Source: Actinophytocola algeriensis (GTDB taxonomy: Bacteria; Actinomycetota; Actinomycetes; Mycobacteriales; Pseudonocardiaceae). Taken from it: 64,000 nt of DNA. This document shows, piece by piece, positions 1-64,000 of the stretch (its first letter is position 1; every line of letters begins with the position of its first letter). Where the stretch lies: contig NZ_JACHJQ010000001.1 of the NCBI RefSeq assembly GCF_014203735.1, positions 1,227,269 to 1,291,268 on the forward strand, read 5' to 3'. The position numbers and the translations under genes are program-made. Below the pieces are notes generated by a model. It ran no database searches, was not told where the DNA came from, and saw only the letters and a program-made list of their open reading frames with translations.

Positions 1-3000
1 TCACCCAGCCCGCGAGCGGGCAGATCCGGCTGACGTGGCACGCGTCGACCGACAACGTGGGTGTGGCCGGGTACGACGTGTACGCCAACGGATCGCTGCG
101 GTCCTCTGTGGACTCCTCGACGCGGGTGTTCACCGACGGCCAGCCCGCCAGCGCGACGGTGTCGTACTTCGTGCGGGCGCGGGACGCGGCGGGCAACCAG
201 TCGCCGAACAGCAACACGGTCACCCGCACCGGCACCAGCGCCGGGGTGAACCTGGCGGTGGGCAGGCCGATCACCGCGTCCGGGCACGTGCACACGTTCG
301 TCGCGACCAACGCGAACGACGACTCGGTGAACACCTACTGGGAGGGCAACAGCGGCTACCCGAACACGCTGACCGTGAACCTCGGCGCGAACGCGGCGAT
401 CACGTCGGTGGTCGTGAAGCTCAACCCGGACCAGTCGTGGGGGCCGCGCACGCAGACCTTCCAGGTGCTGGGCCGCGACCAGGGCGCCACCGGGTTCACG
501 TCGATCGTGGCGTCGCAGCAGTACAGCTTCAGCCCGGCGTCCGGGAACACGGTCACGATCCCGGTGAGCGCGACGGCCGCGGACCTGCGGCTGCAGTTCA
601 CCGCGAACACCGGCGCACCCGCCGGTCAGGTGGCGGAGCTGCAGGTCATCGGCGAGGCGGCCGCGAACCCCGACCTGCAGATCGGCGGGCTCACGTGGTC
701 GCCGGCGTCGCCGTCGGAGAGCAACCCGATCACGCTGTCGGCCACGGTCCGCAACGCAGGTGACCGCCAGTCCCCGGCCACGTCGGTGAACTTCTACCTC
801 GGCAGCACCTCGGTCGGCGTCGCATCCGTCGGCGCGCTCGCCGCCGGGGCCACGGCCACCGTCACCGCGAACATCGGCGGCCGGGACGCGGGCAGCTACA
901 CGCCGAACGCGAAGGTCGACGAGAACAACGCGGTCGTCGAGAAGAACGAGACCAACAACTCCTTCTCGAGCCCGACCCCGCTCGTGGTCACCGCGGTGCC
1001 GACGTCCGACCTGATCGCGTCGCCGGTCAGCTGGTCGCCGTCCACGCCGCAGAACGGTTCGGTCGTGAACTTCTCGGTGGCGATCCGCAACCAGGGCACG
1101 ATCGCGTCGGCGAGCGGTGCGCACGGCATCACGCTGACGGTCACCAACGCCACGACCGGCGCGGTGGTCCGGACGCTGACCGGCGCCGCGAACGGCACGA
1201 TCGCCGCGGGTGCGGCGACGGCACCGGTCGCGCTCGGCACGTGGACCGCCGCGAACGGCCGGTACACGGTGAAGGTGGTGCTCGCGAACGACGCGAACGA
1301 GCTGGCCGCCAAGCAGGGCAACAACACCTCGACGCACAACCTCTTCGTCGGCCGCGGCGCGAACATGCCGTACGACATGTACGAGGCGGAGGACGGCGTC
1401 ACCGGTGGCGGCGCGTCGGTGGTCGGTCCGAACAGGATGGTCGGCGACCTCGCGGGTGAGGCGTCCGGTCGGCGAGCGGTGACGCTGAACGGCAACGGTG
1501 CCTACGTCGAGTGGACCACGCGCGCACCGACGAACACGCTCGTGACCCGGGTGTCCATCCCGGACTCCTCGGGTGGCGGTGGGACCAGCTCGACGTTGAA
1601 CGTCTACGTGAACGGGCAGTTCCACAAGGCGATCAACGTGACGTCGAAGTACGCGTGGCTGTACGGCAACGAGGCAGGCCCGGGCAACTCGCCGGGTGCC
1701 GGTGGACCACGGCACATCTACGACGAGGCCAACGTCATGCTGAACTCGTCGATCCCGGCGGGCAGCAAGATCCGGCTGCAGAAGGACGCGGCGAACAGCG
1801 GCACGTTCGCGGTCGACTTCGTGAGCCTGGAGCAGGTGTCGCCGATCGCGAACCCGGACCCCGCGCGGTACGCGGTGCCCACCGGGTTCGGGCACCAGGA
1901 CGTGCAGAACGCGCTGGACCGGGTGCGGATGGACACCACGGGCAACCTCGTCGGGGTGTACCTGCCGCCGGGTGACTACCAGACGTCGTCGAAGTTCCAG
2001 GTGTACATGAAGCCGGTCCGCGTCATCGGCGCCGGGCCGTGGTACACGAAGTTCGTCGCACCGTCCACACAGGAGAACACGGACATCGGCTTCCGCGCCG
2101 AGGCGTCGGCGAACGGCTCGGTGTTCTCCGGGTTCGCGTACTTCGGCAACTACACGTCGCGCGTCGACGGCCCCGGCAAGGTGTTCGACTTCAACGGCAT
2201 CTCGGGTTCGACCATCGAGAACATCTGGGTCGAGCACATGGTGTGCCTGTACTGGGGCGCGAACACCGACAACATGACGTTGCGGAACAACCGCATCCGC
2301 AACATGTTCGCCGACGGCATCAACATGACCAACGGCAGTTCGGGCAACCTGGTGTCGAACAACGAGTCCCGCGCGACCGGCGACGACTCGTTCGCGTTGT
2401 TCAACGCCCAGGACGGCGGCGGCGGTGAGGTCACGGGCAACACGTTCGAGAACCTGACGTCGATGCTGACGTGGCGGGCCGCCGGGTTCGCGGTGTACGG
2501 CGGGTACGACAACGTGTTCCGGAACCTGCTGGTGGCGGACACGCTGGTGTACTCGGGGATCACGATCAGCTCGCTGGACTTCGGCATCCCGATGAACGGC
2601 TTCGGCGCGTCCCCGCCGACGCGGTTCGAGAACATCTCGGTGGTGCGGGCGGGTGGCCACTTCTGGGGCGCGCAGACGTTCCCGGGAATCTGGGTCTACT
2701 CGGCGACGAAGATCTTCCAGGGCATCCGGGTGTCCGACGTGGACATCGTGGACCCGACGTACCACGGGATCATGTTCCAGACCGACTATGTCGGCGGCCA
2801 GCCACTGTTCCCGGTGGCGGACACGGTCTTCACGAACGTGTCCATCTCCGGGGCGCGCAAGAGCGGTGACGCCTACAACGACAAGTCGGGCTTCGGCATC
2901 TGGGCCAACGAGATGCCGGAGGCGGGCGAGGGCCCGGCCCGAGGTTCGGTGACGTTCAACAACCTGACGCTGTCGAACAACGCGGAGGACATCAGGAACA

Positions 3001-3032
3001 CGACGACCACGTTCACGATCAACAGAAACTGA
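1..3032 (+). CDS. Secreted GH87-family alpha-1,3-glucanase-like enzyme, 5' end missing
   Basis: The reading frame is already open at base 3, so the signal peptide and N-terminus lie upstream of the window. Visible modules, counted from base 3, are a fibronectin III end (1-78), an F5/8-type discoidin domain (82-218), two CARDB-like domains (220-450), a CBM6/35-like domain beginning YEAEDG (458-615) and a right-handed beta-helix (618-1009). The helix carries ADGIN with Asp771 and GDDS with Asp794/Asp795. This 23/24 spacing is the same as that of the three catalytic Asp residues reported for Bacillus GH87 Agl-KA. The likely role is extracellular hydrolysis of alpha-1,3-glucan or mixed fungal alpha-glucan, with the CBM and discoidin modules binding substrate. 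The GH87 assignment is strong from motif spacing; the exact substrate is inferred. Confidence 0.85.
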   Translation, partial: TQPASGQIRLTWHASTDNVGVAGYDVYANGSLRSSVDSSTRVFTDGQPASATVSYFVRARDAAGNQSPNSNTVTRTGTSAGVNLAVGRPITASGHVHTFVATNANDDSVNTYWEGNSGYPNTLTVNLGANAAITSVVVKLNPDQSWGPRTQTFQVLGRDQGATGFTSIVASQQYSFSPASGNTVTIPVSATAADLRLQFTANTGAPAGQVAELQVIGEAAANPDLQIGGLTWSPASPSESNPITLSATVRNAGDRQSPATSVNFYLGSTSVGVASVGALAAGATATVTANIGGRDAGSYTPNAKVDENNAVVEKNETNNSFSSPTPLVVTAVPTSDLIASPVSWSPSTPQNGSVVNFSVAIRNQGTIASASGAHGITLTVTNATTGAVVRTLTGAANGTIAAGAATAPVALGTWTAANGRYTVKVVLANDANELAAKQGNNTSTHNLFVGRGANMPYDMYEAEDGVTGGGASVVGPNRMVGDLAGEASGRRAVTLNGNGAYVEWTTRAPTNTLVTRVSIPDSSGGGGTSSTLNVYVNGQFHKAINVTSKYAWLYGNEAGPGNSPGAGGPRHIYDEANVMLNSSIPAGSKIRLQKDAANSGTFAVDFVSLEQVSPIANPDPARYAVPTGFGHQDVQNALDRVRMDTTGNLVGVYLPPGDYQTSSKFQVYMKPVRVIGAGPWYTKFVAPSTQENTDIGFRAEASANGSVFSGFAYFGNYTSRVDGPGKVFDFNGISGSTIENIWVEHMVCLYWGANTDNMTLRNNRIRNMFADGINMTNGSSGNLVSNNESRATGDDSFALFNAQDGGGGEVTGNTFENLTSMLTWRAAGFAVYGGYDNVFRNLLVADTLVYSGITISSLDFGIPMNGFGASPPTRFENISVVRAGGHFWGAQTFPGIWVYSATKIFQGIRVSDVDIVDPTYHGIMFQTDYVGGQPLFPVADTVFTNVSISGARKSGDAYNDKSGFGIWANEMPEAGEGPARGSVTFNNLTLSNNAEDIRNTTTTFTINRN

Positions 3033-3040
3033 GTGGTGGC

Positions 3041-3076
3041 CGGTGCCGCCGGGGTCCTACGGCTTCGGCGGCACCG
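3041..3076. terminator. Terminator-like hairpin between convergent genes
   Basis: An 11-bp perfect inverted repeat (CGGTGCCGCCG / CGGCGGCACCG) with a 14-nt loop starts 8 bases after the GH87 stop. It overlaps the last codons of the arginase-like gene on the other strand, so it could end transcription from both sides. There is no T-run, as is common in high-GC actinomycetes. Confidence 0.5.
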
Positions 3077-3761
3077 TCATGTCCGCGACCAGCCCGGGAT
3101 CGCCGGTGTACCAGGTGCAGGCGAGGTCGAAGGCGACCACGTCCCGGGTCCTCCGGATGTGCTGGACGGCGGCGATGACGTCCTGTGTGGACGGACCATC
3201 GGGTGCCGGGAACCGCAGCCCGGGAAGCTCCGCGCTGTCGATGACGTCGACGTCGACGTGGAGGACGACCGGCCCGTCGGGGATGTCGCCGAGATCGTGC
3301 ACAGTGGACCGATGGATACCAGAGGTGGCGAGGTAGTCGACCTCGGCGGGATCGAGATCCCGCGCGTCGACGAGCACGGCCCTGTCCTCGGCGATCGGCT
3401 CGAGCCCGATCCGGTCGGAGAAGATGTCGCGGTGCGCGCCGAGCAGGAGACGCAGCGACAGGCCGCCGAGGTACCCGCTGGTGGAGGTGTCGAGCGTGTG
3501 CACGTCCCCGTGCGCGTCGAACCAGACGACGACGGGATCGATCCCGGCCCTCTGCACGCCGGCCACCACACCGGCGGACACGAGACAGTCCCCGGAGACG
3601 ACGGTGTCGCCGGGTGTGACGGCGTCGGCGACGTGGCGGTAGAGCGTGGTGAGCCGCGTCCAGACGTCACCGTCGGGCAGCACGGGCTCGACGGTGACGT
3701 CTGCGGGAACGGGCAGGTCGACGCGCTCGTCGTGGTGGAACGGAACGAGAATCGTGGTCAC
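3057..3761 (-). CDS. Arginase/agmatinase-superfamily (ureohydrolase) protein
   Basis: The 234-aa protein has the ureohydrolase fold signatures WFDAHGD (Asp82, His84, Asp86) and LHVDVDVID (Asp170, Asp172), which normally bind the Mn2+ pair that hydrolyses a guanidino group. The first family motif GGDH reads SGDC, so the usual His ligand is Cys59. This makes classical arginase activity uncertain; a formimidoyl or other ureohydrolase-like role, or a changed metal site, is possible. GTG at 3761 is preferred because TAGGTG lies 6 bases before it, as in leaderless transcripts. GTG at 3770 is the alternative. It lies close downstream of the RCC1 gene on the same strand. Confidence 0.75.
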   Translation of the reverse strand: MTTILVPFHHDERVDLPVPADVTVEPVLPDGDVWTRLTTLYRHVADAVTPGDTVVSGDCLVSAGVVAGVQRAGIDPVVVWFDAHGDVHTLDTSTSGYLGGLSLRLLLGAHRDIFSDRIGLEPIAEDRAVLVDARDLDPAEVDYLATSGIHRSTVHDLGDIPDGPVVLHVDVDVIDSAELPGLRFPAPDGPSTQDVIAAVQHIRRTRDVVAFDLACTWYTGDPGLVADMTVPPKP

Positions 3762-3788
3762 GCCCAACACCTATCACGCCGGGTGGGA

Positions 3789-6092
3789 TCACACGTGCGG
3801 GACCAGTGCGTAGCCGGTGCTCGATCCGCTGCTGATGCCGCTCACCGCGGGCAGTCCCTCCACCCGCACCGGCGACGTCGCCTTCCCGTCGAAGGGCACC
3901 GAGGGAACGCCCAGTCCGCCGGAGAAGCCCGCGCCCCACGACCACACCGTGCCGTCCGCGCGCAGGGCGTACCCGCCGTAGAAGCGGCTCACGAGCTGCT
4001 CCACGTCGGTGATCGACGCCTGGACCGGCGTCCTGCTGACGCAGTTGAACGGGCCGCAGTCCCCGCCGTCGCCCAGGTCGCCGTTGTAGTCGCCACCCCA
4101 GGCCCACACGGTGCCGTCGGACCGGAGTGCGTACCCGTTCTCCCAGGCGCCCGCGATCGAGGTCACGCCGGTCAGCCCGGACACCTGGACCGGCGCCGTC
4201 TCCACGCACGGCCCGTCCGGGTCGCACTCCTCGCCGTTGCCGAGCTCGCCGACGCCGTTGGTGCCCCAGGCCCAGACGGTGCCGTCACCGCGCAGGGCGT
4301 AGCCGCCCATGGAGCCCCCGGCGATCGCCGTGACACCGGTCAGGCCGGACACCTGGACGGGGACGGTCGAGCCCTCGTCGTAGGTCCCGTCGCCCAGTGA
4401 TCCCCAGCCCGCGCCCCACGCCCACACGGTGCCGTCCGCGCGGAGGGCGTACCCGTTGGCGTACGACGCGGCGCCCGCGATCGCGACGACGTCGGTCAGC
4501 CCGGACACCCGCACCGGGACGTCGGAGTCGGTCTTGGTGCCGTTGCCGAGTTCCCCGCTCCAGTTGCTGCCCCAGGACCAGACCGTGCCGTCGGTCTTCA
4601 GCGCGAACGCGTGGCTACCGCCCGCCGCGATCGCGGTCACCCCGGTCAGCCCGACCACCGGCACCGGCAGGCGGGAGCCGCCGGAGGTCGCGTTGGACCA
4701 GCCGTTGCCGAGTTGTCCCAGGTAGTTGGCGCCCCACGCCCGGACCGTCCCGTCGGCGAGCAACGCGTAGCTGTTGCCGCCGCCGCCGATGACGGACCGC
4801 ACGCCCGACAACCCGACCACCGGCGCGGGCACCGCCGAGTCACCGATACCGCCTGCCGTGCCCAACGGGCCCGCACCCCAGGTGTACACACAGTCGGTCG
4901 TGCAGGGGTCCTCGTCGACCACGACGAACGCCCCGGCCAGGTCGGCCACCAGGTGGATCTTCCCGGCGTGGTTGTAGAGGCTGAAGCTGTGGTCGGACGC
5001 GAACGCGACACCCGCCGCGTTCGCGACGGTCTGACCGGGGGACACGTTCAGTGTCGAGGCGTTCGGGAGGTCGCCGACGGGCTCGGCCGCGGTCACGTAG
5101 GTCCGGGCGGTCGCGCCGACACCGGTGACGTTGAGCAGCACGGCCACCGAGGACGCGGGCACCCGACCTTCGAGGTCGGCGGTGAAGCCGCTCGCGGGTC
5201 CGATCGGTCCGGTCGTGCCGCCGGTGCCGGTGCGGGTGTCGACCACGCGGGCGGGGGTCAGCGGCACGAACGCGGCGCCGTACTCCGGGGAGTAGAAGCC
5301 GGTGACGTCCACGAGGAGGTGGACCGAGCCGACGTGGTTGTAGAGGCTCACCTTCCGGTTCGCACCGACCGCCACCGTGACCAGGTTGGGCCGGATGTCA
5401 CCGGCGTCGGTGTTCAGGCTCGACGCGGTCGGCCGGGTCGTACCCGTGGGCCACGCGGTCACGAACGTCGACGCCGTCGGGCTGACGGCGGTCAGGTTGA
5501 AGGTCACGGCGGTCGCCGAGGCGGGGATCCGGCCGGTCAGGTCGACCGTCCGGGTCGCGCCCGCGCCCAGCGGCCCGCCCGTCGTGCGGGTGTCCAGCGC
5601 CCGGTCGGGGGACAGCGCCGTGAACCCGGCGGTCCCGTCCGTGCCGTAGTGCCCGGCGAGGTCGGCGACCAGGTGCACGCTGCCGCTGTTGTTGTAGAGG
5701 CTGACCTTCCGGTCCGCGCCCAGCGCGACCGTCACCTGGTTCGCGCGCACGTCCCCGGCGACCAGGTTGAGGTTCGACGCGGTCGGCCGCGCGGCGCCCG
5801 CGGGGAAGGCCGTCACGAACGTCGAGGCGGTCGGGGACACGGCCGTCACGTTCAGGACCACGGCGGTCGCGGACGCGGGCACCCGCGCGGTGAGGTCGAG
5901 CGTGACGGTCCGCCCCGCACCGACCGCGCCGCCGCCGGTGCGGGTGTCCAGCACCCGGGTCGGCGACTGCGGCGTGAACGCGGACGCGGGCGCGACCGGG
6001 TCGGCGGCGGGTGCGGCGGACACCGGGTGGCCCGTGAGCAGGAGACCCGCGGCCAGCACGGAACTCAGGACAGCGGGCAGTAGTCGGCGCAT
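3789..6092 (-). CDS. Exported RCC1-repeat protein
   Basis: This is a 767-aa secreted protein with a Sec signal peptide (RRLLPAVLSSVLAAGLLL, cleavage near VSAAPA). Three tandem repeats of about 110 residues follow. Each opens with the pattern P-x-R-V-x-D-T-R-T and ends in SLYN-x-x-G-x-VHLVADL-type sequence, and such repeats are common in actinobacterial surface proteins. The C-terminal half consists of RCC1/BLIP-II-like repeats of about 50 residues built on GVTAIAGG...ALRADGTVWAWG, which should form a seven-bladed propeller. A binding role outside the cell is likely, but the ligand is unknown. ATG at 6092 has the ribosome site GGGGGAG in front. Longer in-frame starts would add a non-signal extension. 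Confidence 0.8.
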   Translation of the reverse strand: MRRLLPAVLSSVLAAGLLLTGHPVSAAPAADPVAPASAFTPQSPTRVLDTRTGGGAVGAGRTVTLDLTARVPASATAVVLNVTAVSPTASTFVTAFPAGAARPTASNLNLVAGDVRANQVTVALGADRKVSLYNNSGSVHLVADLAGHYGTDGTAGFTALSPDRALDTRTTGGPLGAGATRTVDLTGRIPASATAVTFNLTAVSPTASTFVTAWPTGTTRPTASSLNTDAGDIRPNLVTVAVGANRKVSLYNHVGSVHLLVDVTGFYSPEYGAAFVPLTPARVVDTRTGTGGTTGPIGPASGFTADLEGRVPASSVAVLLNVTGVGATARTYVTAAEPVGDLPNASTLNVSPGQTVANAAGVAFASDHSFSLYNHAGKIHLVADLAGAFVVVDEDPCTTDCVYTWGAGPLGTAGGIGDSAVPAPVVGLSGVRSVIGGGGNSYALLADGTVRAWGANYLGQLGNGWSNATSGGSRLPVPVVGLTGVTAIAAGGSHAFALKTDGTVWSWGSNWSGELGNGTKTDSDVPVRVSGLTDVVAIAGAASYANGYALRADGTVWAWGAGWGSLGDGTYDEGSTVPVQVSGLTGVTAIAGGSMGGYALRGDGTVWAWGTNGVGELGNGEECDPDGPCVETAPVQVSGLTGVTSIAGAWENGYALRSDGTVWAWGGDYNGDLGDGGDCGPFNCVSRTPVQASITDVEQLVSRFYGGYALRADGTVWSWGAGFSGGLGVPSVPFDGKATSPVRVEGLPAVSGISSGSSTGYALVPHV

Positions 6093-6265
6093 CAGGAAAC
6101 TCCCCCATGAGACAGGTCCCCCGACCCGGAGGGAGAGTACGTGTGTCCACGGTGGACACACACCGCCGATCGGCCCAGCTGTGCGCGTCCTGTGCGCGAT
6201 AATCGGTTGCCGCCCTCGGAACACGTCTGGTGTGCTGGCGGGACCTAGATCCCAGGGGGTCCGTC

Positions 6266-6373
6266 ATGCGAGCCGCGTTCATGTCCATCCAGCCAACTGC
6301 CGCCCACGCAGAGGACATGAACCTTCTTGCGATCGTTGAACCTCGGGATTCTCGCGCACGTCGACGCCGGTAA
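6266..6373 (+). CDS. Leader ORF overlapping the ribosomal-protection gene (candidate leader peptide)
   Basis: A 35-codon ORF starts with ATG six bases after a strong AGGGGG ribosome site and ends at TAA inside the next gene. Its sequence is MRAAFMSIQPTA... and it ends in an arginine run (RARRRR). The downstream GTPase cannot start upstream of 6327 because an in-frame TGA lies at 6318, so translation of the two is likely linked. GATAAT at 6198-6203 could be the -10 box. Leader ORFs that sense stalled ribosomes precede several antibiotic-resistance genes, which fits the downstream function. That it is translated is inferred. Confidence 0.5.
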   Translation: MRAAFMSIQPTAAHAEDMNLLAIVEPRDSRARRRR

Positions 6374-8162
6374 GACCAGCCTCACCGAGCGGCTCCTGCT
6401 CGACGCCGGTGTCATCCGCGAGCTCGGCAGCGTCGACGCGGGCTCCACCCAGACCGACTCGCTCGACCTCGAGCGCAGGCGCGGGATCACCATCAAGTCC
6501 GCCGTCGTCTCGTTCCCGCTGGACGGCGTCACCGTCAACCTCATCGACACCCCCGGCCACCCCGACTTCATCGCCGAGGTGGAACGGGTCCTCACCGTGC
6601 TCGACGGGGCCGTCCTCGTCGTCTCCGCCGTCGAGGGGGTCCAGGCGCAGACCCGCGTCCTGCTGCGGACCCTGCGCCGTATGAGGATCCCGACGCTGAT
6701 CTTCGTCAACAAGACCGACCGGCGCGGCGCGGACTCGGAGAAGGTGCTGCGGGAGATCAACACGCTCGCGCCCGCGGTCCGGCCCGGCGACGTCGAGGCC
6801 CTCGCCGAGCACGACGACGACGTGCTCGCCGCCTACCTCGACGGGGCGACAGTGCCAGACCGGCTCGGCGCGAGAACCCGCGACGTCACCGTGCACCCCG
6901 TCTTCACTGGCTCCGCCATCACCGGCGACGGAGCAGGCGCGCTCATGGCCGCGCTCACCACGCTCCTGCCCACCCGCCACCCCGTCGACGGCCCCCTGTC
7001 CGGCACCGTCTTCAAGGTCGAACGGGGACCGGCGGGGGAGAAGGTCGCCTACGTGCGCCTGTACTCCGGCACGCTCCGGGTGCGGGACCGGCTCGACGCG
7101 GGCAAGGTCACGGCCATTCGCGAGGTCTCGCGCGGGGCCGCCGAGGTGTCGGGCGGGCAGATCGCCAGGGTCTGGGGACTGGACGTGCGCATCGGCGACC
7201 CGATCGGCGAGGCGCGGTCACCCGAGGACCACCACTTCGCGCCGCCGACGCTCGAGACCGTCGTGACGCCCGTGCGCCGGTCGATGGGCGGGCAGTTGCA
7301 CGCCGCGCTCACCGAGCTCGCCGAGCAGGACCCGCTCATCGACCTGCGACAGGACGACGAGCTGTCCGTCTCGCTGTATGGCGAGGTCCAGAAGGAGGTC
7401 ATCGGCGCCACGCTGCTCGACGAGTACGGCATCGAGGTCACCTTCCGCGAGTCCACCACCATCTGCGTCGAGCGGCTCACCGGCACCGGGGCCGCCGTCG
7501 AGCTGATCGGGACCGGACCGTTCCTCGCGACCGTCGGGCTGCGGGTCGAGCCGGGGGCACCGGGGTCCGGGATCGGGTTCCGGCTCGGGGTGGAACTGGG
7601 CTCGATGCCGTACGCGTTCTTCGCGGCCGTCGAGGAGACGGTGCACGCGGCGCTGCGGCAGGGCCTGCGCGGCTGGCAGGTCACCGACGTGCTCGTCACC
7701 ATGACGCACTCCGGGTACTGGGCCCGCCAGAGCCACGCCCACGGCACCTTCGACAAGAGCATGTCCAGCACCGCGGGCGACTTCCGCAACCTCACGCCGC
7801 TCGTGCTGATGGCCGCGCTCGCGGAGGCGGGCACCACCGTGCTGGAGCCCATGCACCGGTTCCGCCTGACGGTGCCCGGGGATTCCTACCGTGCCGTCAT
7901 GCCCGTTCTCGCGCGGCACCGCGCCATTCCGCTCACATCCGAGGTCACGGAAAGAACAAATGTGATCGAAGGGGACATTCCGGCGAAAAAAGTGCATTCG
8001 CTTGCGCGGAAACTGCCGACGCTCACGCGTGGCGAAGGCGAGTTCGAGAGCGCGTTCGACCACTACCGGGAGGTCGTCGGCGAGCTGCCGGAGCGGCCGA
8101 GGTCGGACCACAACCCGCTCAACCGCAAGGAGTACCTGCTGCACGTGGTCCGCAGGGTGTGA
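6327..8162 (+). CDS. TetM/OtrA-type ribosomal protection GTPase
   Basis: The 611-aa elongation-factor-G-like protein has the P-loop AHVDAGKT, the G2 region RRRGITI, G3 DTPGH and G4 NKTD, followed by EF-G domains II-V. Length and the opening NLGILAHVDAGKTSLTERLL match the OtrA/TetM group, which releases tetracycline from the ribosome. In actinomycetes such genes are often intrinsic and induced by translation inhibitors. TTG at 6327 (or TTG 6336) is forced by the in-frame stop at 6318. The nearest Shine-Dalgarno, GAGGA at 6311-6315, is 11 bases away and lies inside the leader ORF. Resistance is inferred from the family only. Confidence 0.85.
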   Translation: MRSLNLGILAHVDAGKTSLTERLLLDAGVIRELGSVDAGSTQTDSLDLERRRGITIKSAVVSFPLDGVTVNLIDTPGHPDFIAEVERVLTVLDGAVLVVSAVEGVQAQTRVLLRTLRRMRIPTLIFVNKTDRRGADSEKVLREINTLAPAVRPGDVEALAEHDDDVLAAYLDGATVPDRLGARTRDVTVHPVFTGSAITGDGAGALMAALTTLLPTRHPVDGPLSGTVFKVERGPAGEKVAYVRLYSGTLRVRDRLDAGKVTAIREVSRGAAEVSGGQIARVWGLDVRIGDPIGEARSPEDHHFAPPTLETVVTPVRRSMGGQLHAALTELAEQDPLIDLRQDDELSVSLYGEVQKEVIGATLLDEYGIEVTFRESTTICVERLTGTGAAVELIGTGPFLATVGLRVEPGAPGSGIGFRLGVELGSMPYAFFAAVEETVHAALRQGLRGWQVTDVLVTMTHSGYWARQSHAHGTFDKSMSSTAGDFRNLTPLVLMAALAEAGTTVLEPMHRFRLTVPGDSYRAVMPVLARHRAIPLTSEVTERTNVIEGDIPAKKVHSLARKLPTLTRGEGEFESAFDHYREVVGELPERPRSDHNPLNRKEYLLHVVRRV

Positions 8163-8179
8163 TCGTCCGCATGTGCCCG

Positions 8180-8219
8180 ATTCCGGCTCGGTGTGCCTTT
8201 CTGTGCACCGAGTCGGAAT
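8180..8219 (+). terminator. Hairpin after the ribosomal-protection gene
   Basis: The arms ATTCCGGCTCGGTG and CACCGAGTCGGAAT pair over 14 positions with one G-T wobble, around a 12-nt loop. It begins 17 bases after the stop codon and lies in the leader of the TerC gene. It could therefore be a terminator or an attenuator. Confidence 0.5.
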
Positions 8220-8234
8220 TGGTTCACGTGCACT

Positions 8235-8247
8235 GCATACAGTATGC
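8235..8247. promoter_or_regulatory. Small palindrome in the TerC leader
   Basis: GCATACAGTATGC is a GCATA/TATGC inverted repeat with a 3-nt centre, 99 bp before the TerC start. Its size suits a regulator operator, but no regulator can be assigned. Confidence 0.25.
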
Positions 8248-8345
8248 TGCTGCATTGTCGCGGAGTTCTCCTCGTCACGAAAAGGCGTCCGGAATGTCCC
8301 ACGCCGATAAGCTGCCGCGGCGTGGAAAAGGGAGGCGGTCTTTCC

Positions 8346-9353
8346 ATGGATTTCCCCGTGTGGGTCTGGGTCGCGACGCTGGTCGGGCTCACCGCGCTGA
8401 TCGTCGGTGATCTGGTCGTCGTGGGCAGGCGACCGAGGGAGGTGAGCGTCCGGGAGGCGAGCCTGTGGGTGGCCGCCTGCGTCGGTCTCGCCGTCCTGTT
8501 CGGGCTCGCGCTGCTGATCTTCGCCGGATCCACGGCCGGGGCGGAGTTCTTCGCGGGTTACGTCACCGAGTACAGCCTCTCGGTGGACAACCTCTTCGTC
8601 TTCGTGATCATCATGGCGAAGTTCGCGGTGCCCAGGCAGCACCAGCACCGCGTGCTGTTCATCGGCATCGTGCTGTCGCTGGTGCTGCGTGGCGTGTGCA
8701 TCGCGGCGGGCGCCGCCGCGCTCGCCGCGTTCAACTGGATCTTCTACGTCTTCGGCGCCTTCCTGATCTACACCGCGATCAAGGTCGCGAAGGAGGGCAA
8801 GGGCGAGGAGGAGCCGGAGGCGCCGGACAACGCGCTGGTCCGCGCGCTCGGCCGCATCCTGCCGACGTCCGACGCCTACGACGGCGGCAAGGTCGTCACC
8901 AAGGTCGGCGGGCGCCGCGTGTTCACGCCGATGATCATGGTGGTCAGCGCGCTCGGCATCGCCAACGTGGTGTTCGCGCTCGACTCCATCCCCGCGATCT
9001 TCGGGCTGACGACCAACGGCTACATCGTGTTCACGGCGAACGCGCTCGCGCTGCTCGGGCTGCGGCAGCTGTACTTCGTGATCGGCGGGCTGCTGGAGCG
9101 GCTCGTGTACCTCAGCTACGGGCTGTCGGTCATCCTCGGGTTCATCGGCGTCAAGCTGATCATCGAGGCGTTGCACGGGTCGCACGTCGAGCGGATCAGC
9201 CTGCCGGTGCCGCACATCGGCATCGCGCTGTCCCTCGGCATCATCGTCGTGGTCCTGGTCGTCACCACGATCGCGAGCCTGCTGCGGTCCCGGTCGGTGA
9301 GCGCCAAGCAGGAGGCCGAGGTCGAGGAGCCGGAGCTGGCCGGCACGCCGTAA
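8346..9353 (+). CDS. TerC-family integral membrane protein
   Basis: This is a 335-aa polytopic membrane protein with about eight hydrophobic segments. It carries the TerC signature EYSLSVDNLFVFVII and a second acidic membrane motif around VVFALDSIPAIFGL. TerC/Alx proteins are linked to manganese export, protection of exported metalloproteins and tellurite tolerance. ATG at 8346 follows GGAGG at 8331-8335 by 10 bases; upstream in-frame starts would add an unlikely cysteine-rich extension. It is separated from the GTPase by a hairpin and is probably its own unit. The C-terminus is a short acidic cytoplasmic tail. Confidence 0.85.
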   Translation: MDFPVWVWVATLVGLTALIVGDLVVVGRRPREVSVREASLWVAACVGLAVLFGLALLIFAGSTAGAEFFAGYVTEYSLSVDNLFVFVIIMAKFAVPRQHQHRVLFIGIVLSLVLRGVCIAAGAAALAAFNWIFYVFGAFLIYTAIKVAKEGKGEEEPEAPDNALVRALGRILPTSDAYDGGKVVTKVGGRRVFTPMIMVVSALGIANVVFALDSIPAIFGLTTNGYIVFTANALALLGLRQLYFVIGGLLERLVYLSYGLSVILGFIGVKLIIEALHGSHVERISLPVPHIGIALSLGIIVVVLVVTTIASLLRSRSVSAKQEAEVEEPELAGTP

Positions 9354-9382
9354 CCGGTCCCGGCGGGCCGCCGCGCCGCCCT

Positions 9383-9426
9383 GAAAGACGCTTTCGGGGC
9401 GTTGAGTGTCCCTGAAAGCGTCTTTC
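9383..9426. repeat. Long inverted-repeat hairpin element
   Basis: A perfect 13-bp inverted repeat (GAAAGACGCTTTC / GAAAGCGTCTTTC) surrounds an 18-nt loop containing GCGTTGAGTGT. It lies between convergent genes, so it probably works as a bidirectional terminator. Elements of similar build occur at 35405 and 49889 in this window. Confidence 0.5.
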
Positions 9427-9459
9427 GAGACGTCAGTCGTCGTCTCGCCGGTCAGCTGG

Positions 9460-9621
9460 TCAGTCGACGGTGCTCTTGAAGAAGGCCACGATGGAGTTGA
9501 GCCCGTCCCCGATCCAGCCGAGGATCGTCTGCACCCCGTCGCCGAGTGCCGTGGGGTGCACGATCAGCGTGTAGATCAGGACGGCCGCCGCGACGAGCAG
9601 CAAGACCTTCTTGGGTTTCAT
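9460..9621 (-). CDS. Small single-span membrane protein
   Basis: This is a 53-aa protein that starts MKPKKVLLLVAAAVLIYTL. A Lys-rich cytoplasmic start is followed by one membrane helix and an amphipathic C-terminal half (GVQTILGWIGDGLNSIVAFF). ATG at 9621 has purine-rich sequence in front. The longer frame upstream is the decayed regulator described next. Function is unknown; short proteins of this shape are common in Pseudonocardiaceae. Confidence 0.6.
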   Translation of the reverse strand: MKPKKVLLLVAAAVLIYTLIVHPTALGDGVQTILGWIGDGLNSIVAFFKSTVD

Positions 9622-9779
9622 CCGCGCCTCGACTCGCCCTCTTCCGGTCAACGTACGGTTCGTACCATTCTGCTGCCTCGACGGTAGGCGATGGTGCGGG
9701 TGGGTGATCAATAGCCCCATCAGGTGACACCGCACCGCGTCCGATAGGGGGACTCGTGAGCAACGGGGACGTGCACCGG

Positions 9780-10070
9780 ATCTCTCGTGCGGCGTTCGAC
9801 CAGCTCTGCGGTCTGCCGTCAGGTGGGCGGTGTGGACCGCGAGCGTCGTCTTGCCGACACCGGCCATCCCGTCGATCGCGACGATGCCGACGGCGCCGTT
9901 CCGGCTGGTGATCACGTCGAGCAGGCAGGTCAGCTCGCGGTGCCTTCCCGTGAAGGTGGAGATGTCGTGGGGGGAGCGTCCTGGCCGCGGCGACGGCTCG
10001 CGGCACGGCTCCGTCGCCGCTCGGCGCGGCCGGTTCGGGGTGGTCGTATCGTTCCAGCATCACGAACATC
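9780..10070 (-). pseudogene. Remnant of an NB-ARC/AfsR-type regulator
   Basis: Minus-strand translation gives the frame DISTFTGRHRELTCLLDVI, then AVGIVAIDGMAGVGKTTLAVHTAHLTADR. This is the linker and Walker A part of an NB-ARC ATPase of the AfsR/SARP type. The frame breaks on both sides: no helix-turn-helix or BTAD part is joined upstream, and the sequence loses similarity after ADR. It is a short decayed fragment between the small membrane protein and the aminotransferase. Confidence 0.5.
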
Positions 10071-10156
10071 CTCGCACCACTGGTGAACTGCCCACCGGAT
10101 CCGTACGTATCCAGGGGCAACGGGGCGCGCCCGACGAGCGGAACGGAAGTGATCGT

Positions 10157-11317
10157 GTGCACAACGGTGTGGACTCGGGGTTGTTCCAGCAGACCGCACA
10201 CAGCCCGTCGTTCTTCGAGCTGGCCAGGCGGATGGGGGACCACGGCAGGGACCTGGTCGACTTCTGCATCCCGTGCAACCCGTACTTCCCCACGTCGGAG
10301 ATGTTCGACGAGCTCGCCGCCAACCTGGAGATGATGCTCAAGTTCTACCCCAGCGACGCGGACACGATCACCCGCCAGCTCGCGCGCGTCCTCGGGCTCA
10401 ACCCGGCGACCCTGGCGATGGCCAACGGGTCGACCGAGCTCATCACGTGGATGGACCACCTGTGGATCCACGAGAGCGTCGCGATCCCGATCCCGACCTT
10501 CGGGCGCTGGACCGACCAGCCGATGGAGACCGGCAAGCGGGTCGACATGTTCCCGCTGCGTGAGGTGGACTTCTTCCAGCTCAACGTGGACGAGTACGTG
10601 CGGTTCATCCGGTCGCGCGGCTCGCGGGTCGCCGTGCTGTGCAACCCCAACAACCCCGACGGCGGGTACCTGCCGCGCCGCGAGGTGGTGCGGTTCATGG
10701 ACGAGCTGTCCGACCTCGACCTCGTGGTGATCGACGAGTCGTTCATCGACTTCGTCGAGGCCGAGCCCGCGCCGTCGGTGGCGCTCGAAGCCGCGATCCG
10801 GCCGAACGTGGTGGTGCTCAAGAGCCTCGGCAAGAACTTCGGGCTGCACGGCATCCGCTTCGGCTACCTCGTCGCGAACCCCGGGCTGGCGCGGAAGATG
10901 CGCGGCATCCTCCCGAAGTGGAACCTGAACTCCCTGGCCGAGACGATGGTGTTCATGCTGGGCGCGCACGCCGCCGAGTACCGTGAAAGCCTGCGGCTGC
11001 TCGCCCGCGACCGGTACAGCATGGGCATGCAGCTCGCGCGCGTGCCCGAGCTGTCGGTGTACTCGTCGCAGGCGAACTTCCTCCTCGTGAAGCTCGGCCC
11101 CGGCGTGGACGGCACCGCGTTGCGGGACCACCTGATCAGCCGCCACCAGGTGTTCATCCGGGAGTGCGGCAACAAGCTGGGGATGAGCAACCACTTCGTG
11201 CGCCTCGTCGTCCGCCCGCAGCAGGACGTGGCCCGCCTGATGGACGGCATCGACGACTTCCTGCAACCCAGCTGGGACGACGAGCTCGCCCGCCGCCGTG
11301 ACGCGCAGAGCGCATGA
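10157..11317 (+). CDS. PLP-dependent aminotransferase, class I/II (HisC/CobD-like)
   Basis: The 386-aa fold-type I enzyme has the cofactor lysine at Lys226 in SLGKNFGLHGIRFGY, the NPNNPDG loop and the VIDESFIDF aspartate motif. This layout is shared by histidinol-phosphate aminotransferases and threonine-phosphate decarboxylases. The substrate cannot be told from sequence alone, and no his or cob genes are nearby. GTG at 10157 follows GGAAG (10145-10149) by seven bases. The beta-lactamase gene begins 18 bp after its stop, so the two may be cotranscribed. Confidence 0.75.
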   Translation: MHNGVDSGLFQQTAHSPSFFELARRMGDHGRDLVDFCIPCNPYFPTSEMFDELAANLEMMLKFYPSDADTITRQLARVLGLNPATLAMANGSTELITWMDHLWIHESVAIPIPTFGRWTDQPMETGKRVDMFPLREVDFFQLNVDEYVRFIRSRGSRVAVLCNPNNPDGGYLPRREVVRFMDELSDLDLVVIDESFIDFVEAEPAPSVALEAAIRPNVVVLKSLGKNFGLHGIRFGYLVANPGLARKMRGILPKWNLNSLAETMVFMLGAHAAEYRESLRLLARDRYSMGMQLARVPELSVYSSQANFLLVKLGPGVDGTALRDHLISRHQVFIRECGNKLGMSNHFVRLVVRPQQDVARLMDGIDDFLQPSWDDELARRRDAQSA

Positions 11318-11335
11318 TCACGTAGCCTGGCCGGT

Positions 11336-12256
11336 GTGACCTTCACTCGCCGCACTCTCCTTGGGGTGGCGGCGCTTCTGCCGTTGCCCGGGTGTGCGGA
11401 ACAGGCCACGCCGCCGCGCTCGACGCGGCCACCGTCACCGCCGCCGTCCGGGCCGCCCACGACCACCACCACGGTGGCGCGACACGACCGGCTGGCCGAG
11501 CTGGAGACGGCGTACGGTGCGCGCCTCGGCGTGTTCGCCTCGGGCACCGGCGGCACGGTCGAGCACCGCGCGGACGAGCGGTTCGCGTTCTGCTCGTCGT
11601 TCAAGGGAATCGCGGCGGCCGCGGTCCTGCACCGCAACCCGACGGCGCACCTGGACACCGTGGTCACCTACACCGAGGCCGACCTCCTGCCGAACGCCAC
11701 CGTCACACCGCGGCACGTCGCCACCGGCATGACGGTCCGCGACCTCTGTGACGCCGCCGTCCGCCACAGCGACGGCACCGCGGGCAACCTGCTGCTGCGC
11801 GACCTCGGCGGTCCCGCCGAGCTGACGGCGTTCGCCCGCGAGCTCGGCGACACGGTCACCAGGATGGACCGCACCGAGCCGCACATCACCGAGGCGACGC
11901 CCGGCGATCCGCGCGACACCACGTCACCCCGCGCGTTCGGCCTCGACTACCGGAAGATCGTCGTGGGCGACGTGCTGCCGGGGGACAAACGCGCATTCCT
12001 CCGCGACCTGTTGGCGCGCAACGCCACCGAGGCGGGCGCGCGGCGCATCCGCGCGGGTGTGCCGGCGGGGTGGACCGTCGCCGACAAGACCGGTACGGGC
12101 GGCTACGGCACGATCGTCGACGTCGGCATCGTGTGGCCGCCGTCCGGTGCGCCGCTCGTCGTGTCGGTCATGTCTAGCAAGCAGGCCGAGGACGCCGAGT
12201 ACGACCAGGCGATCATCGCCGAGGCGACCGCCTACGTGGTGGCGACGCTCACTTGA
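11336..12256 (+). CDS. Class A beta-lactamase-like lipoprotein
   Basis: The 306-aa protein begins with a Tat motif (TRRTLLG) and a lipobox ending at Cys20, so it should be anchored outside the membrane. A Pro/Thr-rich linker follows. Catalytic motifs are SSFK (Ser87, Lys90), SDG (Ser145-Gly147), EPHIT (Glu181) and KTG (Lys251). SDG in place of SDN also occurs in mycobacterial BlaC. The residue equivalent to Asn170 is Thr185. It should bind beta-lactams, but hydrolysis efficiency is uncertain. GTG at 11336 is the only start giving the Tat signal. Confidence 0.8.
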   Translation: MTFTRRTLLGVAALLPLPGCAEQATPPRSTRPPSPPPSGPPTTTTTVARHDRLAELETAYGARLGVFASGTGGTVEHRADERFAFCSSFKGIAAAAVLHRNPTAHLDTVVTYTEADLLPNATVTPRHVATGMTVRDLCDAAVRHSDGTAGNLLLRDLGGPAELTAFARELGDTVTRMDRTEPHITEATPGDPRDTTSPRAFGLDYRKIVVGDVLPGDKRAFLRDLLARNATEAGARRIRAGVPAGWTVADKTGTGGYGTIVDVGIVWPPSGAPLVVSVMSSKQAEDAEYDQAIIAEATAYVVATLT

Positions 12257-12358
12257 CCGTGCGCCCGCGGGGCGACGGTGCGCTCACCGGGGATCGCGGT
12301 GCCGCGGGTGGGCGGCGCTCCGGTGGCCTGCTGCACGGTGGTGACGAGAAATGTCGTT

Positions 12359-13573
12359 TCACAGCGGTAGTTCCCCGTCCTTCGCGAGCAGCGGCGGGTC
12401 GTCGTAGGTGGCCGTGTGCGGGTACTTCAGGTCGCTGCCGGTGTTGAGCACGACGACCTCCTCCGACCCGTCGAGCCACCCGCTCGACCGCAGCCGCGTC
12501 ACGGCGACGAGCGTCGCGGCGCCCTCGGGACACATCAGCACACCTTCGGTCGACGCGCATTCCGCTTGTGCGGCGAGCAGTTCCGCGTCGTCGACCGCGA
12601 CCGCCGTGCCGCCGGTGTCGCGGATCGCCGACAGGATCAGGAAGTCACCGATCGCGCTCGGCACGTTGATGCCGAAGGCCACGGTTTCCGCGTTCTCCCA
12701 GGGTTCCGCCGTGTCGGTGCCCTGCTCGAACGCCCGCACGATCGGCGCGACGCCCGACGACTGCACGGCCACCAGGCGCGGCAGCTTGCCGGTGATCCAG
12801 CCGAGCGTGAGCAGCTCGTCCAGTGCCTTGCGGATGCCGATCAGCCCGACCCCGCCGCCGGTGGGGTAGACGATCACGTCCGGCATCCGCCAGCCGAGCT
12901 GCTCGGCGATCTCCAGTCCCATCGTCTTCTTGCCCTCGATGCGGTAGGGCTCCTTGAGCGTCGAGGTGTTGAACCAGCCGTCGGCCACCGCCTGCGCGGC
13001 GAGCTTGCCCGCGTCCCCGATCAGACCGTCCACTATGTACAGCCGCGCGCCGGCCAGCGCGCACTCCATGCGCGTGATCTTCGGCGCGTCCTGCGGCATG
13101 ACGATGAGCGACTCGAGGCCCGCGCGTGCCGCGTAGGTGGCCCATGCCGCGCCCGCGTTCCCGTTGGTGGGCATGGTGATCCGGTCGATGCCCAGTTCCA
13201 GCGCACGCGACACGCCGACCGCGGCGCCGCGTGCCTTGAAGCTGCCGGTCGGGAGGGCGCCTTCGTCCTTCACGAGCAGGTCGGGCACGCCGATGCGGGC
13301 GCCGTAGGAGCGCAGCGGCAGGATCGGGGTCATGCCCTCGCCGAGCGACACCACGTGTCTGCGGTCACGGACGGGCAGCAACTCCCGGTAACGCCACAGA
13401 TCGGGGCGCCGCGCCGCGATGTCCGAGGTGGAGATCGAGATCTGGTCGAGGTCGTACCGGGCGAGCAACGGAGTGCCGCACTCACAGAGGTTCTGCGGCT
13501 TGTCGGCGTCGTAGTGAGTGCCGCACCGGCCGCACTCCAGGTGGGACAAGGCGCTGTTCCAGTGCTCCGCCAA
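12359..13573 (-). CDS. Threonine synthase-like PLP enzyme
   Basis: The 404-aa fold-type II enzyme has an N-terminal zinc-ribbon-like segment (Cys14, Cys17, Cys30, Cys32), the cofactor Lys113 in GSFKARGAA and the phosphate loop PTGGGVGLIG. This is the archaeal/plant-like threonine synthase architecture, converting O-phosphohomoserine to threonine; related cysteate synthases share it. TTG at 13573 follows GGAAG by seven bases and is preferred. No thrA or thrB is adjacent, so it may be a second or specialised copy. Its leader contains a 14-bp hairpin, and it is divergent from a GntR regulator. Confidence 0.75.
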   Translation of the reverse strand: MAEHWNSALSHLECGRCGTHYDADKPQNLCECGTPLLARYDLDQISISTSDIAARRPDLWRYRELLPVRDRRHVVSLGEGMTPILPLRSYGARIGVPDLLVKDEGALPTGSFKARGAAVGVSRALELGIDRITMPTNGNAGAAWATYAARAGLESLIVMPQDAPKITRMECALAGARLYIVDGLIGDAGKLAAQAVADGWFNTSTLKEPYRIEGKKTMGLEIAEQLGWRMPDVIVYPTGGGVGLIGIRKALDELLTLGWITGKLPRLVAVQSSGVAPIVRAFEQGTDTAEPWENAETVAFGINVPSAIGDFLILSAIRDTGGTAVAVDDAELLAAQAECASTEGVLMCPEGAATLVAVTRLRSSGWLDGSEEVVVLNTGSDLKYPHTATYDDPPLLAKDGELPL

Positions 13574-13594
13574 CGGTCTTCCTTCGATCAGGGC

Positions 13595-13628
13595 GCGTGG
13601 GGGACGACGGGCGGGTCGTCCCCCACGC
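13595..13628 (-). promoter_or_regulatory. Leader hairpin before the threonine-synthase-like gene
   Basis: A perfect 14-bp stem (GCGTGGGGGACGAC / GTCGTCCCCCACGC) with a 6-nt loop ends 21 bp before the TTG start, just ahead of the ribosome site. A terminator-strength hairpin between promoter and gene suggests attenuation. No U-run follows. Confidence 0.5.
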
Positions 13629-13731
13629 GGGTGAGCGGTTCGCCAGGGGCGCGCGAACTGCTCGGAAGGTGAGACTCGTCGACGCTGACGGCCCTGCTCA
13701 CAGTGACCCGAGTGGACTCGGCACTGAACCT

Positions 13732-13761
13732 GTTCTAGCATCGCGCGCTTCGTCGATGCAA
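13732..13761 (-). promoter_or_regulatory. Candidate promoter of the threonine-synthase-like gene
   Basis: On the minus strand TTGCAT (13756-13761) and TAGAAC (13732-13737) are 18 bp apart. A CCGAGT/ACTCGG palindrome at 13708-13721 lies just downstream of the predicted start of transcription. Confidence 0.4.
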
Positions 13762-13776
13762 TATTAGATCCAATAT
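13761..13776. promoter_or_regulatory. GntR-type operator palindrome
   Basis: ATATTAGATCCAATAT is a 16-bp inverted repeat with only one mismatched pair. It touches the -35 box of the divergent synthase promoter and lies 87 bp before the GntR gene. AT-rich palindromes with a GATC centre suit FCD-type GntR proteins. Confidence 0.55.
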
Positions 13777-13862
13777 GTGGATGACAGTGTCGATCTGCCC
13801 GCACGTGGCAGAGCCGGGGTGGGTACCGTAATCCGGTCACTGACCAGCGGGGAAGGACGGCG

Positions 13863-14528
13863 ATGTCGCTGCCTAGGAGCACCCTGAGCAGCATGGCGTA
13901 CGGTGAGTTGCGCCAGGCGATCCTCACCGGGCGACTGCAGCCCGGATCACATGTGACGGTGCGCCCACTCTGCGAGGAGTTCGGCCTGTCGGCGACGCCC
14001 GTGAAGGCCGCGCTGACCGCGCTGGAGCGGGAGGGGTTCCTCGTGCTCCACCCGCACCGCGGGTTCTTCGTCCCCGAGGTCGAGCGGGACGACATGCAGG
14101 AGCTGTACGAGCTGCGTGAGGTGCTGGACGGGATCGCTGCCCGGCGGGCCGCCGCTCTTGCCTCCCGGGACGAGCTGGTCACGCGGTTGACTTCGCTGCT
14201 GTGCGAGCAGACGGCCGCGGTCGAGGGACGGGACCTGTCGGCATATGGCGACCTCGACGTGCTGTTCCACCACGAGATCCTGGAGGCCGCGGGCAACCGG
14301 CGGCTGCAGCACGTCGCCGAGAACATGATCGGGCAGCTGCGGCTGGGGCGGGCCACGTCGGCGCGGGTGCCGGGGCGGCCGTCGGCTGCTTTGGTGGAGC
14401 ACCGGGAGATCGTGGCCGCGATCGCCGCCGGGCAGCAGCAGCAGGCCGAGCGGCTGGCTCGGCGGCACGTGCGGAAGTCCGCCAATGCCTTGGATCGGTT
14501 CCTTGATCGGGGCGGGCGAGCATCCTGA
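13863..14528 (+). CDS. GntR-family transcriptional regulator (FCD type)
   Basis: The 221-aa protein has an N-terminal winged helix (residues 10-72: MAYGELRQAILTG...LCEEFGLSATPVKAALTALEREGFL) and an all-helical FCD ligand domain. FCD proteins usually sense small organic acids and repress a divergent gene. Here the divergent neighbour is the threonine-synthase-like gene, with a palindrome between them. ATG at 13863 is preceded by GGGGAAGGA. Self-regulation is likely, but the ligand is unknown. Confidence 0.85.
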   Translation: MSLPRSTLSSMAYGELRQAILTGRLQPGSHVTVRPLCEEFGLSATPVKAALTALEREGFLVLHPHRGFFVPEVERDDMQELYELREVLDGIAARRAAALASRDELVTRLTSLLCEQTAAVEGRDLSAYGDLDVLFHHEILEAAGNRRLQHVAENMIGQLRLGRATSARVPGRPSAALVEHREIVAAIAAGQQQQAERLARRHVRKSANALDRFLDRGGRAS

Positions 14529-15120
14529 TGGTGTGGCCTCCGGCCCCCGGTTTCCAGCTTACCGGGGTGGGGTGACAGTTTTCGGTGGTGCGCTCGGGTT
14601 CTGTGGATAACCGGGCTCGTTGTGGATAACTCGCGGTCTTTGTCGGTGGTCGTCGTTACGCTGGATTTCGGGGGGCCGACGGCCGCTGTTGATGCTCGTG
14701 GATAGTTGTGCCGGGATGTCGGTGGTGGTTTACACGGGTGCTTTGTCCTCGCCGGACGTTTGCCCGACTGGGTTGTCCTCGCCGGACGGGCGTCCTGCCG
14801 CACGGGCCTCCTCGCCGGAGGGGCAGGTCTCTGGGATGGCCTCGGGTTGGCAACGGGGTTGGTGTGATCGGGCTTCGCCAGGTCGACGGGATGGCAGACA
14901 GCAGACGTTTGTATGGGCTTGCGCCCTTGCGCTTTCGTGACACTCCGAAGGGGTCTTTCTCAGCTCGGGCTGGGGCCCGGCTATGGCAGGAACATGCCAC
15001 AGTCCGGGTGTCCGGCCGGTGGCGTGACGATCAAGCCAGGCCTGTTGGGCTGGCACGCAACGCGAAGGAGACCCTGCTGTCGGCGGGACGACTTGTGAAT
15101 GCTTACCGCCATATAGCCTA
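14529..15120. other. Gene-free stretch with DnaA-like boxes and hairpin repeats
   Basis: No credible protein is seen here. Two exact TGTGGATAA 9-mers (14602-14610, 14621-14629), equal to the DnaA box complement, are 19 bp apart, and a two-mismatch version is at 14697. A block of mini-hairpins at 14741-14840 is described separately. The rest, 14841-15120, shows no clear element. Confidence 0.4.
14741..14840 (+). repeat. Mini-hairpin repeat block, copy 1
   Basis: Repeated units contain GTCCTCGCCGGAC (14745-14757 and 14774-14786) and CCTCCTCGCCGGAGG (14807-14821). The units keep the loop TCGCC while the stem changes from GTCC/GGAC to CTCC/GGAG. The last 33 bases, ending in TCTCTGGGATGGC, are identical to copy 2 at 35487-35519 on the other strand. 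Confidence 0.6.
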
Positions 15121-15150
15121 TTGACGTCACTCAGTCACCAACCGGACACT
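15121..15150 (+). promoter_or_regulatory. Candidate promoter of the wall-hydrolase operon
   Basis: TTGACG at 15121-15126 and GACACT at 15145-15150 are 18 bp apart. The -10 box is weak. The predicted transcript start falls just before the LacI-type palindrome. Confidence 0.35.
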
Positions 15151-15160
15151 AGGCCCATCC

Positions 15161-15176
15161 GGGTAAACGATTACCC
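15161..15176. promoter_or_regulatory. LacI-family operator-like palindrome
   Basis: GGGTAAACGATTACCC has GGGTAA/TTACCC arms about a central CG, the form typical of LacI-family operators. It lies 51 bp before the first gene of the hydrolase operon and just downstream of its candidate promoter, where a repressor would act. Confidence 0.55.
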
Positions 15177-15227
15177 GTCCGCGTATCGACCGTCCCCTGC
15201 CTCTGCGGTTGATCGAAAGGTGCCTCG

Positions 15228-18200
15228 ATGTCGAGACTCGCCGTCCTGCTTTGTGTTGCCCTCGTCGTCCTCGGGCTCGGGGCACCATCCGTCGCCGAGC
15301 CCCGGGCTGGGAACGGGGTCGTGGGGTGGGACACCTACCGGCGGTTGGATCTCCTCCCCGACCTCGCCGGGGGCTCGCAGACCAAGCAGTTCTCCAGCTT
15401 CGGCCGCAACGGGACCAACGAGGACGGGTTCGTCGGCCGCTACTCCTGCCTGCGCACCAACGGGCCCGGCTGCGTGCTGGCCGAAGACCGGGGGCCAGGC
15501 GAGGTCCAGTCGATCTGGTTCACGCGGGACGAGGGGAACGTCACCGCCACCGGGAACATCCGGATCGTGCTCGACGGGGTCACCGTCCTCGACGCGAGCC
15601 TGCAGCGGGTCGTCGACGGGGACTTCGGCGCACCCTTCGCGTTTCCTCTGGTCACCAACGCCGACCAGACCTCCGGCGGCGTCACCGTCAAGGTCCCGAT
15701 GCCGTACCGGGACTCGATGTTGATCACCACCACCAACAACCCGCTCTTCTACCACGTCGGGTACCGGGAGTTCGCCGACGCCGCCGGAGTGACACGGTTC
15801 AACCCCGCCGACCCGGCCAACGACGTCATCACCCTGCTGCGCAACGCCGGCCGTCAGGACCCCAAGCCCACCCAGCCCGGCGCCACCACCGTCAGCGCCA
15901 CCGTGTCGCCAGGGGCGAACAGCAGCGCGACCATCGCCAACCTCACCGGGCCCGCCGCGGTCACCGCTGTGCGGATCCGGATTCCCGACCACCTCGCCAC
16001 CGAGGCGAACCTCGCCGGCCTGCGGATCCGGGGCACCTTCGACGGACGCTCCACTGTGGACGCGCCACTGGGCGAGTTCTTCGGCGCCGGCCTCGGGGAG
16101 CGGGACGTCCGGTCGCTGATGTTCGCCATGGACGCCGCACCCGGTGGGTGGTACAGCGCCTGGTGGATGATGCCCTACGCGACCAGCGCGACCATCGGCA
16201 TCGCCAACACCACCGGTGCCACCATCAGCGGGATCCAGACCCAGGTCACGCACGCGCCCAACGGCAAGTGGACCACCGAGCTGGCCGCAGGCGGCAACGC
16301 CGGGCACTTCACGACCCAGTCGCGGTCGGGCAACACCACCCAGGCCCGCGACTGGCTGCTCGCCGACCAGTCCGGGCGTGGTCGGTTCGTCGGCGTCACA
16401 CAGACAGTGCGCAATGCCATCGCGGGCGGCAACGAGCGCGGGTACCTCGAAGGCGACGAGCGCGTCCACGTCGACGGCTCCCTCACCCCGCAGTGGCACG
16501 GCACCGGCACCGAGGACTACTACGAGTCCGGCTGGTACTTCAACCGCGGTGAGTACTCCGGTGTGTTCACCGGCAACACCGGGCACCGCGTCCGGACCGG
16601 GGCCTGCGCCGTCGAGTGCGACTCCATGTACCGGCTGCAGATCGGGGACGCGATCTCGTACTCGACCGGGCTGCGGTTCGGGATCGAGCACGGGCCGCAG
16701 AACGACATGCCCGTCGCCGAGAGCAGCACCGCTTTCCTCTACACCAAGCCGCAGCTGGCCAACCGGACCACGGACACGATCATCGTCGGGGACGCCGGTA
16801 GCCGGTCCGCGCACTCCTACACCGAGTCCGGCGCCGCCTCGCAGTACGGGCTGACCAGCGTGTACGAGGGCGACGACGACCACATCGGGGTCACCGACCA
16901 GGTCCGCTCCACCAGCGGTGCCATCAGCTTCCGGCTCGCTGTGGACCCCGCCAACGTAGGCGTGCGCATCAGGCGCTCCAGTGACCAGAACGCCGCCTAC
17001 CAGACCGCCGCCGTCTCCGTCGACGGCGCAGGCGCGGGCACCTGGGTGCAGGCGCTCGGCAACCAGTCGCAGCGCTGGCTCGACGACGACTTCACGGTGC
17101 CGCCGTCGCTGACCGCCGGGAAGTCGAGCATCACCGTGCGGCTCGTGCCCAGTGGACAGGCGTGGACCGCGAGCCGGTACCAGGCGGTCAACCTCGTCGC
17201 GCCGTTCACCGACACCACGCCGCCGAGCGGGGTCGCCACCCCGGCCGTCGGCGGGCGCACGCACGCGGTCGCGTTGAGCTGGCCGCCCGCCACGGACAAC
17301 GTCGGTGTCGCCGCCTACCGCGTGTACGCCTCCACCAACTCGTCCGTGCCGGTCACCGGCGGCAACCTCGTCGGCACCAGCACCACGCCGAGCTTCCGGC
17401 ACGGGCCGCTACCCGCGAACACCACCCGGCACTACCGCGTCGTCGCGGTCGACCGGGCCGGTAACGCCGGGGCCGCCTCGGGTGTGGTCAGTGCGACGAC
17501 CACCACCCCGGTCGGCACCGACGTCAACGGGGACCGGCGCGACGACGCCGTGCTGTTCACGCAGGGGTCGGCGAACGACGTCTTCACCGCGACCTCGACC
17601 GGCAGCGCGTTCGGCAGCCGGGCCAAGGGGCACGACTTCTTCTCGGTCACCGGTGAGGTGCCGCTGACCGGCGACTTCAACGGCGACGGCCGCTCGGACG
17701 TCGTGACCTTCACCCGAGGCGCCGCCGCCGACGTGTACGTCGCGCTGTCCAACGGGACCGGGTTCTCCGGCACGAGTGTGAAGTGGCACGACTTCTTCGC
17801 CGCCGGCACCGAGAAGCCCGCGGTCGGGGACGTCAACGGCGACGGGCGCGACGACATCGTCACGTTCACCTGCGGCAGCGCGGGCGACGTGTACGTGGCG
17901 CTGTCGAACGGGTCGGGCTTCGGGCCGGGCGTCAAGTGGTCGGACAGCTTCTGCATCAACGACGAGCGGCCAGCGGTCGGCGACTTCGACGGCGACGGGC
18001 GGGACGACGTGGTGACCTTCACCGGCGGCACCCGGGGCGACGCGTACGTGTCGCTGTCCAACGGCGGCGCGTTCGTGCAGGAAGGCTGGCTCTGGCACGA
18101 CAACTTCGCGGTCGGCGCGGAGCTGGCCGGTGCCGCGGACGTGAACGGGGACGGGCGCGACGACGTCGTCACGTTCACGCGCGGCACGACCGCCGACGTC

Positions 18201-18455
18201 TTCGTGTCCCTTTCGGACGGTGGCCGGTTCGTGCAGAACGCGTGGCGGTGGCATGACTTCTTCGCCGTCGGCACGGAGCTGCCCGGTCTGGGGGACTTCA
18301 ACGGAGACGGCCGCGCGGACATCGTGACGTTCACCGGCGGCACCGCCGCGGACGCGTTCGTGGCGACCTCGACCGGGAGCGCCTTCCAGGGCACCACGGT
18401 CAAGTGGCACGACGACTTCGGTGCGACCGGCGAGATCCCCCGCCCCACCCTCTGA
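15228..18455 (+). CDS. Exported GH172 (DUF2961) enzyme with FnIII and FG-GAP propeller
   Basis: The 1075-aa protein starts with a Sec signal ([20 protein letters not shown]). A DUF2961/GH172 region of about 600 residues follows, with the family motif GTEDYYESG whose glutamate is Glu429. A fibronectin III domain (664-761) and six FG-GAP/VCBS repeats (765-1075) complete it; each repeat begins with a D-x-(N/D)-G-D calcium loop. Characterised GH172 enzymes are exo-acting on D-fructofuranosides or D-arabinofuranosides, including mycobacterial arabinan. It is first in a five-gene operon, and the next gene starts 19 bp after its stop. Arabinan as substrate is inferred. Confidence 0.85.
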
Positions 18456-18474
18456 GCGACAGGGACGAACACTC

Positions 18475-20013
18475 ATGCGCGCCAAGAGAATCATGGCGGC
18501 CGTGGCCGCGGTCGCCCTCCTCCCGATCACCGCGGGCATCGCCTCGGCGGCACCGCCGGACGGGCCCTCCGCGCCCTGGGCGGACGACACCCCGAAGGCG
18601 AGCCGCATGGCCGCCGGGCCGCGGCCCGACTTCCGGGCGCCGTGGCCGTGCGGGCAGCAACGGCAGTACTACCACCACTCCAGTGAGGTCGTGAACGCGC
18701 TCGACTTCAACCTCGCGGGCGGCGAGGACCTCGGCACCCCGGCGCTCGCCAGCGCGGCGGGCACGGTCGTCGACGTGGTGTCGGGCACCACCGGTTACGG
18801 CAACCACGTGCGCGTCGACCACGGCGGCGGCTGGACCTCGATGGTCGCGCACCTGTCGGCGTTCAGCGTGAGCCGGGGCCAGTACGTGGTCGCTGGTGCC
18901 GAGCTGGGCAAGGTCGGCAGCACCGGCAACTCGACCGGCCCGCACCTGCACTACGAGCAGGAGGCGGACGGGGCGAACCAGCCGATCGTCATCGACGGCG
19001 TCCCGCTCCGCTACAGCTCGTCGATCTCCTACCACACCAGCGGGAACTGCGGTGGCGGCGCGACCACGATGTTCGGCGGCTCGCCCACCGACTTCAACGG
19101 CGACGGCCGCGACGACATCGTCACGTTCAACCAGGGCAGCCTCGCCGACGTGTACGTGGCGCTGTCCACCGGCACCGGGTTCACCGGCACGTCCGTGAAG
19201 TGGCACGACTTCTTCGCACCCGGTGGTGAGACGCCGCTGACCGGCGACTTCAACGGCGACGGCCGCGACGACGTCGTCACCTTCACCCACGGCACGCTGA
19301 ACGACGTCTACGTCGCGCTGTCGAACGGGTCGAGCTTCGGGGCCGGGGTGAAGTGGCACGACTTCTTCGGGCTCGGCGGGGAGATCCCGGCGGTCGGGGA
19401 CGTGAACGGGGACGGCCGCGACGACATCGTCACGTTCACGCGCGGCACCCTCGGGGACGTGTACGTGGCGCTGTCGACCGGCACGTCGTTCGCCGCGTCG
19501 GCGAAGTGGCACGACTTCTTCGCGCTCGGCGGCGAGTTCCCCGCGGTCGGGGACTTCGACGGCGACGGCCGCGACGACATCGTCACGTTCACCCGCGGCA
19601 CCGCCGGGGACGTGTTCGTCGCGCTGTCCAACGGGTCCGCGTTCACCGGCACCACCGTGAAGTGGCACGACTTCTTCGCGCTCGGCGCCGAGCAGCCCCG
19701 CGTCGGCGACTTCGACGGCGACGGGAAGGCCGACATCGCGACCTTCACGAACAACGCGGCCGCGGACGTGTTCGTGGCGACCTCGACCGGCGCCGGGTTC
19801 AGCGGCACCACGGTCAAGTGGCACGACTTCTTCGGTCTCGCCGGGGAGTTCCCGTACGCGGGTGACTTCGACGGCGACGGCGCCACCGACGTCGTGACGT
19901 TCACGCTCGGCTCCCTCAATGACGTGTACGTGGCGCTGTCGAACCGGACGGCCTTCGGGCCGGGCGTGAAGTGGCACGACTTCTTCGGCCTGAACGGCGA
20001 ACGAGTCCTCTGA
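18475..20013 (+). CDS. Exported M23 (LytM-like) peptidase with FG-GAP propeller
   Basis: The 512-aa protein has a signal peptide ([20 protein letters not shown]) and an M23 domain (about 55-190). Its zinc-site residues are visible in YHHSS...NALDFN and GPHLHYE. Six FG-GAP repeats (205-512) follow, all ending near WHDFF. M23 enzymes cut peptide cross-bridges of peptidoglycan. ATG at 18475 has AGGGACG upstream. Being second in the operon, with the same C-terminal module as its neighbours, it probably works with them on one wall target. Confidence 0.9.
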
Positions 20014-20044
20014 GAGAAAACCCTGCAGAGATGAAGGATTCGCG

Positions 20045-21535
20045 ATGATGAGTTGGAGACGCGGCGCGCTCGTGAGCGCTGCCGTGCTGGCCATGACCGG
20101 GATGGGGCTCCCCGCAGCGGCCGCACCGGTCACCGATCCGGCTGCCCCCGGCGACCACGTGCCGCTGTCGGTGGAACCGCTGGCGTGCTCGAGCATCCCG
20201 GCCAACCACGACCCGAACGTGATCAGGGTCGTCTACCAGGTCGGGCTCGACCGCAGCGTGTCGCCGAAGGTCATGCTGGCCGCGTTCGAGGCGGGCTGGG
20301 TCGAGTCGCACATGAACAACCTCAACTGCGGCGACAAGGACTCGCTCGGCGTGTTCCAGCAGCGGCCCAGCCAGGGCTGGGGCACGCCGGAACAGATCAT
20401 GAACGTGTCGTACGCGGCCACGCAGTTCTTCGTCCAGGCGCAGCGCAACGAGCCGCTGTACCCGAACTACACGGCAGGCCTGCTCGCGCAGAGCGTGCAG
20501 CGGTCGTGCTGCCCAGAGCGCTACGACCAGGCCGAGGGCAAGGCCCGCGCGATGATGGACGAGGCGCGCGGTCTCGTCGGCGGTGCGAAGGCGTTCACCG
20601 GCTCGCCGACGGACTTCAACGGTGACGGCCGCGACGACATCGTCGCGTTCAACCAGGGCACCCTGGGCGACGTGTACGTGTCGCTGTCCAACGGCGCGGC
20701 GTTCACGGGCACCTCGGTGAAGTGGCACGAGTTCTTCGCCCCCGCCGGTGAGACGCCGCTGACGGGTGACTTCAACGGGGACGGCAAGGACGATGTCGTC
20801 ACGTTCACCCACGGGTCGCTGAACGACGTGTACGTGGCGCTGTCGAACGGGTCGTCGTTCGGGGCGGGGGTGAAGTGGCACGACTGGTTCGCGCTCGGCG
20901 GCGAGGTGCCCGCGGTCGGTGACGTGAACGGGGACGGCCGCGACGACATCATCACGTTCACGCGCAACAACCTCGCGGATGTCTATGTCGCCTTGTCGAC
21001 CGGCACCTCGTTCGCCGCGTCCGCGAAGTGGCACGACTACTTCGGGCTCGCCGGTGAGGTCCCGGGCGTCGGCGACGTGAACGGGGACGGCAAGGCGGAC
21101 CTCGTGGTGTTCACCAACAACGCGGCGGCCGACGTGTACGTGGCGACCTCCACCGGCACCGGGTTCTCCGGTACGTCCGTGAAGTGGCACGAGTTCTTCT
21201 CGATCGGCGGCGAGTCGCCGCGCATCGGTGACTTCAACGGTGACGGCAGGGCCGACATCGCGACGTTCACCAACAACGCGGCGGGTGACGTGTACGTCGC
21301 GACCTCGACGGGGACCGCGTTCGCGGGCACCACCGTGAAGTGGAACGACTTCTTCGCGCTGGCGGGCGAGTTCCCGTACACCGGCGACTTCGACGGCGAT
21401 GGCAAGGACGACATCGTCACGTTCACGAAGGGCACGCTCAACGACGTGTACGTCGGCGTGTCGACCGGCAGCGGCTTCGCGGGCGGCGCGAAGTGGCACG
21501 ACTTCTTCGGCCTCAACGGCGAGATCACCCTGTGA
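20045..21535 (+). CDS. Exported lysozyme-like (transglycosylase/muramidase) protein with FG-GAP propeller
   Basis: The 496-aa protein has a signal peptide ending near PAAAAPV and a lysozyme-like domain (55-175). That domain contains AGWVESHMNNLNCGDKDSLG and GVFQQRPSQGWGT; Glu87 is the candidate acid catalyst. This motif set occurs in actinobacterial and phage murein-degrading proteins. Six FG-GAP repeats (195-496) follow. GAAGGA precedes ATG 20045 by six bases. Parts of its repeats are almost identical in DNA to those of the next gene. Cleavage of glycan strands is inferred from the fold. Confidence 0.8.
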   Translation: MMSWRRGALVSAAVLAMTGMGLPAAAAPVTDPAAPGDHVPLSVEPLACSSIPANHDPNVIRVVYQVGLDRSVSPKVMLAAFEAGWVESHMNNLNCGDKDSLGVFQQRPSQGWGTPEQIMNVSYAATQFFVQAQRNEPLYPNYTAGLLAQSVQRSCCPERYDQAEGKARAMMDEARGLVGGAKAFTGSPTDFNGDGRDDIVAFNQGTLGDVYVSLSNGAAFTGTSVKWHEFFAPAGETPLTGDFNGDGKDDVVTFTHGSLNDVYVALSNGSSFGAGVKWHDWFALGGEVPAVGDVNGDGRDDIITFTRNNLADVYVALSTGTSFAASAKWHDYFGLAGEVPGVGDVNGDGKADLVVFTNNAAADVYVATSTGTGFSGTSVKWHEFFSIGGESPRIGDFNGDGRADIATFTNNAAGDVYVATSTGTAFAGTTVKWNDFFALAGEFPYTGDFDGDGKDDIVTFTKGTLNDVYVGVSTGSGFAGGAKWHDFFGLNGEITL

Positions 21536-21546
21536 AGGAGTGCGAG

Positions 21547-23583
21547 ATGAGACGACGCTTGGCGGCACTCGGCACCGCGCTGACTGTCGCGGTAGGACTG
21601 ATGAGCGCCCCGACCGCGGCCGCGGCGCCGGAGCAGGGCCCGGTCGGCAGGGCGTTCGCCGCGGCGGCGAGCGAGTTCGACGTGCCCCGCGACCTGCTCG
21701 TGGCCGTCGGCTACGGCGAGACCCACCTCGACGGGCACGGCGGCGAACCCAGCCAGGACAACGGGTACGGCGTCATGCACCTGGTCAGCAACCCGGTTCG
21801 GCAGACGCTCGAGCTGGCGGCGGAGCTGACCGGCGAGTCCTCGGCCGCGCTGAAGAAGGACACGGCCGCCAACATCCGCGGCGGCGCGGCCGTGCTGCGG
21901 TCGATGGCCGACAAGGCCGGGCTGTCGGCGGACGAGCGGAACCGCATCGCCGCCTGGTACCCGGTCGTCGCGCGGTACGGCGGCTCAGGCGACGACGCGG
22001 TCGCGCGACTGTACGCGGACACCGTCTACGAGTTGCTGGCCGACGGCATGCAGGTCCGCACGCCCGACGGTGAACCGGTCGTGGTCAAGCCGTACCCCCG
22101 CGCGCCGGAACGCGGCCGGTTCGAGCAGGTGCGCGAGGACGGCGTGTCCGCGCAGGGCCTGGACTACCCGAACTCGCGGTGGGTGCCCGCGCACGGCGCC
22201 AACTACAGCGCAGGCCGGTCGTCGGCGATCAACCTGATCGTCGTCCACGTGACGCAGGGGTCCTACGCGGGCACGATCAGCTGGTTCCAGAACCCGGCGT
22301 CCGGCGTCAGCGCGCACTACGTCGTGCGGTCGTCCGACGGCGAGGTCACGCAGATGGTGCGCGACGGCGACACCGCATACCACGTGCGGTCCGCCAACTC
22401 GCGTGCCCTCGGCATCGAGCACGAAGGTTTCGTGGACAACCCGTCCTGGTTCACCGACTCGATGTACCGGTCTTCGGCCGCGCTCACGAAGTGGCTGTGC
22501 GAGCGGCACGGGCTGCCGAAGACGCGCCAGTTCATCCAGGGCCACAACCAGATCCCCGGCAACGACCACACCGACCCCGGCCCGCACTGGAACTGGGACT
22601 ACTACATGAGCCTCGTCGGCAGCGGCGGCTCGGCCGGTGTCCACACGGGATCGTCGACGGACTTCAACGGTGACGGCCGCGACGACATCGTCGCGTTCAA
22701 CCAGGGCACGCTGGGCGACGTGTACGTGGCGCTGTCGAACGGCGCCGGGTTCGCGGGCACGTCGGTGAAGTGGCACGAGTTCTTCGCCCCCGGCGGTGAG
22801 ACGCCGCTGACGGGTGACTTCAACGGGGATGGGAAGGACGATGTCGTCACGTTCACCCACGGGTCGCTGAACGACGTGTACGTGGCGCTGTCGAACGGGT
22901 CGTCGTTCGGGGCGGGGGTGAAGTGGCACGACTGGTTCGCGCTCGGCGGCGAGGTGCCCGCGGTTGGTGACGTGAACGGGGACGGCCGCGACGACATCAT
23001 CACGTTCACGCGCAACAACCTCGCGGATGTCTATGTCGCCTTGTCGACCGGTACGTCGTTCGTGGCGTCGGCGAAGTGGCACGACTACTTCGGGCTCGCC
23101 GGTGAGGTCCCGGGCGTCGGCGACGTGAACGGGGACGGCAAGGACGACATCGTGGTGTTCAACCAGGGCACCCTCGCCGACGTGTACGTCGCCACCTCGA
23201 CCGGCACCGGCTTCTCCGGCACGTCGGTGAAGTGGCACGACTACTTCTCCGTCGCCGGTGAGGCGCCGAGGATCGGAGACGTCAACGGGGACGGCAAGGA
23301 CGACATCGTGACGTTCACGCTGAACGCGGCCGCGGACGTGTACGTCGCGACCTCGACCGGCACCGGGTTCACCGGCACCACGGTGAAGTGGAACGACTTC
23401 TTCGGGCTCGGGGCTGAGTTCCCGTACACGGGTGACGCGACCGGTGACGGCAAGGACGACATCCTCACCTTCACCAAGGGCTCGCTGAACGACGTGTTCG
23501 TCGGCGCGTCCACCGGCACCGCCTTCGCGGGCGGCGTCAAGTGGCACGAGTTCTTCGGTCTCAACGGTGAAGTGACCCTGTAG
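21547..23583 (+). CDS. Exported N-acetylmuramoyl-L-alanine amidase (amidase_2/PGRP) with FG-GAP propeller
   Basis: The 678-aa protein has a signal peptide, then a lysozyme-like N-terminal domain (35-155) with GYGETHLDGHGG. A zinc amidase domain (220-365) follows, with His234 in IVVHVTQG, His333 in GHNQIPG and Asp343 in the TDPGPHW motif as likely ligands. Six FG-GAP repeats (375-678) end it. Amidases of this type cut the bond between muramic acid and L-alanine. AAGGAG overlaps the previous stop and is six bases before ATG 21547, which shows tight operon packing. Confidence 0.9.
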   Translation: MRRRLAALGTALTVAVGLMSAPTAAAAPEQGPVGRAFAAAASEFDVPRDLLVAVGYGETHLDGHGGEPSQDNGYGVMHLVSNPVRQTLELAAELTGESSAALKKDTAANIRGGAAVLRSMADKAGLSADERNRIAAWYPVVARYGGSGDDAVARLYADTVYELLADGMQVRTPDGEPVVVKPYPRAPERGRFEQVREDGVSAQGLDYPNSRWVPAHGANYSAGRSSAINLIVVHVTQGSYAGTISWFQNPASGVSAHYVVRSSDGEVTQMVRDGDTAYHVRSANSRALGIEHEGFVDNPSWFTDSMYRSSAALTKWLCERHGLPKTRQFIQGHNQIPGNDHTDPGPHWNWDYYMSLVGSGGSAGVHTGSSTDFNGDGRDDIVAFNQGTLGDVYVALSNGAGFAGTSVKWHEFFAPGGETPLTGDFNGDGKDDVVTFTHGSLNDVYVALSNGSSFGAGVKWHDWFALGGEVPAVGDVNGDGRDDIITFTRNNLADVYVALSTGTSFVASAKWHDYFGLAGEVPGVGDVNGDGKDDIVVFNQGTLADVYVATSTGTGFSGTSVKWHDYFSVAGEAPRIGDVNGDGKDDIVTFTLNAAADVYVATSTGTGFTGTTVKWNDFFGLGAEFPYTGDATGDGKDDILTFTKGSLNDVFVGASTGTAFAGGVKWHEFFGLNGEVTL

Positions 23584-23595
23584 GAGGAGGACGTG

Positions 23596-25470
23596 ATGGG
23601 CAAGGGGCTGCGCCTGCTGGCGCTCGTGCTCGTGCTGACCGGGCTCGTGGCGGCGCCCGCGGGTGCGGCCCCGGCGCCACCGACGGTGTCGGCGGGCAAC
23701 TTCATCCGCGTCTACGACCCGTCGGTCGGGGAGTCGGCGCAGTGGTACTACAACGACCACACGCTCGTCCGGGACGTGGTCACCGGCACCTGGCACGTGT
23801 ACGCGATCACGCACGCCGAGCCGGCGAACCCGTTGGACGAGAAGAACTTCGGGCACGCGACCGCGCCGTCGCCGAACGGGCCGTGGACCAAGCGGCCGTT
23901 CGCGCTGACGGCCGACCCGGCGCTCGGCGAGAGCCACATCTGGGCGCCGCACGTCATCCACCACAACGGCGTCTACTACATGTACTACGCGGCCGGGACC
24001 CCGGACCACGCCGCGTACCGCATGCACCTCGCGACCTCGACCGACCTGAACACCTGGACCCGCAGCGCGGCGAACCCGCTGTTCACCGACGGGTTCGACG
24101 CCCGCGACCCGATGGTCACGCGGGTCGGGCCGACGTGGGTCATGTACTACACGGCGAACAGCACCCCGACCGGCGGCAACCACCAGGTCGCGTACCGGAC
24201 GTCGACGGACCTCGTGCACTGGAGCGGCAAGCAGGTCGCGTTCTCCCACCCGGCGTCCGGGACGTTCGGCGGTCCGACGGAGTCGCCGTTCGTGATCTTC
24301 CGCGGCGGCTGGTGGTACCTGTCGATCTGCTGCGACGCCGGGTACAAGGACACGCGCGTGTACCGCAGCCGGGACCCGTTCCGCTTCTCGGTGAACGACC
24401 TGGCGGGCCGGATCGACGCGCACGCGGCGGAGATCGTGACGGAGCCGTCCGGCGCGACGTGGGTGACCGGCGCCGGGTGGGGGCAGGGCGGACTGCACGT
24501 GGCGCCGCTGTCGGTCAACTCGTCGTACGCAAACGTTTTCGTGGGTGGTGGCGGCGCGGACTTCAACGGCGACGGCCGCGACGACGTGGTGACGTTCACG
24601 CACGACCCGCTGGCGGACGTCTATGTCGCCCTGTCCTCCGGGTCCGGTTTCACGGGCACGTCGGCGAAGTGGCACGACTGGTTCGCGTTGTCGGGCGAGA
24701 CCCCGCTGACCGGTGACGTCAACGGGGACGGCAAGGACGACATCGTGACGTTCACGCACGGTTCGCTCGCGGACGTCCACGTCGCCCTGTCGACCGGGTC
24801 CGCGTTCGCGGGCGCGGCCAAGTGGCACGACTTCTTCGCCATCGACGGCGAGGTGCCCGCGGTCGGTGACGTGAACGGGGACGGTCGCGACGACATCATC
24901 ACGTTCACGCGCAACAACCTCGCGGATGTCTATGTCGCCTTGTCGACCGGCACGTCGTTCGCGGCGTCGGCGAAGTGGCACGACTTCTTCGGCATCGCGG
25001 GCGAGTCACCGGGCGTGGCGGACGTGAACGGCGACGGGCGCGACGACATCGTGACGTTCACGCACGGCTCGTCGGCGGACGTGTACGTGGCGCTCTCGAA
25101 CGGTTCGTCGTTCGGTGCGTCGGCCAAGTGGCACGACTCGTTCGCGGCGGGCCTCACGGACCCCCGGCTGGGTGACGTGAACGGCGACGGCAAGGCGGAC
25201 GTCGTCCAGTTCAGCCGCGAGGGCGTGGTCCACGTGGCACTGTCGTCCGGTACGTCGTTCGGCACTTCGCGGAAGTGGCACGACTTCTTCGCGCCACAGG
25301 GCGAGTTCCCGTACGTGGGCGACTACGACGGCGACGGCCGCACGGACATCGTGACGTTCACGAAGCTGCCGGGCGCGGACACGTACGTCGCGCTGTCGAC
25401 CGGCACGGCCTTCGGCCCGGGCCCGAAGTGGCACGACTACTTCGGCCTCCCCGGCGAAACCACGCTGTAG
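23596..25470 (+). CDS. Exported GH43-like glycosidase with FG-GAP propeller
   Basis: The 624-aa protein has a signal peptide ([20 protein letters not shown]) and a five-bladed GH43/GH32-clan domain (30-310). Candidate catalytic residues are an N-terminal aspartate (Asp41 in VYDPS or Asp54 in YNDHT), Asp170 in FDARDPMV and Glu228 in [10 protein letters not shown]43 enzymes release arabinofuranose, xylose or galactofuranose residues. Six FG-GAP repeats follow. ATG 23596 sits five bases after AGGAGGAGG; GTG 23593 is too close to it. It is last in the operon and followed by a strong terminator. The sugar specificity is unknown. Confidence 0.8.
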
Positions 25471-25476
25471 GACGAC

Positions 25477-25511
25477 GGCCACCGCGGGCTGGGCGACAGC
25501 CCGCGGTGGCC
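25477..25511. terminator. Strong terminator of the hydrolase operon
   Basis: A perfect 14-bp stem (GGCCACCGCGGGCT / AGCCCGCGGTGGCC) with a 7-nt loop starts six bases after the last stop. It also lies at the 3' end of the convergent minus-strand ORF. Confidence 0.75.
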
Positions 25512-25523
25512 GAGCTCCGTGGC

Positions 25524-25814
25524 TCAGCCGACGCAGATGACCAGCAGGCAGCTCTCCACGTGGACGGCGTCGATGACCGGGCCGAACCCGCTGCCGGTGG
25601 TGCTCCGGAATTCCAGCGTGGCGGACGTGCTGGTGGCGAGGAAATGCGTGTGTTTCTTGACGTATCCCATGTCTGTGAACGTCTTCCCCGTGATGTCGAA
25701 CGCGAAGTTCTGGATCACGTTGCCGTTCGCGAGCACCTGGCCGGTTTGATCGCCGGGCCCGAGGCCGGGTTTCCCGCCAGGTAGTACGTCACCCGGTGCG
25801 TCGCGGGCGGACAT
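25524..25814 (-). CDS. Short DUF642/choice-of-anchor-C-like protein, probably a C-terminal fragment
   Basis: The 96-aa frame carries IQNFAFDITGKTFTDMGYV and SATLEFRSTTGSGFGPVID. These resemble the last beta-sandwich strands of secreted DUF642 or choice-of-anchor proteins. There is no signal peptide, and the first 25 residues look unrelated. It is probably the stump of a longer exported protein lost by deletion. ATG 25814 is the only start visible. Confidence 0.4.
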   Translation of the reverse strand: MSARDAPGDVLPGGKPGLGPGDQTGQVLANGNVIQNFAFDITGKTFTDMGYVKKHTHFLATSTSATLEFRSTTGSGFGPVIDAVHVESCLLVICVG

Positions 25815-25914
25815 GTCTGTGTTGCTCGGCTTTTCGGGGATTCGACGTGCGGAAACGGCCCAGCACGTGCCGGGAATTCCGGAAAGTATTACCCGGAAGT
25901 GGGGCCGGGTGGGC

Positions 25915-26109
25915 TCATTGGGTGAAAGAAAGGCCGCGCGCGGCCAGTTCCTCTTCCAGGATCCGGATCGCCTTGGGGCCGACGCCGTGAATCTTCAGGA
26001 GTTCCTTCGATGTCATCGTGGTCAACTGCTCGTAGCGGGTGTAGCCGTTCAGCGCCAGCTCGCGCGGTGCCACCTTGCCCATGCGCTGGGGGAACTCGGT
26101 CTCGTCCAC
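25915..26109 (-). CDS. Small helix-hairpin-helix (RNAP alpha-CTD-like) DNA-binding protein
   Basis: The 64-aa protein is nearly all one HhH domain: APRELALNGYTRYEQLTTM, then SKELLKIHGVGPKAIRILEEEL. It resembles the C-terminal domain of RNA polymerase alpha and stand-alone HhH proteins of actinomycetes. GTG at 26109 lies 10 bp downstream of the NYN gene's stop, so it is probably cotranscribed with it. Binding of DNA is inferred. Confidence 0.65.
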   Translation of the reverse strand: MDETEFPQRMGKVAPRELALNGYTRYEQLTTMTSKELLKIHGVGPKAIRILEEELAARGLSFTQ

Positions 26110-26119
26110 GCCGACGAAT

Positions 26120-27352
26120 CTAGGCCACCACGCCGGGCTGGAGCCACCCTCGGATCTCCGCGCGTTCGCCGTCGGACAGGACCATCGGCACGTCCGCGGC
26201 GAGTGCGAGCACGTTCTCCGCGAACGCCTCCGCCAGTTTCCCGGCGTCGAGGCCGGGGTGTGGCCAGGCGATCCCCTGGTGCCGCAGGCCCACCACCACG
26301 AAGTGCACCGCGGGCCGGGACACCGGACGGCCGAGCTCCGCGCACCGGTCCCGCGCCCTGCGTTCCGCCTCGGCCTGGTCGCCGTCACCGTCGGAGTCGC
26401 CGACCTCGGCGAGCACACCGAACAGCGTCGCGTACGTCTCCGGGGACAGCATGGGCGCGTCGACCAGCCTGCTGACCCGGTCCACCACCTCGGACATGTT
26501 CAGCGCGGCCTGTGCGCTCGCCGTGTGCCGCGTCGGGTCGTACAGCCAGCCAGGCGACCGCCTGCTGTCGACGCGCAGGTGCTCGTCGGTCATCTGCGCG
26601 ATGAACTTGCCGAAACTCCCGCTGCCCGCCCAGTTCGTGGTGTCGACCGACAGACCGACGGTCTTGCGGACCTCGTGCGCCACCCGTGCCATCACGACCG
26701 GCTCCGCCGCCGACGACACCAGGTCCCGCACCACCTGCCGCATCCGCGTCCGCAGCTCGTCCAGTTCGATGGGGACCGGTGCGGGTGACTCGTCCTCCAC
26801 CGCCAGGCCCAGCGCCTCGTCGAGGAACACCGAGTCGGGGATCGCGAAGTCGCACGCCGCCTGCAACGCCGCCGCGGCCGGTCCGCTGACCAGCATGGCG
26901 GTGCGGCGGTCGTGCTCCCGTAATCGCAGCAGGACGGGCGTGAAGTCGGCGTCGACCGACAGGACGATGAACTCGTCGTACCGCTCCGGGTGCGTGAGCG
27001 TGTCGAGGATGTCCAGCACCATGTGGATGTCGGCGCTGTTCTTGCCCATCGTGGTCAGCGCGGGGCAGTCGACGACCCGGAACCCGGCGCGCGTGAAGTA
27101 CGGCCGGTACTGCCCGGACCGCGCGGGCTCGAGGTAACAGATGCGCCGCAGCAGCTTGCGCGGCTGGTCGTCGAGGTCCACCACGAGCGGGCCCAGCGTC
27201 CGCTCCATCCACTGCACCCACCGGGCGGGCTGGGTCGCGAACCGCCGCCCCGCCTCCGGGCTGGACTCGCACAGCCCGCGGTGCACGTTCTCGAAGTCGA
27301 CGAAGAGCGCGGCCCTGCGGTGGCCGTCGGCCGCGAGCTGGTTGGCGTGCAC
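26120..27352 (-). CDS. NYN-domain (DUF88/LabA-like) protein with LOTUS/OST-HTH domain
   Basis: The 410-aa protein has a PIN-like NYN nuclease domain (10-170) with acidic motifs ALFVDFEN, NSADIHMVLD and VLSVDADF. A winged-helix LOTUS/OST-HTH segment follows (about 200-290: RTRMRQVVRDLV...FGKFIAQM). Such proteins are predicted metal-dependent ribonucleases that bind structured RNA. GTG at 27352 is preceded by GGGGG; GTG at 27382 would add ten residues. The small HhH gene follows. Confidence 0.75.
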   Translation of the reverse strand: MHANQLAADGHRRAALFVDFENVHRGLCESSPEAGRRFATQPARWVQWMERTLGPLVVDLDDQPRKLLRRICYLEPARSGQYRPYFTRAGFRVVDCPALTTMGKNSADIHMVLDILDTLTHPERYDEFIVLSVDADFTPVLLRLREHDRRTAMLVSGPAAAALQAACDFAIPDSVFLDEALGLAVEDESPAPVPIELDELRTRMRQVVRDLVSSAAEPVVMARVAHEVRKTVGLSVDTTNWAGSGSFGKFIAQMTDEHLRVDSRRSPGWLYDPTRHTASAQAALNMSEVVDRVSRLVDAPMLSPETYATLFGVLAEVGDSDGDGDQAEAERRARDRCAELGRPVSRPAVHFVVVGLRHQGIAWPHPGLDAGKLAEAFAENVLALAADVPMVLSDGERAEIRGWLQPGVVA

Positions 27353-27408
27353 GCATACACCCCCGTTGTGACCCCGATGCACTACGAATCGTCGTCACAC
27401 GAGTGGTG

Positions 27409-28053
27409 TTACAGCCCCAGTTCGTCGCGGAGGTCGGGCTCCTCGATGCCGTGCGTCTCCCGGATCTCGACACCGTTGCCGCCGAGTGCGAACACGCCGT
27501 AGTCGGTGTACACGCGGCTCACGCATCGCAGACCGGTCAACGGGTACGTGCACGACGGCACCAGCTTCGGCACGCCGGCTTCGGTGAAGAGCGTCATCAT
27601 CACGTACACCTGCTTGGCGCCGATCGCGAGGTCCATCGCGCCGCCCACCGCGGGGATCGCGCCGGGTTTGCCGGTGTGCCAGTTCGCGAGGTCGCCGTCG
27701 AAGGAGACCTGGAACGCGCCGAGCACGCACACGTCGAGGTGCCCGCCGCGCATCATGGCGAACGAGTCGGCGTGGTGGAAGTACGACGCGCCAGGGGTTT
27801 CCGTGACCGGGACCTTGCCCGCGTTGATCAGGTCGTGGTCCACCTCGTCGTCCTGGGCGGCCCGTCCCATGCCGAGCATGCCGTTCTCGGTGTGCAGGAT
27901 GACGCCCGCGTCCGGCGCCAGGTAGTCCGCCACCAGCGTCGGCTGCCCGATGCCGAGGTTCACGTACGAGCCGGGCGGGATGTCGGCGGCGACCAGCTTC
28001 GCGATGCCAGCGCGGTCGAGACGACCCGGTGTCCGACGGTTCGCTCCGCTCAC
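27409..28053 (-). CDS. pcaJ: 3-oxoadipate CoA-transferase subunit B
   Basis: The 214-aa SCOT/PcaJ-type subunit has the signature LHTENGMLGMG, whose glutamate carries the CoA thioester intermediate, and NLGIGQPT near the N-terminus. With PcaI it moves CoA from succinyl-CoA to 3-oxoadipate. GTG 28053 overlaps the pcaI stop in a GTGA, indicating translational coupling. It is the last gene of the pca operon. Confidence 0.9.
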   Translation of the reverse strand: MSGANRRTPGRLDRAGIAKLVAADIPPGSYVNLGIGQPTLVADYLAPDAGVILHTENGMLGMGRAAQDDEVDHDLINAGKVPVTETPGASYFHHADSFAMMRGGHLDVCVLGAFQVSFDGDLANWHTGKPGAIPAVGGAMDLAIGAKQVYVMMTLFTEAGVPKLVPSCTYPLTGLRCVSRVYTDYGVFALGGNGVEIRETHGIEEPDLRDELGL

Positions 28054-28745
28054 GCCCCCGCCCCTTCCTCCGCGAGTACGGCGGGCGACGGGCACGCCAC
28101 CACCCGGTCCACGAAGATCCCGGGCGTCACCACCACTTCCGGGTCGAGTGAACCGGGTTCGGTCACCGACAGCACCTGCGCGACGGTCAGCTTCGCGGCC
28201 GTCGCCATGACGGGCCCGAAGTTGCGGGCGGTCTTGCGGTACACCAGGTTCCCGAGCGCGTCCGCCTGCCGCGCCTTGATCAACGCGACGTCGCCGTGGA
28301 TCGGGAACTCCAGCACGTAGTCCCGGCCGTCGATGGTCCGCGTTTCCTTGCCCTCGGCGAGCGGGGTGCCGACACCGGTGGGGCAGTAGAACGCGCCGAT
28401 CCCCGCGCCCGCGGCCCGCAGCCGCTCCGCGAGGTTGCCCTGCGGCACCACTTCCAGCTCGATCCGCCCCGACCGGTACAGCTCGTCGAACACGTACGAG
28501 TCCTTCTGCCGGGGGAAGGAACACACGATCCGCCGCACCCGGCCCGCGGCGAGCAGCGCGGCGAGCCCGTGCGACCCGTTGCCCGCGTTGTTCGACACGA
28601 TCGTCAGGTCCGTGGCCCCGTTCCGCAGCAACGCGTCGATCAGCTCGACCGGCTGACCGGCCGTGCCGAACCCGCCGACGAGCACCGTCGCCCCGTCGGT
28701 GACCCCGGCGACGGCCTCGTCGGCGGACTCACAGATGGTGGTCAC
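28050..28745 (-). CDS. pcaI: 3-oxoadipate CoA-transferase subunit A
   Basis: The 231-aa subunit has the CoA-transferase family I glycine-rich motif VLVGGFGTAGQP and LTIVSNNAGNG, and pairs with PcaJ. GTG 28745 overlaps the thiolase stop by four bases. Length and order match PcaI of other actinomycetes. Confidence 0.9.
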   Translation of the reverse strand: MTTICESADEAVAGVTDGATVLVGGFGTAGQPVELIDALLRNGATDLTIVSNNAGNGSHGLAALLAAGRVRRIVCSFPRQKDSYVFDELYRSGRIELEVVPQGNLAERLRAAGAGIGAFYCPTGVGTPLAEGKETRTIDGRDYVLEFPIHGDVALIKARQADALGNLVYRKTARNFGPVMATAAKLTVAQVLSVTEPGSLDPEVVVTPGIFVDRVVACPSPAVLAEEGAGA

Positions 28746-29911
28746 GCCACGTTCTCCAACACCACCGCTAGCCCCTGGCCGACCCCGATGCAGATCGCGG
28801 CGACACCCCAGCGGTGGCCGTCGGTCCGCATGACCTTCGCGAGCGTGCCCAGGATCCGGCCGCCCGACGCGCCGAGCGGGTGCCCCAGCGCGATCGCGCC
28901 GCCGCGCGTGTTCACGATGTCCGGGTCGATCTTCCACGCGTCCACGCACGCGAGCGACTGCACCGCGAACGCCTCGTTCAACTCCACCGCACCCACGTCC
29001 GACCAGGTGATCCCGGCCCGCTCCAGCGCCTTGTTCGCCGCCGCCACCGGCGCGTACCCGAACCGCCGCGGCTCCAGCGCGTACGCGGCCCGCCCGGCGA
29101 CGCGCGCGACCGGGTCGCGGCCGAGGTCCGCCGACTCGGCCGCCACCAACACGGCCGACGCGCCGTCCGACAGCGGCGACGCGTTGCCCGCGGTGATCGT
29201 CCCGTCGGTGCGGAACGAGGGCTTCAGCTTCGCGAGCTTGTCCGCCGACGTGTCGGCGCGGATGCCCTCGTCCCTGGTCAGCTCGCCGGCGGGGACGGTG
29301 ATGTCGTCGTAGAACCCGGCCTCCCACGCGGCGTGCGCGAGCCGGTGCGACCGCTCCGCGAACGCGTCCTGCCGCTCGCGGGAGATGCCGAACTCCTCCT
29401 GCAGCCGCTCGTTGCACTCGCCGAGGGAGACCGTCCACTCCTTCGGCATGTTCTTGTTCACCAGCCGCCAGCCCAGCGTGGTCGACACCGCCGTCACGTC
29501 CCGCGCCGGGAACGCCCGGTCCGGCTTGGGCAGCACCCACGGCGCGCGGGTCATCGACTCGACGCCACCAGCCACGACGACGGTCGCGTCACCGGTCTCG
29601 ATCTGCCGCGACGCCGACATGACCGCGTCCAGGCTGGAGCCGCACAGCCGGTTGACGGTCGAACCGGGCACGGTCACCGGCCAGCCCGCGAGGAGCACGG
29701 CCATCCGGCCGACGTTGCGGTTGTCCTCGCCGGCGCCGTTGGCGAGGCCCAGCGTCACCTCGTCGACGGCGGCCGGGTCCAGGCCGGGTGTGCGGTCGGC
29801 GATGGCCCGCAGGACGGTCGCGGCCAGGTCGTCCGGCCGCTCCTTCGCCAGCCCACCGTCGAACTTGCCGAAGGGCGTCCGCACCGCGTCGTAAACGAAA
29901 GCTCCGCTCAT
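28742..29911 (-). CDS. pcaF: 3-oxoadipyl-CoA thiolase
   Basis: The 389-aa thiolase has the acyl-accepting cysteine in NRLCGSSLDAV, the histidine motif GHPLGASGGR and the C-terminal cysteine in CIGVGQG. It cleaves 3-oxoadipyl-CoA to succinyl-CoA and acetyl-CoA, the last step of the beta-ketoadipate pathway. Context between pcaG and pcaI supports this substrate over other thiolases. Its ATG overlaps the pcaG stop (ATGA). Confidence 0.9.
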   Translation of the reverse strand: MSGAFVYDAVRTPFGKFDGGLAKERPDDLAATVLRAIADRTPGLDPAAVDEVTLGLANGAGEDNRNVGRMAVLLAGWPVTVPGSTVNRLCGSSLDAVMSASRQIETGDATVVVAGGVESMTRAPWVLPKPDRAFPARDVTAVSTTLGWRLVNKNMPKEWTVSLGECNERLQEEFGISRERQDAFAERSHRLAHAAWEAGFYDDITVPAGELTRDEGIRADTSADKLAKLKPSFRTDGTITAGNASPLSDGASAVLVAAESADLGRDPVARVAGRAAYALEPRRFGYAPVAAANKALERAGITWSDVGAVELNEAFAVQSLACVDAWKIDPDIVNTRGGAIALGHPLGASGGRILGTLAKVMRTDGHRWGVAAICIGVGQGLAVVLENVA

Positions 29912-30459
29912 GAATGTCCAGGGTAGGTAATGAACACCGTCTCCCGATCGCCCTGAAGTGTGACGTCGAACCGAAGTCCGCCCGCGTCCTTCTCCGCGAC
30001 CAGCGTCTCGCGGCGGTCGGGCGGCAGCGACAACAGGAACGGATCGGCCGCGCCAGGCAGGTAGACCCGGGTGAACAGCCGGTTCATCAGGCCGCGCGCG
30101 AACACGGTCATCGCGATGAACGGGGCGCCCGGCATGACTGTGGTGAACGAGTACTCGCCCACGTTGTTCGTGCTCGCCCGGCCCCAGCCGGTGAAGGTGT
30201 GGCCGTCGCGGTGCAGCGACCCGGCCTTCCTCGGCACGTCGCCGGTGCGGTCGGCCTGCCAGATCTCCAGCAGCGCGTCCGGCACCGGCGCGCCTGCTCC
30301 GTCCAGGACCACGCCGTGCAGGCGGATCGCGTCCGGGTGGCCCTTCGGCACCAGGTCCGGGCCGCCCTCGTAGGGCAGCGCGTACCCGTAGAACGGGCCG
30401 ATCGTCTGGCCCGGCGTCGGGCGGCTGACCGGGTGATTCGTTCCGGAAGCCCCGATCAT
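29908..30459 (-). CDS. pcaG: Protocatechuate 3,4-dioxygenase alpha subunit
   Basis: The 183-aa intradiol dioxygenase alpha subunit has PTPGQTIGPFYGYALPY and the core LLEIWQADRTG. The alpha subunit lacks the full iron ligand set, which lies in PcaH. ATG 30459 overlaps the pcaH stop in an ATGA. No pcaB or pcaL follows, although in many actinomycetes they sit next to pcaHG. Confidence 0.9.
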   Translation of the reverse strand: MIGASGTNHPVSRPTPGQTIGPFYGYALPYEGGPDLVPKGHPDAIRLHGVVLDGAGAPVPDALLEIWQADRTGDVPRKAGSLHRDGHTFTGWGRASTNNVGEYSFTTVMPGAPFIAMTVFARGLMNRLFTRVYLPGAADPFLLSLPPDRRETLVAEKDAGGLRFDVTLQGDRETVFITYPGHS

Positions 30460-31226
30460 GCCGACTCGCTCCACGTGCGGTGGCCGCCGGTCAGCACGAT
30501 GTCCCAGCGGTAGCCGGTGGCGACCTCGGGCAGCGTGACGTCGTGGTCGTAGGTCGCGACCAGCCGGTCGCGGGCCGCCGGGTCGACGATCGACTGGTAG
30601 ATCGGGTCGAGCCCGAACAGCGGGTCGCCCGGGAAGTACATCTGCGTCACCATCCGCTGGGTGAACTCGCTGCCGAACAGCGAGAAGTGGATGTGGGCAG
30701 GCCGCCACGCGTTCACGTGGTTGCGCCACGGGTAAGGACCCGGCTTGATCGTCGTGAACCGGTAGGTGCCGTCCGGCCCGGTGAGGCAGCGGCCCACCCC
30801 GGTGAAGTTCGGGTCCAGCGGCGCGGGGTGCTGGTCGCGCTGGTGCAGGTAGCGGCCCGCCGAGTTGGCCTGCCAGATCTCCACCAGCTGGTTCGCGACA
30901 GGCTTGCCGTCGCCGTCGGTGACCCGCCCGGTCACGACGATGCGCTCGCCGATCGGCTCACCGAGGTGCTGGATCGTCAGGTCGGCCTCGAGCGGGTCGA
31001 CGTCCTGCGGCCCGAACACGGGCGCGAACAGCTCGACCGCCTCGGGATCGGCCTGGTACGGGGACTTCGTCGGATGGCGCAGGATGCTGCTGCGGTAGGG
31101 CGCGTAGTCCAGCCGCGGCTGGGTCTCCTCGCCCGTACGCGTCGCGGCGATCGCCGCGATCTCGGCACCGATCTCCGCCTGCGTCGTCGCCGCGGCGTCC
31201 GATGACGCACGAACTGCTTCGGTCAC
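30456..31226 (-). CDS. pcaH: Protocatechuate 3,4-dioxygenase beta subunit
   Basis: The 256-aa catalytic subunit has LVEIWQANSAGRY, the iron-tyrosine region PGPYPWRN and the histidine pair in NAWRPAHIHFSLFG. It opens protocatechuate to 3-carboxy-cis,cis-muconate using non-haem Fe(III). GTG 31226 is chosen because TAACGT lies seven bases before it with no ribosome site, so the mRNA is probably leaderless. The operator at 31272-31286 is centred 53 bp upstream. Confidence 0.9.
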   Translation of the reverse strand: MTEAVRASSDAAATTQAEIGAEIAAIAATRTGEETQPRLDYAPYRSSILRHPTKSPYQADPEAVELFAPVFGPQDVDPLEADLTIQHLGEPIGERIVVTGRVTDGDGKPVANQLVEIWQANSAGRYLHQRDQHPAPLDPNFTGVGRCLTGPDGTYRFTTIKPGPYPWRNHVNAWRPAHIHFSLFGSEFTQRMVTQMYFPGDPLFGLDPIYQSIVDPAARDRLVATYDHDVTLPEVATGYRWDIVLTGGHRTWSESA

Positions 31227-31233
31227 GACGACA

Positions 31234-31239
31234 ACGTTA
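31234..31239 (-). promoter_or_regulatory. -10 box of the pcaH promoter
   Basis: TAACGT on the minus strand places the transcript start at the pcaH GTG. No good -35 box is present, as expected for a promoter that needs an activator. Confidence 0.45.
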
Positions 31240-31271
31240 GGCCGGACGGCCGTGTGGGTGCGAGACTTCTG

Positions 31272-31286
31272 TTCCACTGAGCGGAA
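31272..31286. promoter_or_regulatory. pca/pob operator, copy 1 (IclR-family site)
   Basis: TTCCACTGAGCGGAA is a near-perfect 15-bp palindrome between divergent pcaH and the IclR gene. The same 15 bases recur at 32066-32080 before pobA. Its GGAA end is also part of the ribosome site of the regulator gene, so binding could affect the regulator too. Confidence 0.7.
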
Positions 31287-31297
31287 GGACGATCTAG

Positions 31298-32074
31298 GTG
31301 TCGGGCAACAGCGCACGACCGGGCACCACCGTCGCGTCGCGCGTGCTGGCCGTGCTCGGCGCGTTCGACGACGAGCACCGGGCCATGACGCTCACGGTGC
31401 TCGCCAGGCGCGCGGACCTGCCGATGGCGACCGCGTTCCGGCTCGTCGGCGAGCTGGTCGAGTGGGGAGCGCTGGTGCGGCGGGACTCGGGTGAGTATGT
31501 GATCGGACGGCGCCTGTGGGACCTCGGGCTGCTGGCGCCGGTGCAGTCCGGGCTGCGGCAGATCGCGTCGCCGTTCCTGCACGACCTGTACGCGGCCACA
31601 CTCGCGACCGTGCACCTCGCGGTGCGCGACGGCACCTCGGTGCTCTACCTCGACCGGCGGGCCGGGCACGTGTCGGTGCCGGTGGTCAGCGACGTCGGGT
31701 CGCGGCTGCCCATGCACGCGACCGGCGTCGGCAAGGTGCTGCTCGCGCACGCGCCCGACGACGTGCGGGCCTGGGTGTTCCGCAACCTCACCCGCGTCAC
31801 CGCGTACACGGTCACCCAGCCGGGGCGGCTGCGGACCGAGCTGCGGCGCGTGCACCGCGACGGCTACGCGCAGACCACCGAGGAGATGAGCCTCGGCGCG
31901 TGCTCGGTGGCCGTGCCGATCACCGCGCCGGACGGTCCCGTGGTGGCGGCACTCGGCATCGTCGTGCCGAGGCTCGGCCGCGACCGCCCCCGGCTCGTCG
32001 CCGCGCTGCAGGTGGCGGCCCAGGGCGTCGGCCGCAGCATCGACCTGACCCGGACTTCTCTGGACTTCCACTGA
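31298..32074 (+). CDS. IclR-family regulator of the pca/pob genes
   Basis: The 258-aa protein has an N-terminal winged helix (VASRVLAVLGAF...LPMATAFRLVGELVEWGAL) and a C-terminal effector domain ending around SLGACSVAVPI, as in PcaR, PobR and PcaU. These bind aromatic acids or beta-ketoadipate and usually activate catabolic operons. It sits between divergent pcaHGFIJ and codirectional pobA. GTG 31298 follows GGAAGGA by eight bases. Its stop codon lies inside operator copy 2. Confidence 0.85.
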   Translation: MSGNSARPGTTVASRVLAVLGAFDDEHRAMTLTVLARRADLPMATAFRLVGELVEWGALVRRDSGEYVIGRRLWDLGLLAPVQSGLRQIASPFLHDLYAATLATVHLAVRDGTSVLYLDRRAGHVSVPVVSDVGSRLPMHATGVGKVLLAHAPDDVRAWVFRNLTRVTAYTVTQPGRLRTELRRVHRDGYAQTTEEMSLGACSVAVPITAPDGPVVAALGIVVPRLGRDRPRLVAALQVAAQGVGRSIDLTRTSLDFH

Positions 32075-32080
32075 GCGGAA
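32066..32080. promoter_or_regulatory. pca/pob operator, copy 2
   Basis: TTCCACTGAGCGGAA lies within longer GACTTCC/GGAAGTC arms. It overlaps the IclR stop codon and is centred 54 bp before the pobA ATG, the same distance as copy 1 to pcaH. Confidence 0.7.
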
Positions 32081-32090
32081 GTCCGCGTTG

Positions 32091-32118
32091 TTGTGTGCAC
32101 CCCGGCGTCGGGTATTGA
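32091..32118 (+). promoter_or_regulatory. pobA promoter
   Basis: TTGTGT (32091-32096) and TATTGA (32113-32118) are 16 bp apart. The predicted start falls at or just before the pobA ATG, giving a leaderless or nearly leaderless mRNA. Confidence 0.5.
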
Positions 32119-32126
32119 CTGAGTGC

Positions 32127-33284
32127 ATGCGAACCCAGGTCGCCATCATCGGCGCGGGCCCGGCGGGGCTGCTGCTGTCCCACCTGCTCAGGGCGGGCGG
32201 CGTGGAGTCGGTCGTGGTCGAGACACGCACCCGTGACTACGTCGAGTCCCGCATCCGCGCCGGCATCCTGGAGCACTCGACGGTGGAGCTGCTGAGATCG
32301 GCGGGCCTCGGCGACCGGATCGCCCGCGAGGGCGACGAGCACCGCGGGATCCACCTGCAGTGGCCGGGGGAACGCCACCACCTCGACTTCGTGGACCTGG
32401 TCGGGCGCAGCGTGTGGGTGTACGGGCAGACCGAGGTGCAGAAGGACCTCGGCCGCGCCGGTGACCGGGCAGGCCAGCAGATCATCTACGACGTGCGGGA
32501 CACGGCCGTGCACGACCCGGCCGACCCGTACGTGACGTTCACGGTGGACGACCGGCCGGCGCGGGTGGACGCGGACGTGGTCGTCGGCTGCGACGGCTCG
32601 TTCGGGCCGACCCGCGACGTGGTGCCGGGCCAGACCTGGCAACGGACCTATGACTACTCCTGGCTCGGGGTCCTCGCGGACGTGGCGCCGTCGACCGACG
32701 AGCTGATCTACGCCTGGCACCCGGACGGGTTCGCGCTCAACTCGATGCGCTCGCCGACGGTCACCCGGCTGTACCTGCAGGTTCCGTCCGGCACCGACCT
32801 CGCGGAGTGGCCGGACGAGCGGATCTGGGACGCGCTGTCCGACCGGCTCGGGCACGGGCAGGACGGCTGGAAGCTCGCCAGGGGGCCCATCACCGACAAG
32901 AGCGTGCTGCCGATGCGCAGCAACGTGGCGGCCCCGATGCGCCGCGACCGGGTGTTCCTCGCGGGCGACGCCGCCCACATCGTGCCGCCGACCGGTGCGA
33001 AGGGGCTGAACCTGGCGTTCGCCGACGTGGCGCTGCTGGCACCCGCGCTGGTGGCGTTGCTGCGGGAGAAGGACCCTCGGCTCGCCGACGAGTACTCCGA
33101 CCGCGCGCTGCGCCGCGTCTGGCGGTGCACGCACTTCTCGTGGTGGATGACCACGATGCTGCACTCGACGGACGACCCGTTCGACCGGCAGCTGCAGCTG
33201 TCGCAGCTGCGGTGGGTGACGTCGAGCGAGGCGGGCGCGCGGGGCCTGGCGGAGAACTACGCGGGGCTGCCGATCGGGTTCTGA
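32127..33284 (+). CDS. pobA: 4-hydroxybenzoate 3-monooxygenase
   Basis: The 385-aa group A flavin monooxygenase has the FAD motif GAGPAGLLL, VVGCDGSFG and the second FAD motif RVFLAGDAAHIVPPTGAKGLNLA. Strings such as RIRAGILEHSTVELL are specific for PobA. It hydroxylates 4-hydroxybenzoate to protocatechuate, which feeds PcaHG encoded next door. There is no ribosome site before ATG 32127, which fits leaderless expression. Confidence 0.92.
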   Translation: MRTQVAIIGAGPAGLLLSHLLRAGGVESVVVETRTRDYVESRIRAGILEHSTVELLRSAGLGDRIAREGDEHRGIHLQWPGERHHLDFVDLVGRSVWVYGQTEVQKDLGRAGDRAGQQIIYDVRDTAVHDPADPYVTFTVDDRPARVDADVVVGCDGSFGPTRDVVPGQTWQRTYDYSWLGVLADVAPSTDELIYAWHPDGFALNSMRSPTVTRLYLQVPSGTDLAEWPDERIWDALSDRLGHGQDGWKLARGPITDKSVLPMRSNVAAPMRRDRVFLAGDAAHIVPPTGAKGLNLAFADVALLAPALVALLREKDPRLADEYSDRALRRVWRCTHFSWWMTTMLHSTDDPFDRQLQLSQLRWVTSSEAGARGLAENYAGLPIGF

Positions 33285-33285
33285 C

Positions 33286-33345
33286 TCACACGAATGCGAC
33301 CACGAGGAGAACGGCGACCACCAGCGCGACGAGAACGGTTCGCAT
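33286..33345 (-). CDS. Possible 19-residue hydrophobic membrane peptide
   Basis: ATG 33345 opens MRTVLVALVVAVLLVVAFV and a stop follows, a length and composition fit for a single membrane helix. It starts 26 bp downstream of the ATP-grasp gene on the same strand. GGGG lies close before the ATG. Translation is unproven. Confidence 0.25.
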   Translation of the reverse strand: MRTVLVALVVAVLLVVAFV

Positions 33346-33371
33346 AACCCCACATGTAACCCTGATAGGGG

Positions 33372-34199
33372 TTATTCTGCAAGCAGCTTGACGAGCTGCT
33401 CCGGTGGAGTGGTGCCCGGGCGGTCGCTGACCTGGCCCTCCCCGAGTTCGACCACGCGCAGGCGGCCGTCGGCGTGGCGGGCCAGGTCGACCGTGACGAA
33501 CGGCAGCGCCAGCGCCCGCACCAGCGGCGTCAGCTCGGCCAGGTCCACCTCCGCCGGTCGCGCGTCCGGGGTGTCCGGGTGCGCGGTGATCAGGCGGCAC
33601 GCGCCGGCCACCCACCACGTGCGGATCTCCGCGCCGGAGAACGTCTCGAACCGGCGCAGCACGAACCCGCCCGTGAAGTCCTCCGCCCGCAGCTCGAGGA
33701 AACGGCTCGCGACCCGCCATGCCGCGTCACCGTCCGCGAGTGACGGGATGTACACGGTCTCGTCCCAGTGGTGCTTCATCGACTTCGTGTAGTCGCGCAG
33801 CACCGCGGGCCCGTCACCGAGGCGCTGCCGCGCGGCGTCGAACGCGGTGCGGGAGGAGTCCTCGGTCCACTCGGCGGCCGGGGTCAGCGGTGCGAGCGCG
33901 GCGTGCCAGCCGGGCAGCTCGTGAGCGGTGCGGTACTGGTCCGTGGTCGTGCGCAGGGTGGCGCCGCGGGCCGACAGCGCCCGTTCGAAGGCCGCGTAGT
34001 CGGCCGATCGGAGCATCCAGCCGCGGTAGAAGGCTGTGCCCTCCGGCACACCGCGCACGGCCCGCGCCGGGTCGCGCGGCACGGCGTCGTGGTCGATCAG
34101 CGCGTACGGGATGCCCAGGTCACGGGCCGCTTCGGCCTCCGGCGCGAAGTGGTCGTCGACCCGGCGCGGCCGGAACGGATCGCAAGGGAACAGGAGCAC
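33372..34199 (-). CDS. ATP-grasp domain protein
   Basis: The 275-aa protein begins VLLFPCDPFRPRRVDDHFAPEAEAA and has YTKSMKHHWDET, GGFVLRRFE and the C-terminal DLA...LRVVELGEGQVSD. These match the short ATP-grasp family (DUF4343-like) seen as stand-alone genes in actinomycetes. ATP-grasp enzymes join carboxylates to amines or thiols; no partner gene is present. GTG 34199 gives the conserved start; other starts overlap the divergent gene. Confidence 0.65.
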   Translation of the reverse strand: MLLFPCDPFRPRRVDDHFAPEAEAARDLGIPYALIDHDAVPRDPARAVRGVPEGTAFYRGWMLRSADYAAFERALSARGATLRTTTDQYRTAHELPGWHAALAPLTPAAEWTEDSSRTAFDAARQRLGDGPAVLRDYTKSMKHHWDETVYIPSLADGDAAWRVASRFLELRAEDFTGGFVLRRFETFSGAEIRTWWVAGACRLITAHPDTPDARPAEVDLAELTPLVRALALPFVTVDLARHADGRLRVVELGEGQVSDRPGTTPPEQLVKLLAE

Positions 34200-34263
34200 G
34201 TGCCCATCGTCGCGGACCGCGCAACGCGAATATCCCCTGTGGCCGCGAGGAAACCAGGGCGGC

Positions 34264-35322
34264 ATGCGGCTCACGGCGAGACAGCGCGAAGGATTCCTCC
34301 AGGCGGGCAAGGCGGCGGTCGCGGCGGCCATCGCCTATCTCGTGGCACGGCAGGTGCACGCGCCGCAGTCGTTCATGGCGCCGTACGCGGCCGTGTTCAT
34401 GATGTCCGAGACGGTGTACCGGTCGTTCGCGGAGGCCGTGCGGACCGTCGCGACCCTGGTCCTTGGCGTGCTGCTCGCCTTCGTGACGATCACCGTCATC
34501 CCGAACGTGGCCATCGCGCTACCCGTCGCCGTCTTCGTGGGCGCCGCGATGGGGCAGTGGCACCGGCTCGGCGACAGCGGCATCTGGATCGGCGTGACCG
34601 CGCTGCTGATGCTGGCGTACGGCACCGCGGGCAACGCGGACTACCTGCAGTACCGGGTGATCGAGGGGGTGCTGGGCGCGGTGATCGGGCTCGCGGTGAA
34701 CATGTTCGTCCTGCCACCACTGCACCTGCGCGCGGGCCGCCAGGCCGTCGAGGACGTGGCAGCCGAGCTGGAGGACCTGCTGCACGCCGTAGCCGACGGC
34801 CTCCGCCGCGACTGGGACGATGGCCACGCCCGCCTGTGGCAGCGCCGCGCGCGGCAGCTCGAGGACGTCGTGCGCGGTGCGGAGCACGCACGCGGGCGTG
34901 GGCGCGAGAGCACCAGGTACAACCCGCGCTGGCTGCTGCGCCGAGGCCGGGAGACCGACGACGGGACCCAGAGCCTCGGCAGCCTGTACGAGGTCGCGCG
35001 GCAGGTGCAGCACATCACGGAGGCACTCCACGCCGCCGCGGCGGGCAACGCACCGGTCGCAGGCGAGTGGTTCACCGGCTCGTACGCCGAGTTGCTCGAC
35101 GCCCTGGCCGCGGCCGTCTCCACCCACCACGACGCCGAAACCACGAGGGCGTCACCCTGCAGCGTGGCCGAGGCGCGCGACCGCAGCCGATCCCGGCGCC
35201 GGGAACTGGTGGAGCGCGGCGAGCTGGCCAAGGACGGGGTGCGCCTGGACTGGAGCACCCAGGCCACGCTGCTGCTGGCAGTGGAACGAGCATGCGACGC
35301 GGTCCTCGACGGTCACAGTTAG
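34264..35322 (+). CDS. FUSC/aromatic acid exporter-family membrane protein
   Basis: The 352-aa protein has about six N-terminal membrane segments (residues 12-155) followed by a long helical cytoplasmic region, the half-size FUSC_2/ArAE layout. AGGGCGG precedes ATG 34264. Members export aromatic acids or other amphiphiles. Its place just after the protocatechuate genes makes an aromatic substrate possible, but it is not in their operon. Confidence 0.7.
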   Translation: MRLTARQREGFLQAGKAAVAAAIAYLVARQVHAPQSFMAPYAAVFMMSETVYRSFAEAVRTVATLVLGVLLAFVTITVIPNVAIALPVAVFVGAAMGQWHRLGDSGIWIGVTALLMLAYGTAGNADYLQYRVIEGVLGAVIGLAVNMFVLPPLHLRAGRQAVEDVAAELEDLLHAVADGLRRDWDDGHARLWQRRARQLEDVVRGAEHARGRGRESTRYNPRWLLRRGRETDDGTQSLGSLYEVARQVQHITEALHAAAAGNAPVAGEWFTGSYAELLDALAAAVSTHHDAETTRASPCSVAEARDRSRSRRRELVERGELAKDGVRLDWSTQATLLLAVERACDAVLDGHS

Positions 35323-35404
35323 TGCGGTGTCCACCAGCGTTTGCCGGGTCCTGCGGCGGATCCGGCCAAGCCGACGGTGATCGTCGTACCGGGGAGGGGT
35401 GGTA

Positions 35405-35429
35405 TGCCGTGAAAGCGCCTTTCACGGCA
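35405..35429. terminator. Hairpin between convergent genes
   Basis: A perfect 11-bp stem (TGCCGTGAAAG / CTTTCACGGCA) has a 3-nt loop. It lies between the FUSC gene and the MarR gene, which converge here. Confidence 0.55.
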
Positions 35430-35486
35430 CAACGGGATGGCAGGCAGACCGACCCATGCCAGAGAACCGAAGATGCCAACTGGGTA

Positions 35487-35614
35487 GCCATCCCAGAGAC
35501 CTGCCCCTCCGGCGAGGAGCCGCCGGAGGCGAACCCGTCCGGCAAGAAGCCGCCGGCAAACCCGCCCGGCGAGAACGCCCGTCCGACGACGACACCCGTC
35601 CGGCGAGGACAAAA
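35487..35614 (-). repeat. Mini-hairpin repeat block, copy 2
   Basis: The plus strand shows CTCCGGCGAGGAG, further degenerate units with a YCCGGC core, and GTCCGGCGAGGAC (35598-35610) followed by AAAAC. The 33-bp end at 35487-35519 is identical to copy 1 (14808-14840) in reverse orientation. With the 35405 hairpin it fills the 324-bp gap between convergent genes. Confidence 0.6.
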
Positions 35615-35646
35615 CCACGAACCCACCCGGCCAACGCAAGTGGACA

Positions 35647-36084
35647 CTAGGCGTAGGGATCGGTGATCTCCCGCAGCTTGCCGAGGATCTGCCGCAGCTG
35701 GGCCAGGTGGCGTTTGCCGAGGTGCGTCGCCCACTCGGCCTCGACCTCGGCCACGGCCGCGGCGGCGATGGGAAGAGCGTCCGCACCGCGTCCGGAGATG
35801 CGCACGAGACGTGCCCGCTTGTCGGTCGGGTCCGGTACGCGCTCGACCCAGCCCGCCTTCTCCAGCTGGTCGACGAGGAACCCGGCGGTCTGCTTGGTCA
35901 CCTGCGCCTGCTCGGCGAGGTCCGTCAACCGCGTCCCGCCGGGCCCGATGCGCTGGACGATCTTCATCTGCGCGGTGGTGATGTCGCGGTAGCCCGCGTC
36001 GTGGAGTGCCTGGACGACCCGGTTCTCCAGCGACCGGTACGGGATGTAGAGCAGCAGCCCGGTGTTGAGCTGGTCCTCCGTCAC
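35647..36084 (-). CDS. MarR-family transcriptional regulator
   Basis: The 145-aa winged-helix protein has the MarR core TRLTDLAEQAQVTKQTAGFLVDQLE and the wing ERVPDPTDKRARL. GTG 36084 follows AAGGGGG. It is divergent from a mycothiol-dependent isomerase-family gene, with two similar palindromes between them, so it probably represses both. Confidence 0.85.
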   Translation of the reverse strand: MTEDQLNTGLLLYIPYRSLENRVVQALHDAGYRDITTAQMKIVQRIGPGGTRLTDLAEQAQVTKQTAGFLVDQLEKAGWVERVPDPTDKRARLVRISGRGADALPIAAAAVAEVEAEWATHLGKRHLAQLRQILGKLREITDPYA

Positions 36085-36093
36085 GGAGCCCCC

Positions 36094-36122
36094 TTGACGT
36101 TGGTCAGAGAATCTGACTTAAT
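36094..36122 (+). promoter_or_regulatory. Promoter of the isomerase-family gene
   Basis: TTGACG (36094-36099) and CTTAAT (36117-36122) are 17 bp apart. The first MarR operator fills the spacer. Confidence 0.5.
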
Positions 36123-36140
36123 TTGGTCAGCGCATCTGAC
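36103..36140. promoter_or_regulatory. Paired MarR operators
   Basis: GTCAGAGAATCTGAC (36103-36117) and GTCAGCGCATCTGAC (36126-36140) are two inverted repeats. Each is preceded by TTG and followed by T, and their centres are 23 bp apart. They cover the promoter region between the divergent genes. Confidence 0.65.
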
Positions 36141-36161
36141 TAATGCTAACGGGAGGTTCCC

Positions 36162-36818
36162 ATGGACCGTGAGCAGCGCTGGCGGGCGATAGAACAGGAA
36201 CGGCTGAAGCTGGCTTCCCTGCTCGACACCCTGACCGCCGAAGAATGGGACCGTCCTTCCCTGTGCGAAGGCTGGCGTGTGCGCGATGTGGCCGCACATG
36301 TGTCGCTGGCGCCGCAACCGCCGGGCGTGCTGGACATGCTCGTGTGGGCCGTCCGCGCACGCGGCCGCTTTCACCGCCTGAACCACGACATCTCGGTGGC
36401 CCACGCTGATGCGCGGCCGGTCGCCGGGCTGGTCGCGGACCTGCGGGCGCACGCGGCCTCCCGTCGGTTGCCGCCGTTCACCAACAGCCGCAACATCCTC
36501 TACGACACGCTGGTACACGCCCAGGACATCGCGATCCCGTTGCAGCGGCCGCATCCCATGCCGGTGGCCGCCGCTGCCGATGGTGCGACCCGGGTGTGGT
36601 CGATGGGGTGGCCGTTCTGGGCTCGGCGGCGGCTGGCGGGCTACCGGTTGGTGGCCACTGACGTGGAGTGGCAGGCCGGCGGTGGCGTGCGGGAGGTCAG
36701 CGGGCCCATCGAGGCGTTGCTGCTTCTGCTCACCGGGCGCACCGCTGCGCTGCATCGACTCGGCGGTCCTGGCGCCTGTGCGTTGACCGCGGAACTCGGC
36801 GAGCGTCGCCGAGCTTGA
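36162..36818 (+). CDS. Maleylpyruvate isomerase-family mycothiol-dependent protein
   Basis: The 218-aa DinB/MDMPI-fold protein has the N-terminal motif WDRPSLCEGWRVRDVAAHV. Its histidine, together with later ones (NILYDTLVHAQD), should bind the metal that activates mycothiol. Members isomerise, conjugate or detoxify small molecules. GGGAGG precedes ATG 36162. Control by the divergent MarR protein suggests it is induced by a toxic or aromatic compound. Confidence 0.8.
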   Translation: MDREQRWRAIEQERLKLASLLDTLTAEEWDRPSLCEGWRVRDVAAHVSLAPQPPGVLDMLVWAVRARGRFHRLNHDISVAHADARPVAGLVADLRAHAASRRLPPFTNSRNILYDTLVHAQDIAIPLQRPHPMPVAAAADGATRVWSMGWPFWARRRLAGYRLVATDVEWQAGGGVREVSGPIEALLLLLTGRTAALHRLGGPGACALTAELGERRRA

Positions 36819-37043
36819 CGGTCGCGGCCCGCATCGCCGCGATGTGGACCAACACGGTTCGTGGCGCCACGCAGCCAACCCAGGTGTGCGCTTCGAACGC
36901 TGCCACGCTGCCGCGCTTCGCACGGTGTCGCGCTGCGCCGTTGCCGCTCGGAGCCTGGGCGTCGAGCCGCCCTGTCTCCCTCGTCGATCTCCTTTCTGTC
37001 GCTACACTCCGGCCGCCACTACGGGCGCATGGACGGGGTCGGC

Positions 37044-37673
37044 ATGGACGAGAGGCTCATCCGGGCGAACGAGCTGTACGAGCGGGCCGTGTTCGGTGGT
37101 GACGATGCCGCTCTCGTGGCCGCCGACCGGGAGCTCGACGCGATCGACGCCGATCTCGCGCTTGCCAGGGGCAAGGTCGTGCACGCGCGGTTCCTGGCAC
37201 GCAGGGTCGAGGATCCGGCTGAGCTTCCGCTCTTCGAGCGGGCCGTCGGTCTCTACCACCGGGTCGGCGACGAGCGCGGCGAAGCCGAGGCCCTGTTCTG
37301 GGTCGCCACCTACCACCAGGTCGTCCGCGACGACCACGACACCGTCGTGCCCGTGCTCGGGCGGGCGCGTGCGCTCGCCACCCAGGCAGGCGACGACCTC
37401 ACCCTGTCCTACATCCTGCGGCACCTCGGGTTCGTCGAGCAGGCCGCCGGGCGGGTCCCGGCAGCACGGGAGCTGTTCGTCGAGTCGACCGAACTGCGGC
37501 GCAAGATCGGGTTCCAGGCCGGGGTCGCGGCCAACCTCGTCGGGCTCGCCCACCTCGCCGACGATCCCGGGGAGGCGCGGGCGCACCTCGACGAGGCGGT
37601 CGCCGTCGCACGTGAGTGCGGGGCGGACGCCGTGCTCGGGTGGGTCGCGGAGGCCAGGGCGAAGCTCGGTTAG
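37044..37673 (+). CDS. Tetratricopeptide-repeat protein
   Basis: The 209-aa all-helical protein begins MDERLIRANELYERAVFGGD and has TPR-like helix pairs (GLYHRVGDERGEAEALFWVATYHQV, DDLTLSYILRHLGFVEQAAG). It lacks a membrane segment or enzyme motif and is probably a protein-binding scaffold. ATG 37044 follows GGGG by five bases; ATG 37029 is possible. Its stop overlaps that of the converging hydrolase by four bases. Confidence 0.65.
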   Translation: MDERLIRANELYERAVFGGDDAALVAADRELDAIDADLALARGKVVHARFLARRVEDPAELPLFERAVGLYHRVGDERGEAEALFWVATYHQVVRDDHDTVVPVLGRARALATQAGDDLTLSYILRHLGFVEQAAGRVPAARELFVESTELRRKIGFQAGVAANLVGLAHLADDPGEARAHLDEAVAVARECGADAVLGWVAEARAKLG

Positions 37674-38448
37674 GTTTCGGCCGCCACCCGCTCCAGCCAC
37701 TCCGACACCAGGGCGTCGAACAGCGCCGGCTGCTCGAACTGCAGGTTGTGACCCGCCACGTCGAGCACCGCGAACGTCGCCCTCGGTAGTGGGGTAAGAG
37801 CGCCCACTGGTCGTTGTAGCCCACCACGTCGTCCTGTCGGCCTGCCAGGATCAGCGCGGGACGGCGGAACTCCTCGCCACCCTCCGGGTCGTCGGACAGC
37901 AGCCACCGCCGCCGGATGCGGGCCAAGGCCTCCTCGTCGGCCACCGCCAGCCCTGGCTCGATCTCGTCGGTGAACCGGCGCAGTGTCTCCGGGGAGGACA
38001 CCACCGCGATCGACGAGAACTCCTCGTTCTCCGGCAGTCCCGGCGCATGCCGCAGCACCTGTCGTGGCGGTACGTCCCTCGTCGAGTGCTCCACCGCCAC
38101 GCCGATCGGGCAGATCAGGGCCAGCCCCAGCACCCGCGGCCCCAGCGCCCGCGCGAGCCCGCGTGCCAGGTACCCGCCGTAGGACTCACCCACCAACAGG
38201 AACGGCTCCGTGCCGATGGTGTCCGACACGAACTCGCGCACCGCCGACAGCACGTCGTCCGACGACGCGACCGACGGCGGGGCAGGGGACCCGCCCATGC
38301 CCGGCAGGTCCGGGTACAGCCGCCGGTACCCCGGTTTTCGCTCGAACACCGGCTCCAGGCAACCGAGCATCAGCCGGTGGTCCGGGGTCCAGCCGTGCAG
38401 TGCGAGAACAGGGGTGCCGGTGCCGATGTCGACGTGGTTCAGGTTCAT
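37670..38448 (-). pseudogene. Alpha/beta hydrolase with a single-base frameshift
   Basis: The frame from ATG 38448 encodes an alpha/beta hydrolase: VLALHGWTPDH, the nucleophile elbow VGESYGGY, and LILAGRQDDVVGYNDQWALLPHY. It then leaves frame near 37783-37793. Inserting one base there continues PRATFAVLDVAGHNLQFEQPALFDALVSEWL to the stop at 37670, restoring the catalytic histidine. One C missing from a short run explains it. It is either a true recent pseudogene or a sequencing error. Confidence 0.7.
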
Positions 38449-38493
38449 GGCGGGCATCATGCAGCAGAGCACCGACAATTCTGGGAGAAGCCG

Positions 38494-38925
38494 ATGCCGG
38501 ACAGCCCCGACGTGCCGGACGACGTCCTCGAGCGCCTCCGCGCGCTGTGCACGGCGCTCCCCGGCGTCTACGAGGAACAGGCCTGGGTCGGCACCCGCTG
38601 GCTGGTCCGCAAGAAGACCTTCGCCCACGTCCTCGGCATCAGTGACGAGTACCCGCCCGCCTACACCCGCGAAGTCCCGTACGTCGGCGACGCCACCGTC
38701 CTCACCTTCCGCGCCGACGGCGACGAGCTCGCCGCGCTGGTCGGCACCGGGCACCCGTTCTACAAGCCGAGCTGGCACCCGCAGGTCGTCGGCATGGTGG
38801 TCGAACCGGACGCGGACTGGGACGAGATCGCCGAGCTGCTCACCGAGAGCTACTGCCTGCGGGCGCCGAAGAAGCTGGCGGCACAGGTTTCCCGGCCGGG
38901 TCCCGCAGAAGGCGGACCGGGCTGA
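38494..38925 (+). CDS. MmcQ/YjbR-family protein
   Basis: The 143-aa protein has the CyaY-like YjbR layout, with EEQAWVGTRWLVRKKTFAHV near the start and GHPFYKPSWHPQVVGM in the middle. The family is thought to bind DNA or nucleotides, but no activity is established. GGGAGAAG precedes ATG 38494. Confidence 0.75.
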   Translation: MPDSPDVPDDVLERLRALCTALPGVYEEQAWVGTRWLVRKKTFAHVLGISDEYPPAYTREVPYVGDATVLTFRADGDELAALVGTGHPFYKPSWHPQVVGMVVEPDADWDEIAELLTESYCLRAPKKLAAQVSRPGPAEGGPG

Positions 38926-39027
38926 ACCCCGACGGCACCGGGCACGCGAGCATCAGCAGGCGCGCTGCGCCGGACCGGTCAGGAATCGAGAAGCACCCTC
39001 GCCGCGACCGCACCTAGCGTGACGGCC

Positions 39028-39483
39028 ATGGCAGAGAAGAAGAAGCGCAAGCCCGGTACACCAGGGGCGTTCTCGCGGTGGACGCAGCAGAAGGCCAACG
39101 CCCGCATGACACGCAAGGTCCGCGGTGGCAGAGGTCAGTTCATGGGCATGGACGTGCTGATCCTGAACACCGTCGGCAGGCGGTCGGGGCAGCCGAGGGA
39201 GACCCCCGTCGCGTGGTTCGCCGACGGGGAGGGCGCCCGGCTGATCGTCGCGTCCGGCGGCGGGAGCCTGAACCCGGACTGGCACGCGAACCTGATGGCG
39301 CACCCCGGCCGGGCGACCATCGAACTGCCCGGCCAGGAGCCCGTCCCGGTGACGCCGCACCAGCTCGCCGACGCCGAGCGGGAGGAGGCGTGGGCGCGGA
39401 TCACCGCCGCCCAGCCCCGGCTCGCGAAGTACCAGGCCAAGTCCGACCGGCAGTACCCGGTCATCCGCCTCACCACACGGTGA
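39028..39483 (+). CDS. Nitroreductase-family deazaflavin (F420)-dependent oxidoreductase
   Basis: The 151-aa protein belongs to the Ddn-like split beta-barrel family: VLILNTVGRRSGQPRETPVAWF, then GGSLNPDWHANLMAHPGRATIEL. These use coenzyme F420H2, a typical actinobacterial cofactor, to reduce varied substrates. TAGCGT seven bases before ATG 39028 and no ribosome site indicate a leaderless mRNA. GTG 39019 is a weaker start. Confidence 0.85.
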   Translation: MAEKKKRKPGTPGAFSRWTQQKANARMTRKVRGGRGQFMGMDVLILNTVGRRSGQPRETPVAWFADGEGARLIVASGGGSLNPDWHANLMAHPGRATIELPGQEPVPVTPHQLADAEREEAWARITAAQPRLAKYQAKSDRQYPVIRLTTR

Positions 39484-39555
39484 CCTGCACGAGGACCGCC
39501 GCGGGCGCGCCGAAGTAGCGCGACCAGAAGAAGCGCCGCGCCGCGTCAAGGTGGA

Positions 39556-39588
39556 GCGGTTGCGCCGCCGCCGGGATGCCGCAACCGC
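39556..39588. terminator. Terminator-like hairpin
   Basis: A perfect 9-bp stem (GCGGTTGCG / CGCAACCGC) with a 15-nt loop lies 73 bases after the F420-enzyme stop and before the SigL-type promoter. Confidence 0.4.
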
Positions 39589-39622
39589 TTGATCGCCCCA
39601 AATCCTGCCCGAAAAGACCGAC

Positions 39623-39650
39623 TGAACCGAGCCACCGACCGGTACGTGTA
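39623..39650 (+). promoter_or_regulatory. SigL-type ECF promoter
   Basis: TGAACC (39623-39628), a 16-bp spacer and CGTGTA (39645-39650) exactly fit the consensus reported for M. tuberculosis SigL. A SigL-like sigma factor is encoded 2.4 kb downstream. The transcript would begin near 39657, 50 bp before the next gene. Confidence 0.7.
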
Positions 39651-39705
39651 TCCCCTGAGCGGGTTGGTGGCTCATTGTCGGCATACGCAAGGACAGGAGA
39701 AGGTC

Positions 39706-40428
39706 ATGGCGCAGCGTGGTCCGCTGGTCACCGCCGCCGTCGTGGTGGCTGGTCTCGTGGGTCTCATGGCGGCCAACGCGTCGGGTGGTCTCGTCACCGC
39801 GGGCAACACGACGCCCGGTCAGGAGAACGTCGCGGCGACGGAGACCACGCAGCCACCGGTCACCACCGAGCCGCCCGCGCCGCCGGTGACGACGACCGAG
39901 CCGCCCGCGCCACCCGCGTCGACGACGACCGACCTCCCGGCACCGCCGGAGCCCGAGTTCCCGGCCGAGGCGGTCTTCGCCGGCCGCGCCGCGGACAGCC
40001 CGATGGCGATCGCGGTCGCGGTCAAGGGCGACGAGGCCGCCGCGTACCTCTGCGACGGCGCGAACGTCGAGACCTGGCTGAAGGGCACGGCCGTGGAGGG
40101 CACGGTCGACCTGAAGTCCAAGGACGGCGCCAACACGCTGACCGCGGAGCTGACCGGCGAGAACCTCAACGGCACCATCACGATCGCGGGCCAGCCGCTG
40201 CAGTTCAGCCTCGCGCCCGCGCAGGCGCCCGCCGGCCTGTACCGCGGTGAGGGCGACACGACCACGCTCGGCTGGATCATCCTGCCCGACGGCACCCAGG
40301 TCGGCATCGCCCGTTCCGCGTCCGGCAACGCGCCGGCACCCGCCCTCGACCCGGCCAAGGGAGCCGTGACGGTCCGTGGCGAGCGGGTCGGTGCCGAGAA
40401 GGTCTCCGGCGAGACCACGTTCGGCTGA
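39706..40428 (+). CDS. Membrane-anchored or secreted protein with Pro/Thr-rich linker
   Basis: The 240-aa protein has an N-terminal hydrophobic signal or anchor (LVTAAVVVAGLVGLMAA) and a Thr/Pro linker built on TTEPPAPP repeats (residues 40-83). A beta-rich domain of about 150 residues follows (AVFAGRAADSPMAIAVAVKGDEAAAYLCDGANVETWL...), of a type found in actinobacterial surface proteins. AGGAG precedes ATG 39706. The SigL-type promoter places it in the redox regulon. Function is unknown. Confidence 0.65.
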   Translation: MAQRGPLVTAAVVVAGLVGLMAANASGGLVTAGNTTPGQENVAATETTQPPVTTEPPAPPVTTTEPPAPPASTTTDLPAPPEPEFPAEAVFAGRAADSPMAIAVAVKGDEAAAYLCDGANVETWLKGTAVEGTVDLKSKDGANTLTAELTGENLNGTITIAGQPLQFSLAPAQAPAGLYRGEGDTTTLGWIILPDGTQVGIARSASGNAPAPALDPAKGAVTVRGERVGAEKVSGETTFG

Positions 40429-40513
40429 TCTTCCACCCGGTTCCGCGGGGGAACCGAGCACGCGACAGAGGGTGCCGGGTCGGCCGAGTCCCGGCAGCAC
40501 GAAGGAGACTCCG

Positions 40514-41200
40514 ATGACCACGCGACCGCCTGAGCCGCCCGACTTCGGACCGACCGGACCACCCCTTGACTCCGACCTCACCCAGCCGGTGCCAGGGCAC
40601 TGGCTCAACGAGACCGCGACCAACGTCGCGCCGGTGACGTTCGAGGAAGAGGACATCTACGCCGAGCCCGTGAACATCCGCGGTGTCGTGGTCGCGCTGG
40701 GCATCGGCGCGCTCGTCGCCGTCGTCATGGGTGTGTACGGCAGCACGCACGAACCCACCGGCGAGGCGCTGAACCTCGCGGGCTTCTCCGACGGCCTGCA
40801 CGCCAAGGTGTGGCTGGGTTCCGTCGCGTTCGCGCTCGCGCTCGTGCAGGTCCTGTCGGCGATGGCGATCTGGGGCAGACTGCCCGGGTTCACCGCGGGC
40901 CGCGGCACCGCGGTGGTGCACCGCTGGTCCGGCCGCCTCGCGGTGATCGTGTCGCTGCCGGTCGCCGCGCACTGCCTCTACGCCCTGGGGTTCCAGTCCT
41001 TCGACACCCGGGTGCTGCTGCACTCGTTGCTGGGCTGCTTCTTCTACGGCCTGTTCGTCTGCAAGATGGTCGTCCTCACCAAGTCCCGCACGCCAGGCTG
41101 GGCGCTGCCCGTCATCGGCGCGGCCGTGTTCACCGCCCTCGTCGGCCTGTGGGTGACGTCGTCCCTGTGGTTCTTCTCCGAGTTCGGGGTGAGTTTGTAA
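40514..41200 (+). CDS. DUF6529-like multi-pass membrane protein (cytochrome b561-like)
   Basis: The 228-aa protein has an acidic N-terminal tail and about five membrane helices. Histidines are placed in or near helices (VVHRWSGRLAV, VAAHCLYALGF, LLHSLLGCFFYG), as in haem-binding b561-like proteins. GAAGGAGA precedes ATG 40514. Its stop overlaps the start of the double-Rieske gene (TAATG), which suggests that the two proteins work together in electron transfer. Haem binding is inferred. Confidence 0.7.
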   Translation: MTTRPPEPPDFGPTGPPLDSDLTQPVPGHWLNETATNVAPVTFEEEDIYAEPVNIRGVVVALGIGALVAVVMGVYGSTHEPTGEALNLAGFSDGLHAKVWLGSVAFALALVQVLSAMAIWGRLPGFTAGRGTAVVHRWSGRLAVIVSLPVAAHCLYALGFQSFDTRVLLHSLLGCFFYGLFVCKMVVLTKSRTPGWALPVIGAAVFTALVGLWVTSSLWFFSEFGVSL

Positions 41201-41988
41201 TGAGTCACGAGATCCCCCGCCGCGCCGCGGTGGGGTTCGCTGTCGTGGGCGCCGCCTGCGCGGCCTGCACCCGGTACGGCGCGTCCAGCCCGCAACCCGA
41301 GGCGCAGACCGTCACCCCCGGCGCGCCGCCCCAGGTGCTCGGCAAAGCCATCGACATCCCCGTCAACGGCGGTGTCGTGTACCGCGACGAGAAGATCGTG
41401 GTGACACAGCCAGCCAAGGGCGAGTTCAAGGGTTACTCCGCGGTGTGCACCCACCAGGGCTGCGTCGTCAACGACGTCGCCGCGGGCACCATCAACTGCG
41501 ACTGCCACGGCAGCAAGTTCGGGCTGGACGGGTCGGTCACCACCGGCCCGGCGACACAGCCCCTGCCGCCGGTCGAGGTCACCGTGAACGAGAGCGGCGA
41601 CATTGTCATGGGTGCGGCCGCCCCGGACACGACAGCGCCGGGTACGACGGACCCGGGCACGACAGAGCCACCAGCGCCACCGGAAGAGCCACCGGCCGAC
41701 GCGCCGGAGGGCCTCGCGTCGACCGGGGACATCCCGGTCGGCGGTGGCACGGTGTTCCAGGCCGAGCAGGTCGTGATCACGCAGCCGTCGCCGGGGGAGT
41801 TCCGCGCGTACTCCGCGGTGTGCACCCACCAGGGCTGCATCGTCAACGACGTCAACGGTGGCACCATCAACTGCAACTGCCACGGGAGCAAGTTCGGCCT
41901 CGACGGATCGGTGTCACAGGGGCCCGCCTCCGCACCGCTGCCGGCCGTTGCCGTTAAGGTGACCGGAGATCAGATCTCGTTGGCATGA
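41200..41988 (+). CDS. Exported protein with two Rieske [2Fe-2S] domains
   Basis: The 262-aa protein has a Tat-like start (PRRAAVGFAVVGAACAAC) with cysteines suitable for lipidation. Two Rieske domains in tandem are separated by a Pro/Thr linker. Domain 1 has CTHQGC (Cys83, His85) and CHGS (Cys102, His103); domain 2 repeats both motifs (Cys208, His210, Cys227, His228). All eight cluster ligands are therefore present. Most exported actinobacterial proteins of this kind carry one domain. It should pass electrons outside the membrane, paired with the DUF6529 protein. Confidence 0.85.
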   Translation: MSHEIPRRAAVGFAVVGAACAACTRYGASSPQPEAQTVTPGAPPQVLGKAIDIPVNGGVVYRDEKIVVTQPAKGEFKGYSAVCTHQGCVVNDVAAGTINCDCHGSKFGLDGSVTTGPATQPLPPVEVTVNESGDIVMGAAAPDTTAPGTTDPGTTEPPAPPEEPPADAPEGLASTGDIPVGGGTVFQAEQVVITQPSPGEFRAYSAVCTHQGCIVNDVNGGTINCNCHGSKFGLDGSVSQGPASAPLPAVAVKVTGDQISLA

Positions 41989-42013
41989 ACCGAACCCGGT
42001 TCACAACCGTGTT
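41986..42013 (+). promoter_or_regulatory. SigL-type ECF promoter of the sigma operon
   Basis: TGAACC (41986-41991), a 16-bp spacer and CGTGTT (42008-42013) fit the SigL consensus. The transcript start predicted six to seven bases later coincides with the sigma GTG at 42020, so the mRNA is leaderless and the sigma factor probably controls itself. GAACCG/CGGTTC in the same bases is a small palindrome. Confidence 0.65.
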
Positions 42014-42019
42014 CCAGTC

Positions 42020-42631
42020 GTGAGCGAAGTCGCAACAGGTACCCTGCTCATCGACCGGCCACTGGGGCAGGTGATGGCGGCCGTGGCAATGATCGGCAGA
42101 CGTTCTCGGCGCGCGCGTGCCGCGAACCCGGCCGAGGACCTCATCAAGTCCCTCTACGCCGAACACGGCCGAAGCCTCCTCGACTACGCGACCAGGCTGA
42201 CCGGCGACCGCGCCGCGGCCGAGGACGTCGTGCAGGAGACGCTGCTGCGGGCGTGGAAGCACGCCGACGCGCTGCAGTCCGGCGTCGGCTCCGTGCGGGG
42301 CTGGCTGCTGACAGTCGCCCGCAACCTCGTGACCGACCGCGCCCGCGCCCGCGCCGCCCGGCCGACCGAGGTCAACCAGCCGATCGACGTGCCTGCCGCC
42401 CAGCGCGACCACGCCGACGCGGTCGTCGACACCATGACTGTCATGGGGGCGCTGGAGGGCCTGTCGCCGGAGCACCGGGCCGTGCTCGTCGAGGTGTACT
42501 ACCGCGGCCGGACGGTCAACGAGACCGCCACCGTGCTCGGCATCGCGCCCGGTACGGTGAAATCGAGGACATATCACGCGGTCCGCGCACTGCGGGCGAC
42601 GCTGGGGCATTCGGGGGAGGTGCGTCAATGA
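42020..42631 (+). CDS. ECF RNA polymerase sigma factor, SigL-like
   Basis: The 203-aa sigma-70 family member has region 2 (LYAEHGRSLLDYATRLTGDRAAAEDVVQETLLRAW) and region 4 (LSPEHRAVLVEVYYRGRTVNETATVLGIAPGTVKSR). The sequence and the partner anti-sigma gene resemble mycobacterial SigL. GTG 42020 has no ribosome site but lies at the predicted transcript start; ATG 42074 is the alternative. The anti-sigma gene overlaps its stop by four bases. Confidence 0.85.
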   Translation: MSEVATGTLLIDRPLGQVMAAVAMIGRRSRRARAANPAEDLIKSLYAEHGRSLLDYATRLTGDRAAAEDVVQETLLRAWKHADALQSGVGSVRGWLLTVARNLVTDRARARAARPTEVNQPIDVPAAQRDHADAVVDTMTVMGALEGLSPEHRAVLVEVYYRGRTVNETATVLGIAPGTVKSRTYHAVRALRATLGHSGEVRQ

Positions 42632-43326
42632 GCGGTCCCGTGCACGACCGGGCTCAGCTCGGCGCCTACGCGCTCGGCGCACTCGACCCGGTCGAGGCAC
42701 GTCAGGTGCACCAGCACCTGGCCACCTGCATGGACTGTCAGCGCGAGGTCAACGAGCTGATGATGATCCGGCGCGCACTGGACCAGGTGCCACCGGAGGC
42801 GTTCATCGACGGCCCGCCAGAGGACGGCGACCTCCTGCTGCGCCGCACCATCCGCCAGGTCCGCGTCGCGGCCCCGCCCCGCCGCCGCATGTCGGCCGGC
42901 CTCGCGGTCGCGGCCGCCGTCGCGGTGGCCGTGGCACTCGGCGGCGGCATCCTGCTGGGCCGCGAGACCGTCTCCGACCCGCCGGTCGCCCAGCAGCCCC
43001 CGACGTCCACGCTGCCGTCGAACGCCCGCCTCGCGGAGGCCACCGACTCGCAGACCGGCACCACGATGAACGTCGCGCTGGAACCTCGGAAGGGCTGGGT
43101 CTGGGTCAACGCCAACGTCAAGGGCCTGGCGGAGGGCCTCCGCTGCGAGATGTACGTGGTCACGAACGACGGCGACGACATCCTGGCAGGCGGCTGGCTG
43201 GTGTCCAAGGACGGCTCGACGAACGGCACCGACCTCGAGGGCACCGCCCTGATCCCGCCGGACCAGGTGAAGGCCATCGAGATCCGCACCCAGGACGGCC
43301 AGACGATGGTCTCCGTCCCGCTCTGA
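42628..43326 (+). CDS. Zinc-binding anti-sigma factor (RslA-like)
   Basis: The 232-aa protein has an N-terminal ZAS domain with HQHLATCMDC (His30, Cys34, Cys37), one membrane helix (SAGLAVAAAVAVAVALGGGIL) and an outer RskA-type domain. The cysteines could bind zinc and release the sigma factor when oxidised, as for RslA. ATG 42628 overlaps the sigma stop (ATGA), which couples their synthesis. Confidence 0.88.
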   Translation: MSGPVHDRAQLGAYALGALDPVEARQVHQHLATCMDCQREVNELMMIRRALDQVPPEAFIDGPPEDGDLLLRRTIRQVRVAAPPRRRMSAGLAVAAAVAVAVALGGGILLGRETVSDPPVAQQPPTSTLPSNARLAEATDSQTGTTMNVALEPRKGWVWVNANVKGLAEGLRCEMYVVTNDGDDILAGGWLVSKDGSTNGTDLEGTALIPPDQVKAIEIRTQDGQTMVSVPL

Positions 43327-43344
43327 TCCCAGCCAGGTCGCTCG

Positions 43345-43495
43345 CCGTGGCCGGGTCCTCCCGGTCGAGCCGCCTGATCACCGCGACCCGCGAGGCCGTC
43401 AGCTCGTGGGTGTCCGCGACCTCCCTGACCCGCCTGCGCAGCCATCCGGCGAGAACCCGCAGGTCACGGGCCCGCTCCACCATGCTGATCAGCAT
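43345..43495 (-). pseudogene. Truncated MarR-family regulator
   Basis: Minus-strand sequence encodes DLRVLAGWLRRRVREVADTHELTASRVAVIRRLDREDPATASDLA, the first helices of a MarR protein. It then loses similarity and runs into the end of the anti-sigma gene. The recognition helix and wing are missing, so it is a remnant. Confidence 0.55.
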
Positions 43496-43587
43496 GACGC
43501 CCCGGTAACTCTCCAGGGGGAACTGTGCCGTTCACCCCGACAAGGCAGCCGATGTGACCCACGCCACACATCTCCAGGTGGGTGATC

Positions 43588-43616
43588 TGAACGCTGCCGC
43601 CGTTACCAAACGTATA
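43588..43616 (+). promoter_or_regulatory. Weaker SigL-like promoter
   Basis: TGAACG and CGTATA are 17 bp apart, one base off the -35 consensus. It lies 90 bp before the small lipoprotein gene and could bring the second redox cluster under the same sigma factor. Confidence 0.35.
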
Positions 43617-43658
43617 TACGGGTAGCACCTGCAACGAGGCGTGCCCGCAACAAAAATC

Positions 43659-43687
43659 TTGACGCGGCTTAATCGTTCTGATATCTA
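43659..43687 (+). promoter_or_regulatory. Housekeeping-type promoter
   Basis: TTGACG (43659-43664) and TATCTA (43682-43687) are separated by 17 bp. The GAGGAG ribosome site follows at once, so the leader would be very short. Confidence 0.6.
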
Positions 43688-43705
43688 CTGCAGAGGAGTT
43701 CATCC

Positions 43706-43867
43706 ATGAGGATGCCGAGCTCTAGAGTTGCCGGACTCGCTGTACTGGCAACGATCTCCGCGCTCCTCCTCGGTGGCTGCCAGCTGCGCGAAGGTGCCGG
43801 CAGCGAGTACGGCGACCCACAAGGCATGTGGAAAACGGCCGGGCTACACGAAATGGGAAAAAACTGA
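43706..43867 (+). CDS. Small lipoprotein
   Basis: The 53-aa protein begins MRMPSSRVAGLAVLATISAL with the lipobox LLLGGC, so the mature lipid-anchored part is only about 28 residues (QLREGAGSEYGDPQ...). GAGGAG lies before ATG 43706. The DUF4142 gene starts 19 bp after its stop, so they are probably one operon. No function is known. Confidence 0.65.
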   Translation: MRMPSSRVAGLAVLATISALLLGGCQLREGAGSEYGDPQGMWKTAGLHEMGKN

Positions 43868-43886
43868 ATCGCGGGTGACCTGAACC

Positions 43887-44612
43887 ATGCGACGCAGAAT
43901 TGTTCGCTGGTCCGTTGCCGCGTTCCTCGTGCTCCTCGGCGCCGCCTGCCCGGCGGTCGGCGTCGCGATGGCGAGCGCGAGCCAGGCGCAGCCCGACCAG
44001 CAACGTGCCCAGCAGGCCCTGTCCGACCTCGACCGCGAGTTCCTCACGGTGATCAACTTCGCCAACCTGTGGGAGATCCCCATGGGCAAGCTCGCCACCG
44101 AGCGAGGCAACTCCCAGGCCGTCCGCGACACCGGCGCCGTCCTGGCCGCCGACCACACCAAGCTCGACACCGTCGTGAACCAGCTCGCGGACCAGTTCGG
44201 CGTCCGGCTGTCCGACCAGCCGTCGTCGTCGACGCAGGGGTGGATGGACGAGATCTCGAGCAAGAACGGCGAGGACTTCGACAACGCGTTCGCCGACCGG
44301 CTCCGCGCCGCGCACGGCACGGTGTTCGGTCTGATCGCCGAGGTCCGCTCCGGCACCCGCAACCCCGTGATCCGCGACTTCGCCACCCAGGCCAACGAGA
44401 TCGTGATGAAGCACATGACCCTGCTCGAGGGCACCGGTCATGTCAGCGCACAGCACGGCATGTTCGCCGAGGCAGCGGCCCGTCAGCCCAGTTATCCGGA
44501 GAACACGTTGACACGTGGCGACCTACTGCTCGCCGGCCTCGTCGCCGTCCTGATGGCGGCGGCCACCATCGGAATCGTGCGGACCTTCAGCGCACCGGGG
44601 TCCACCGAATGA
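43887..44612 (+). CDS. DUF4142 protein
   Basis: The 241-aa protein has a signal peptide (WSVAAFLVLLGAACPAVGVAMA), a DUF4142 ferritin-like helical domain (DREFLTVINFANLWEIPMGKLATERG...) and a C-terminal membrane helix (LLLAGLVAVLMAAATIGIV). The domain should face outside. Its stop overlaps the start of the membrane-ferredoxin gene (ATGA), which suggests a shared redox role. Confidence 0.8.
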   Translation: MRRRIVRWSVAAFLVLLGAACPAVGVAMASASQAQPDQQRAQQALSDLDREFLTVINFANLWEIPMGKLATERGNSQAVRDTGAVLAADHTKLDTVVNQLADQFGVRLSDQPSSSTQGWMDEISSKNGEDFDNAFADRLRAAHGTVFGLIAEVRSGTRNPVIRDFATQANEIVMKHMTLLEGTGHVSAQHGMFAEAAARQPSYPENTLTRGDLLLAGLVAVLMAAATIGIVRTFSAPGSTE

Positions 44613-45448
44613 TCGCGATCGCACTGCCCCAGCACGACATCGGCGTCCGCGAGGTCGCCGCCCTGTCGGCCAGAGCCTCCTACGTCTTCATGTGCCTGAC
44701 GTTGTGCTGGGGCGTGCTGACCGCCACCGGCTGGATCAAGAGGCTCACCGGGCACCAGGCCATCCGCTCCGCGCACATGATTTTCGCGACCTTCACGCTC
44801 GCGACCGGCATCTCGCACGCGATCGTGTTCCTGCTGCTGCGCGAACAGGGCCTGGACGTCGTCGGCATCGCGGTGCCGTTCTCCGGCACGGCCCGGCACG
44901 CGCTCGGCATCCTCGGCCTCGAGCTCATGGTCGCGATCACGATCACCACCGGCATGCGGCGGTTCATCCGCTACCGCAACTGGCTGCGGTTCCACCAGCT
45001 CGCCTACATCGCGGTCGGCATGGTGGTCGTGCACTCGTGGTTCGGCGCCATCCACAACGGCCACCTCGCACTGCTCTGGCTCGGCGGCATCACGGTGCTG
45101 ACCCCGGCCGTCACACTCACGGCACTCCGGTTCCTCCCACCGAAGATGCTGATCCGCGCGGGGCTGCTCGCAGCCGCCCCCGCCACCACCGGTACCCAGC
45201 TGGCGGTCGTCGAGCCACCGCCGCCAGGCCCGCGCGTCGGGCGGAAGGTACAGGTGAGCGTCGACAACCAGCGGTGCAAGCGGTACGGCATCTGCCAGGC
45301 CGAGTCGCCGCAGTTGTTCCAGCTCATGGAGGACGGACGACTGCGCTACGTCCGTGACCCCGACACCGACAGCCGCGCCCAGGCGCAGGCGGCGGCACGG
45401 TCCTGCCCGATGCAGGCCATCCAGTTGCAGGAGGTACGCACCCGATGA
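44609..45448 (+). CDS. Ferric reductase-like membrane domain fused to a ferredoxin
   Basis: The 279-aa protein has about six membrane helices with histidines spaced for haem (RSAHMIF, GISHAIVF, RFHQLAYI, VVVHSWF), as in ferric-reductase-like proteins. A C-terminal single-cluster ferredoxin (about 212-279) follows, with CKRYGIC and SCPMQAI, the 3Fe-4S/4Fe-4S type of actinobacteria. The fusion lets electrons pass from a reductase straight into the membrane. The ferredoxin reductase gene overlaps its stop by four bases. Confidence 0.8.
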   Translation: MIAIALPQHDIGVREVAALSARASYVFMCLTLCWGVLTATGWIKRLTGHQAIRSAHMIFATFTLATGISHAIVFLLLREQGLDVVGIAVPFSGTARHALGILGLELMVAITITTGMRRFIRYRNWLRFHQLAYIAVGMVVVHSWFGAIHNGHLALLWLGGITVLTPAVTLTALRFLPPKMLIRAGLLAAAPATTGTQLAVVEPPPPGPRVGRKVQVSVDNQRCKRYGICQAESPQLFQLMEDGRLRYVRDPDTDSRAQAQAAARSCPMQAIQLQEVRTR

Positions 45449-48360
45449 ACCGGGACGAACGGATCGTCGTGGTCGGCGCGGGCCTGACCGGCCTTCGCGC
45501 CGCGGAACGACTCCGTGAGCTCAAGTTCGAGGGCGAGATCATGCTCCTCGGTGACGAGAAGCAGCCGCCGTACCACCGGCCGGCACTGTCCAAGCAGCTG
45601 CTCATGGGCTCGCTGCGGTCGAGCGACCTCACGCTGCCCGCGTACGAGGACCTCAACGCGAAGTGGCGGTTCGGCACGCAGGTCCGGCAACTGGTGCCGC
45701 ACAACAAGGTCCTGCACCTGCCCGGCGGCGAGGAGCTGACCTACGACGGTCTCGTCATCGCGACCGGCGTGGAGGCCAAGCGCCCCAACGACCTGCCGTA
45801 CTACGACCCGAGGGTGCTCGTGCTGCGCACCATGGCCGACGGGATGGAGCTGGAGCGCGTCATCGGCTCCACCAAGGGCCGCGTCGCGGTCGTCGGCGGC
45901 GGGTTCACCGGCTGCGAGATCGCCGCGAGCCTGCGCCACCTCTCCCGCGAGGTCACGCTCATCGGCCGCCAGGACACCCTGCTGGGCAACGTCCTCGGGC
46001 CCGAGCTCGGCCAGTGGCTGACCAACCTCCACCGCGACCACGGCGTCGACCTGGCGCTGGGCAACTCGGTGCAGGAGTGGGCGCCGGGGCCGGAGGGCAT
46101 CGGGCTGCGGCTGACCGACGGCACCACCCTGCTCGCGTCCTGCGTCGTGGTCGCGGCGGGCACCGTGCCGCTGACCGGCTGGTTGCGTGGTTCCGGTCTG
46201 CCGCTGGACAACGGCGTGGTCTGCGAGCCGACCTGCCACGTCGTCGGCGCCGAGGACGTGGCCGCCGCCGGTGACGTCGCGCAGTGGCCCAACCTGCGGT
46301 TCGACAACGTGCCGAGGCGCGTGGAGCACTGGCTGAACGCGATCGAGATGGGCCGTGCCGCCGCGGAGAGCCTGCTCGCCGGGCGCACGGCCGCGGAGCC
46401 GTTCACGCCGATGCCGCGGTTCTGGACCGAGCAGTACGGCGTGCGCATCCAGGCGGCCGGGATGCCCAAGCTGGGCAAGGACATCATCACGCTCGGCACG
46501 CCCGACGAGGGCACCGGGACGGTCTACGGGTACTCCAAGGAAGGCCGTCTGTTCGGGGTGGTCGGCCTGGACTGCCCGTCGTCCGTGCTGGCCTGGACCG
46601 ACAGCGTGAGCAGGCAGAACCCCGCGCCCAGGCCCCGCACGCCTGCCGAGCCCGCGCCCGCGGTGTCCGTGGGTGGCGGCGCCGTGAAGCGCGGCAAGGG
46701 GCGGCATGCGTTGCCCCCCAAGGACAAGCAGCCGCAGCGCGCGGAGAAGCGCGAGCACGAGATCGCGTTCGTCGAGGAGCCGCCGGGCCAGGTCGGCGTC
46801 GGCGCAGGTGCGGTGCCGACCGGTCGGCCGAAGAACGTCGTCGACTCGTTCAGCCGCATGCTGCCGGTGAAGGTCCGCCCGCCGCGTGGCGGCGCGGTCC
46901 CGCCGCCCGGCACCCCAAACCCGCCGCCACCCGGTACGCCCGTGCCGCCGCCGCCCGGCGTCCCGATCCCGCCGCCGCCCGCCGCGCGTGCGAACGGCGC
47001 TCCGGTGCTGCCGCCACCCGGTACGCCGGTCCCACCGCCCGTGCCCGGTGTGCCTGTGAACGGTGCGCCGGTGTCGCCGCCGGTGAACGGCAGGCCGGTG
47101 GCGCCCTTCGGTGGCGCGCCGCGCAACGGTCACCCCGCGCTGGGGCCGGCGCCGAGCGGCCGGTTCCCGGTACCGCAGGAGGCCGACCGGGTCGCACCCC
47201 CGCAGTTCCGCGCCGCACCCGGTCTCCCCGAGCCGCTGGCGGGCAGGCTGACCGAGGGCGACTCGCTCGCGATCGACGTGACCGGGCAGATGGCCCTCCT
47301 CGACGCGAACGGGCACGTCCGCCCGCCGGAGTTCCACGACCCGATGGCCACGTCCGCCACCATGATCGAGGGCATGCCACCCGCCACCCCGGACGGCCCG
47401 ATCCCGCCTGCCCGCCGCGGCCCGAGCAGCTCCTACGGCGCGCTGCCGCCCGCCCGCCGCGGGTCGGACGGCTCGTTCGCGAAGGGCCCGGCCGACCCCT
47501 TCGACGGGCCGCGCGCGCGTGATGCGCAGGACTCCCGCGGCGGGATGCCCCCGGCCCGCCGTGGCGGGCCGGGCTCGCGCGGTGCCCTGCCGCCGGCGCG
47601 CGGCGCCGAGGATTCGTTCGGTGGCATGCCGCCCGCGCGTCGTGGCGGTGAGGACTCCTTTGGTGCCATGCCGCCTGCTCGTCGTGGCGGTGAGGATTCG
47701 TTCGGTGCCATGCCGCCCGCGCGTCGTGGTGCGAAGGATTCCTTCGGCGGGCTGCCGCCGGCCCGCCGTGGCGCGCAGGACTCTCCCTCGGGGCGTGCTC
47801 GCCGGAGCGCCGAGGACTCGTTCGGCTCGATGCCGCCCGCGCGGCGGGGTGCGACCGACTCGTTCGACACCCTGCCGCCCGTCCGGCGCGGCTCCGGTGG
47901 CTCGCGTGGCGACCTGCCCCCGGCCCGGCGTGACGCGACGCGGACCCGGCAGGGCGCCGACAGCGGCTTCGGTGGCGGGGCGCGTGGCCCCGAGGACCCG
48001 TTCGCCGCTCTGGCCGAGTCACTCGATCGGACGCCTCCGGTCGAGCGAAGCGTCGACGAGACCGTCGTCGAGGGCATGCCCCCGCGCAGGCCCGCCAAGA
48101 ACGGGCCGACCAACGGTGGGCGTGCCGCGCGGCGCCGGGCTGAGGAGCGCCTGTCCAACAGCATGGATCCCGCGCTGAGCAGCATTCGCCTCGTGCCCGC
48201 GCTGCCGAGCATGGACGACTCGTTCGACCGGCTTCCCAAGCACAGCAGGCCCGATGACGACTACCTGGTCCGGCAGCGCTTCGGGCCGGAGGACTCCTAC
48301 GACAGCATGCCTGCCGTCGAGCGTCCTGTTCGGTCTTCCGGGAGGCGGCGGCACGCCTGA
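45445..48360 (+). CDS. FAD ferredoxin reductase with a 570-residue disordered repeat tail
   Basis: Residues 1-390 form a NAD(P)H/FAD ferredoxin reductase: VVVGAGLTGLRAAE, YDGLVIATGV, VAVVGGGFTGCEIAA and VAAAGDVAQW. After about residue 395 the protein is low-complexity. It has a Pro/Gly/Asn-rich section of PPPGTPV-like units (about 485-565), then about ten 14-residue repeats of the type (M/L)PPARRGG-x-DSFGA, and an acidic/basic end. Such a tail is not part of the family and may mediate binding or condensation. It is the last gene of the cluster, and ATGA overlap ties it to the ferredoxin. Confidence 0.8.
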   Translation: MNRDERIVVVGAGLTGLRAAERLRELKFEGEIMLLGDEKQPPYHRPALSKQLLMGSLRSSDLTLPAYEDLNAKWRFGTQVRQLVPHNKVLHLPGGEELTYDGLVIATGVEAKRPNDLPYYDPRVLVLRTMADGMELERVIGSTKGRVAVVGGGFTGCEIAASLRHLSREVTLIGRQDTLLGNVLGPELGQWLTNLHRDHGVDLALGNSVQEWAPGPEGIGLRLTDGTTLLASCVVVAAGTVPLTGWLRGSGLPLDNGVVCEPTCHVVGAEDVAAAGDVAQWPNLRFDNVPRRVEHWLNAIEMGRAAAESLLAGRTAAEPFTPMPRFWTEQYGVRIQAAGMPKLGKDIITLGTPDEGTGTVYGYSKEGRLFGVVGLDCPSSVLAWTDSVSRQNPAPRPRTPAEPAPAVSVGGGAVKRGKGRHALPPKDKQPQRAEKREHEIAFVEEPPGQVGVGAGAVPTGRPKNVVDSFSRMLPVKVRPPRGGAVPPPGTPNPPPPGTPVPPPPGVPIPPPPAARANGAPVLPPPGTPVPPPVPGVPVNGAPVSPPVNGRPVAPFGGAPRNGHPALGPAPSGRFPVPQEADRVAPPQFRAAPGLPEPLAGRLTEGDSLAIDVTGQMALLDANGHVRPPEFHDPMATSATMIEGMPPATPDGPIPPARRGPSSSYGALPPARRGSDGSFAKGPADPFDGPRARDAQDSRGGMPPARRGGPGSRGALPPARGAEDSFGGMPPARRGGEDSFGAMPPARRGGEDSFGAMPPARRGAKDSFGGLPPARRGAQDSPSGRARRSAEDSFGSMPPARRGATDSFDTLPPVRRGSGGSRGDLPPARRDATRTRQGADSGFGGGARGPEDPFAALAESLDRTPPVERSVDETVVEGMPPRRPAKNGPTNGGRAARRRAEERLSNSMDPALSSIRLVPALPSMDDSFDRLPKHSRPDDDYLVRQRFGPEDSYDSMPAVERPVRSSGRRRHA

Positions 48361-48483
48361 CCTCCACTTCCCCGGCCGCGTGCCGCCCTACGGAACAGGG
48401 TGGCACGCGGTCTGTCCTTTGAGGATGATCACCGTCCGCGAGAAAGATCACTCTTCGTGATCGCGCGTTATCCTCATCACCAT

Positions 48484-48511
48484 TTGGGAGGTACCGCTCA
48501 GGGTGTAGTAG
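48484..48511 (+). promoter_or_regulatory. Candidate promoter of the acyl-CoA dehydrogenase unit
   Basis: TTGGGA (48484-48489) and TAGTAG (48506-48511) are separated by 16 bp. The palindrome at 48517 begins just after. Confidence 0.35.
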
Positions 48512-48516
48512 TGGCA

Positions 48517-48539
48517 AAGTTGTGCACCGCACACAACTT
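48517..48539. promoter_or_regulatory. Inverted repeat near the transcript start
   Basis: AAGTTGTG and CACAACTT form perfect 8-bp arms around a 7-nt centre, immediately before the ribosome site AAGGGAG. It is an operator candidate or a small leader hairpin. Confidence 0.45.
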
Positions 48540-48550
48540 AAAGGGAGTTC

Positions 48551-48589
48551 GTGTTGATCTGTGACGAAACGCCGGCGGTCGTCCAGTGA
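48551..48589 (+). CDS. Twelve-codon leader ORF coupled to the dehydrogenase
   Basis: After AAGGGAG (48541-48547), GTG 48551 or TTG 48554 opens a short frame (LICDETPAVVQ) whose TGA overlaps the GTG start of the dehydrogenase. That gene has no ribosome site of its own and has an in-frame stop at 48562. It is probably translated only by ribosomes finishing this leader. Confidence 0.45.
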   Translation: MLICDETPAVVQ

Positions 48590-49887
48590 CCACCGCAACC
48601 CGAACGACCAGCTATTTCACCACACGGCAGCATGAACGGCTGCGCGACCAGGTCCGTGACTTCGCCGAGGTGAAGGTCGCGCCGCGAGTCGGTGACATGG
48701 AGGCGGCCAAGTCCGTCCACGTGGAGCTGTCCCGTCTCATCGCCCAGCAAGGCTGGCTCGGCGTCACGATCGACCCCAGATATGGGGGAATGGGCCTCGG
48801 GCACCTCGCCAAGACGATCATCATCGAGGAGTTGTCGCGGGTCAGCGGTGCCATGGGCGCAATGGTCCAGGCCTCTCAGCTCGGGGTCGCGAAAATCGTC
48901 CACTTCGGCAATGAGCAGCAGAAACGGCGCTGGCTGCCGATGGTTAGCGACGGCCGTTGCATGCCGACGATCGCCGTGACGGAACCCGAATCCGGCGGGC
49001 ACGTCCTCGGCATGTCCGCTACCGCCGAACGGGTGGGAAACGAGTATTTCCTCAACGGCAGAAAAGTGTTCGTCGGGAACAGTCATGTCGGTGATCTGCA
49101 CGGCGTGGTAATGCGCACCGGACCGGGGTCCCGTGGACTGTCCGCGTTCCTCGTCGACTCGTCGGCGCCGGGGTTGTCACTCGGCCGCCACCAGCCGGCC
49201 ATGGGACTGCACGGGTTCAGCTTCGGTGAGCTGATCTTCGAGAACTGCCGGGTACCGGCGGAAAACCTGCTGGGCTCCGAAGGGGACGGCCTCGCCGTGG
49301 CCTACTCCTCGAGTGTCCTGTATGGACGGCCGAACCTGACCGCGGTGTCGCTCGGCATCCATCGCGCGATCGTCGAGCAGACCCTCGAGTTCGCCACGCG
49401 GCACGGGCGGTACGGCAAGTCGCTCGCCGATCTCCCGACTGTCAGACAGAAACTGGGGCAGATGCAGTCCCAGCTGATGACCGCGCGGCTCGCCGCCTAC
49501 CACGCCGCGCACCTGCTCGACGAGGGCATGCCCTGCGACGCGGAGCTGATCAGCGCGAAGCTGCTCAACGTCGAGTCCTCTTTGGACAGCGCGCGCACGG
49601 CGATGGAGGTGCACGCGGCGCACGGGCTGTACCCCGACAGCAACATCGAGCGCTTCCTGCGCGATGCCAACCACATCTACGCGCCGGCGGGCACGTCGGA
49701 CATCCAGCGGATCCGCCTGGCCGAGGTGGCGCTCGGCACCTACCGGGAACAGTGGTCGGCGCGGTTCTCCGAGCAGCTGCGCGCGAGCAGCGGGCTGCTG
49801 AACGGGGTGGCCCGCGCCGCCGACGAACCCATCACCCACGACAGCGAGGACTCGGAAACGGTCCCGTCCCGCTGGTGGCGGCGCTGA
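48586..49887 (+). CDS. Acyl-CoA dehydrogenase-like flavoprotein
   Basis: The 433-aa protein has the ACAD fold, with FAD/acyl motifs ITVTEPESGG-like (IAVTEPESGGHVLGMSATAE) and GRYGKSLADLPTVRQKLGQM. The usual catalytic glutamate before GTS (YEGTS) is replaced by alanine (YAPAGTSDIQR). It may therefore use another base, as some subgroups do, or catalyse a different reaction. No fatty-acid or polyketide genes are adjacent. GTG 48586 is the first possible start after an in-frame stop. Confidence 0.75.
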   Translation: MTTATRTTSYFTTRQHERLRDQVRDFAEVKVAPRVGDMEAAKSVHVELSRLIAQQGWLGVTIDPRYGGMGLGHLAKTIIIEELSRVSGAMGAMVQASQLGVAKIVHFGNEQQKRRWLPMVSDGRCMPTIAVTEPESGGHVLGMSATAERVGNEYFLNGRKVFVGNSHVGDLHGVVMRTGPGSRGLSAFLVDSSAPGLSLGRHQPAMGLHGFSFGELIFENCRVPAENLLGSEGDGLAVAYSSSVLYGRPNLTAVSLGIHRAIVEQTLEFATRHGRYGKSLADLPTVRQKLGQMQSQLMTARLAAYHAAHLLDEGMPCDAELISAKLLNVESSLDSARTAMEVHAAHGLYPDSNIERFLRDANHIYAPAGTSDIQRIRLAEVALGTYREQWSARFSEQLRASSGLLNGVARAADEPITHDSEDSETVPSRWWRR

Positions 49888-49888
49888 G

Positions 49889-49940
49889 GCCCTGAAGGGC
49901 GCCTCCGGACGCTCGACGTCCAGAAGGGACCCTCCAGGGC
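49889..49940. terminator. Imperfect hairpin between convergent genes
   Basis: GCCCTG...CAGGGC arms continue inward with partly paired GGG/CCC blocks around CGGACGCTCGACGTCC. Its build is like that of the element at 9383. It lies between the dehydrogenase and the end of the conservon. Confidence 0.45.
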
Positions 49941-49947
49941 ACCGGGG

Positions 49948-50523
49948 TCAGCGCAGTTGCTGCTCGCGGCGGTGGATCAGGTCCATGACCTCCGCCGCCA
50001 TCGACTTGATCATCTCCAGGCCGGGCCGCCCCCAGCTGCTCTCTTCCGTGTTCACCACGCAGATCGTGCCCAGCGCGGTGCCCGTGCGGTCGATCAGCGG
50101 TGCGCCCATGTAGGCACGCACACCGATCGAGTTCACGACCGGGTTCACCGCGAAGCGCGGGTACGCGCACACGTCGTCGAGCACCAGAGCCTTGCGCCGC
50201 ACCACGACGTGCGGGCAGTAGCCGTGTTCGCGTGACATCGTCCTGCCCGGCGTCGCACGGGACGCGGACGACGCCGCCTCCAGCGCGTCGGCCTTCGCAC
50301 TGTCCGGTCCGTACAGCCCGGCGAAGTACTGCTCCTCGTCACCGACGAAGTTGACCATCGCGTACGGCGCGTTCGCCGCGGAGGCGAGGCGCGCGGCGAA
50401 CTTGTCGAACTCCGAGTCCGGCCGGTCACCGAGGCCGAGCTGCGCCAGCCGGGCGAGGCGCTGCGGGATGTCGGGGTCGTGCGGCGCCGTCAGCAGTCGC
50501 GGGTCGAGGATGTCGTGGTTCAT
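49948..50523 (-). CDS. GAF-domain protein of the conservon
   Basis: The 191-aa protein is mostly one GAF domain (about 28-180: MVNFVGDEEQYFAGL, REHGYCPHVVV, MGAPLIDRTGTALGTICVVN). It lacks an enzyme or output domain. GAF domains bind small ligands or sense redox/light. ATG 50523 overlaps the GTPase stop (ATGA), so it is the fifth gene of the conservon, where P450 genes occur in some others. Confidence 0.8.
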   Translation of the reverse strand: MNHDILDPRLLTAPHDPDIPQRLARLAQLGLGDRPDSEFDKFAARLASAANAPYAMVNFVGDEEQYFAGLYGPDSAKADALEAASSASRATPGRTMSREHGYCPHVVVRRKALVLDDVCAYPRFAVNPVVNSIGVRAYMGAPLIDRTGTALGTICVVNTEESSWGRPGLEMIKSMAAEVMDLIHRREQQLR

Positions 50524-51128
50524 GACTGGTGACTCCGAATCATCGGGGGATTGGCGGCACGGAACTTCGCCAGAACGGATTCGAGCAGGGTGATCAGCAC
50601 GAGGCTCGCCGAGTGGGCCTTGCGAGCGTCGCACCGGACGAGCGGCACGTGCGGCTTCAACGCCAGCGCCTGCCGCACCTCCTCGTCCTGGTAGCGGTAC
50701 CCGTTGTCGAACTCGTTGAGCGCCACCAGGAACTTGATGCCACGCCGCTCGAAGAACTCGACCGCGCCGAAGCAGTCGGCGAGCCTGCGGGTGTCGGCGA
50801 GCACCACCGCGCCGAGCGCGCCCCGGGACAGCTCGTCCCACATGAACCAGAAACGGTCCTGGCCCGGCGTGCCGAACAGGTACAGCACGAGGTTCTTGTC
50901 GGTGAAGGAAAGGCGGCCGAAGTCCATGGCGACCGTCGTGGTCGACTTGCTCTCGACCCCGGCCACGCTGTCGGTCGCGATGCTGGCCGCGGTCAGTGTC
51001 TCCTCTGTGGTCAGTGGCTCGATCTCGCTCACCGCGCCGACGAACGTCGTCTTGCCGACGCCGAAACCGCCCGCGACGAGGATCTTGACCTGGATGGGGA
51101 ACAGCTCAGACGAACCGTCGGAGGCCAT
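50520..51128 (-). CDS. Conservon GTPase (CvnD-like, MglA/Ras-type)
   Basis: The 202-aa small GTPase has the P-loop GGFGVGKTT, G3 region FGTPGQDRF and G4-like LNEFD. This composition is typical of CvnD proteins. It should switch by GTP binding under control of the roadblock protein. ATG 51128 lies inside the end of the DUF742 gene (23-bp overlap). TTG 51131 is less likely. Confidence 0.88.
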   Translation of the reverse strand: MASDGSSELFPIQVKILVAGGFGVGKTTFVGAVSEIEPLTTEETLTAASIATDSVAGVESKSTTTVAMDFGRLSFTDKNLVLYLFGTPGQDRFWFMWDELSRGALGAVVLADTRRLADCFGAVEFFERRGIKFLVALNEFDNGYRYQDEEVRQALALKPHVPLVRCDARKAHSASLVLITLLESVLAKFRAANPPMIRSHQS

Positions 51129-51480
51129 CAATCACCGCCTCCAGAATGGCTGGGTCGTTGGAGTAGGACTCGCTCGGCGCGAACTTCGCGATCACCGCGC
51201 CCAGCTCGATCAGGTCGGACAGGACGACCTTGGTGACGGTGACCGGCCTGCGCAGCAGCGCCGCCACCTCGGCGACCGAGGTGGGTGACGCGCACAGCTC
51301 CAGCGCTTTCGAGTGCTCGACACCCAGCTGGCTCTTGCCGACCATGCCGCGGCCGGTGGCCCGTACCAGCGACATCAGGTCGAGCGGTGTGCTCGGTTGG
51401 GTCCGTCCGTTGGTCATGGCGTACGGGCGTACGCCGAACAGGTCGGGGTCGTCGGCCTGAACCTCGTCCGGACCTCTCAT
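51106..51480 (-). CDS. Conservon DUF742 protein (CvnC-like)
   Basis: The 124-aa protein has the DUF742 winged-helix-like core SKALELCASPTSVAEVAALLRRPVTVTKVVLSDLIELG and the usual RPYAMTNGRT start region. Members accompany roadblock and GTPase genes in actinobacterial signalling operons. It begins two bases after the roadblock stop. Confidence 0.88.
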   Translation of the reverse strand: MRGPDEVQADDPDLFGVRPYAMTNGRTQPSTPLDLMSLVRATGRGMVGKSQLGVEHSKALELCASPTSVAEVAALLRRPVTVTKVVLSDLIELGAVIAKFAPSESYSNDPAILEAVIDGLRRFV

Positions 51481-51482
51481 CG

Positions 51483-51917
51483 TCAACGGGTTCCATTGCC
51501 CTGGTGCGCAGCCTGGTGTGTGACGTGGTAGCGCGACGGGGTCGTGAGCACCGCGGGCACCTGCGTGCACAGCCGCTGCATCTCGTAGCTGAGGATGCCC
51601 GCGTCGACCTCCCTGGCGGCGAGCACCGCGAGCACGCTGCCCGCGCTCGCCGCCGTGACGAACAGGATGATCTCGTTGAGCTCGGTGATCACCTGCCGGA
51701 CGCCGGCACCACTGGGGTCGTCGCCGGAGAACTTCTTGCCGACCTGGTTGGCCAGCGAGCACATGCTGCTGGCGAGGGCCGCGAGCCGGTCCGCCCCGTC
51801 GATGTCGAGGCCGTACCAGTACTTCGGGATGCCGTCGACCGACAGCAACAGCGCGCTGTGCGTGTCGGGTACCGCCTCAACCAGCCGGCGGAGCAGCCAG
51901 TTCAGGTCGTCGGCCAT
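51483..51917 (-). CDS. Conservon roadblock/LC7 protein (CvnB-like)
   Basis: The 144-aa roadblock-fold protein (LNWLLRRLVEAVPDTHSALLLSVDGIPKYWYGLD) acts in other systems on the small GTPase as a regulator. ATG 51917 overlaps the end of the kinase-like gene by 16 bases. Confidence 0.9.
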   Translation of the reverse strand: MADDLNWLLRRLVEAVPDTHSALLLSVDGIPKYWYGLDIDGADRLAALASSMCSLANQVGKKFSGDDPSGAGVRQVITELNEIILFVTAASAGSVLAVLAAREVDAGILSYEMQRLCTQVPAVLTTPSRYHVTHQAAHQGNGTR

Positions 51918-53695
51918 GTCGTGGAGTCTCCTCTGTTCGTGCCTTCACGGTTCTGCTCGGCGAGCCAGTGGTCCCGGCCAGCCTGGACGGTCTTCATGAG
52001 GTTGGTGTTGTGGCCCGGCACGGGCTTGGTCATCTGCGGCGGCTCGAGCAGCTCCTCCCGCAGGTGGCTGCCCCTGCGCTGCGGCAGCGGCGGTGGCGCC
52101 TCGCCGGAGGCGGCCGCCGGGACGGTCAGCGGGACACCGCCCGAGACGGCACCCGGGTCGGCGAGCTTGGCGGCGTCCTCGGCGGAGATCCCGCCCGTGC
52201 CGCCGCTGCGCAGGTCGTCGTAGGACCGGCCGGGCGAGCGCGTCGGCAGCTTCGGCAGCTCGGGCGCCGCGTCGGCGACCGTCTCGGCGGGCGTCTGGCG
52301 GGGGCTCTGCGGCCGGATCGGCCCGAGTCCGGGGGACGCGGTGGCGCCGACGGCCGCGACGGGCACGGGCACGGGTGCGGGCACCGACGCGGGCGCCGGT
52401 TCCGGCCTCGGCATCGGTGACGGCTTCGGTGTCTGCGCGGGGGCCTGCTGCCGTACCGGCGGGAGCGACGGCGACGAGGCGTCCGCGGCGCTCAGCTGCT
52501 CGGTACGGCGCTTCTGCAGCACCGACTGGGGTGCGGCGCGGTGCCTGGCGTCCTCCGCGGGCTCCGGCTCGCTCAGCAGCTGTGGCGGGATGACCACGGC
52601 CGCCGCGATGCCGCCGAAGATGTTGGACTGCAGGCGGACGCGGATGTCGTGGCGGCGCGCCAGCTCGCGGACCACCGCGAGGCCGATGCGGCCGTCCTCG
52701 AGCAGCTCCGAGATGTCGATGCGGGTCGAGCCGTCGAGCAGGTGGTTGATGCGCTCGATGTCCTCGTAGGACATGCCGAGGCCGCGGTCCTGCACCTCGA
52801 TCGCGAGGCCCGCGGTCACCTTCTGCGCGCGGACCTCGACCTTCGGGCCGTCCGGCGAGGTGAAGCGGGTCGCGTTCTCCAGCAGCTCCGCGAGGAGGTG
52901 GATGATCTCGGCGACCGCGTGGCCGTGGATCTCCACGTCCTCGACCGGCACGATCGCGATCTGCCGGTAGTGCTCGGCCTCGGACACCGCGGCGAGCAGC
53001 AGCGCGTACACGCTGACCGGCTTGGTCGACCTGCGCTGCGGTGACTCACCGCCCAGCACGGCCAGGTTCTCGCCCTGCCGCCTGGCCAGCGTGAACAGGT
53101 GGTCGATCTCGTAGAGGCCGTCGAGGAGCTCCGGGTCCTCGTTGTCCTGCTCCAGCTCGTCGATCCGCTTGATCGCGCGGTTGATGAGGGACTGCAGGCG
53201 CCGCGCCAGCTTGACGAACACCTCGCGCCGCTGGCCGGGGTCGTCGGTGATGACGATCTGGTTCTCGCCGGGTCGCGTCCACAGCGGTGCGGGTTCCGGT
53301 GCGCGCGTGACCACCTCGACGGGGCGCTGCTCCGGCGCCAGGGCGGGTGCCTGCTGTTGGTGCTGCTGCGGCGGTGGTGCCTGCATCGGCGCCCGTGGTT
53401 GGGCGGGTCTGCGGGCCAGCGGTGTGACCTTGCGGACCGCGGACATCGCCGCGAGGAACGCCACGAGCACCGCGACCACACACCCGGCGACGACGCTGAC
53501 CGACACGGTCAGCGCGTCGGTGGTGTCGGTCGCGACCATCAGCACACCGGCGCCGCCGCCGAGCACGACGACGGTCAGCAGGAACAACCCGATGTACAGG
53601 AGTCTGGTCTGCAGGCGCTCGATGCCGTCCGCGTAGGCGGTCTGCATGTCGTTCTCCACCCTGATTCCCCAGGGCGGGGTAGGCGTCTCAGACAT
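51902..53695 (-). CDS. Conservon membrane histidine-kinase-like ATPase (CvnA-like)
   Basis: The 597-aa protein has two membrane helices (about 33-95) and a Gln/Pro linker. Its sensor-kinase core has LLENATRFTSPDG (N-box), VQDRGLGMS (G1) and EDGRIGLAVVRELARRH (G2). A proline-rich disordered tail follows. The conserved phospho-acceptor His of true kinases is not evident, as in other CvnA proteins. GGAAGGA precedes ATG 53695. It is the first gene of the ABCD-GAF operon and probably relays an envelope signal to the GTPase. Confidence 0.88.
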   Translation of the reverse strand: MSETPTPPWGIRVENDMQTAYADGIERLQTRLLYIGLFLLTVVVLGGGAGVLMVATDTTDALTVSVSVVAGCVVAVLVAFLAAMSAVRKVTPLARRPAQPRAPMQAPPPQQHQQQAPALAPEQRPVEVVTRAPEPAPLWTRPGENQIVITDDPGQRREVFVKLARRLQSLINRAIKRIDELEQDNEDPELLDGLYEIDHLFTLARRQGENLAVLGGESPQRRSTKPVSVYALLLAAVSEAEHYRQIAIVPVEDVEIHGHAVAEIIHLLAELLENATRFTSPDGPKVEVRAQKVTAGLAIEVQDRGLGMSYEDIERINHLLDGSTRIDISELLEDGRIGLAVVRELARRHDIRVRLQSNIFGGIAAAVVIPPQLLSEPEPAEDARHRAAPQSVLQKRRTEQLSAADASSPSLPPVRQQAPAQTPKPSPMPRPEPAPASVPAPVPVPVAAVGATASPGLGPIRPQSPRQTPAETVADAAPELPKLPTRSPGRSYDDLRSGGTGGISAEDAAKLADPGAVSGGVPLTVPAAASGEAPPPLPQRRGSHLREELLEPPQMTKPVPGHNTNLMKTVQAGRDHWLAEQNREGTNRGDSTTWPTT

Positions 53696-53846
53696 CGGGT
53701 CCTTCCTGTCGCGAGGAGGAGGCAGCACGAACCGACGCGTGTCGAGCCGGAAATCGGAGCAGAGCCTACCGCAAACGGACTAGTGAACTTTGGCCCTGTG
53801 CTGGGAATTTCGCGTTACCACACCGGCCGGCGCGCATGTGCGCAGT

Positions 53847-55007
53847 TCAGCCCGGTGACACCACCTGTCGAAGCAACGTAGCGAGAATTCCCCGGTCCAC
53901 AGTGGACGGTTCAGCGGCGAGCCAGCCGCCGAGTTCGCGGACGAACCGCTCCGGTGTGTGCCCGAGGCCGTCGCCCACGGTGATAGTCCCTGCTCGTCCG
54001 GGGTAGATGAGCAGTGCGCCACGGATCTCCGCGTCGGGCAGCAGTGCGCGGTAGGCGGCGAGCCGTTCCGGCAGGTGGACACTGCCGCCGCGGAACGGGT
54101 GCCCGTTGCGCAGCACGGTCCCCGTGCCGTCCACGTCGTAGTGTCCGGGCAGCCACGACTTCGACTCGATGAGTACCAGCCGGTGCCCGCACAGCACCGC
54201 GTGGTGGAGGTCGGCGAACACGGAACCCTCTTCCGCGGCGAGGCCGTGGCAGATCCGCACGCCGGGAATCCGGGTCAAATACCGCGACAGCAGGTCCGCT
54301 GTCAACCGTTCCGCGACCTCGTCCTCCTCCGTGCCCGGCGAACCGAACACCGTCCGGTTGCCGAACTCGGCGGTGAACTCCCGGTCGATCCGTTGTGCGG
54401 CAAGGTATCTTCGTCCACATTCGACGGTCGCCGCGCCGCCGACCAGCACGGACAAGATCAACAACCAGGCGGGTGCGCCGAGGAGAGCCGTTGCCAGCAC
54501 GAGGAAAACGGCCGCGCCCGCCACCGCCAGCATGACCGTCCGACTCGGACCGTCACGAGGTTCGAGCCGGACGTGCCGCTCCCGGCGCACCTCGTCCCAC
54601 CAGGGGATCGTCTCGGGTTCGATGACGGGCAGGGTGGGTGCGTGCGGCGCGGCCTGCCGAGGTCTCCGCGTCCGGACCGGCGGTGGCTCGTCTTCTGGTT
54701 CGTATTCTGGCTCGTGGTCGTTGCTCGGGTGGTCGTTGCTCGGGTGGTCGTTGCTCGGGTGGTCGTTGCTCGGGTAGTCGCTGCCCCGGTGGTCGTTGCC
54801 CGGGTAGTCGTCGCCCCGGTCGTAGCCGGCGCGCCGCTCGGGATCGGCGAGGGTGTCGTACGCCTCGCGCAGGAGCCGGAACGCGCCCGCGGTGCCGCCC
54901 GCGTCGGGGTGCATGGCCTTGGCGAGTGCCCGGTACGCGGACCTGATCTCGGAGGTCGACGCGTCGCGCGGCACGCCGAGCAGCTCGTAGTAGTCGATCC
55001 CGCGCAC
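53847..55007 (-). CDS. DnaJ-domain protein fused to a membrane NERD domain
   Basis: The 386-aa protein starts with a J domain (1-65) containing HPD in KAMHPDAGG. An Asp/Asn/Pro repeat linker follows (SNDHP, about 72-98), then two membrane segments (VMLAVAGAAVFLVLATALL, WLLILSVLVGGAAT). A NERD domain completes it (about 200-330: LHHAVLCGHRLVLIESKSWLPG). J domains stimulate Hsp70, and NERD domains are nuclease-related. GTG 55007 has GGGAGG upstream. The combination is unusual. Confidence 0.75.
   Translation of the reverse strand: MRGIDYYELLGVPRDASTSEIRSAYRALAKAMHPDAGGTAGAFRLLREAYDTLADPERRAGYDRGDDYPGNDHRGSDYPSNDHPSNDHPSNDHPSNDHEPEYEPEDEPPPVRTRRPRQAAPHAPTLPVIEPETIPWWDEVRRERHVRLEPRDGPSRTVMLAVAGAAVFLVLATALLGAPAWLLILSVLVGGAATVECGRRYLAAQRIDREFTAEFGNRTVFGSPGTEEDEVAERLTADLLSRYLTRIPGVRICHGLAAEEGSVFADLHHAVLCGHRLVLIESKSWLPGHYDVDGTGTVLRNGHPFRGGSVHLPERLAAYRALLPDAEIRGALLIYPGRAGTITVGDGLGHTPERFVRELGGWLAAEPSTVDRGILATLLRQVVSPG
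54716..54820. repeat. 15-bp tandem repeat within the DnaJ-NERD gene
   Basis: GGTCGTTGCTCGGGT is repeated four times exactly (54716-54775) and then about three times with changes. It encodes the SNDHP repeat linker in frame, so changes in copy number would only alter linker length. Confidence 0.8.
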
Positions 55008-55214
55008 TGGTCCGCCTCCCCGGATTCACAAGTGTTGGTCCCGACCAGCGACACCGTCGGACCGCAGGCGGTTGGTGGCTGAGTGCCGTCCCGTTCCCCT
55101 GAGGTAACTGCGCGGCACAAGATTAAGGCCAGCCCGGAACGGGTGAAAACGAGGTGGTCCGGCGTCACCGGATCGGTGGAACGCGGGAACAACCCGGGCC
55201 CGCCGGGGATTGAA

Positions 55215-55227
55215 CGAGTAGTACTCG
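55215..55227. promoter_or_regulatory. Palindrome before the DUF427 gene
   Basis: CGAGTAGTACTCG is a perfect 13-bp palindrome about one central base, 15 bp before the DUF427 start. It is a possible operator. Confidence 0.3.
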
Positions 55228-55241
55228 ACGAAAGGCGACCC

Positions 55242-55610
55242 ATGTCCCGCGAGATGAAGACGCCAGGCCCCGACCACCCGATCACCGTCGAGAAGAACCC
55301 GGCGCGCGTGACGGTACGGGTCGGCGACCAGGTCGTGGCCGACACCACGGCGGCGCTCGTGCTCCAGGAGTCGAACTACCCGGCGGTGCAGTACATCCCG
55401 CTGGCGGACGTCGACCCGGCCCACATCAGGGCCACCGACACCACCACGTACTGCCCGTTCAAGGGTGACGCGTCCTACTACACGCTGGTCACCAAGGACG
55501 GCGAGCACACCGACGCCGTCTGGACCTACCGCACCCCGTACCCGGCGGTCGCCGAGATCGCCGACCACGTGGCCTTCTACCCGAACAAGGTGGAGATCAC
55601 CCAGAGCTGA
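55242..55610 (+). CDS. DUF427 protein
   Basis: The 122-aa protein is a single DUF427 domain: ITVEKNPARVTVRVGDQVVADT, YPAVQYIPLADV, TTYCPFKGDASYYTL and VAFYPNKVEI. The family is widespread in actinobacteria with no proven role. AAAGG precedes ATG 55242 by about eight bases. It converges on a hydrolase remnant. Confidence 0.85.
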   Translation: MSREMKTPGPDHPITVEKNPARVTVRVGDQVVADTTAALVLQESNYPAVQYIPLADVDPAHIRATDTTTYCPFKGDASYYTLVTKDGEHTDAVWTYRTPYPAVAEIADHVAFYPNKVEITQS

Positions 55611-55956
55611 GCCGCGGCCACGCCAGCGTGCGCTGTGCGTGGCCGAGCACGGAGACGTGGCCTTCCCCCGGCACGAGCGCCCGCTCGGCGCCGGGGCTCT
55701 GGCCTGCCCGCCACGACGCGTGGGCCGCCGGGATCGTGCGGTCGTCGGCGCCGCGGCGTCACGGTTCGGACGAGACGACGATCCGCCATCCCGGGGACGG
55801 TCGTAGGACACCCAGCGCAACCCTGGTTCGAAAGTGGCTCCGGGGGTAGTCCCGTGTTGGGAGTTCCGTGGTGCCAGAGAACGACGAGGTCGCCCCGCCC
55901 GGCGTCGTACGTGTGCAACGCCGGGCGTCGGCGAGACGCAGGTCGGCCTCCGTCAC
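55597..55956 (-). pseudogene. Decayed alpha/beta hydrolase
   Basis: The minus strand still encodes an N-terminal part (VTEADLRLADA, then in another frame LHTYDAGRGDLVVLWHHGTPNTG) and a C-terminal part (IPAAHASWRAGQSPGAERALV with PGEGHVSVLGHA). The frames differ and the central nucleophile region is missing. At least two frameshifts and a large deletion are needed to explain it. It fills the 372-bp gap between two plus-strand genes. Confidence 0.65.
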
Positions 55957-55982
55957 GAAGGCACTTCAGACGGGAGGTCGTC

Positions 55983-56615
55983 GTGACGGACAGTCCACTG
56001 TGGAAGCTGGGCCGGGTCGTGCTGGTCGTGGTCGTCGTGGTGGCCGCGCTGATGTGGCTGGTCGCCCAGGTGCCCGCCCTGAACCCGTTCACGACCGAGA
56101 CCAAGGACCGCACCGGTCCCGCGCTGCTCCAGTCGGTCCGCGACCTGAGCCAGTACCACGCCGCGGAGGGTGACTTCCAGGTCGTCGTCGACGTCGAGCA
56201 CGACGTCGCGTGGGTGCCCGGCTTCATCGCCGGGAGCCGGGCGCTGTTCGTCGCGCACGGCTCCGTCAGCGCCTACATCGACTTCGGCACGCTGTCGGAC
56301 GAGGCGCTCACGGTCGACGAGGAGCGCAAAACCGTCGAGGTCCGCCTCCCCGACCCGAAACTCGCGAAGCCGAACATCGACCAGGAGCACACCTACCTGT
56401 ACTCGCAGGACCGCGGCGCCTGGGACCGGGTCAAGTCTCTGTTCGAGGAGTCCGACCAGCGCGAGTTCTACGTGCTCGCCGAGAAGCGGATCGGCGACGC
56501 CGCCAAGGAGGCCGGGCTGACCGTCCGCGCGGAACGCAACACCCGCCAGATGCTGACCGGCATGTTCACGTCGCTGGGCTACAAGCCCCGGTTCCCGGCC
56601 GACGACAACGCCTAG
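55983..56615 (+). CDS. DUF4230 membrane-anchored protein
   Basis: The 210-aa protein has one N-terminal membrane helix (VVLVVVVVVAALMWLV) and a DUF4230 domain (LLQSVRDLSQYHAAEGDFQVVVDVEHD...RNTRQMLTGMF) that should lie outside. GGGAGG precedes GTG 55983 by five bases. Function is unknown. It converges with the beta-propeller gene, with overlapping stops. Confidence 0.82.
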   Translation: MTDSPLWKLGRVVLVVVVVVAALMWLVAQVPALNPFTTETKDRTGPALLQSVRDLSQYHAAEGDFQVVVDVEHDVAWVPGFIAGSRALFVAHGSVSAYIDFGTLSDEALTVDEERKTVEVRLPDPKLAKPNIDQEHTYLYSQDRGAWDRVKSLFEESDQREFYVLAEKRIGDAAKEAGLTVRAERNTRQMLTGMFTSLGYKPRFPADDNA

Positions 56616-57832
56616 CGGGTCCCGGTCCAGCCCGCCGGGATGTGACCGAGGCGCACGCGTTGCGGGTGGTCGCCCACCGGCACCGACGCGACCTTGCGGC
56701 CCGTCGCGAAGTCGATGGACGTGACGCGGTCCGAGCCGCTCTCGGACACCACGCACGCGCTGCCGTCGCCGGACACCGTGGCCCAGTACGGTTTCGACGC
56801 CGTGACCAGCGGGCCCTCCCGCAGCGACGCCCGGTCGACGACCGTCGCGTAGTCGTCCATCGTCCCGGCGACGCACAGCTTCGTGCCCGCCGGGTTGATG
56901 GACAGGCCGTGGTGGCGCGAGTCGTTGATCCAGGTGGTGCGGTCCTCGCTGGTCGCGGGGTTCTTCGGCAGCACCTTGTCGCGCGTGATGCGGTCGGTCG
57001 CCACGTCGTACTCCAGGAACCCGTTGTAGAACGACACCTGGAAGTACAGCTTCGACTCGTCCGGTGTGAACACCGCGGGCCGCACGGCGTCGGACAGGTC
57101 GCCGCGGCCGAACGCGTCGAGCCGCTGCCGCATGTCGACCACCCGGACCTGCTGGAACGTGGTGGCGTCGGCGATCGTGATGCGCCGGTCGCCCTTCGTC
57201 CAGTCCTGCGACGGGTCGTCGAACGCGGTGTTGACCTCACCGATGGAGGAGTTCCACACGTACCGGCCGCCGTCGGTGAACACGTTCTCGTGCGGCTTGT
57301 CGCCGGTGCGGAACGAACCCAGCTGGCGGCCGGTCACGATGTCGAGCACGTGCACGGTGTTCGACGTGGACGCGGACACGGCGACCTTCGTGCCGTCCGG
57401 CGACACCGCCATGTGGTCGGAGCGGAAGCCCGACACGGGGAAGCGCCAGTTCACGCCGCCGTCGGCGAGGTCGATCGACACCACGTCCGCGAAGCTCGGC
57501 CGCGACACGACGACCGCGGAGCCGTCCGGTGTCGTGTACATGTCGTCGACGAACTGGTCGTGGCCCTCGCCGACGGTCTCGCGGATGCCGAGGAAGTAGG
57601 CGAGCCGCACCGGGTTCAGGTAGATCTCCCAGAGCCGCGCGTCCCTGTCGGGGATGACGTTGATCCGGCCGATCCTGGTGAGGTCCGGCGTCGACGCCAC
57701 CACGTCGGCCGTGCCCTCCCAGTTGTTGCCGACGATCAGCACCTCCCGGAGCGGGACCGCGTGTGCGGACGGTGCGAACGCGGTGATCGACACGGCGGCG
57801 AGTGCGGCCGCGAACAGGGGACGCCACGTCAT
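56612..57832 (-). CDS. Exported YVTN-type beta-propeller protein
   Basis: The 406-aa protein has a signal peptide (PLFAAALAAVSITAFAPSAHA) and seven-blade-like repeats with YVTN features (HMAVSPDGTKVAVSASTSNTVHVLDIVTGR, GDGSACVVSESGSDRVTSIDFATGR). Such propellers bind ligands or partners at the cell surface. GGAGG precedes ATG 57832. It is divergent from a PucR/CdaR regulator across a palindrome. Confidence 0.8.
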   Translation of the reverse strand: MTWRPLFAAALAAVSITAFAPSAHAVPLREVLIVGNNWEGTADVVASTPDLTRIGRINVIPDRDARLWEIYLNPVRLAYFLGIRETVGEGHDQFVDDMYTTPDGSAVVVSRPSFADVVSIDLADGGVNWRFPVSGFRSDHMAVSPDGTKVAVSASTSNTVHVLDIVTGRQLGSFRTGDKPHENVFTDGGRYVWNSSIGEVNTAFDDPSQDWTKGDRRITIADATTFQQVRVVDMRQRLDAFGRGDLSDAVRPAVFTPDESKLYFQVSFYNGFLEYDVATDRITRDKVLPKNPATSEDRTTWINDSRHHGLSINPAGTKLCVAGTMDDYATVVDRASLREGPLVTASKPYWATVSGDGSACVVSESGSDRVTSIDFATGRKVASVPVGDHPQRVRLGHIPAGWTGTR

Positions 57833-57853
57833 CGGAGCCTCCGAGCAGGGTGT

Positions 57854-57865
57854 TACCGTTCGGTA
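57854..57865. promoter_or_regulatory. TetR-type palindrome between divergent genes
   Basis: TACCGTTCGGTA is a perfect TACCG/CGGTA inverted repeat, 22 bp before the beta-propeller ATG and 55 bp before the regulator start. Its form suits a TetR-family protein, which is not encoded nearby. Confidence 0.4.
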
Positions 57866-57919
57866 GCTCACAGCAAACCAGCGCGCCATGGGACCGCGGT
57901 AGGCGTTGACCGCCAACAC

Positions 57920-59059
57920 GTGCCGCGCCGGTTGTGGCTCGCGCACAAGGCGGTGGCTCGGAGGATGGGCGAGGACGCGCTCGCGGTCGTGTTGACGGCG
58001 CTGGCCGCCGACCCGGCCCTCGTCGACGAGGTGGTCACCGCGGCGCGCGAGGCGTCACCGGAGGTCGCGCGGCTGCCCGAGTCGGAGAACCGTCGCCACA
58101 TCGCGGTCGTGGTCGCCGCCGCCATCGCCGCGGTCGAGGACCCGGCCGAACCGGGCGACGAGGTGTTCGCGGCCGCCGAGGCGCTGGGCGCGGACCGTGC
58201 CGCACAAGGGATTCCCCTCGAGGCACTGCTGCGCGGCGTGCACGCGGGACGCACCAGGGCCGTGGACATCGCGGTGACCCACGCCCGCGAAGCCGGGGTC
58301 CCGCCCCAGGAGATGCTCGACGCGCTCGTGCGGTTCAACAGGCACGCCGGTGCCCTTGAACGGCACGTGATCAGCGGTCACCACCGCGCCGAGCTGACCG
58401 CCAGGGACGCGCACACGCACGTGCTGCGCAGGCTGCTGCACGGCGCCGACCTGGCCGACGAGGAGATCGCGAGGGCCGGCCTGCGCCCGGACGGCCGGTA
58501 CCACTGCGTGCTCACCGACGTGGCCGACCCGGTCCGCGCCAGGACCCTCGAACCCCGCCTGGCTGCCTCGGGCGGCGTCTTCGGCCTGGTGGAAGGGCGG
58601 CTGGCCGGGCTGTCCGCCCGTGCGCCGGTGCTGGACGACGTGGCGGACCTGGTGATCGTCGCCCCGGCCGCCGCGCTGTCCGAGGTCCGCACCCGGTACG
58701 ACCTGTGCCTGACCGCGGGCCGCGCCGTCCCCGGTCTGCGGGGTGTCCACCAGCTGACCGACCTGGCGGGCGAGACCGCACTGGCGGCACAGCCGGTACT
58801 GGCCGGTCTCCTGGCCACGGAGTACCTGGGTGCCCTCGACCGCACGGATCCCTTCCACCGGCAGCTGGCGAGCACCGGCATCGCGTACCTCGACCACGGC
58901 CAGCGCCTCGACCAGACCGCGGAGGCACTGCACGTCCACCCGAACACGGTCCGGTACCGGCTGGTGAAGCTGGGCGAACTGACCGGCACCCGCCCGGCCC
59001 CGACCACCGTGCCGGAGACGCTGCGCTGGTGGTGGGCGCTACACACCTGGCTCGGCTGA
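57920..59059 (+). CDS. PucR/CdaR-family transcriptional regulator
   Basis: The 379-aa protein has an N-terminal helical sensor part, a GGDEF-like degenerate middle (RYHCVLTDVADPVRARTL...) and the C-terminal HTH_30 motif LDQTAEALHVHPNTVRYRLVKLGELTG. Members often control purine, sugar-acid or secondary metabolism. GTG 57920 is chosen; ATG 57965 is possible, and no ribosome site is clear for either. Its last 21 bases overlap the convergent gene. Confidence 0.75.
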   Translation: MPRRLWLAHKAVARRMGEDALAVVLTALAADPALVDEVVTAAREASPEVARLPESENRRHIAVVVAAAIAAVEDPAEPGDEVFAAAEALGADRAAQGIPLEALLRGVHAGRTRAVDIAVTHAREAGVPPQEMLDALVRFNRHAGALERHVISGHHRAELTARDAHTHVLRRLLHGADLADEEIARAGLRPDGRYHCVLTDVADPVRARTLEPRLAASGGVFGLVEGRLAGLSARAPVLDDVADLVIVAPAAALSEVRTRYDLCLTAGRAVPGLRGVHQLTDLAGETALAAQPVLAGLLATEYLGALDRTDPFHRQLASTGIAYLDHGQRLDQTAEALHVHPNTVRYRLVKLGELTGTRPAPTTVPETLRWWWALHTWLG

Positions 59060-61720
59060 CCGCGCCACCGCCGCGATCCTGGTGAGGAGACCCGGCCGGT
59101 GCAGCGCCTTGCGGAAGTGGTCCTGCCGGTCGTCGAGCGACGCCCCTTCCAGGTCGTCGTCGAAGAGGTCGGCGAGCGCGGTCCACAGCCGGTGCCGTTC
59201 GAGGCAGAGCCTGCCGATCGTCCTCGCCGACGAGGTCGTGGGGTCGAAACTCGCGACGAGCACCGACCGCCTGACCGGCATGCTCCACACCGCGCCCATG
59301 GCGTTGGGGCAGGTCGCGTCGCCCTTCGGCCTGCGGTCGAGCTGGTGGAGCGCGGCCGCGAGGACGGCCATGCGGTCGTTGCAGGTCGCGATGTACTCCT
59401 CCGCGAGCCGGTCGACCATCGCGATCGAGTCGTTCATCGCGGTGCGCAGGTCGCGCAGCGCCACCTCGCCGACCGCGTTGGCGTAGCGCGTGTAGAGCCC
59501 TTCCTGGCTGAACGTCGGCAGCCCCACCCCACCGCCGTGGAGTTCCTCGGCGAGGAAGAGGTCCGCGTCGTGCCTGGTGCGCCAGTCCCGGTGGCTCACC
59601 GAGAGCCGGGCGATCTGGCGCCAGGCGCCGCACTCGAGCGCGTGCCACGCCTCGAGGTCCGCCGGTGTGCCGCCACCGGCCGTCGCCCGGTTCGCCCACA
59701 GCTCCGCCATCCGGCGCGCCGTCCCGGCGATCAGCCCGACCTGGTAGGACACCAGCTCCCACACGTGCGTCCGCAGTGGCCGCAGCGGCACGGGCCGGGT
59801 GGGGGAGAAGGTGACCATCTCGAAGTTGCGGAACTCCGGGGTGCCGCGGAGCGTCGCGAGGTCGGGGTCCTCGTACAGCAGCCACGACCGCCGCTGCGCG
59901 AGGTAGCCGCTGTGGCTGCCTGCCGCCGCGCGGTGGAGGTGGCTGATCGCGAGCTTGCGGAACGGGATCCGCGAGTCGTCGTTCGCGCGGGCCGCCGGCT
60001 CGAGGAGCGGCACCGCGCAGATGCACGCCACGTTGTAGTGCTCGTGCCAGCTCGCCCTGCCGAACCGGGGGATCAGGGCGTCGATGGACCGGCGCAGGCG
60101 CTTCTCGGTGGCGGGCCAGGTGCCTTCGGTGAGGAGACCGGAGAGCCACGGCGGGGCGGGTGCCTTCTTCCAGACCCGTTGGTACCGGATGGGCGCCCCG
60201 GCGCCCGCCTGTGCCATGGCGCGCCGGAACACGGCCCAGATCAGCGAGACCTGCAGGCCGCGCAGGGTGACGATGGCCGACGAGTCCCGTTGCGCGAACC
60301 GGCGGATCCAGCGCGAGTAGCGCGGGTAGTCGGTGATCAGGCGTTCGAACTCGTACTGGCTGAGCGTGCACAGGTACTGGCGCAGGACGGCCGCGCGGTG
60401 TTCGCGTTCCGTCCGCGACAGGGCGCTCAGCCCGTCGGTGGCCAGCACCATGTCGCGCGTGAGCTCGTCGGTGAACGGCAGGCTGTCCTTCCTGATGTGG
60501 TCGCGCAGGGTGTACCGGTCGAGCCTGCGCTGGGCCAGGTCCCGCAGGTACCCGCGCTGCCGCTGGCGCGCGTTCCAGTGCGGCTCGTGCCCGCACTCGT
60601 TCTCCCGGAGCCACCACTGGTCGGCGATGCGGTCGCCGTGGCCGAGCATGAGTGCGTGCCGGAACCGGGCGACGAGCAGCGCCACACCCTGGTGGCGGTG
60701 GGCGCGGGACCGTTCCTCGCCGAAGTCGGCACCGTTCCACCACCTCGCGAGACCTTCGTTGCCCCGGCTGCAGATGGTGATCACGTCGTCGTAGGTGACG
60801 AGCGCGTCGAGGTGCATGTTCATCCGTTCCTGCAGCTGCGCGATCTCCAGCCGGATGTACACGTTGGCCGGGTCCAGCCGCAGCGCGCGGTAGAACTCGG
60901 CCAGTGCCTGGTCGAACCGGCGCTCGGCCTGGAACTGGTGCGCGCGCTGGTAGGCGTCGAAGAGCTCGCTGGGGAAGGCGTAGCCCCACCAGCTCGCCCA
61001 CTGCGGGCGGCGCTTGCAGATCCTGCTGCGCGGGAAGATCTGCGCCGCGACGGAGTTCGCCGCCCGTTCCAGGACCCGGTCCCAGGTGGTGTCCTCGATG
61101 ATGAGGGGCGCCGCCGCGAACTTGGGCAGCCGCATCAGCTCGACGACCAGTTTCGGCCGGTCCGCGGTCGCGACGGTGCCGGTGACCCGGTACGCGGCGG
61201 GCGGTCGCAGCAGCCGCAGCGCGCGGGCGGCGATCTTCCACCAGCTCGCCGTGGCCGCGTCGCCCACGTTCTCCACGACCTGGAGGAAGTCGTACGAGCC
61301 CGCGGCGCCGGGCAGTGCCGCCGGGCTGTAGATGCGTGACTCGGTGAGCTTGCGGGTGAACCCCGCGGTCAGCTCCCGCGCGGAGGGCGCCGCGCCGTCG
61401 CGGTCGTCGGCGAACTCGCTGACGTCCACGTGCAGGCCACGCGACGCGCTGCCCTCGATCCTGGCGCGCCCGAAGGAGTACATCGCGAGCAACGCGGTCA
61501 GCACGAGCAGCGCGGGTTGCACGACCACCCAGGTGACCGTCGTGGACACCGCGGTGGGCGCGGCAGGCGCCGGGCGGTCCGACACCAGCAGGTAGGGGCC
61601 GACGATGAGGGCCGCGCTCGCGAGCACGCACCCCGCGAGGCTGAGCCACCACAGCCACGGCCGGGCCTTGGGCAGGTCGGCGGTGGTCGCCCGCGATGCC
61701 GGGTCGCCGTTCCTGGGCAT
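59039..61720 (-). CDS. Large membrane-anchored TPR-like protein of unknown function
   Basis: The 893-aa protein has two N-terminal membrane helices (WWLSLAGCVLASAALIVG and VVVQPALLVLTALLAMYSFG). A globular region follows, then a short TPR-like helix pair (FDAYQRAHQFQAERRFDQALAEFYRALRLDPANVYIRLEIAQLQERM, about 248-300) and a long helical C-terminal half rich in Arg and Trp. I do not recognise the family. GGGGGATCCG precedes ATG 61720. It stands alone between the regulator and the FAD enzyme. Confidence 0.6.
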   Translation of the reverse strand: MPRNGDPASRATTADLPKARPWLWWLSLAGCVLASAALIVGPYLLVSDRPAPAAPTAVSTTVTWVVVQPALLVLTALLAMYSFGRARIEGSASRGLHVDVSEFADDRDGAAPSARELTAGFTRKLTESRIYSPAALPGAAGSYDFLQVVENVGDAATASWWKIAARALRLLRPPAAYRVTGTVATADRPKLVVELMRLPKFAAAPLIIEDTTWDRVLERAANSVAAQIFPRSRICKRRPQWASWWGYAFPSELFDAYQRAHQFQAERRFDQALAEFYRALRLDPANVYIRLEIAQLQERMNMHLDALVTYDDVITICSRGNEGLARWWNGADFGEERSRAHRHQGVALLVARFRHALMLGHGDRIADQWWLRENECGHEPHWNARQRQRGYLRDLAQRRLDRYTLRDHIRKDSLPFTDELTRDMVLATDGLSALSRTEREHRAAVLRQYLCTLSQYEFERLITDYPRYSRWIRRFAQRDSSAIVTLRGLQVSLIWAVFRRAMAQAGAGAPIRYQRVWKKAPAPPWLSGLLTEGTWPATEKRLRRSIDALIPRFGRASWHEHYNVACICAVPLLEPAARANDDSRIPFRKLAISHLHRAAAGSHSGYLAQRRSWLLYEDPDLATLRGTPEFRNFEMVTFSPTRPVPLRPLRTHVWELVSYQVGLIAGTARRMAELWANRATAGGGTPADLEAWHALECGAWRQIARLSVSHRDWRTRHDADLFLAEELHGGGVGLPTFSQEGLYTRYANAVGEVALRDLRTAMNDSIAMVDRLAEEYIATCNDRMAVLAAALHQLDRRPKGDATCPNAMGAVWSMPVRRSVLVASFDPTTSSARTIGRLCLERHRLWTALADLFDDDLEGASLDDRQDHFRKALHRPGLLTRIAAVARSAEPGV

Positions 61721-61907
61721 CGGATCCCCCTGTCTTCGTTCCCGGGGGATCGGGCGGACGGCAGCGGTCGTTAGCGGCGTAGTCGGGTTGTCCAGGATCT
61801 GTCCTGGCGGCGTCTTCGCTCGCGCAACTTTTGTTCCAGTTGGGCAGACTTTCGTTGCTACTGTTCAAAAGATTGCGTGTCCGGCAGTGGTGGCGGAAGG
61901 CGGATCC

Positions 61908-64000
61908 ATGGATCTCGAGATCTCCCGGCGAGCCGCTCTGGCGGGTGCCGGCGCGGCGGCGCTGTTCCTGGCCACCAGCGGCACCGCGGAAGCGGCACCG
62001 AAAGCACCCGGCCTCAAGTACTACTACCCCGTTCCGTCAGCGCCAGGCGAGGTCCGCGCCGACATCTGTGTCTACGGCGGCACGTCAGCCGGGGTCACCG
62101 CCGCCGTCAGGGCCGCGCGGCACGGCCGGTCCGTCGCGCTCGTCGTGTTCGGGCGGCACCTCGGGGGGCTCACCTCCTCCGGGCTCGGCGCCACCGACTC
62201 CGGGCGCATCGAGGCGATCGGGGGCCTGTCGCGGGAGTTCTACCGGCGGGTCGGTGCGCGCTACGGCAGACCGGAGTCGTTCGGGTTCGAACCGCATGTC
62301 GCCGAGAGCGTGTTCGACGACTGGGCCGCCGAGGAGGGCGTCCAGGTCTTCCGCGAACACCGTCTGTCCGGAGTGGACAGAGCGGGCAACCGGATCACCG
62401 CGCTGCGGACCGAGAACGGCAAGGTGTTCCGCGCGTCGGTCTACATCGACGCCTCCTACGAAGGCGACCTCCTCGCGGCGGCCGGGGTCAGCTACACCGT
62501 CGGCCGCGAGGGCAACGCGAAGTACGGCGAGACTCTCAACGGCGTGCAGGTCCGTTCCGGGCACCAGTTCCAGCGAAGCATCGACCCGTACCGCACGCCG
62601 GGTGACCCCACGAGCGGTCTCCTGCCGGGGGTGCAGGGCGAGCCGGTCGGCGACACCGGAGCCGGGGACCAGCGCATCCAGGCGTTCAACTTCCGCGTCT
62701 GCCTCACCAAGGCCGCGAACCGGCGGCCTTTCCCGCGCCCGCCCGGTTACGACCCCGCGCGGTACGAGCTGCTCCGCCGCTACCTCGCCGCGGGCGTCTG
62801 GGACGCCATGCGCCTCAACACCCCCATGCCGAACGGGAAGACCGACCTCAACAACAACGGCGCGGTCAGCACCGACAACATCGGCCGCAACCACCGCTGG
62901 CCCGACGGCGACCACCACGAACGGGAGCGGATCTTCCAGGACCACGTGACCTACCAGCAGGGCCTGCTGTACTACCTCGCGAACGACCCGGCCGTGCCAT
63001 CGGCGATCCGGGCCGAGGTCAGCGCGTGGGGCCTGCCCGCGGACGAGTTCGGCCAGACCGGTGGCTGGCCGCACGAGCTGTACATCCGCGAGGGCCGCCG
63101 CATGGTCGCCGACTACGTGGTGACCGAGCACGACTGCCGCTGGGCCCGCACGGCACCGGACCCGGTCGGGCTCGCCTCGTACACGATGGACTCGCACAAC
63201 TGCGCGCGTGTCGTGATCAACGGCCTGGCCCGCAACGAAGGCGACGTGCAGGTCGCGCCCGCCGGGCCGTACGGCATCTCCTACCGCGCGATCGTGCCGC
63301 GGCGGGGTGAGTGCGCGAACCTCGTGGTGCCGGTGGCGTTGTCCGCCTCGCACATCGCCTTCGGCTCGGCCCGCATGGAGCCGGTGTTCATGCTGCTCGG
63401 CCACGCGGCGGCGAGCGCGGCGCACCTCGCGCTCGCCGGCGGCCGCGCCGTGCAGGACGTCGACTATCCCACCCTGCGGCGCGCGCTGATCGCCGACGGC
63501 ATGGTCCTGACCTGGCCGCCGAACCAGGGACCGGTCACCATCGACGCTCCCGGCGCGCCCACCGCGGGCACGCCGTTCCCGGTGACCGCGGCCGTCGCGA
63601 ACCGCGAAGGTGTCGCGGTCACCGACGTCACGCTGTCCCTTGCCGCACCGGCGGGCTGGACCGCGACACCCGGCGACCGGACCACGCCTGCGCTGGCCGC
63701 CGGTGCCACGTTCGCGGCGGACTGGACGGTGACCGCCGCCGTGCCCGCGCAACTGCTCGAACCGGTGCGCCTCGCCGCCACCGCCACGTACACCGTCGGC
63801 GGGCAGGCGCTCACCTTCGAGCAGGCCAGGACGGTCACGGTGGCGGAGCCGGTCGCCGCGCCACTGCGGACCGCCGCGACCACCGAGGCGTACTTCGGCC
63901 AGCGCGGCGACCAGCTCGCGGTCCTCGCCGGCGGGCGGGACATGTGGACCGGCATCGACGAGTACGGCGCGATCTTCCACCCCGGCGTGCCGGCGACGGC
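61908..64000 (+). CDS. Tat-exported FAD-dependent oxidoreductase, 3' end outside window
   Basis: The visible 697 codons begin with a Tat signal (SRRAALAGAGAAALFLA). An FAD-binding domain of the PF12831 type follows: ICVYGGTSAGVTAAVRAARHG, GGLTSSGLGATDSG, and a late FAD motif around SARMEPVFMLLGHAAASAA. From about residue 545 a beta-sandwich NEW3-like domain appears (APTAGTPFPVTAAVANREG). Members are often annotated as xanthan-lyase-like and accompany polysaccharide utilisation. GGAAGG precedes ATG 61908. The frame is open at the window end. Confidence 0.82.
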   Translation, partial: MDLEISRRAALAGAGAAALFLATSGTAEAAPKAPGLKYYYPVPSAPGEVRADICVYGGTSAGVTAAVRAARHGRSVALVVFGRHLGGLTSSGLGATDSGRIEAIGGLSREFYRRVGARYGRPESFGFEPHVAESVFDDWAAEEGVQVFREHRLSGVDRAGNRITALRTENGKVFRASVYIDASYEGDLLAAAGVSYTVGREGNAKYGETLNGVQVRSGHQFQRSIDPYRTPGDPTSGLLPGVQGEPVGDTGAGDQRIQAFNFRVCLTKAANRRPFPRPPGYDPARYELLRRYLAAGVWDAMRLNTPMPNGKTDLNNNGAVSTDNIGRNHRWPDGDHHERERIFQDHVTYQQGLLYYLANDPAVPSAIRAEVSAWGLPADEFGQTGGWPHELYIREGRRMVADYVVTEHDCRWARTAPDPVGLASYTMDSHNCARVVINGLARNEGDVQVAPAGPYGISYRAIVPRRGECANLVVPVALSASHIAFGSARMEPVFMLLGHAAASAAHLALAGGRAVQDVDYPTLRRALIADGMVLTWPPNQGPVTIDAPGAPTAGTPFPVTAAVANREGVAVTDVTLSLAAPAGWTATPGDRTTPALAAGATFAADWTVTAAVPAQLLEPVRLAATATYTVGGQALTFEQARTVTVAEPVAAPLRTAATTEAYFGQRGDQLAVLAGGRDMWTGIDEYGAIFHPGVPAT

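What the first reader, a model, noticed from the sequence alone, without database searches (positions are those of the whole stretch)
15228..25470. Five-enzyme operon with one shared propeller: a candidate wall-dissolving system against arabinan-bearing bacteria
Seen: five consecutive exported proteins (GH172, M23 peptidase, lysozyme-like, amidase_2, GH43-like) with gaps of 9-31 bp. Each ends in the same six-unit FG-GAP/VCBS module of about 300 residues with calcium-loop motifs, and one terminator closes the set. Known: GH172 enzymes cut D-arabinofuranosides, including mycobacterial arabinan. M23, lysozyme and amidase folds cut the three bond types of peptidoglycan, and GH43 enzymes cut furanosides. 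Inference: the set is a kit that strips arabinogalactan and dissolves the murein of mycolic-acid bacteria, with the common propeller as the targeting or docking part. It may serve predation, competition or remodelling of the producer's own wall.
Basis: partly seen in the sequence, partly recalled or inferred. Interest (0 to 1): 0.85.

Follow-up and report, generated by a model that had tools for sequence, protein, structure and literature searches.

The report
Lectin-tagged enzymes for eating arabinan walls
A soil actinomycete carries an operon of five secreted enzymes with the same sugar-binding propeller; its control site and relatives suggest they dissolve and feed on the walls of bacteria covered in D-arabinose chains, such as relatives of mycobacteria.

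Summary
In detail: five exported proteins (GH172; M23; lysozyme-like; Amidase_2; GH43/32-like) lie 9-31 bp apart, each ends in a six-unit FG-GAP propeller, and a strong hairpin follows. The propeller is of the PVL/UmbA beta-propeller lectin type: its best solved match is UmbA4 bound to a wall glycan. New evidence from outside the coordinates: (1) a LacI-type palindrome, GGGTAAACGATTACCC, lies 50 bp upstream; it is the genome's only exact copy of the 14-base core. The four one-mismatch copies flank a GH116 gene (two), precede a transporter/GH172-paralogue operon, and precede another sugar transporter; a weaker copy lies between a FucI-type isomerase and a lacI gene. GH172, GH116, importer, isomerase and kinase make up the known D-arabinan utilisation cluster. 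(2) Relatives keep GH172+propeller but swap the murein hydrolases; in one genome a GH183 endo-D-arabinanase-family gene stands in for GH172. (3) EmbABC and AftA were not found in the genus (0 of 6 genomes), so its own wall is an unlikely target. Best reading: a sugar-controlled scavenging or predation system that strips D-arabinan and dissolves murein of other actinobacteria. No activity was tested.

The parts
15160..15177 (.). LacI-type palindromic operator CGGGTAAACGATTACCCG, 50 bp before the ATG of A
   Evidence: only exact copy of the 14-base core in the genome; also before A in G001 (2 mismatches), G002, G005 and G014
15228..18455 (+). A: exported GH172 (DUF2961) exo-D-arabinofuranosidase candidate + C-terminal propeller (about 17517-18455)
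   Evidence: the two catalytic Glu (aa 408 in EGDE, aa 429 in GTGTED) are kept
18475..20013 (+). B: exported M23 peptidase candidate (Pfam match 18730-18972) + propeller (about 19084-20013)
   Evidence: HH..ALD and HxH conserved in 8 aligned rows
20045..21535 (+). C: exported lysozyme-like helical domain (about 20213-20578) + propeller (about 20606-21535)
   Evidence: E82 and E87 invariant in 9 rows
21547..23583 (+). D: exported N-terminal lysozyme-like stretch (by eye, GYGETHL; no Pfam hit), Amidase_2 (22222-22584) and propeller (about 22654-23583)
23593..25470 (+). E: exported five-bladed GH43/GH32-clan furanosidase candidate (about 23686-24522) + propeller (about 24553-25470)
   Evidence: D55, D172, E230 invariant in 15 rows
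25476..25512 (+). 16-bp G+C hairpin, probable terminator without a U-tract

Best explanation
The operon is the extracellular attack part of a D-arabinan utilisation regulon. A LacI-family repressor that senses a pentose or arabinan product (inferred) controls it through the operator at 15160-15177, together with a GH116 gene, a second GH172 gene, sugar ABC importers and a FucI-type isomerase (an FGGY kinase gene overlaps the isomerase gene). The five secreted enzymes carry the same Ca-loop beta-propeller lectin, which holds them on a wall glycan of the target cell (inferred from fold and relatives). GH172 removes alpha-D-arabinofuranose; E trims another furanoside (beta-D-Araf cap or galactan, undecided). 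M23, the lysozyme-like domains and the amidase open the murein. Released pentose is imported and metabolised. The likely food or prey are other actinobacteria with arabinogalactan walls. Shown here: gene content, propeller kinship, catalytic residues, operator sharing, recurrent linkage, no EmbABC/AftA found in the genus. Inferred: substrate, effector, ligand, which LacI binds, and ecology.
For: GH172 match with both catalytic Glu (residue roles from PMC10115798 passages). Operator: one exact copy in 9.73 Mb, before A; the four one-mismatch copies flank GH116 (two), precede the ABC/GH172-paralogue operon, and precede a Peripla_BP_4 sugar-type ABC transporter; the GH116 search was made after the operator search. 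0 places with <=3 mismatches in 261,901 bases of the same-genus and G014 loci outside the tested promoters. Weaker copies between isomerase and lacI in G000, G001, G003 (3 mismatches) and G002 (4), and before E in G001 (2), G005 (3), G014 (3); good copies just before GH172 genes of Herbihabitans and two Amycolatopsis (L069, L118, L119). In G002 the last gene of A-C-D meets the importer genes without a gap. In Micromonospora L056 GH172-propeller and GH43 are followed by an FGGY kinase and a gene weakly like FucI. Swapped murein hydrolases: glucosaminidase and CHAP in G205, G271, G293 (Pfam run on G205, the G293 locus by BLAST, G271 by its near-identical gene layout); GH183 13 bp behind lysozyme-like+amidase in G021. 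Propeller fold: 9oee UmbA4-glycan E 3e-17, PVL 2e-13. EmbABC and AftA in 0 of 6 genus genomes; EmbABC in 3 of 17 named bearers.
Against: No activity, binding or expression was measured. Some bearers do have EmbABC-type genes: 3 of the 17 named genomes (Lentzea kentuckyensis, Amycolatopsis anabasis, Herbihabitans), and G014 and G021, so the cassette is not confined to producers without it. The genus members' GH183 genes lack the operator. GH172 also includes alpha-D-fructofuranosidases (alphaFFase1). 12 of 25 GH172+propeller genomes show no propeller-bearing murein hydrolase in the stretch seen. E cannot be placed below clan level. Three one-mismatch operator copies (G001:C28, G004:C1, G005:C45) lie beside genes with no evident link.
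Confidence: 0.66

Rival explanations
1. Weapon rather than meal: the set is secreted to kill competing actinobacteria, and sugar uptake is a by-product.
For: The same propeller family sits on a 4108-aa RHS/PT-HINT polymorphic toxin and on trypsin-like proteins with UmbA-like architecture; UmbA propellers target toxins to rival Streptomyces (PMC13274773, passages and section 12).
Against: The operator regulon consists of glycosidases, importers and catabolic genes; the five proteins have no toxin domain; catabolic linkage recurs in Micromonosporaceae.
Confidence: 0.17
2. Self-remodelling: the enzymes trim the producer's own wall during growth, sporulation or lysis.
For: G013 (Herbihabitans), G014, G021, Amycolatopsis anabasis and, with a weaker match, Lentzea kentuckyensis bear both EmbABC-type genes and parts of the cassette; actinomycetes use murein hydrolases in development (general knowledge).
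Against: EmbABC and AftA in 0 of 6 genomes of the genus; no EmbABC in 14 of 17 named bearers (one is a MAG); control by a LacI-type site shared with sugar uptake.
Confidence: 0.08
3. Another polymer: GH172 and E act on alpha-D-fructofuranosides or on a non-arabinan furanose glycan of other bacteria, fungi or plants.
For: GH172 contains alphaFFase1; E scores with both GH43 and GH32 and its fold matches GH32, GH43 and GH117 enzymes.
Against: Co-regulation with GH116 and a FucI-type isomerase fits D-arabinose, not fructose; GH183 beside C-D in G021; murein hydrolases point to bacterial walls.
Confidence: 0.09

Closest known systems
D-arabinan utilisation locus of Microbacterium arabinogalactanolyticum (PMC10509167, passages seen)
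   Same: GH172, GH116, sugar ABC importer, isomerase and kinase together; induced there by D-arabinose and by a mycobacterial preparation called MCE
   Different: There the two exo-enzymes have no signal sequence and the extracellular enzymes are GH183; the words peptidoglycan and lysozyme do not occur in its main text. Here GH172 is exported, propeller-tagged and in an operon with murein hydrolases; the importer's binding protein is Peripla_BP_4, there SBP_bac_8
Umbrella toxin UmbA lectins of Streptomyces (PMC13274773 section 12 and passages; PMC11062931 passages)
   Same: C-terminal FG-GAP-type beta-propeller; UmbA4 (9oee) is the best solved match by sequence and fold
   Different: No trypsin-like domain among the five proteins; here the propeller carries hydrolases, not toxin spokes
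PVL/PAL mushroom lectins
   Same: Propeller fold, Foldseek E 2e-13 and 8e-13
   Different: Seven-bladed by recall; six units here; ligand not tested
GH172 and GH183 enzymes of Mycosynbacter amalyticus and Dysgonomonas gadei (PMC10115798, passages seen)
   Same: D-arabinan enzymes linked to predation on, or feeding from, acid-fast walls
   Different: No shared lectin propeller or murein-hydrolase operon in the passages seen

Membership tests
GH172 (protein A) | DUF2961 domain with two catalytic Glu | tested here: met
   PF11175 202.5 bits against cut-off 27; EGDE and GTGTED motifs aligned with 8ah3 and 4kq7
GH172 (protein A) | alpha-D-arabinofuranosidase activity | not testable with these tools
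   needs assay
Peptidase M23 (protein B) | zinc ligands H..D..HxH | tested here: inconclusive
   PF01551 84.1 bits against 28.7; Asp of ALD and HxH kept; the first His is not at the HxxxD spacing (recalled motif) but in an upstream HH pair conserved in all 8 aligned rows
Lysozyme-like / GH184 (protein C; the GH184 label is recalled) | helical fold and catalytic Glu of the muramidase family | tested here: inconclusive
   weak match 8b2h E 0.0014; helical domain modelled with stretches under pLDDT 50; the fold search listed only propeller-type matches; E82/E87 invariant
Amidase_2 (protein D) | Amidase_2 domain with zinc His/His/Asp | tested here: met
   PF01510 111 bits against 26; VVHVT and GHNQIPGNDHTDPG motifs found (ligand roles recalled)
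GH43 (protein E) | five-bladed fold with Asp/Asp/Glu triad | tested here: met
   PF04616 50.4 bits against 32.2, but PF00251 also passes; D55, D172, E230 invariant in 15 rows; fold matches GH32, GH43, GH117, so subfamily open
PVL/UmbA-type propeller lectin | fold | tested here: met
   9oee E 3e-17, 4up4 E 2e-13
PVL/UmbA-type propeller lectin | glycan-binding residues and binding | not tested
   UmbA4 W668/Y551/N633 were not mapped
Umbrella toxin | trypsin-like UmbA domain, UmbB, ALF-repeat UmbC | tested here: not met
   no trypsin domain in the five proteins; UmbB and UmbC were not searched
D-arabinan utilisation locus | GH172 + GH116 + importer + isomerase/kinase under common control | tested here: met
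   shared operator, Pfam; control itself not measured
D-arabinan utilisation locus | GH183 in the same locus or regulon | tested here: not met
   GH183 present at G000:C2 without operator; beside C-D homologues in G021
D-arabinan utilisation locus | induction by D-arabinose | not testable with these tools
   needs expression data

The most novel reading that the evidence does not exclude
A bacterial wall-eating system not seen in the papers searched: murein hydrolases built into a D-arabinan catabolic regulon and all aimed by one lectin propeller, whose copies on the lysozyme-like and amidase proteins are kept alike within a species by gene conversion, so that the whole kit tracks the wall glycan of a local prey. 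E would be a decapping beta-D-arabinofuranosidase of GH43/32 type that stands in for GH116 in the sister species where no GH116 was found (G001, G002, G005).
Probability: 0.35. Interest if true: 0.85.

Novelty: new variant of a known kind. Interest (0 to 1): 0.76.

Why it matters
It joins two things so far described apart: D-arabinan utilisation loci and lectin-targeted wall attack. If true, it gives a set of secreted enzymes and a binding module for arabinogalactan-peptidoglycan, the core of mycobacterial-type walls, and makes it testable whether soil actinomycetes feed on one another's walls. It also offers a family of propellers whose natural ligand can be sought directly.

Tried and rejected
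Self-remodelling as lead reading: rejected for this genus on the EmbABC and AftA searches. I could not confirm the wall sugars of the genus from print (searches listed no paper on them; none was opened), so the absence rests on genes.

Propeller as docking part of an umbrella-like particle: rejected for lack of a trypsin-like domain in the five proteins.

Strict separation of cassette and arabinan makers: does not hold, some bearers have EmbABC.

GH183 as a member of the regulon: tested and not found in G000, G001, G005 (best 6, 4 and 8 mismatches).

Sigma-70 promoter scan: nothing found. Placement of UmbA4 sugar-contact residues on the propeller: given up, chain numbering unknown. GH43 subfamily: not resolvable with the libraries at hand. 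The operator at G021 (3 mismatches) lacks the central CG and is not counted as evidence. In two fetched loci (L045, L046) my gene caller did not recover the propeller gene, so they were left out.
Full report
What is there. The five genes and gaps are as described. Family searches give GH172/DUF2961, M23, Amidase_2 and GH43 (with GH32N also passing), each with FG-GAP_3 repeats; protein C has no catalytic Pfam hit and only a weak link to 8b2h/8b2e. Protein D carries a second lysozyme-like stretch before its amidase (by eye; no Pfam hit). The propellers have six units, mostly of 51-52 residues, and those of B-E are 55-61% identical to that of A. A strong G+C hairpin follows E.

Active sites. A keeps the glutamates that match E233 and E254 of DgGH172c (alignment to 8ah3, residue roles from passages of PMC10115798, positions; the register was counted by hand). 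E keeps D55, D172 and E230 in all 15 aligned rows (their reading as base, modulator and acid is from general knowledge of GH43). B keeps HxH and the Asp of the metal site, but its first His lies in an unusual upstream pair, conserved in all 8 aligned rows.

The propeller. By sequence the only solved relatives found are 9oee and 8w20, both labelled 'Secreted esterase'; titles 9oee as UmbA4 with bound S. griseus glycan, and 8w20 is taken from recall as the Umb1 particle (the code occurs in PMC11062931). By fold the model of C (mean pLDDT 70.5) matches UmbA4 (E 3e-17) and the mushroom lectins PVL and PAL. The UmbA4 paper (section 12 and passages) shows that propeller sites bind wall glycopolymer and that single changes there strongly impair the toxin. 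The same propeller family occurs on trypsin-like proteins and on a 4108-aa RHS/PT-HINT protein. Hence a wall-glycan lectin is the best reading; the ligand is unknown.

Relatives in the genus. Contig-length matching to one search suggests the genus is Actinophytocola (G001 = A. gossypii). Of 6 genomes held, 4 have the orthologous GH172: G000 A-B-C-D-E; G001 A-B-C-D with E elsewhere; G005 A-C-D with E elsewhere; G002 A-C-D with E divergent beside it. So the five-gene order is not fixed, but A, C, D and E are kept in all four.

Concerted evolution. Propellers of A and of E group by orthologue, while those of C and D pair within G000, G001 and G005 (tree; supports 91/97, 95/99, 87/84; not in G002). 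Within six genomes C and D propellers show 22-38% differences at fourfold sites; C or D orthologues of different genomes show 40-54% in the ten pairs computed. In G002 the effect is weak (amino-acid identity 0.79 within, 0.80 to the nearest orthologue). Gene conversion between the neighbouring copies is the simplest account; it implies a common ligand.

Wider relatives. In 297 genomes of the family, 39 have a propeller match at E<=1e-40: 4 of the genus and 35 others, of which I fetched loci from 19 and left 16. GH172+propeller stands with M23 and lysozyme-like genes in G014, and with glucosaminidase+propeller and propeller+CHAP in G205 and G293 and, by matching gene layout, G271. In G021 the lysozyme-like and amidase propeller genes are followed after 13 bp by a DUF4185/GH183 gene, the endo-D-arabinanase family. 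Over both sets (duplicates removed), 13 of 25 genomes with GH172+propeller have a propeller-bearing murein hydrolase in the stretch seen, 2 more a hydrolase gene cut by a contig end; the other 10 do not (several stretches end at contig ends). GH172 and the E type are fused in one ORF in two Kribbella genomes and one Nakamurella genome, without the propeller.

Regulon. Upstream of A lies CGGGTAAACGATTACCCG (15160-15177), also found before A in G001, G002, G005 and G014. A genome-wide search for its 14-base core, one mismatch allowed, gave 5 places in G000 and none for the reversed control. They are: the window operon (the only exact one); C13, before an ABC-transporter/GH172-paralogue operon; two places on C4 that turned out, in a later search for GH116, to flank the genome's only GH116 match; and C1, 357 bp or less before a Peripla_BP_4 sugar-type ABC transporter. 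In G003 the only place lies before a GH116 gene that is split over several frames. Copies with 3-4 mismatches to the 16-mer lie between a FucI-type isomerase and a lacI gene in G000, G001, G003 (3) and G002 (4), and copies with 2-3 mismatches before E in G001, G005, G014 and before a GH43-GH59 pair in G001. Background: 0 places with <=3 mismatches in 261,901 bases of the same-genus and G014 loci outside the tested promoters; 38 in 1.79 Mb of other loci, some of them directly before GH172 genes (L069, L118, L119) and some not. In the loci fetched later, two further 3-mismatch places lie in or behind the split GH116 gene of G003. Against: three one-mismatch places in G001, G004, G005 have no evident link, and the GH183 genes lack the site. 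The consensus was drawn from the A promoters, so their own scores are not independent; those of GH116, GH172 paralogue, transporters, isomerase/lacI and E are.

Meaning of the regulon. GH172, GH116, a sugar importer, an isomerase and a kinase are parts of the D-arabinan locus of Microbacterium arabinogalactanolyticum (passages of PMC10509167). In G002 A-C-D continues into the importer genes. In Micromonospora L056 GH172-propeller and GH43 are followed by an FGGY kinase and a gene weakly like FucI (just below the Pfam cut-offs); L054 has genes of the same lengths there, not scanned; in Asanoa genes follow that look like an ABC importer from their starts only. FucI-type isomerases act on L-fucose and D-arabinose (general knowledge).

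Self or foreign. EmbABC (PF04602) was found in 0 of 6 genomes of the genus and in 205 of 297 of the family; AftA (PF12249) in 0 of 6. Of 17 named GH172+propeller genomes 3 have EmbABC. So most bearers examined do not make this arabinan by the known route. The published wall sugars of the genus could not be checked.

Novelty. Listings of searches for GH172 with arabinan, with peptidoglycan, DUF2961 with propeller, FG-GAP with peptidoglycan hydrolase, arabinogalactan with predatory/lytic terms, D-arabinan with arabinofuranosidase since 2023, and propeller lectin with amidase showed no paper on such an operon (open-licence full texts only). I rate it a new variant of a known kind: a D-arabinan utilisation system extended by lectin-tagged murein hydrolases.

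Noticed in passing
G237 L051:3392-15718; G210 L052:1-11187: Giant propeller-bearing proteins: the 4108-aa one in L051 has RHS repeats and a PT-HINT domain (polymorphic toxin); the one in L052 is of similar size and was not scanned.
   Followed up: partly
L034, L038, L043, L068: Trypsin-like proteins fused to the same propeller (UmbA-like architecture) in several genera; the one in L068 lies directly upstream of a GH172+propeller gene in Amycolatopsis anabasis.
   Followed up: no
G001 L030:2114-7625: A GH43-like protein without propeller followed by a GH59 + F5/8 + propeller protein, with a 3-mismatch copy of the operator upstream.
   Followed up: partly
G001 L021:3209-6525: Two secreted GH18 proteins with CBM2 or CBM4_9 and Fn3 domains downstream of the operon; proteins with similar starts lie at the same place in G005 (L022, not scanned).
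   Followed up: no
window 3-3032: Alpha-1,3-glucanase-type protein (CatAgl domains, CARDB, F5/8), cut by the window's start.
   Followed up: no
window 3789-6092: Protein with a signal-like start and RCC1 repeats, another propeller type.
   Followed up: no
G003 L153:5372-8552: GH116 gene split over several frames (pseudogene or assembly error) behind an exact 14-base operator core.
   Followed up: no
G021 L033:4227-5651: Chondroitinase-B-like beta-helix protein next to the GH183 gene in the lysozyme/amidase propeller cluster.
   Followed up: no
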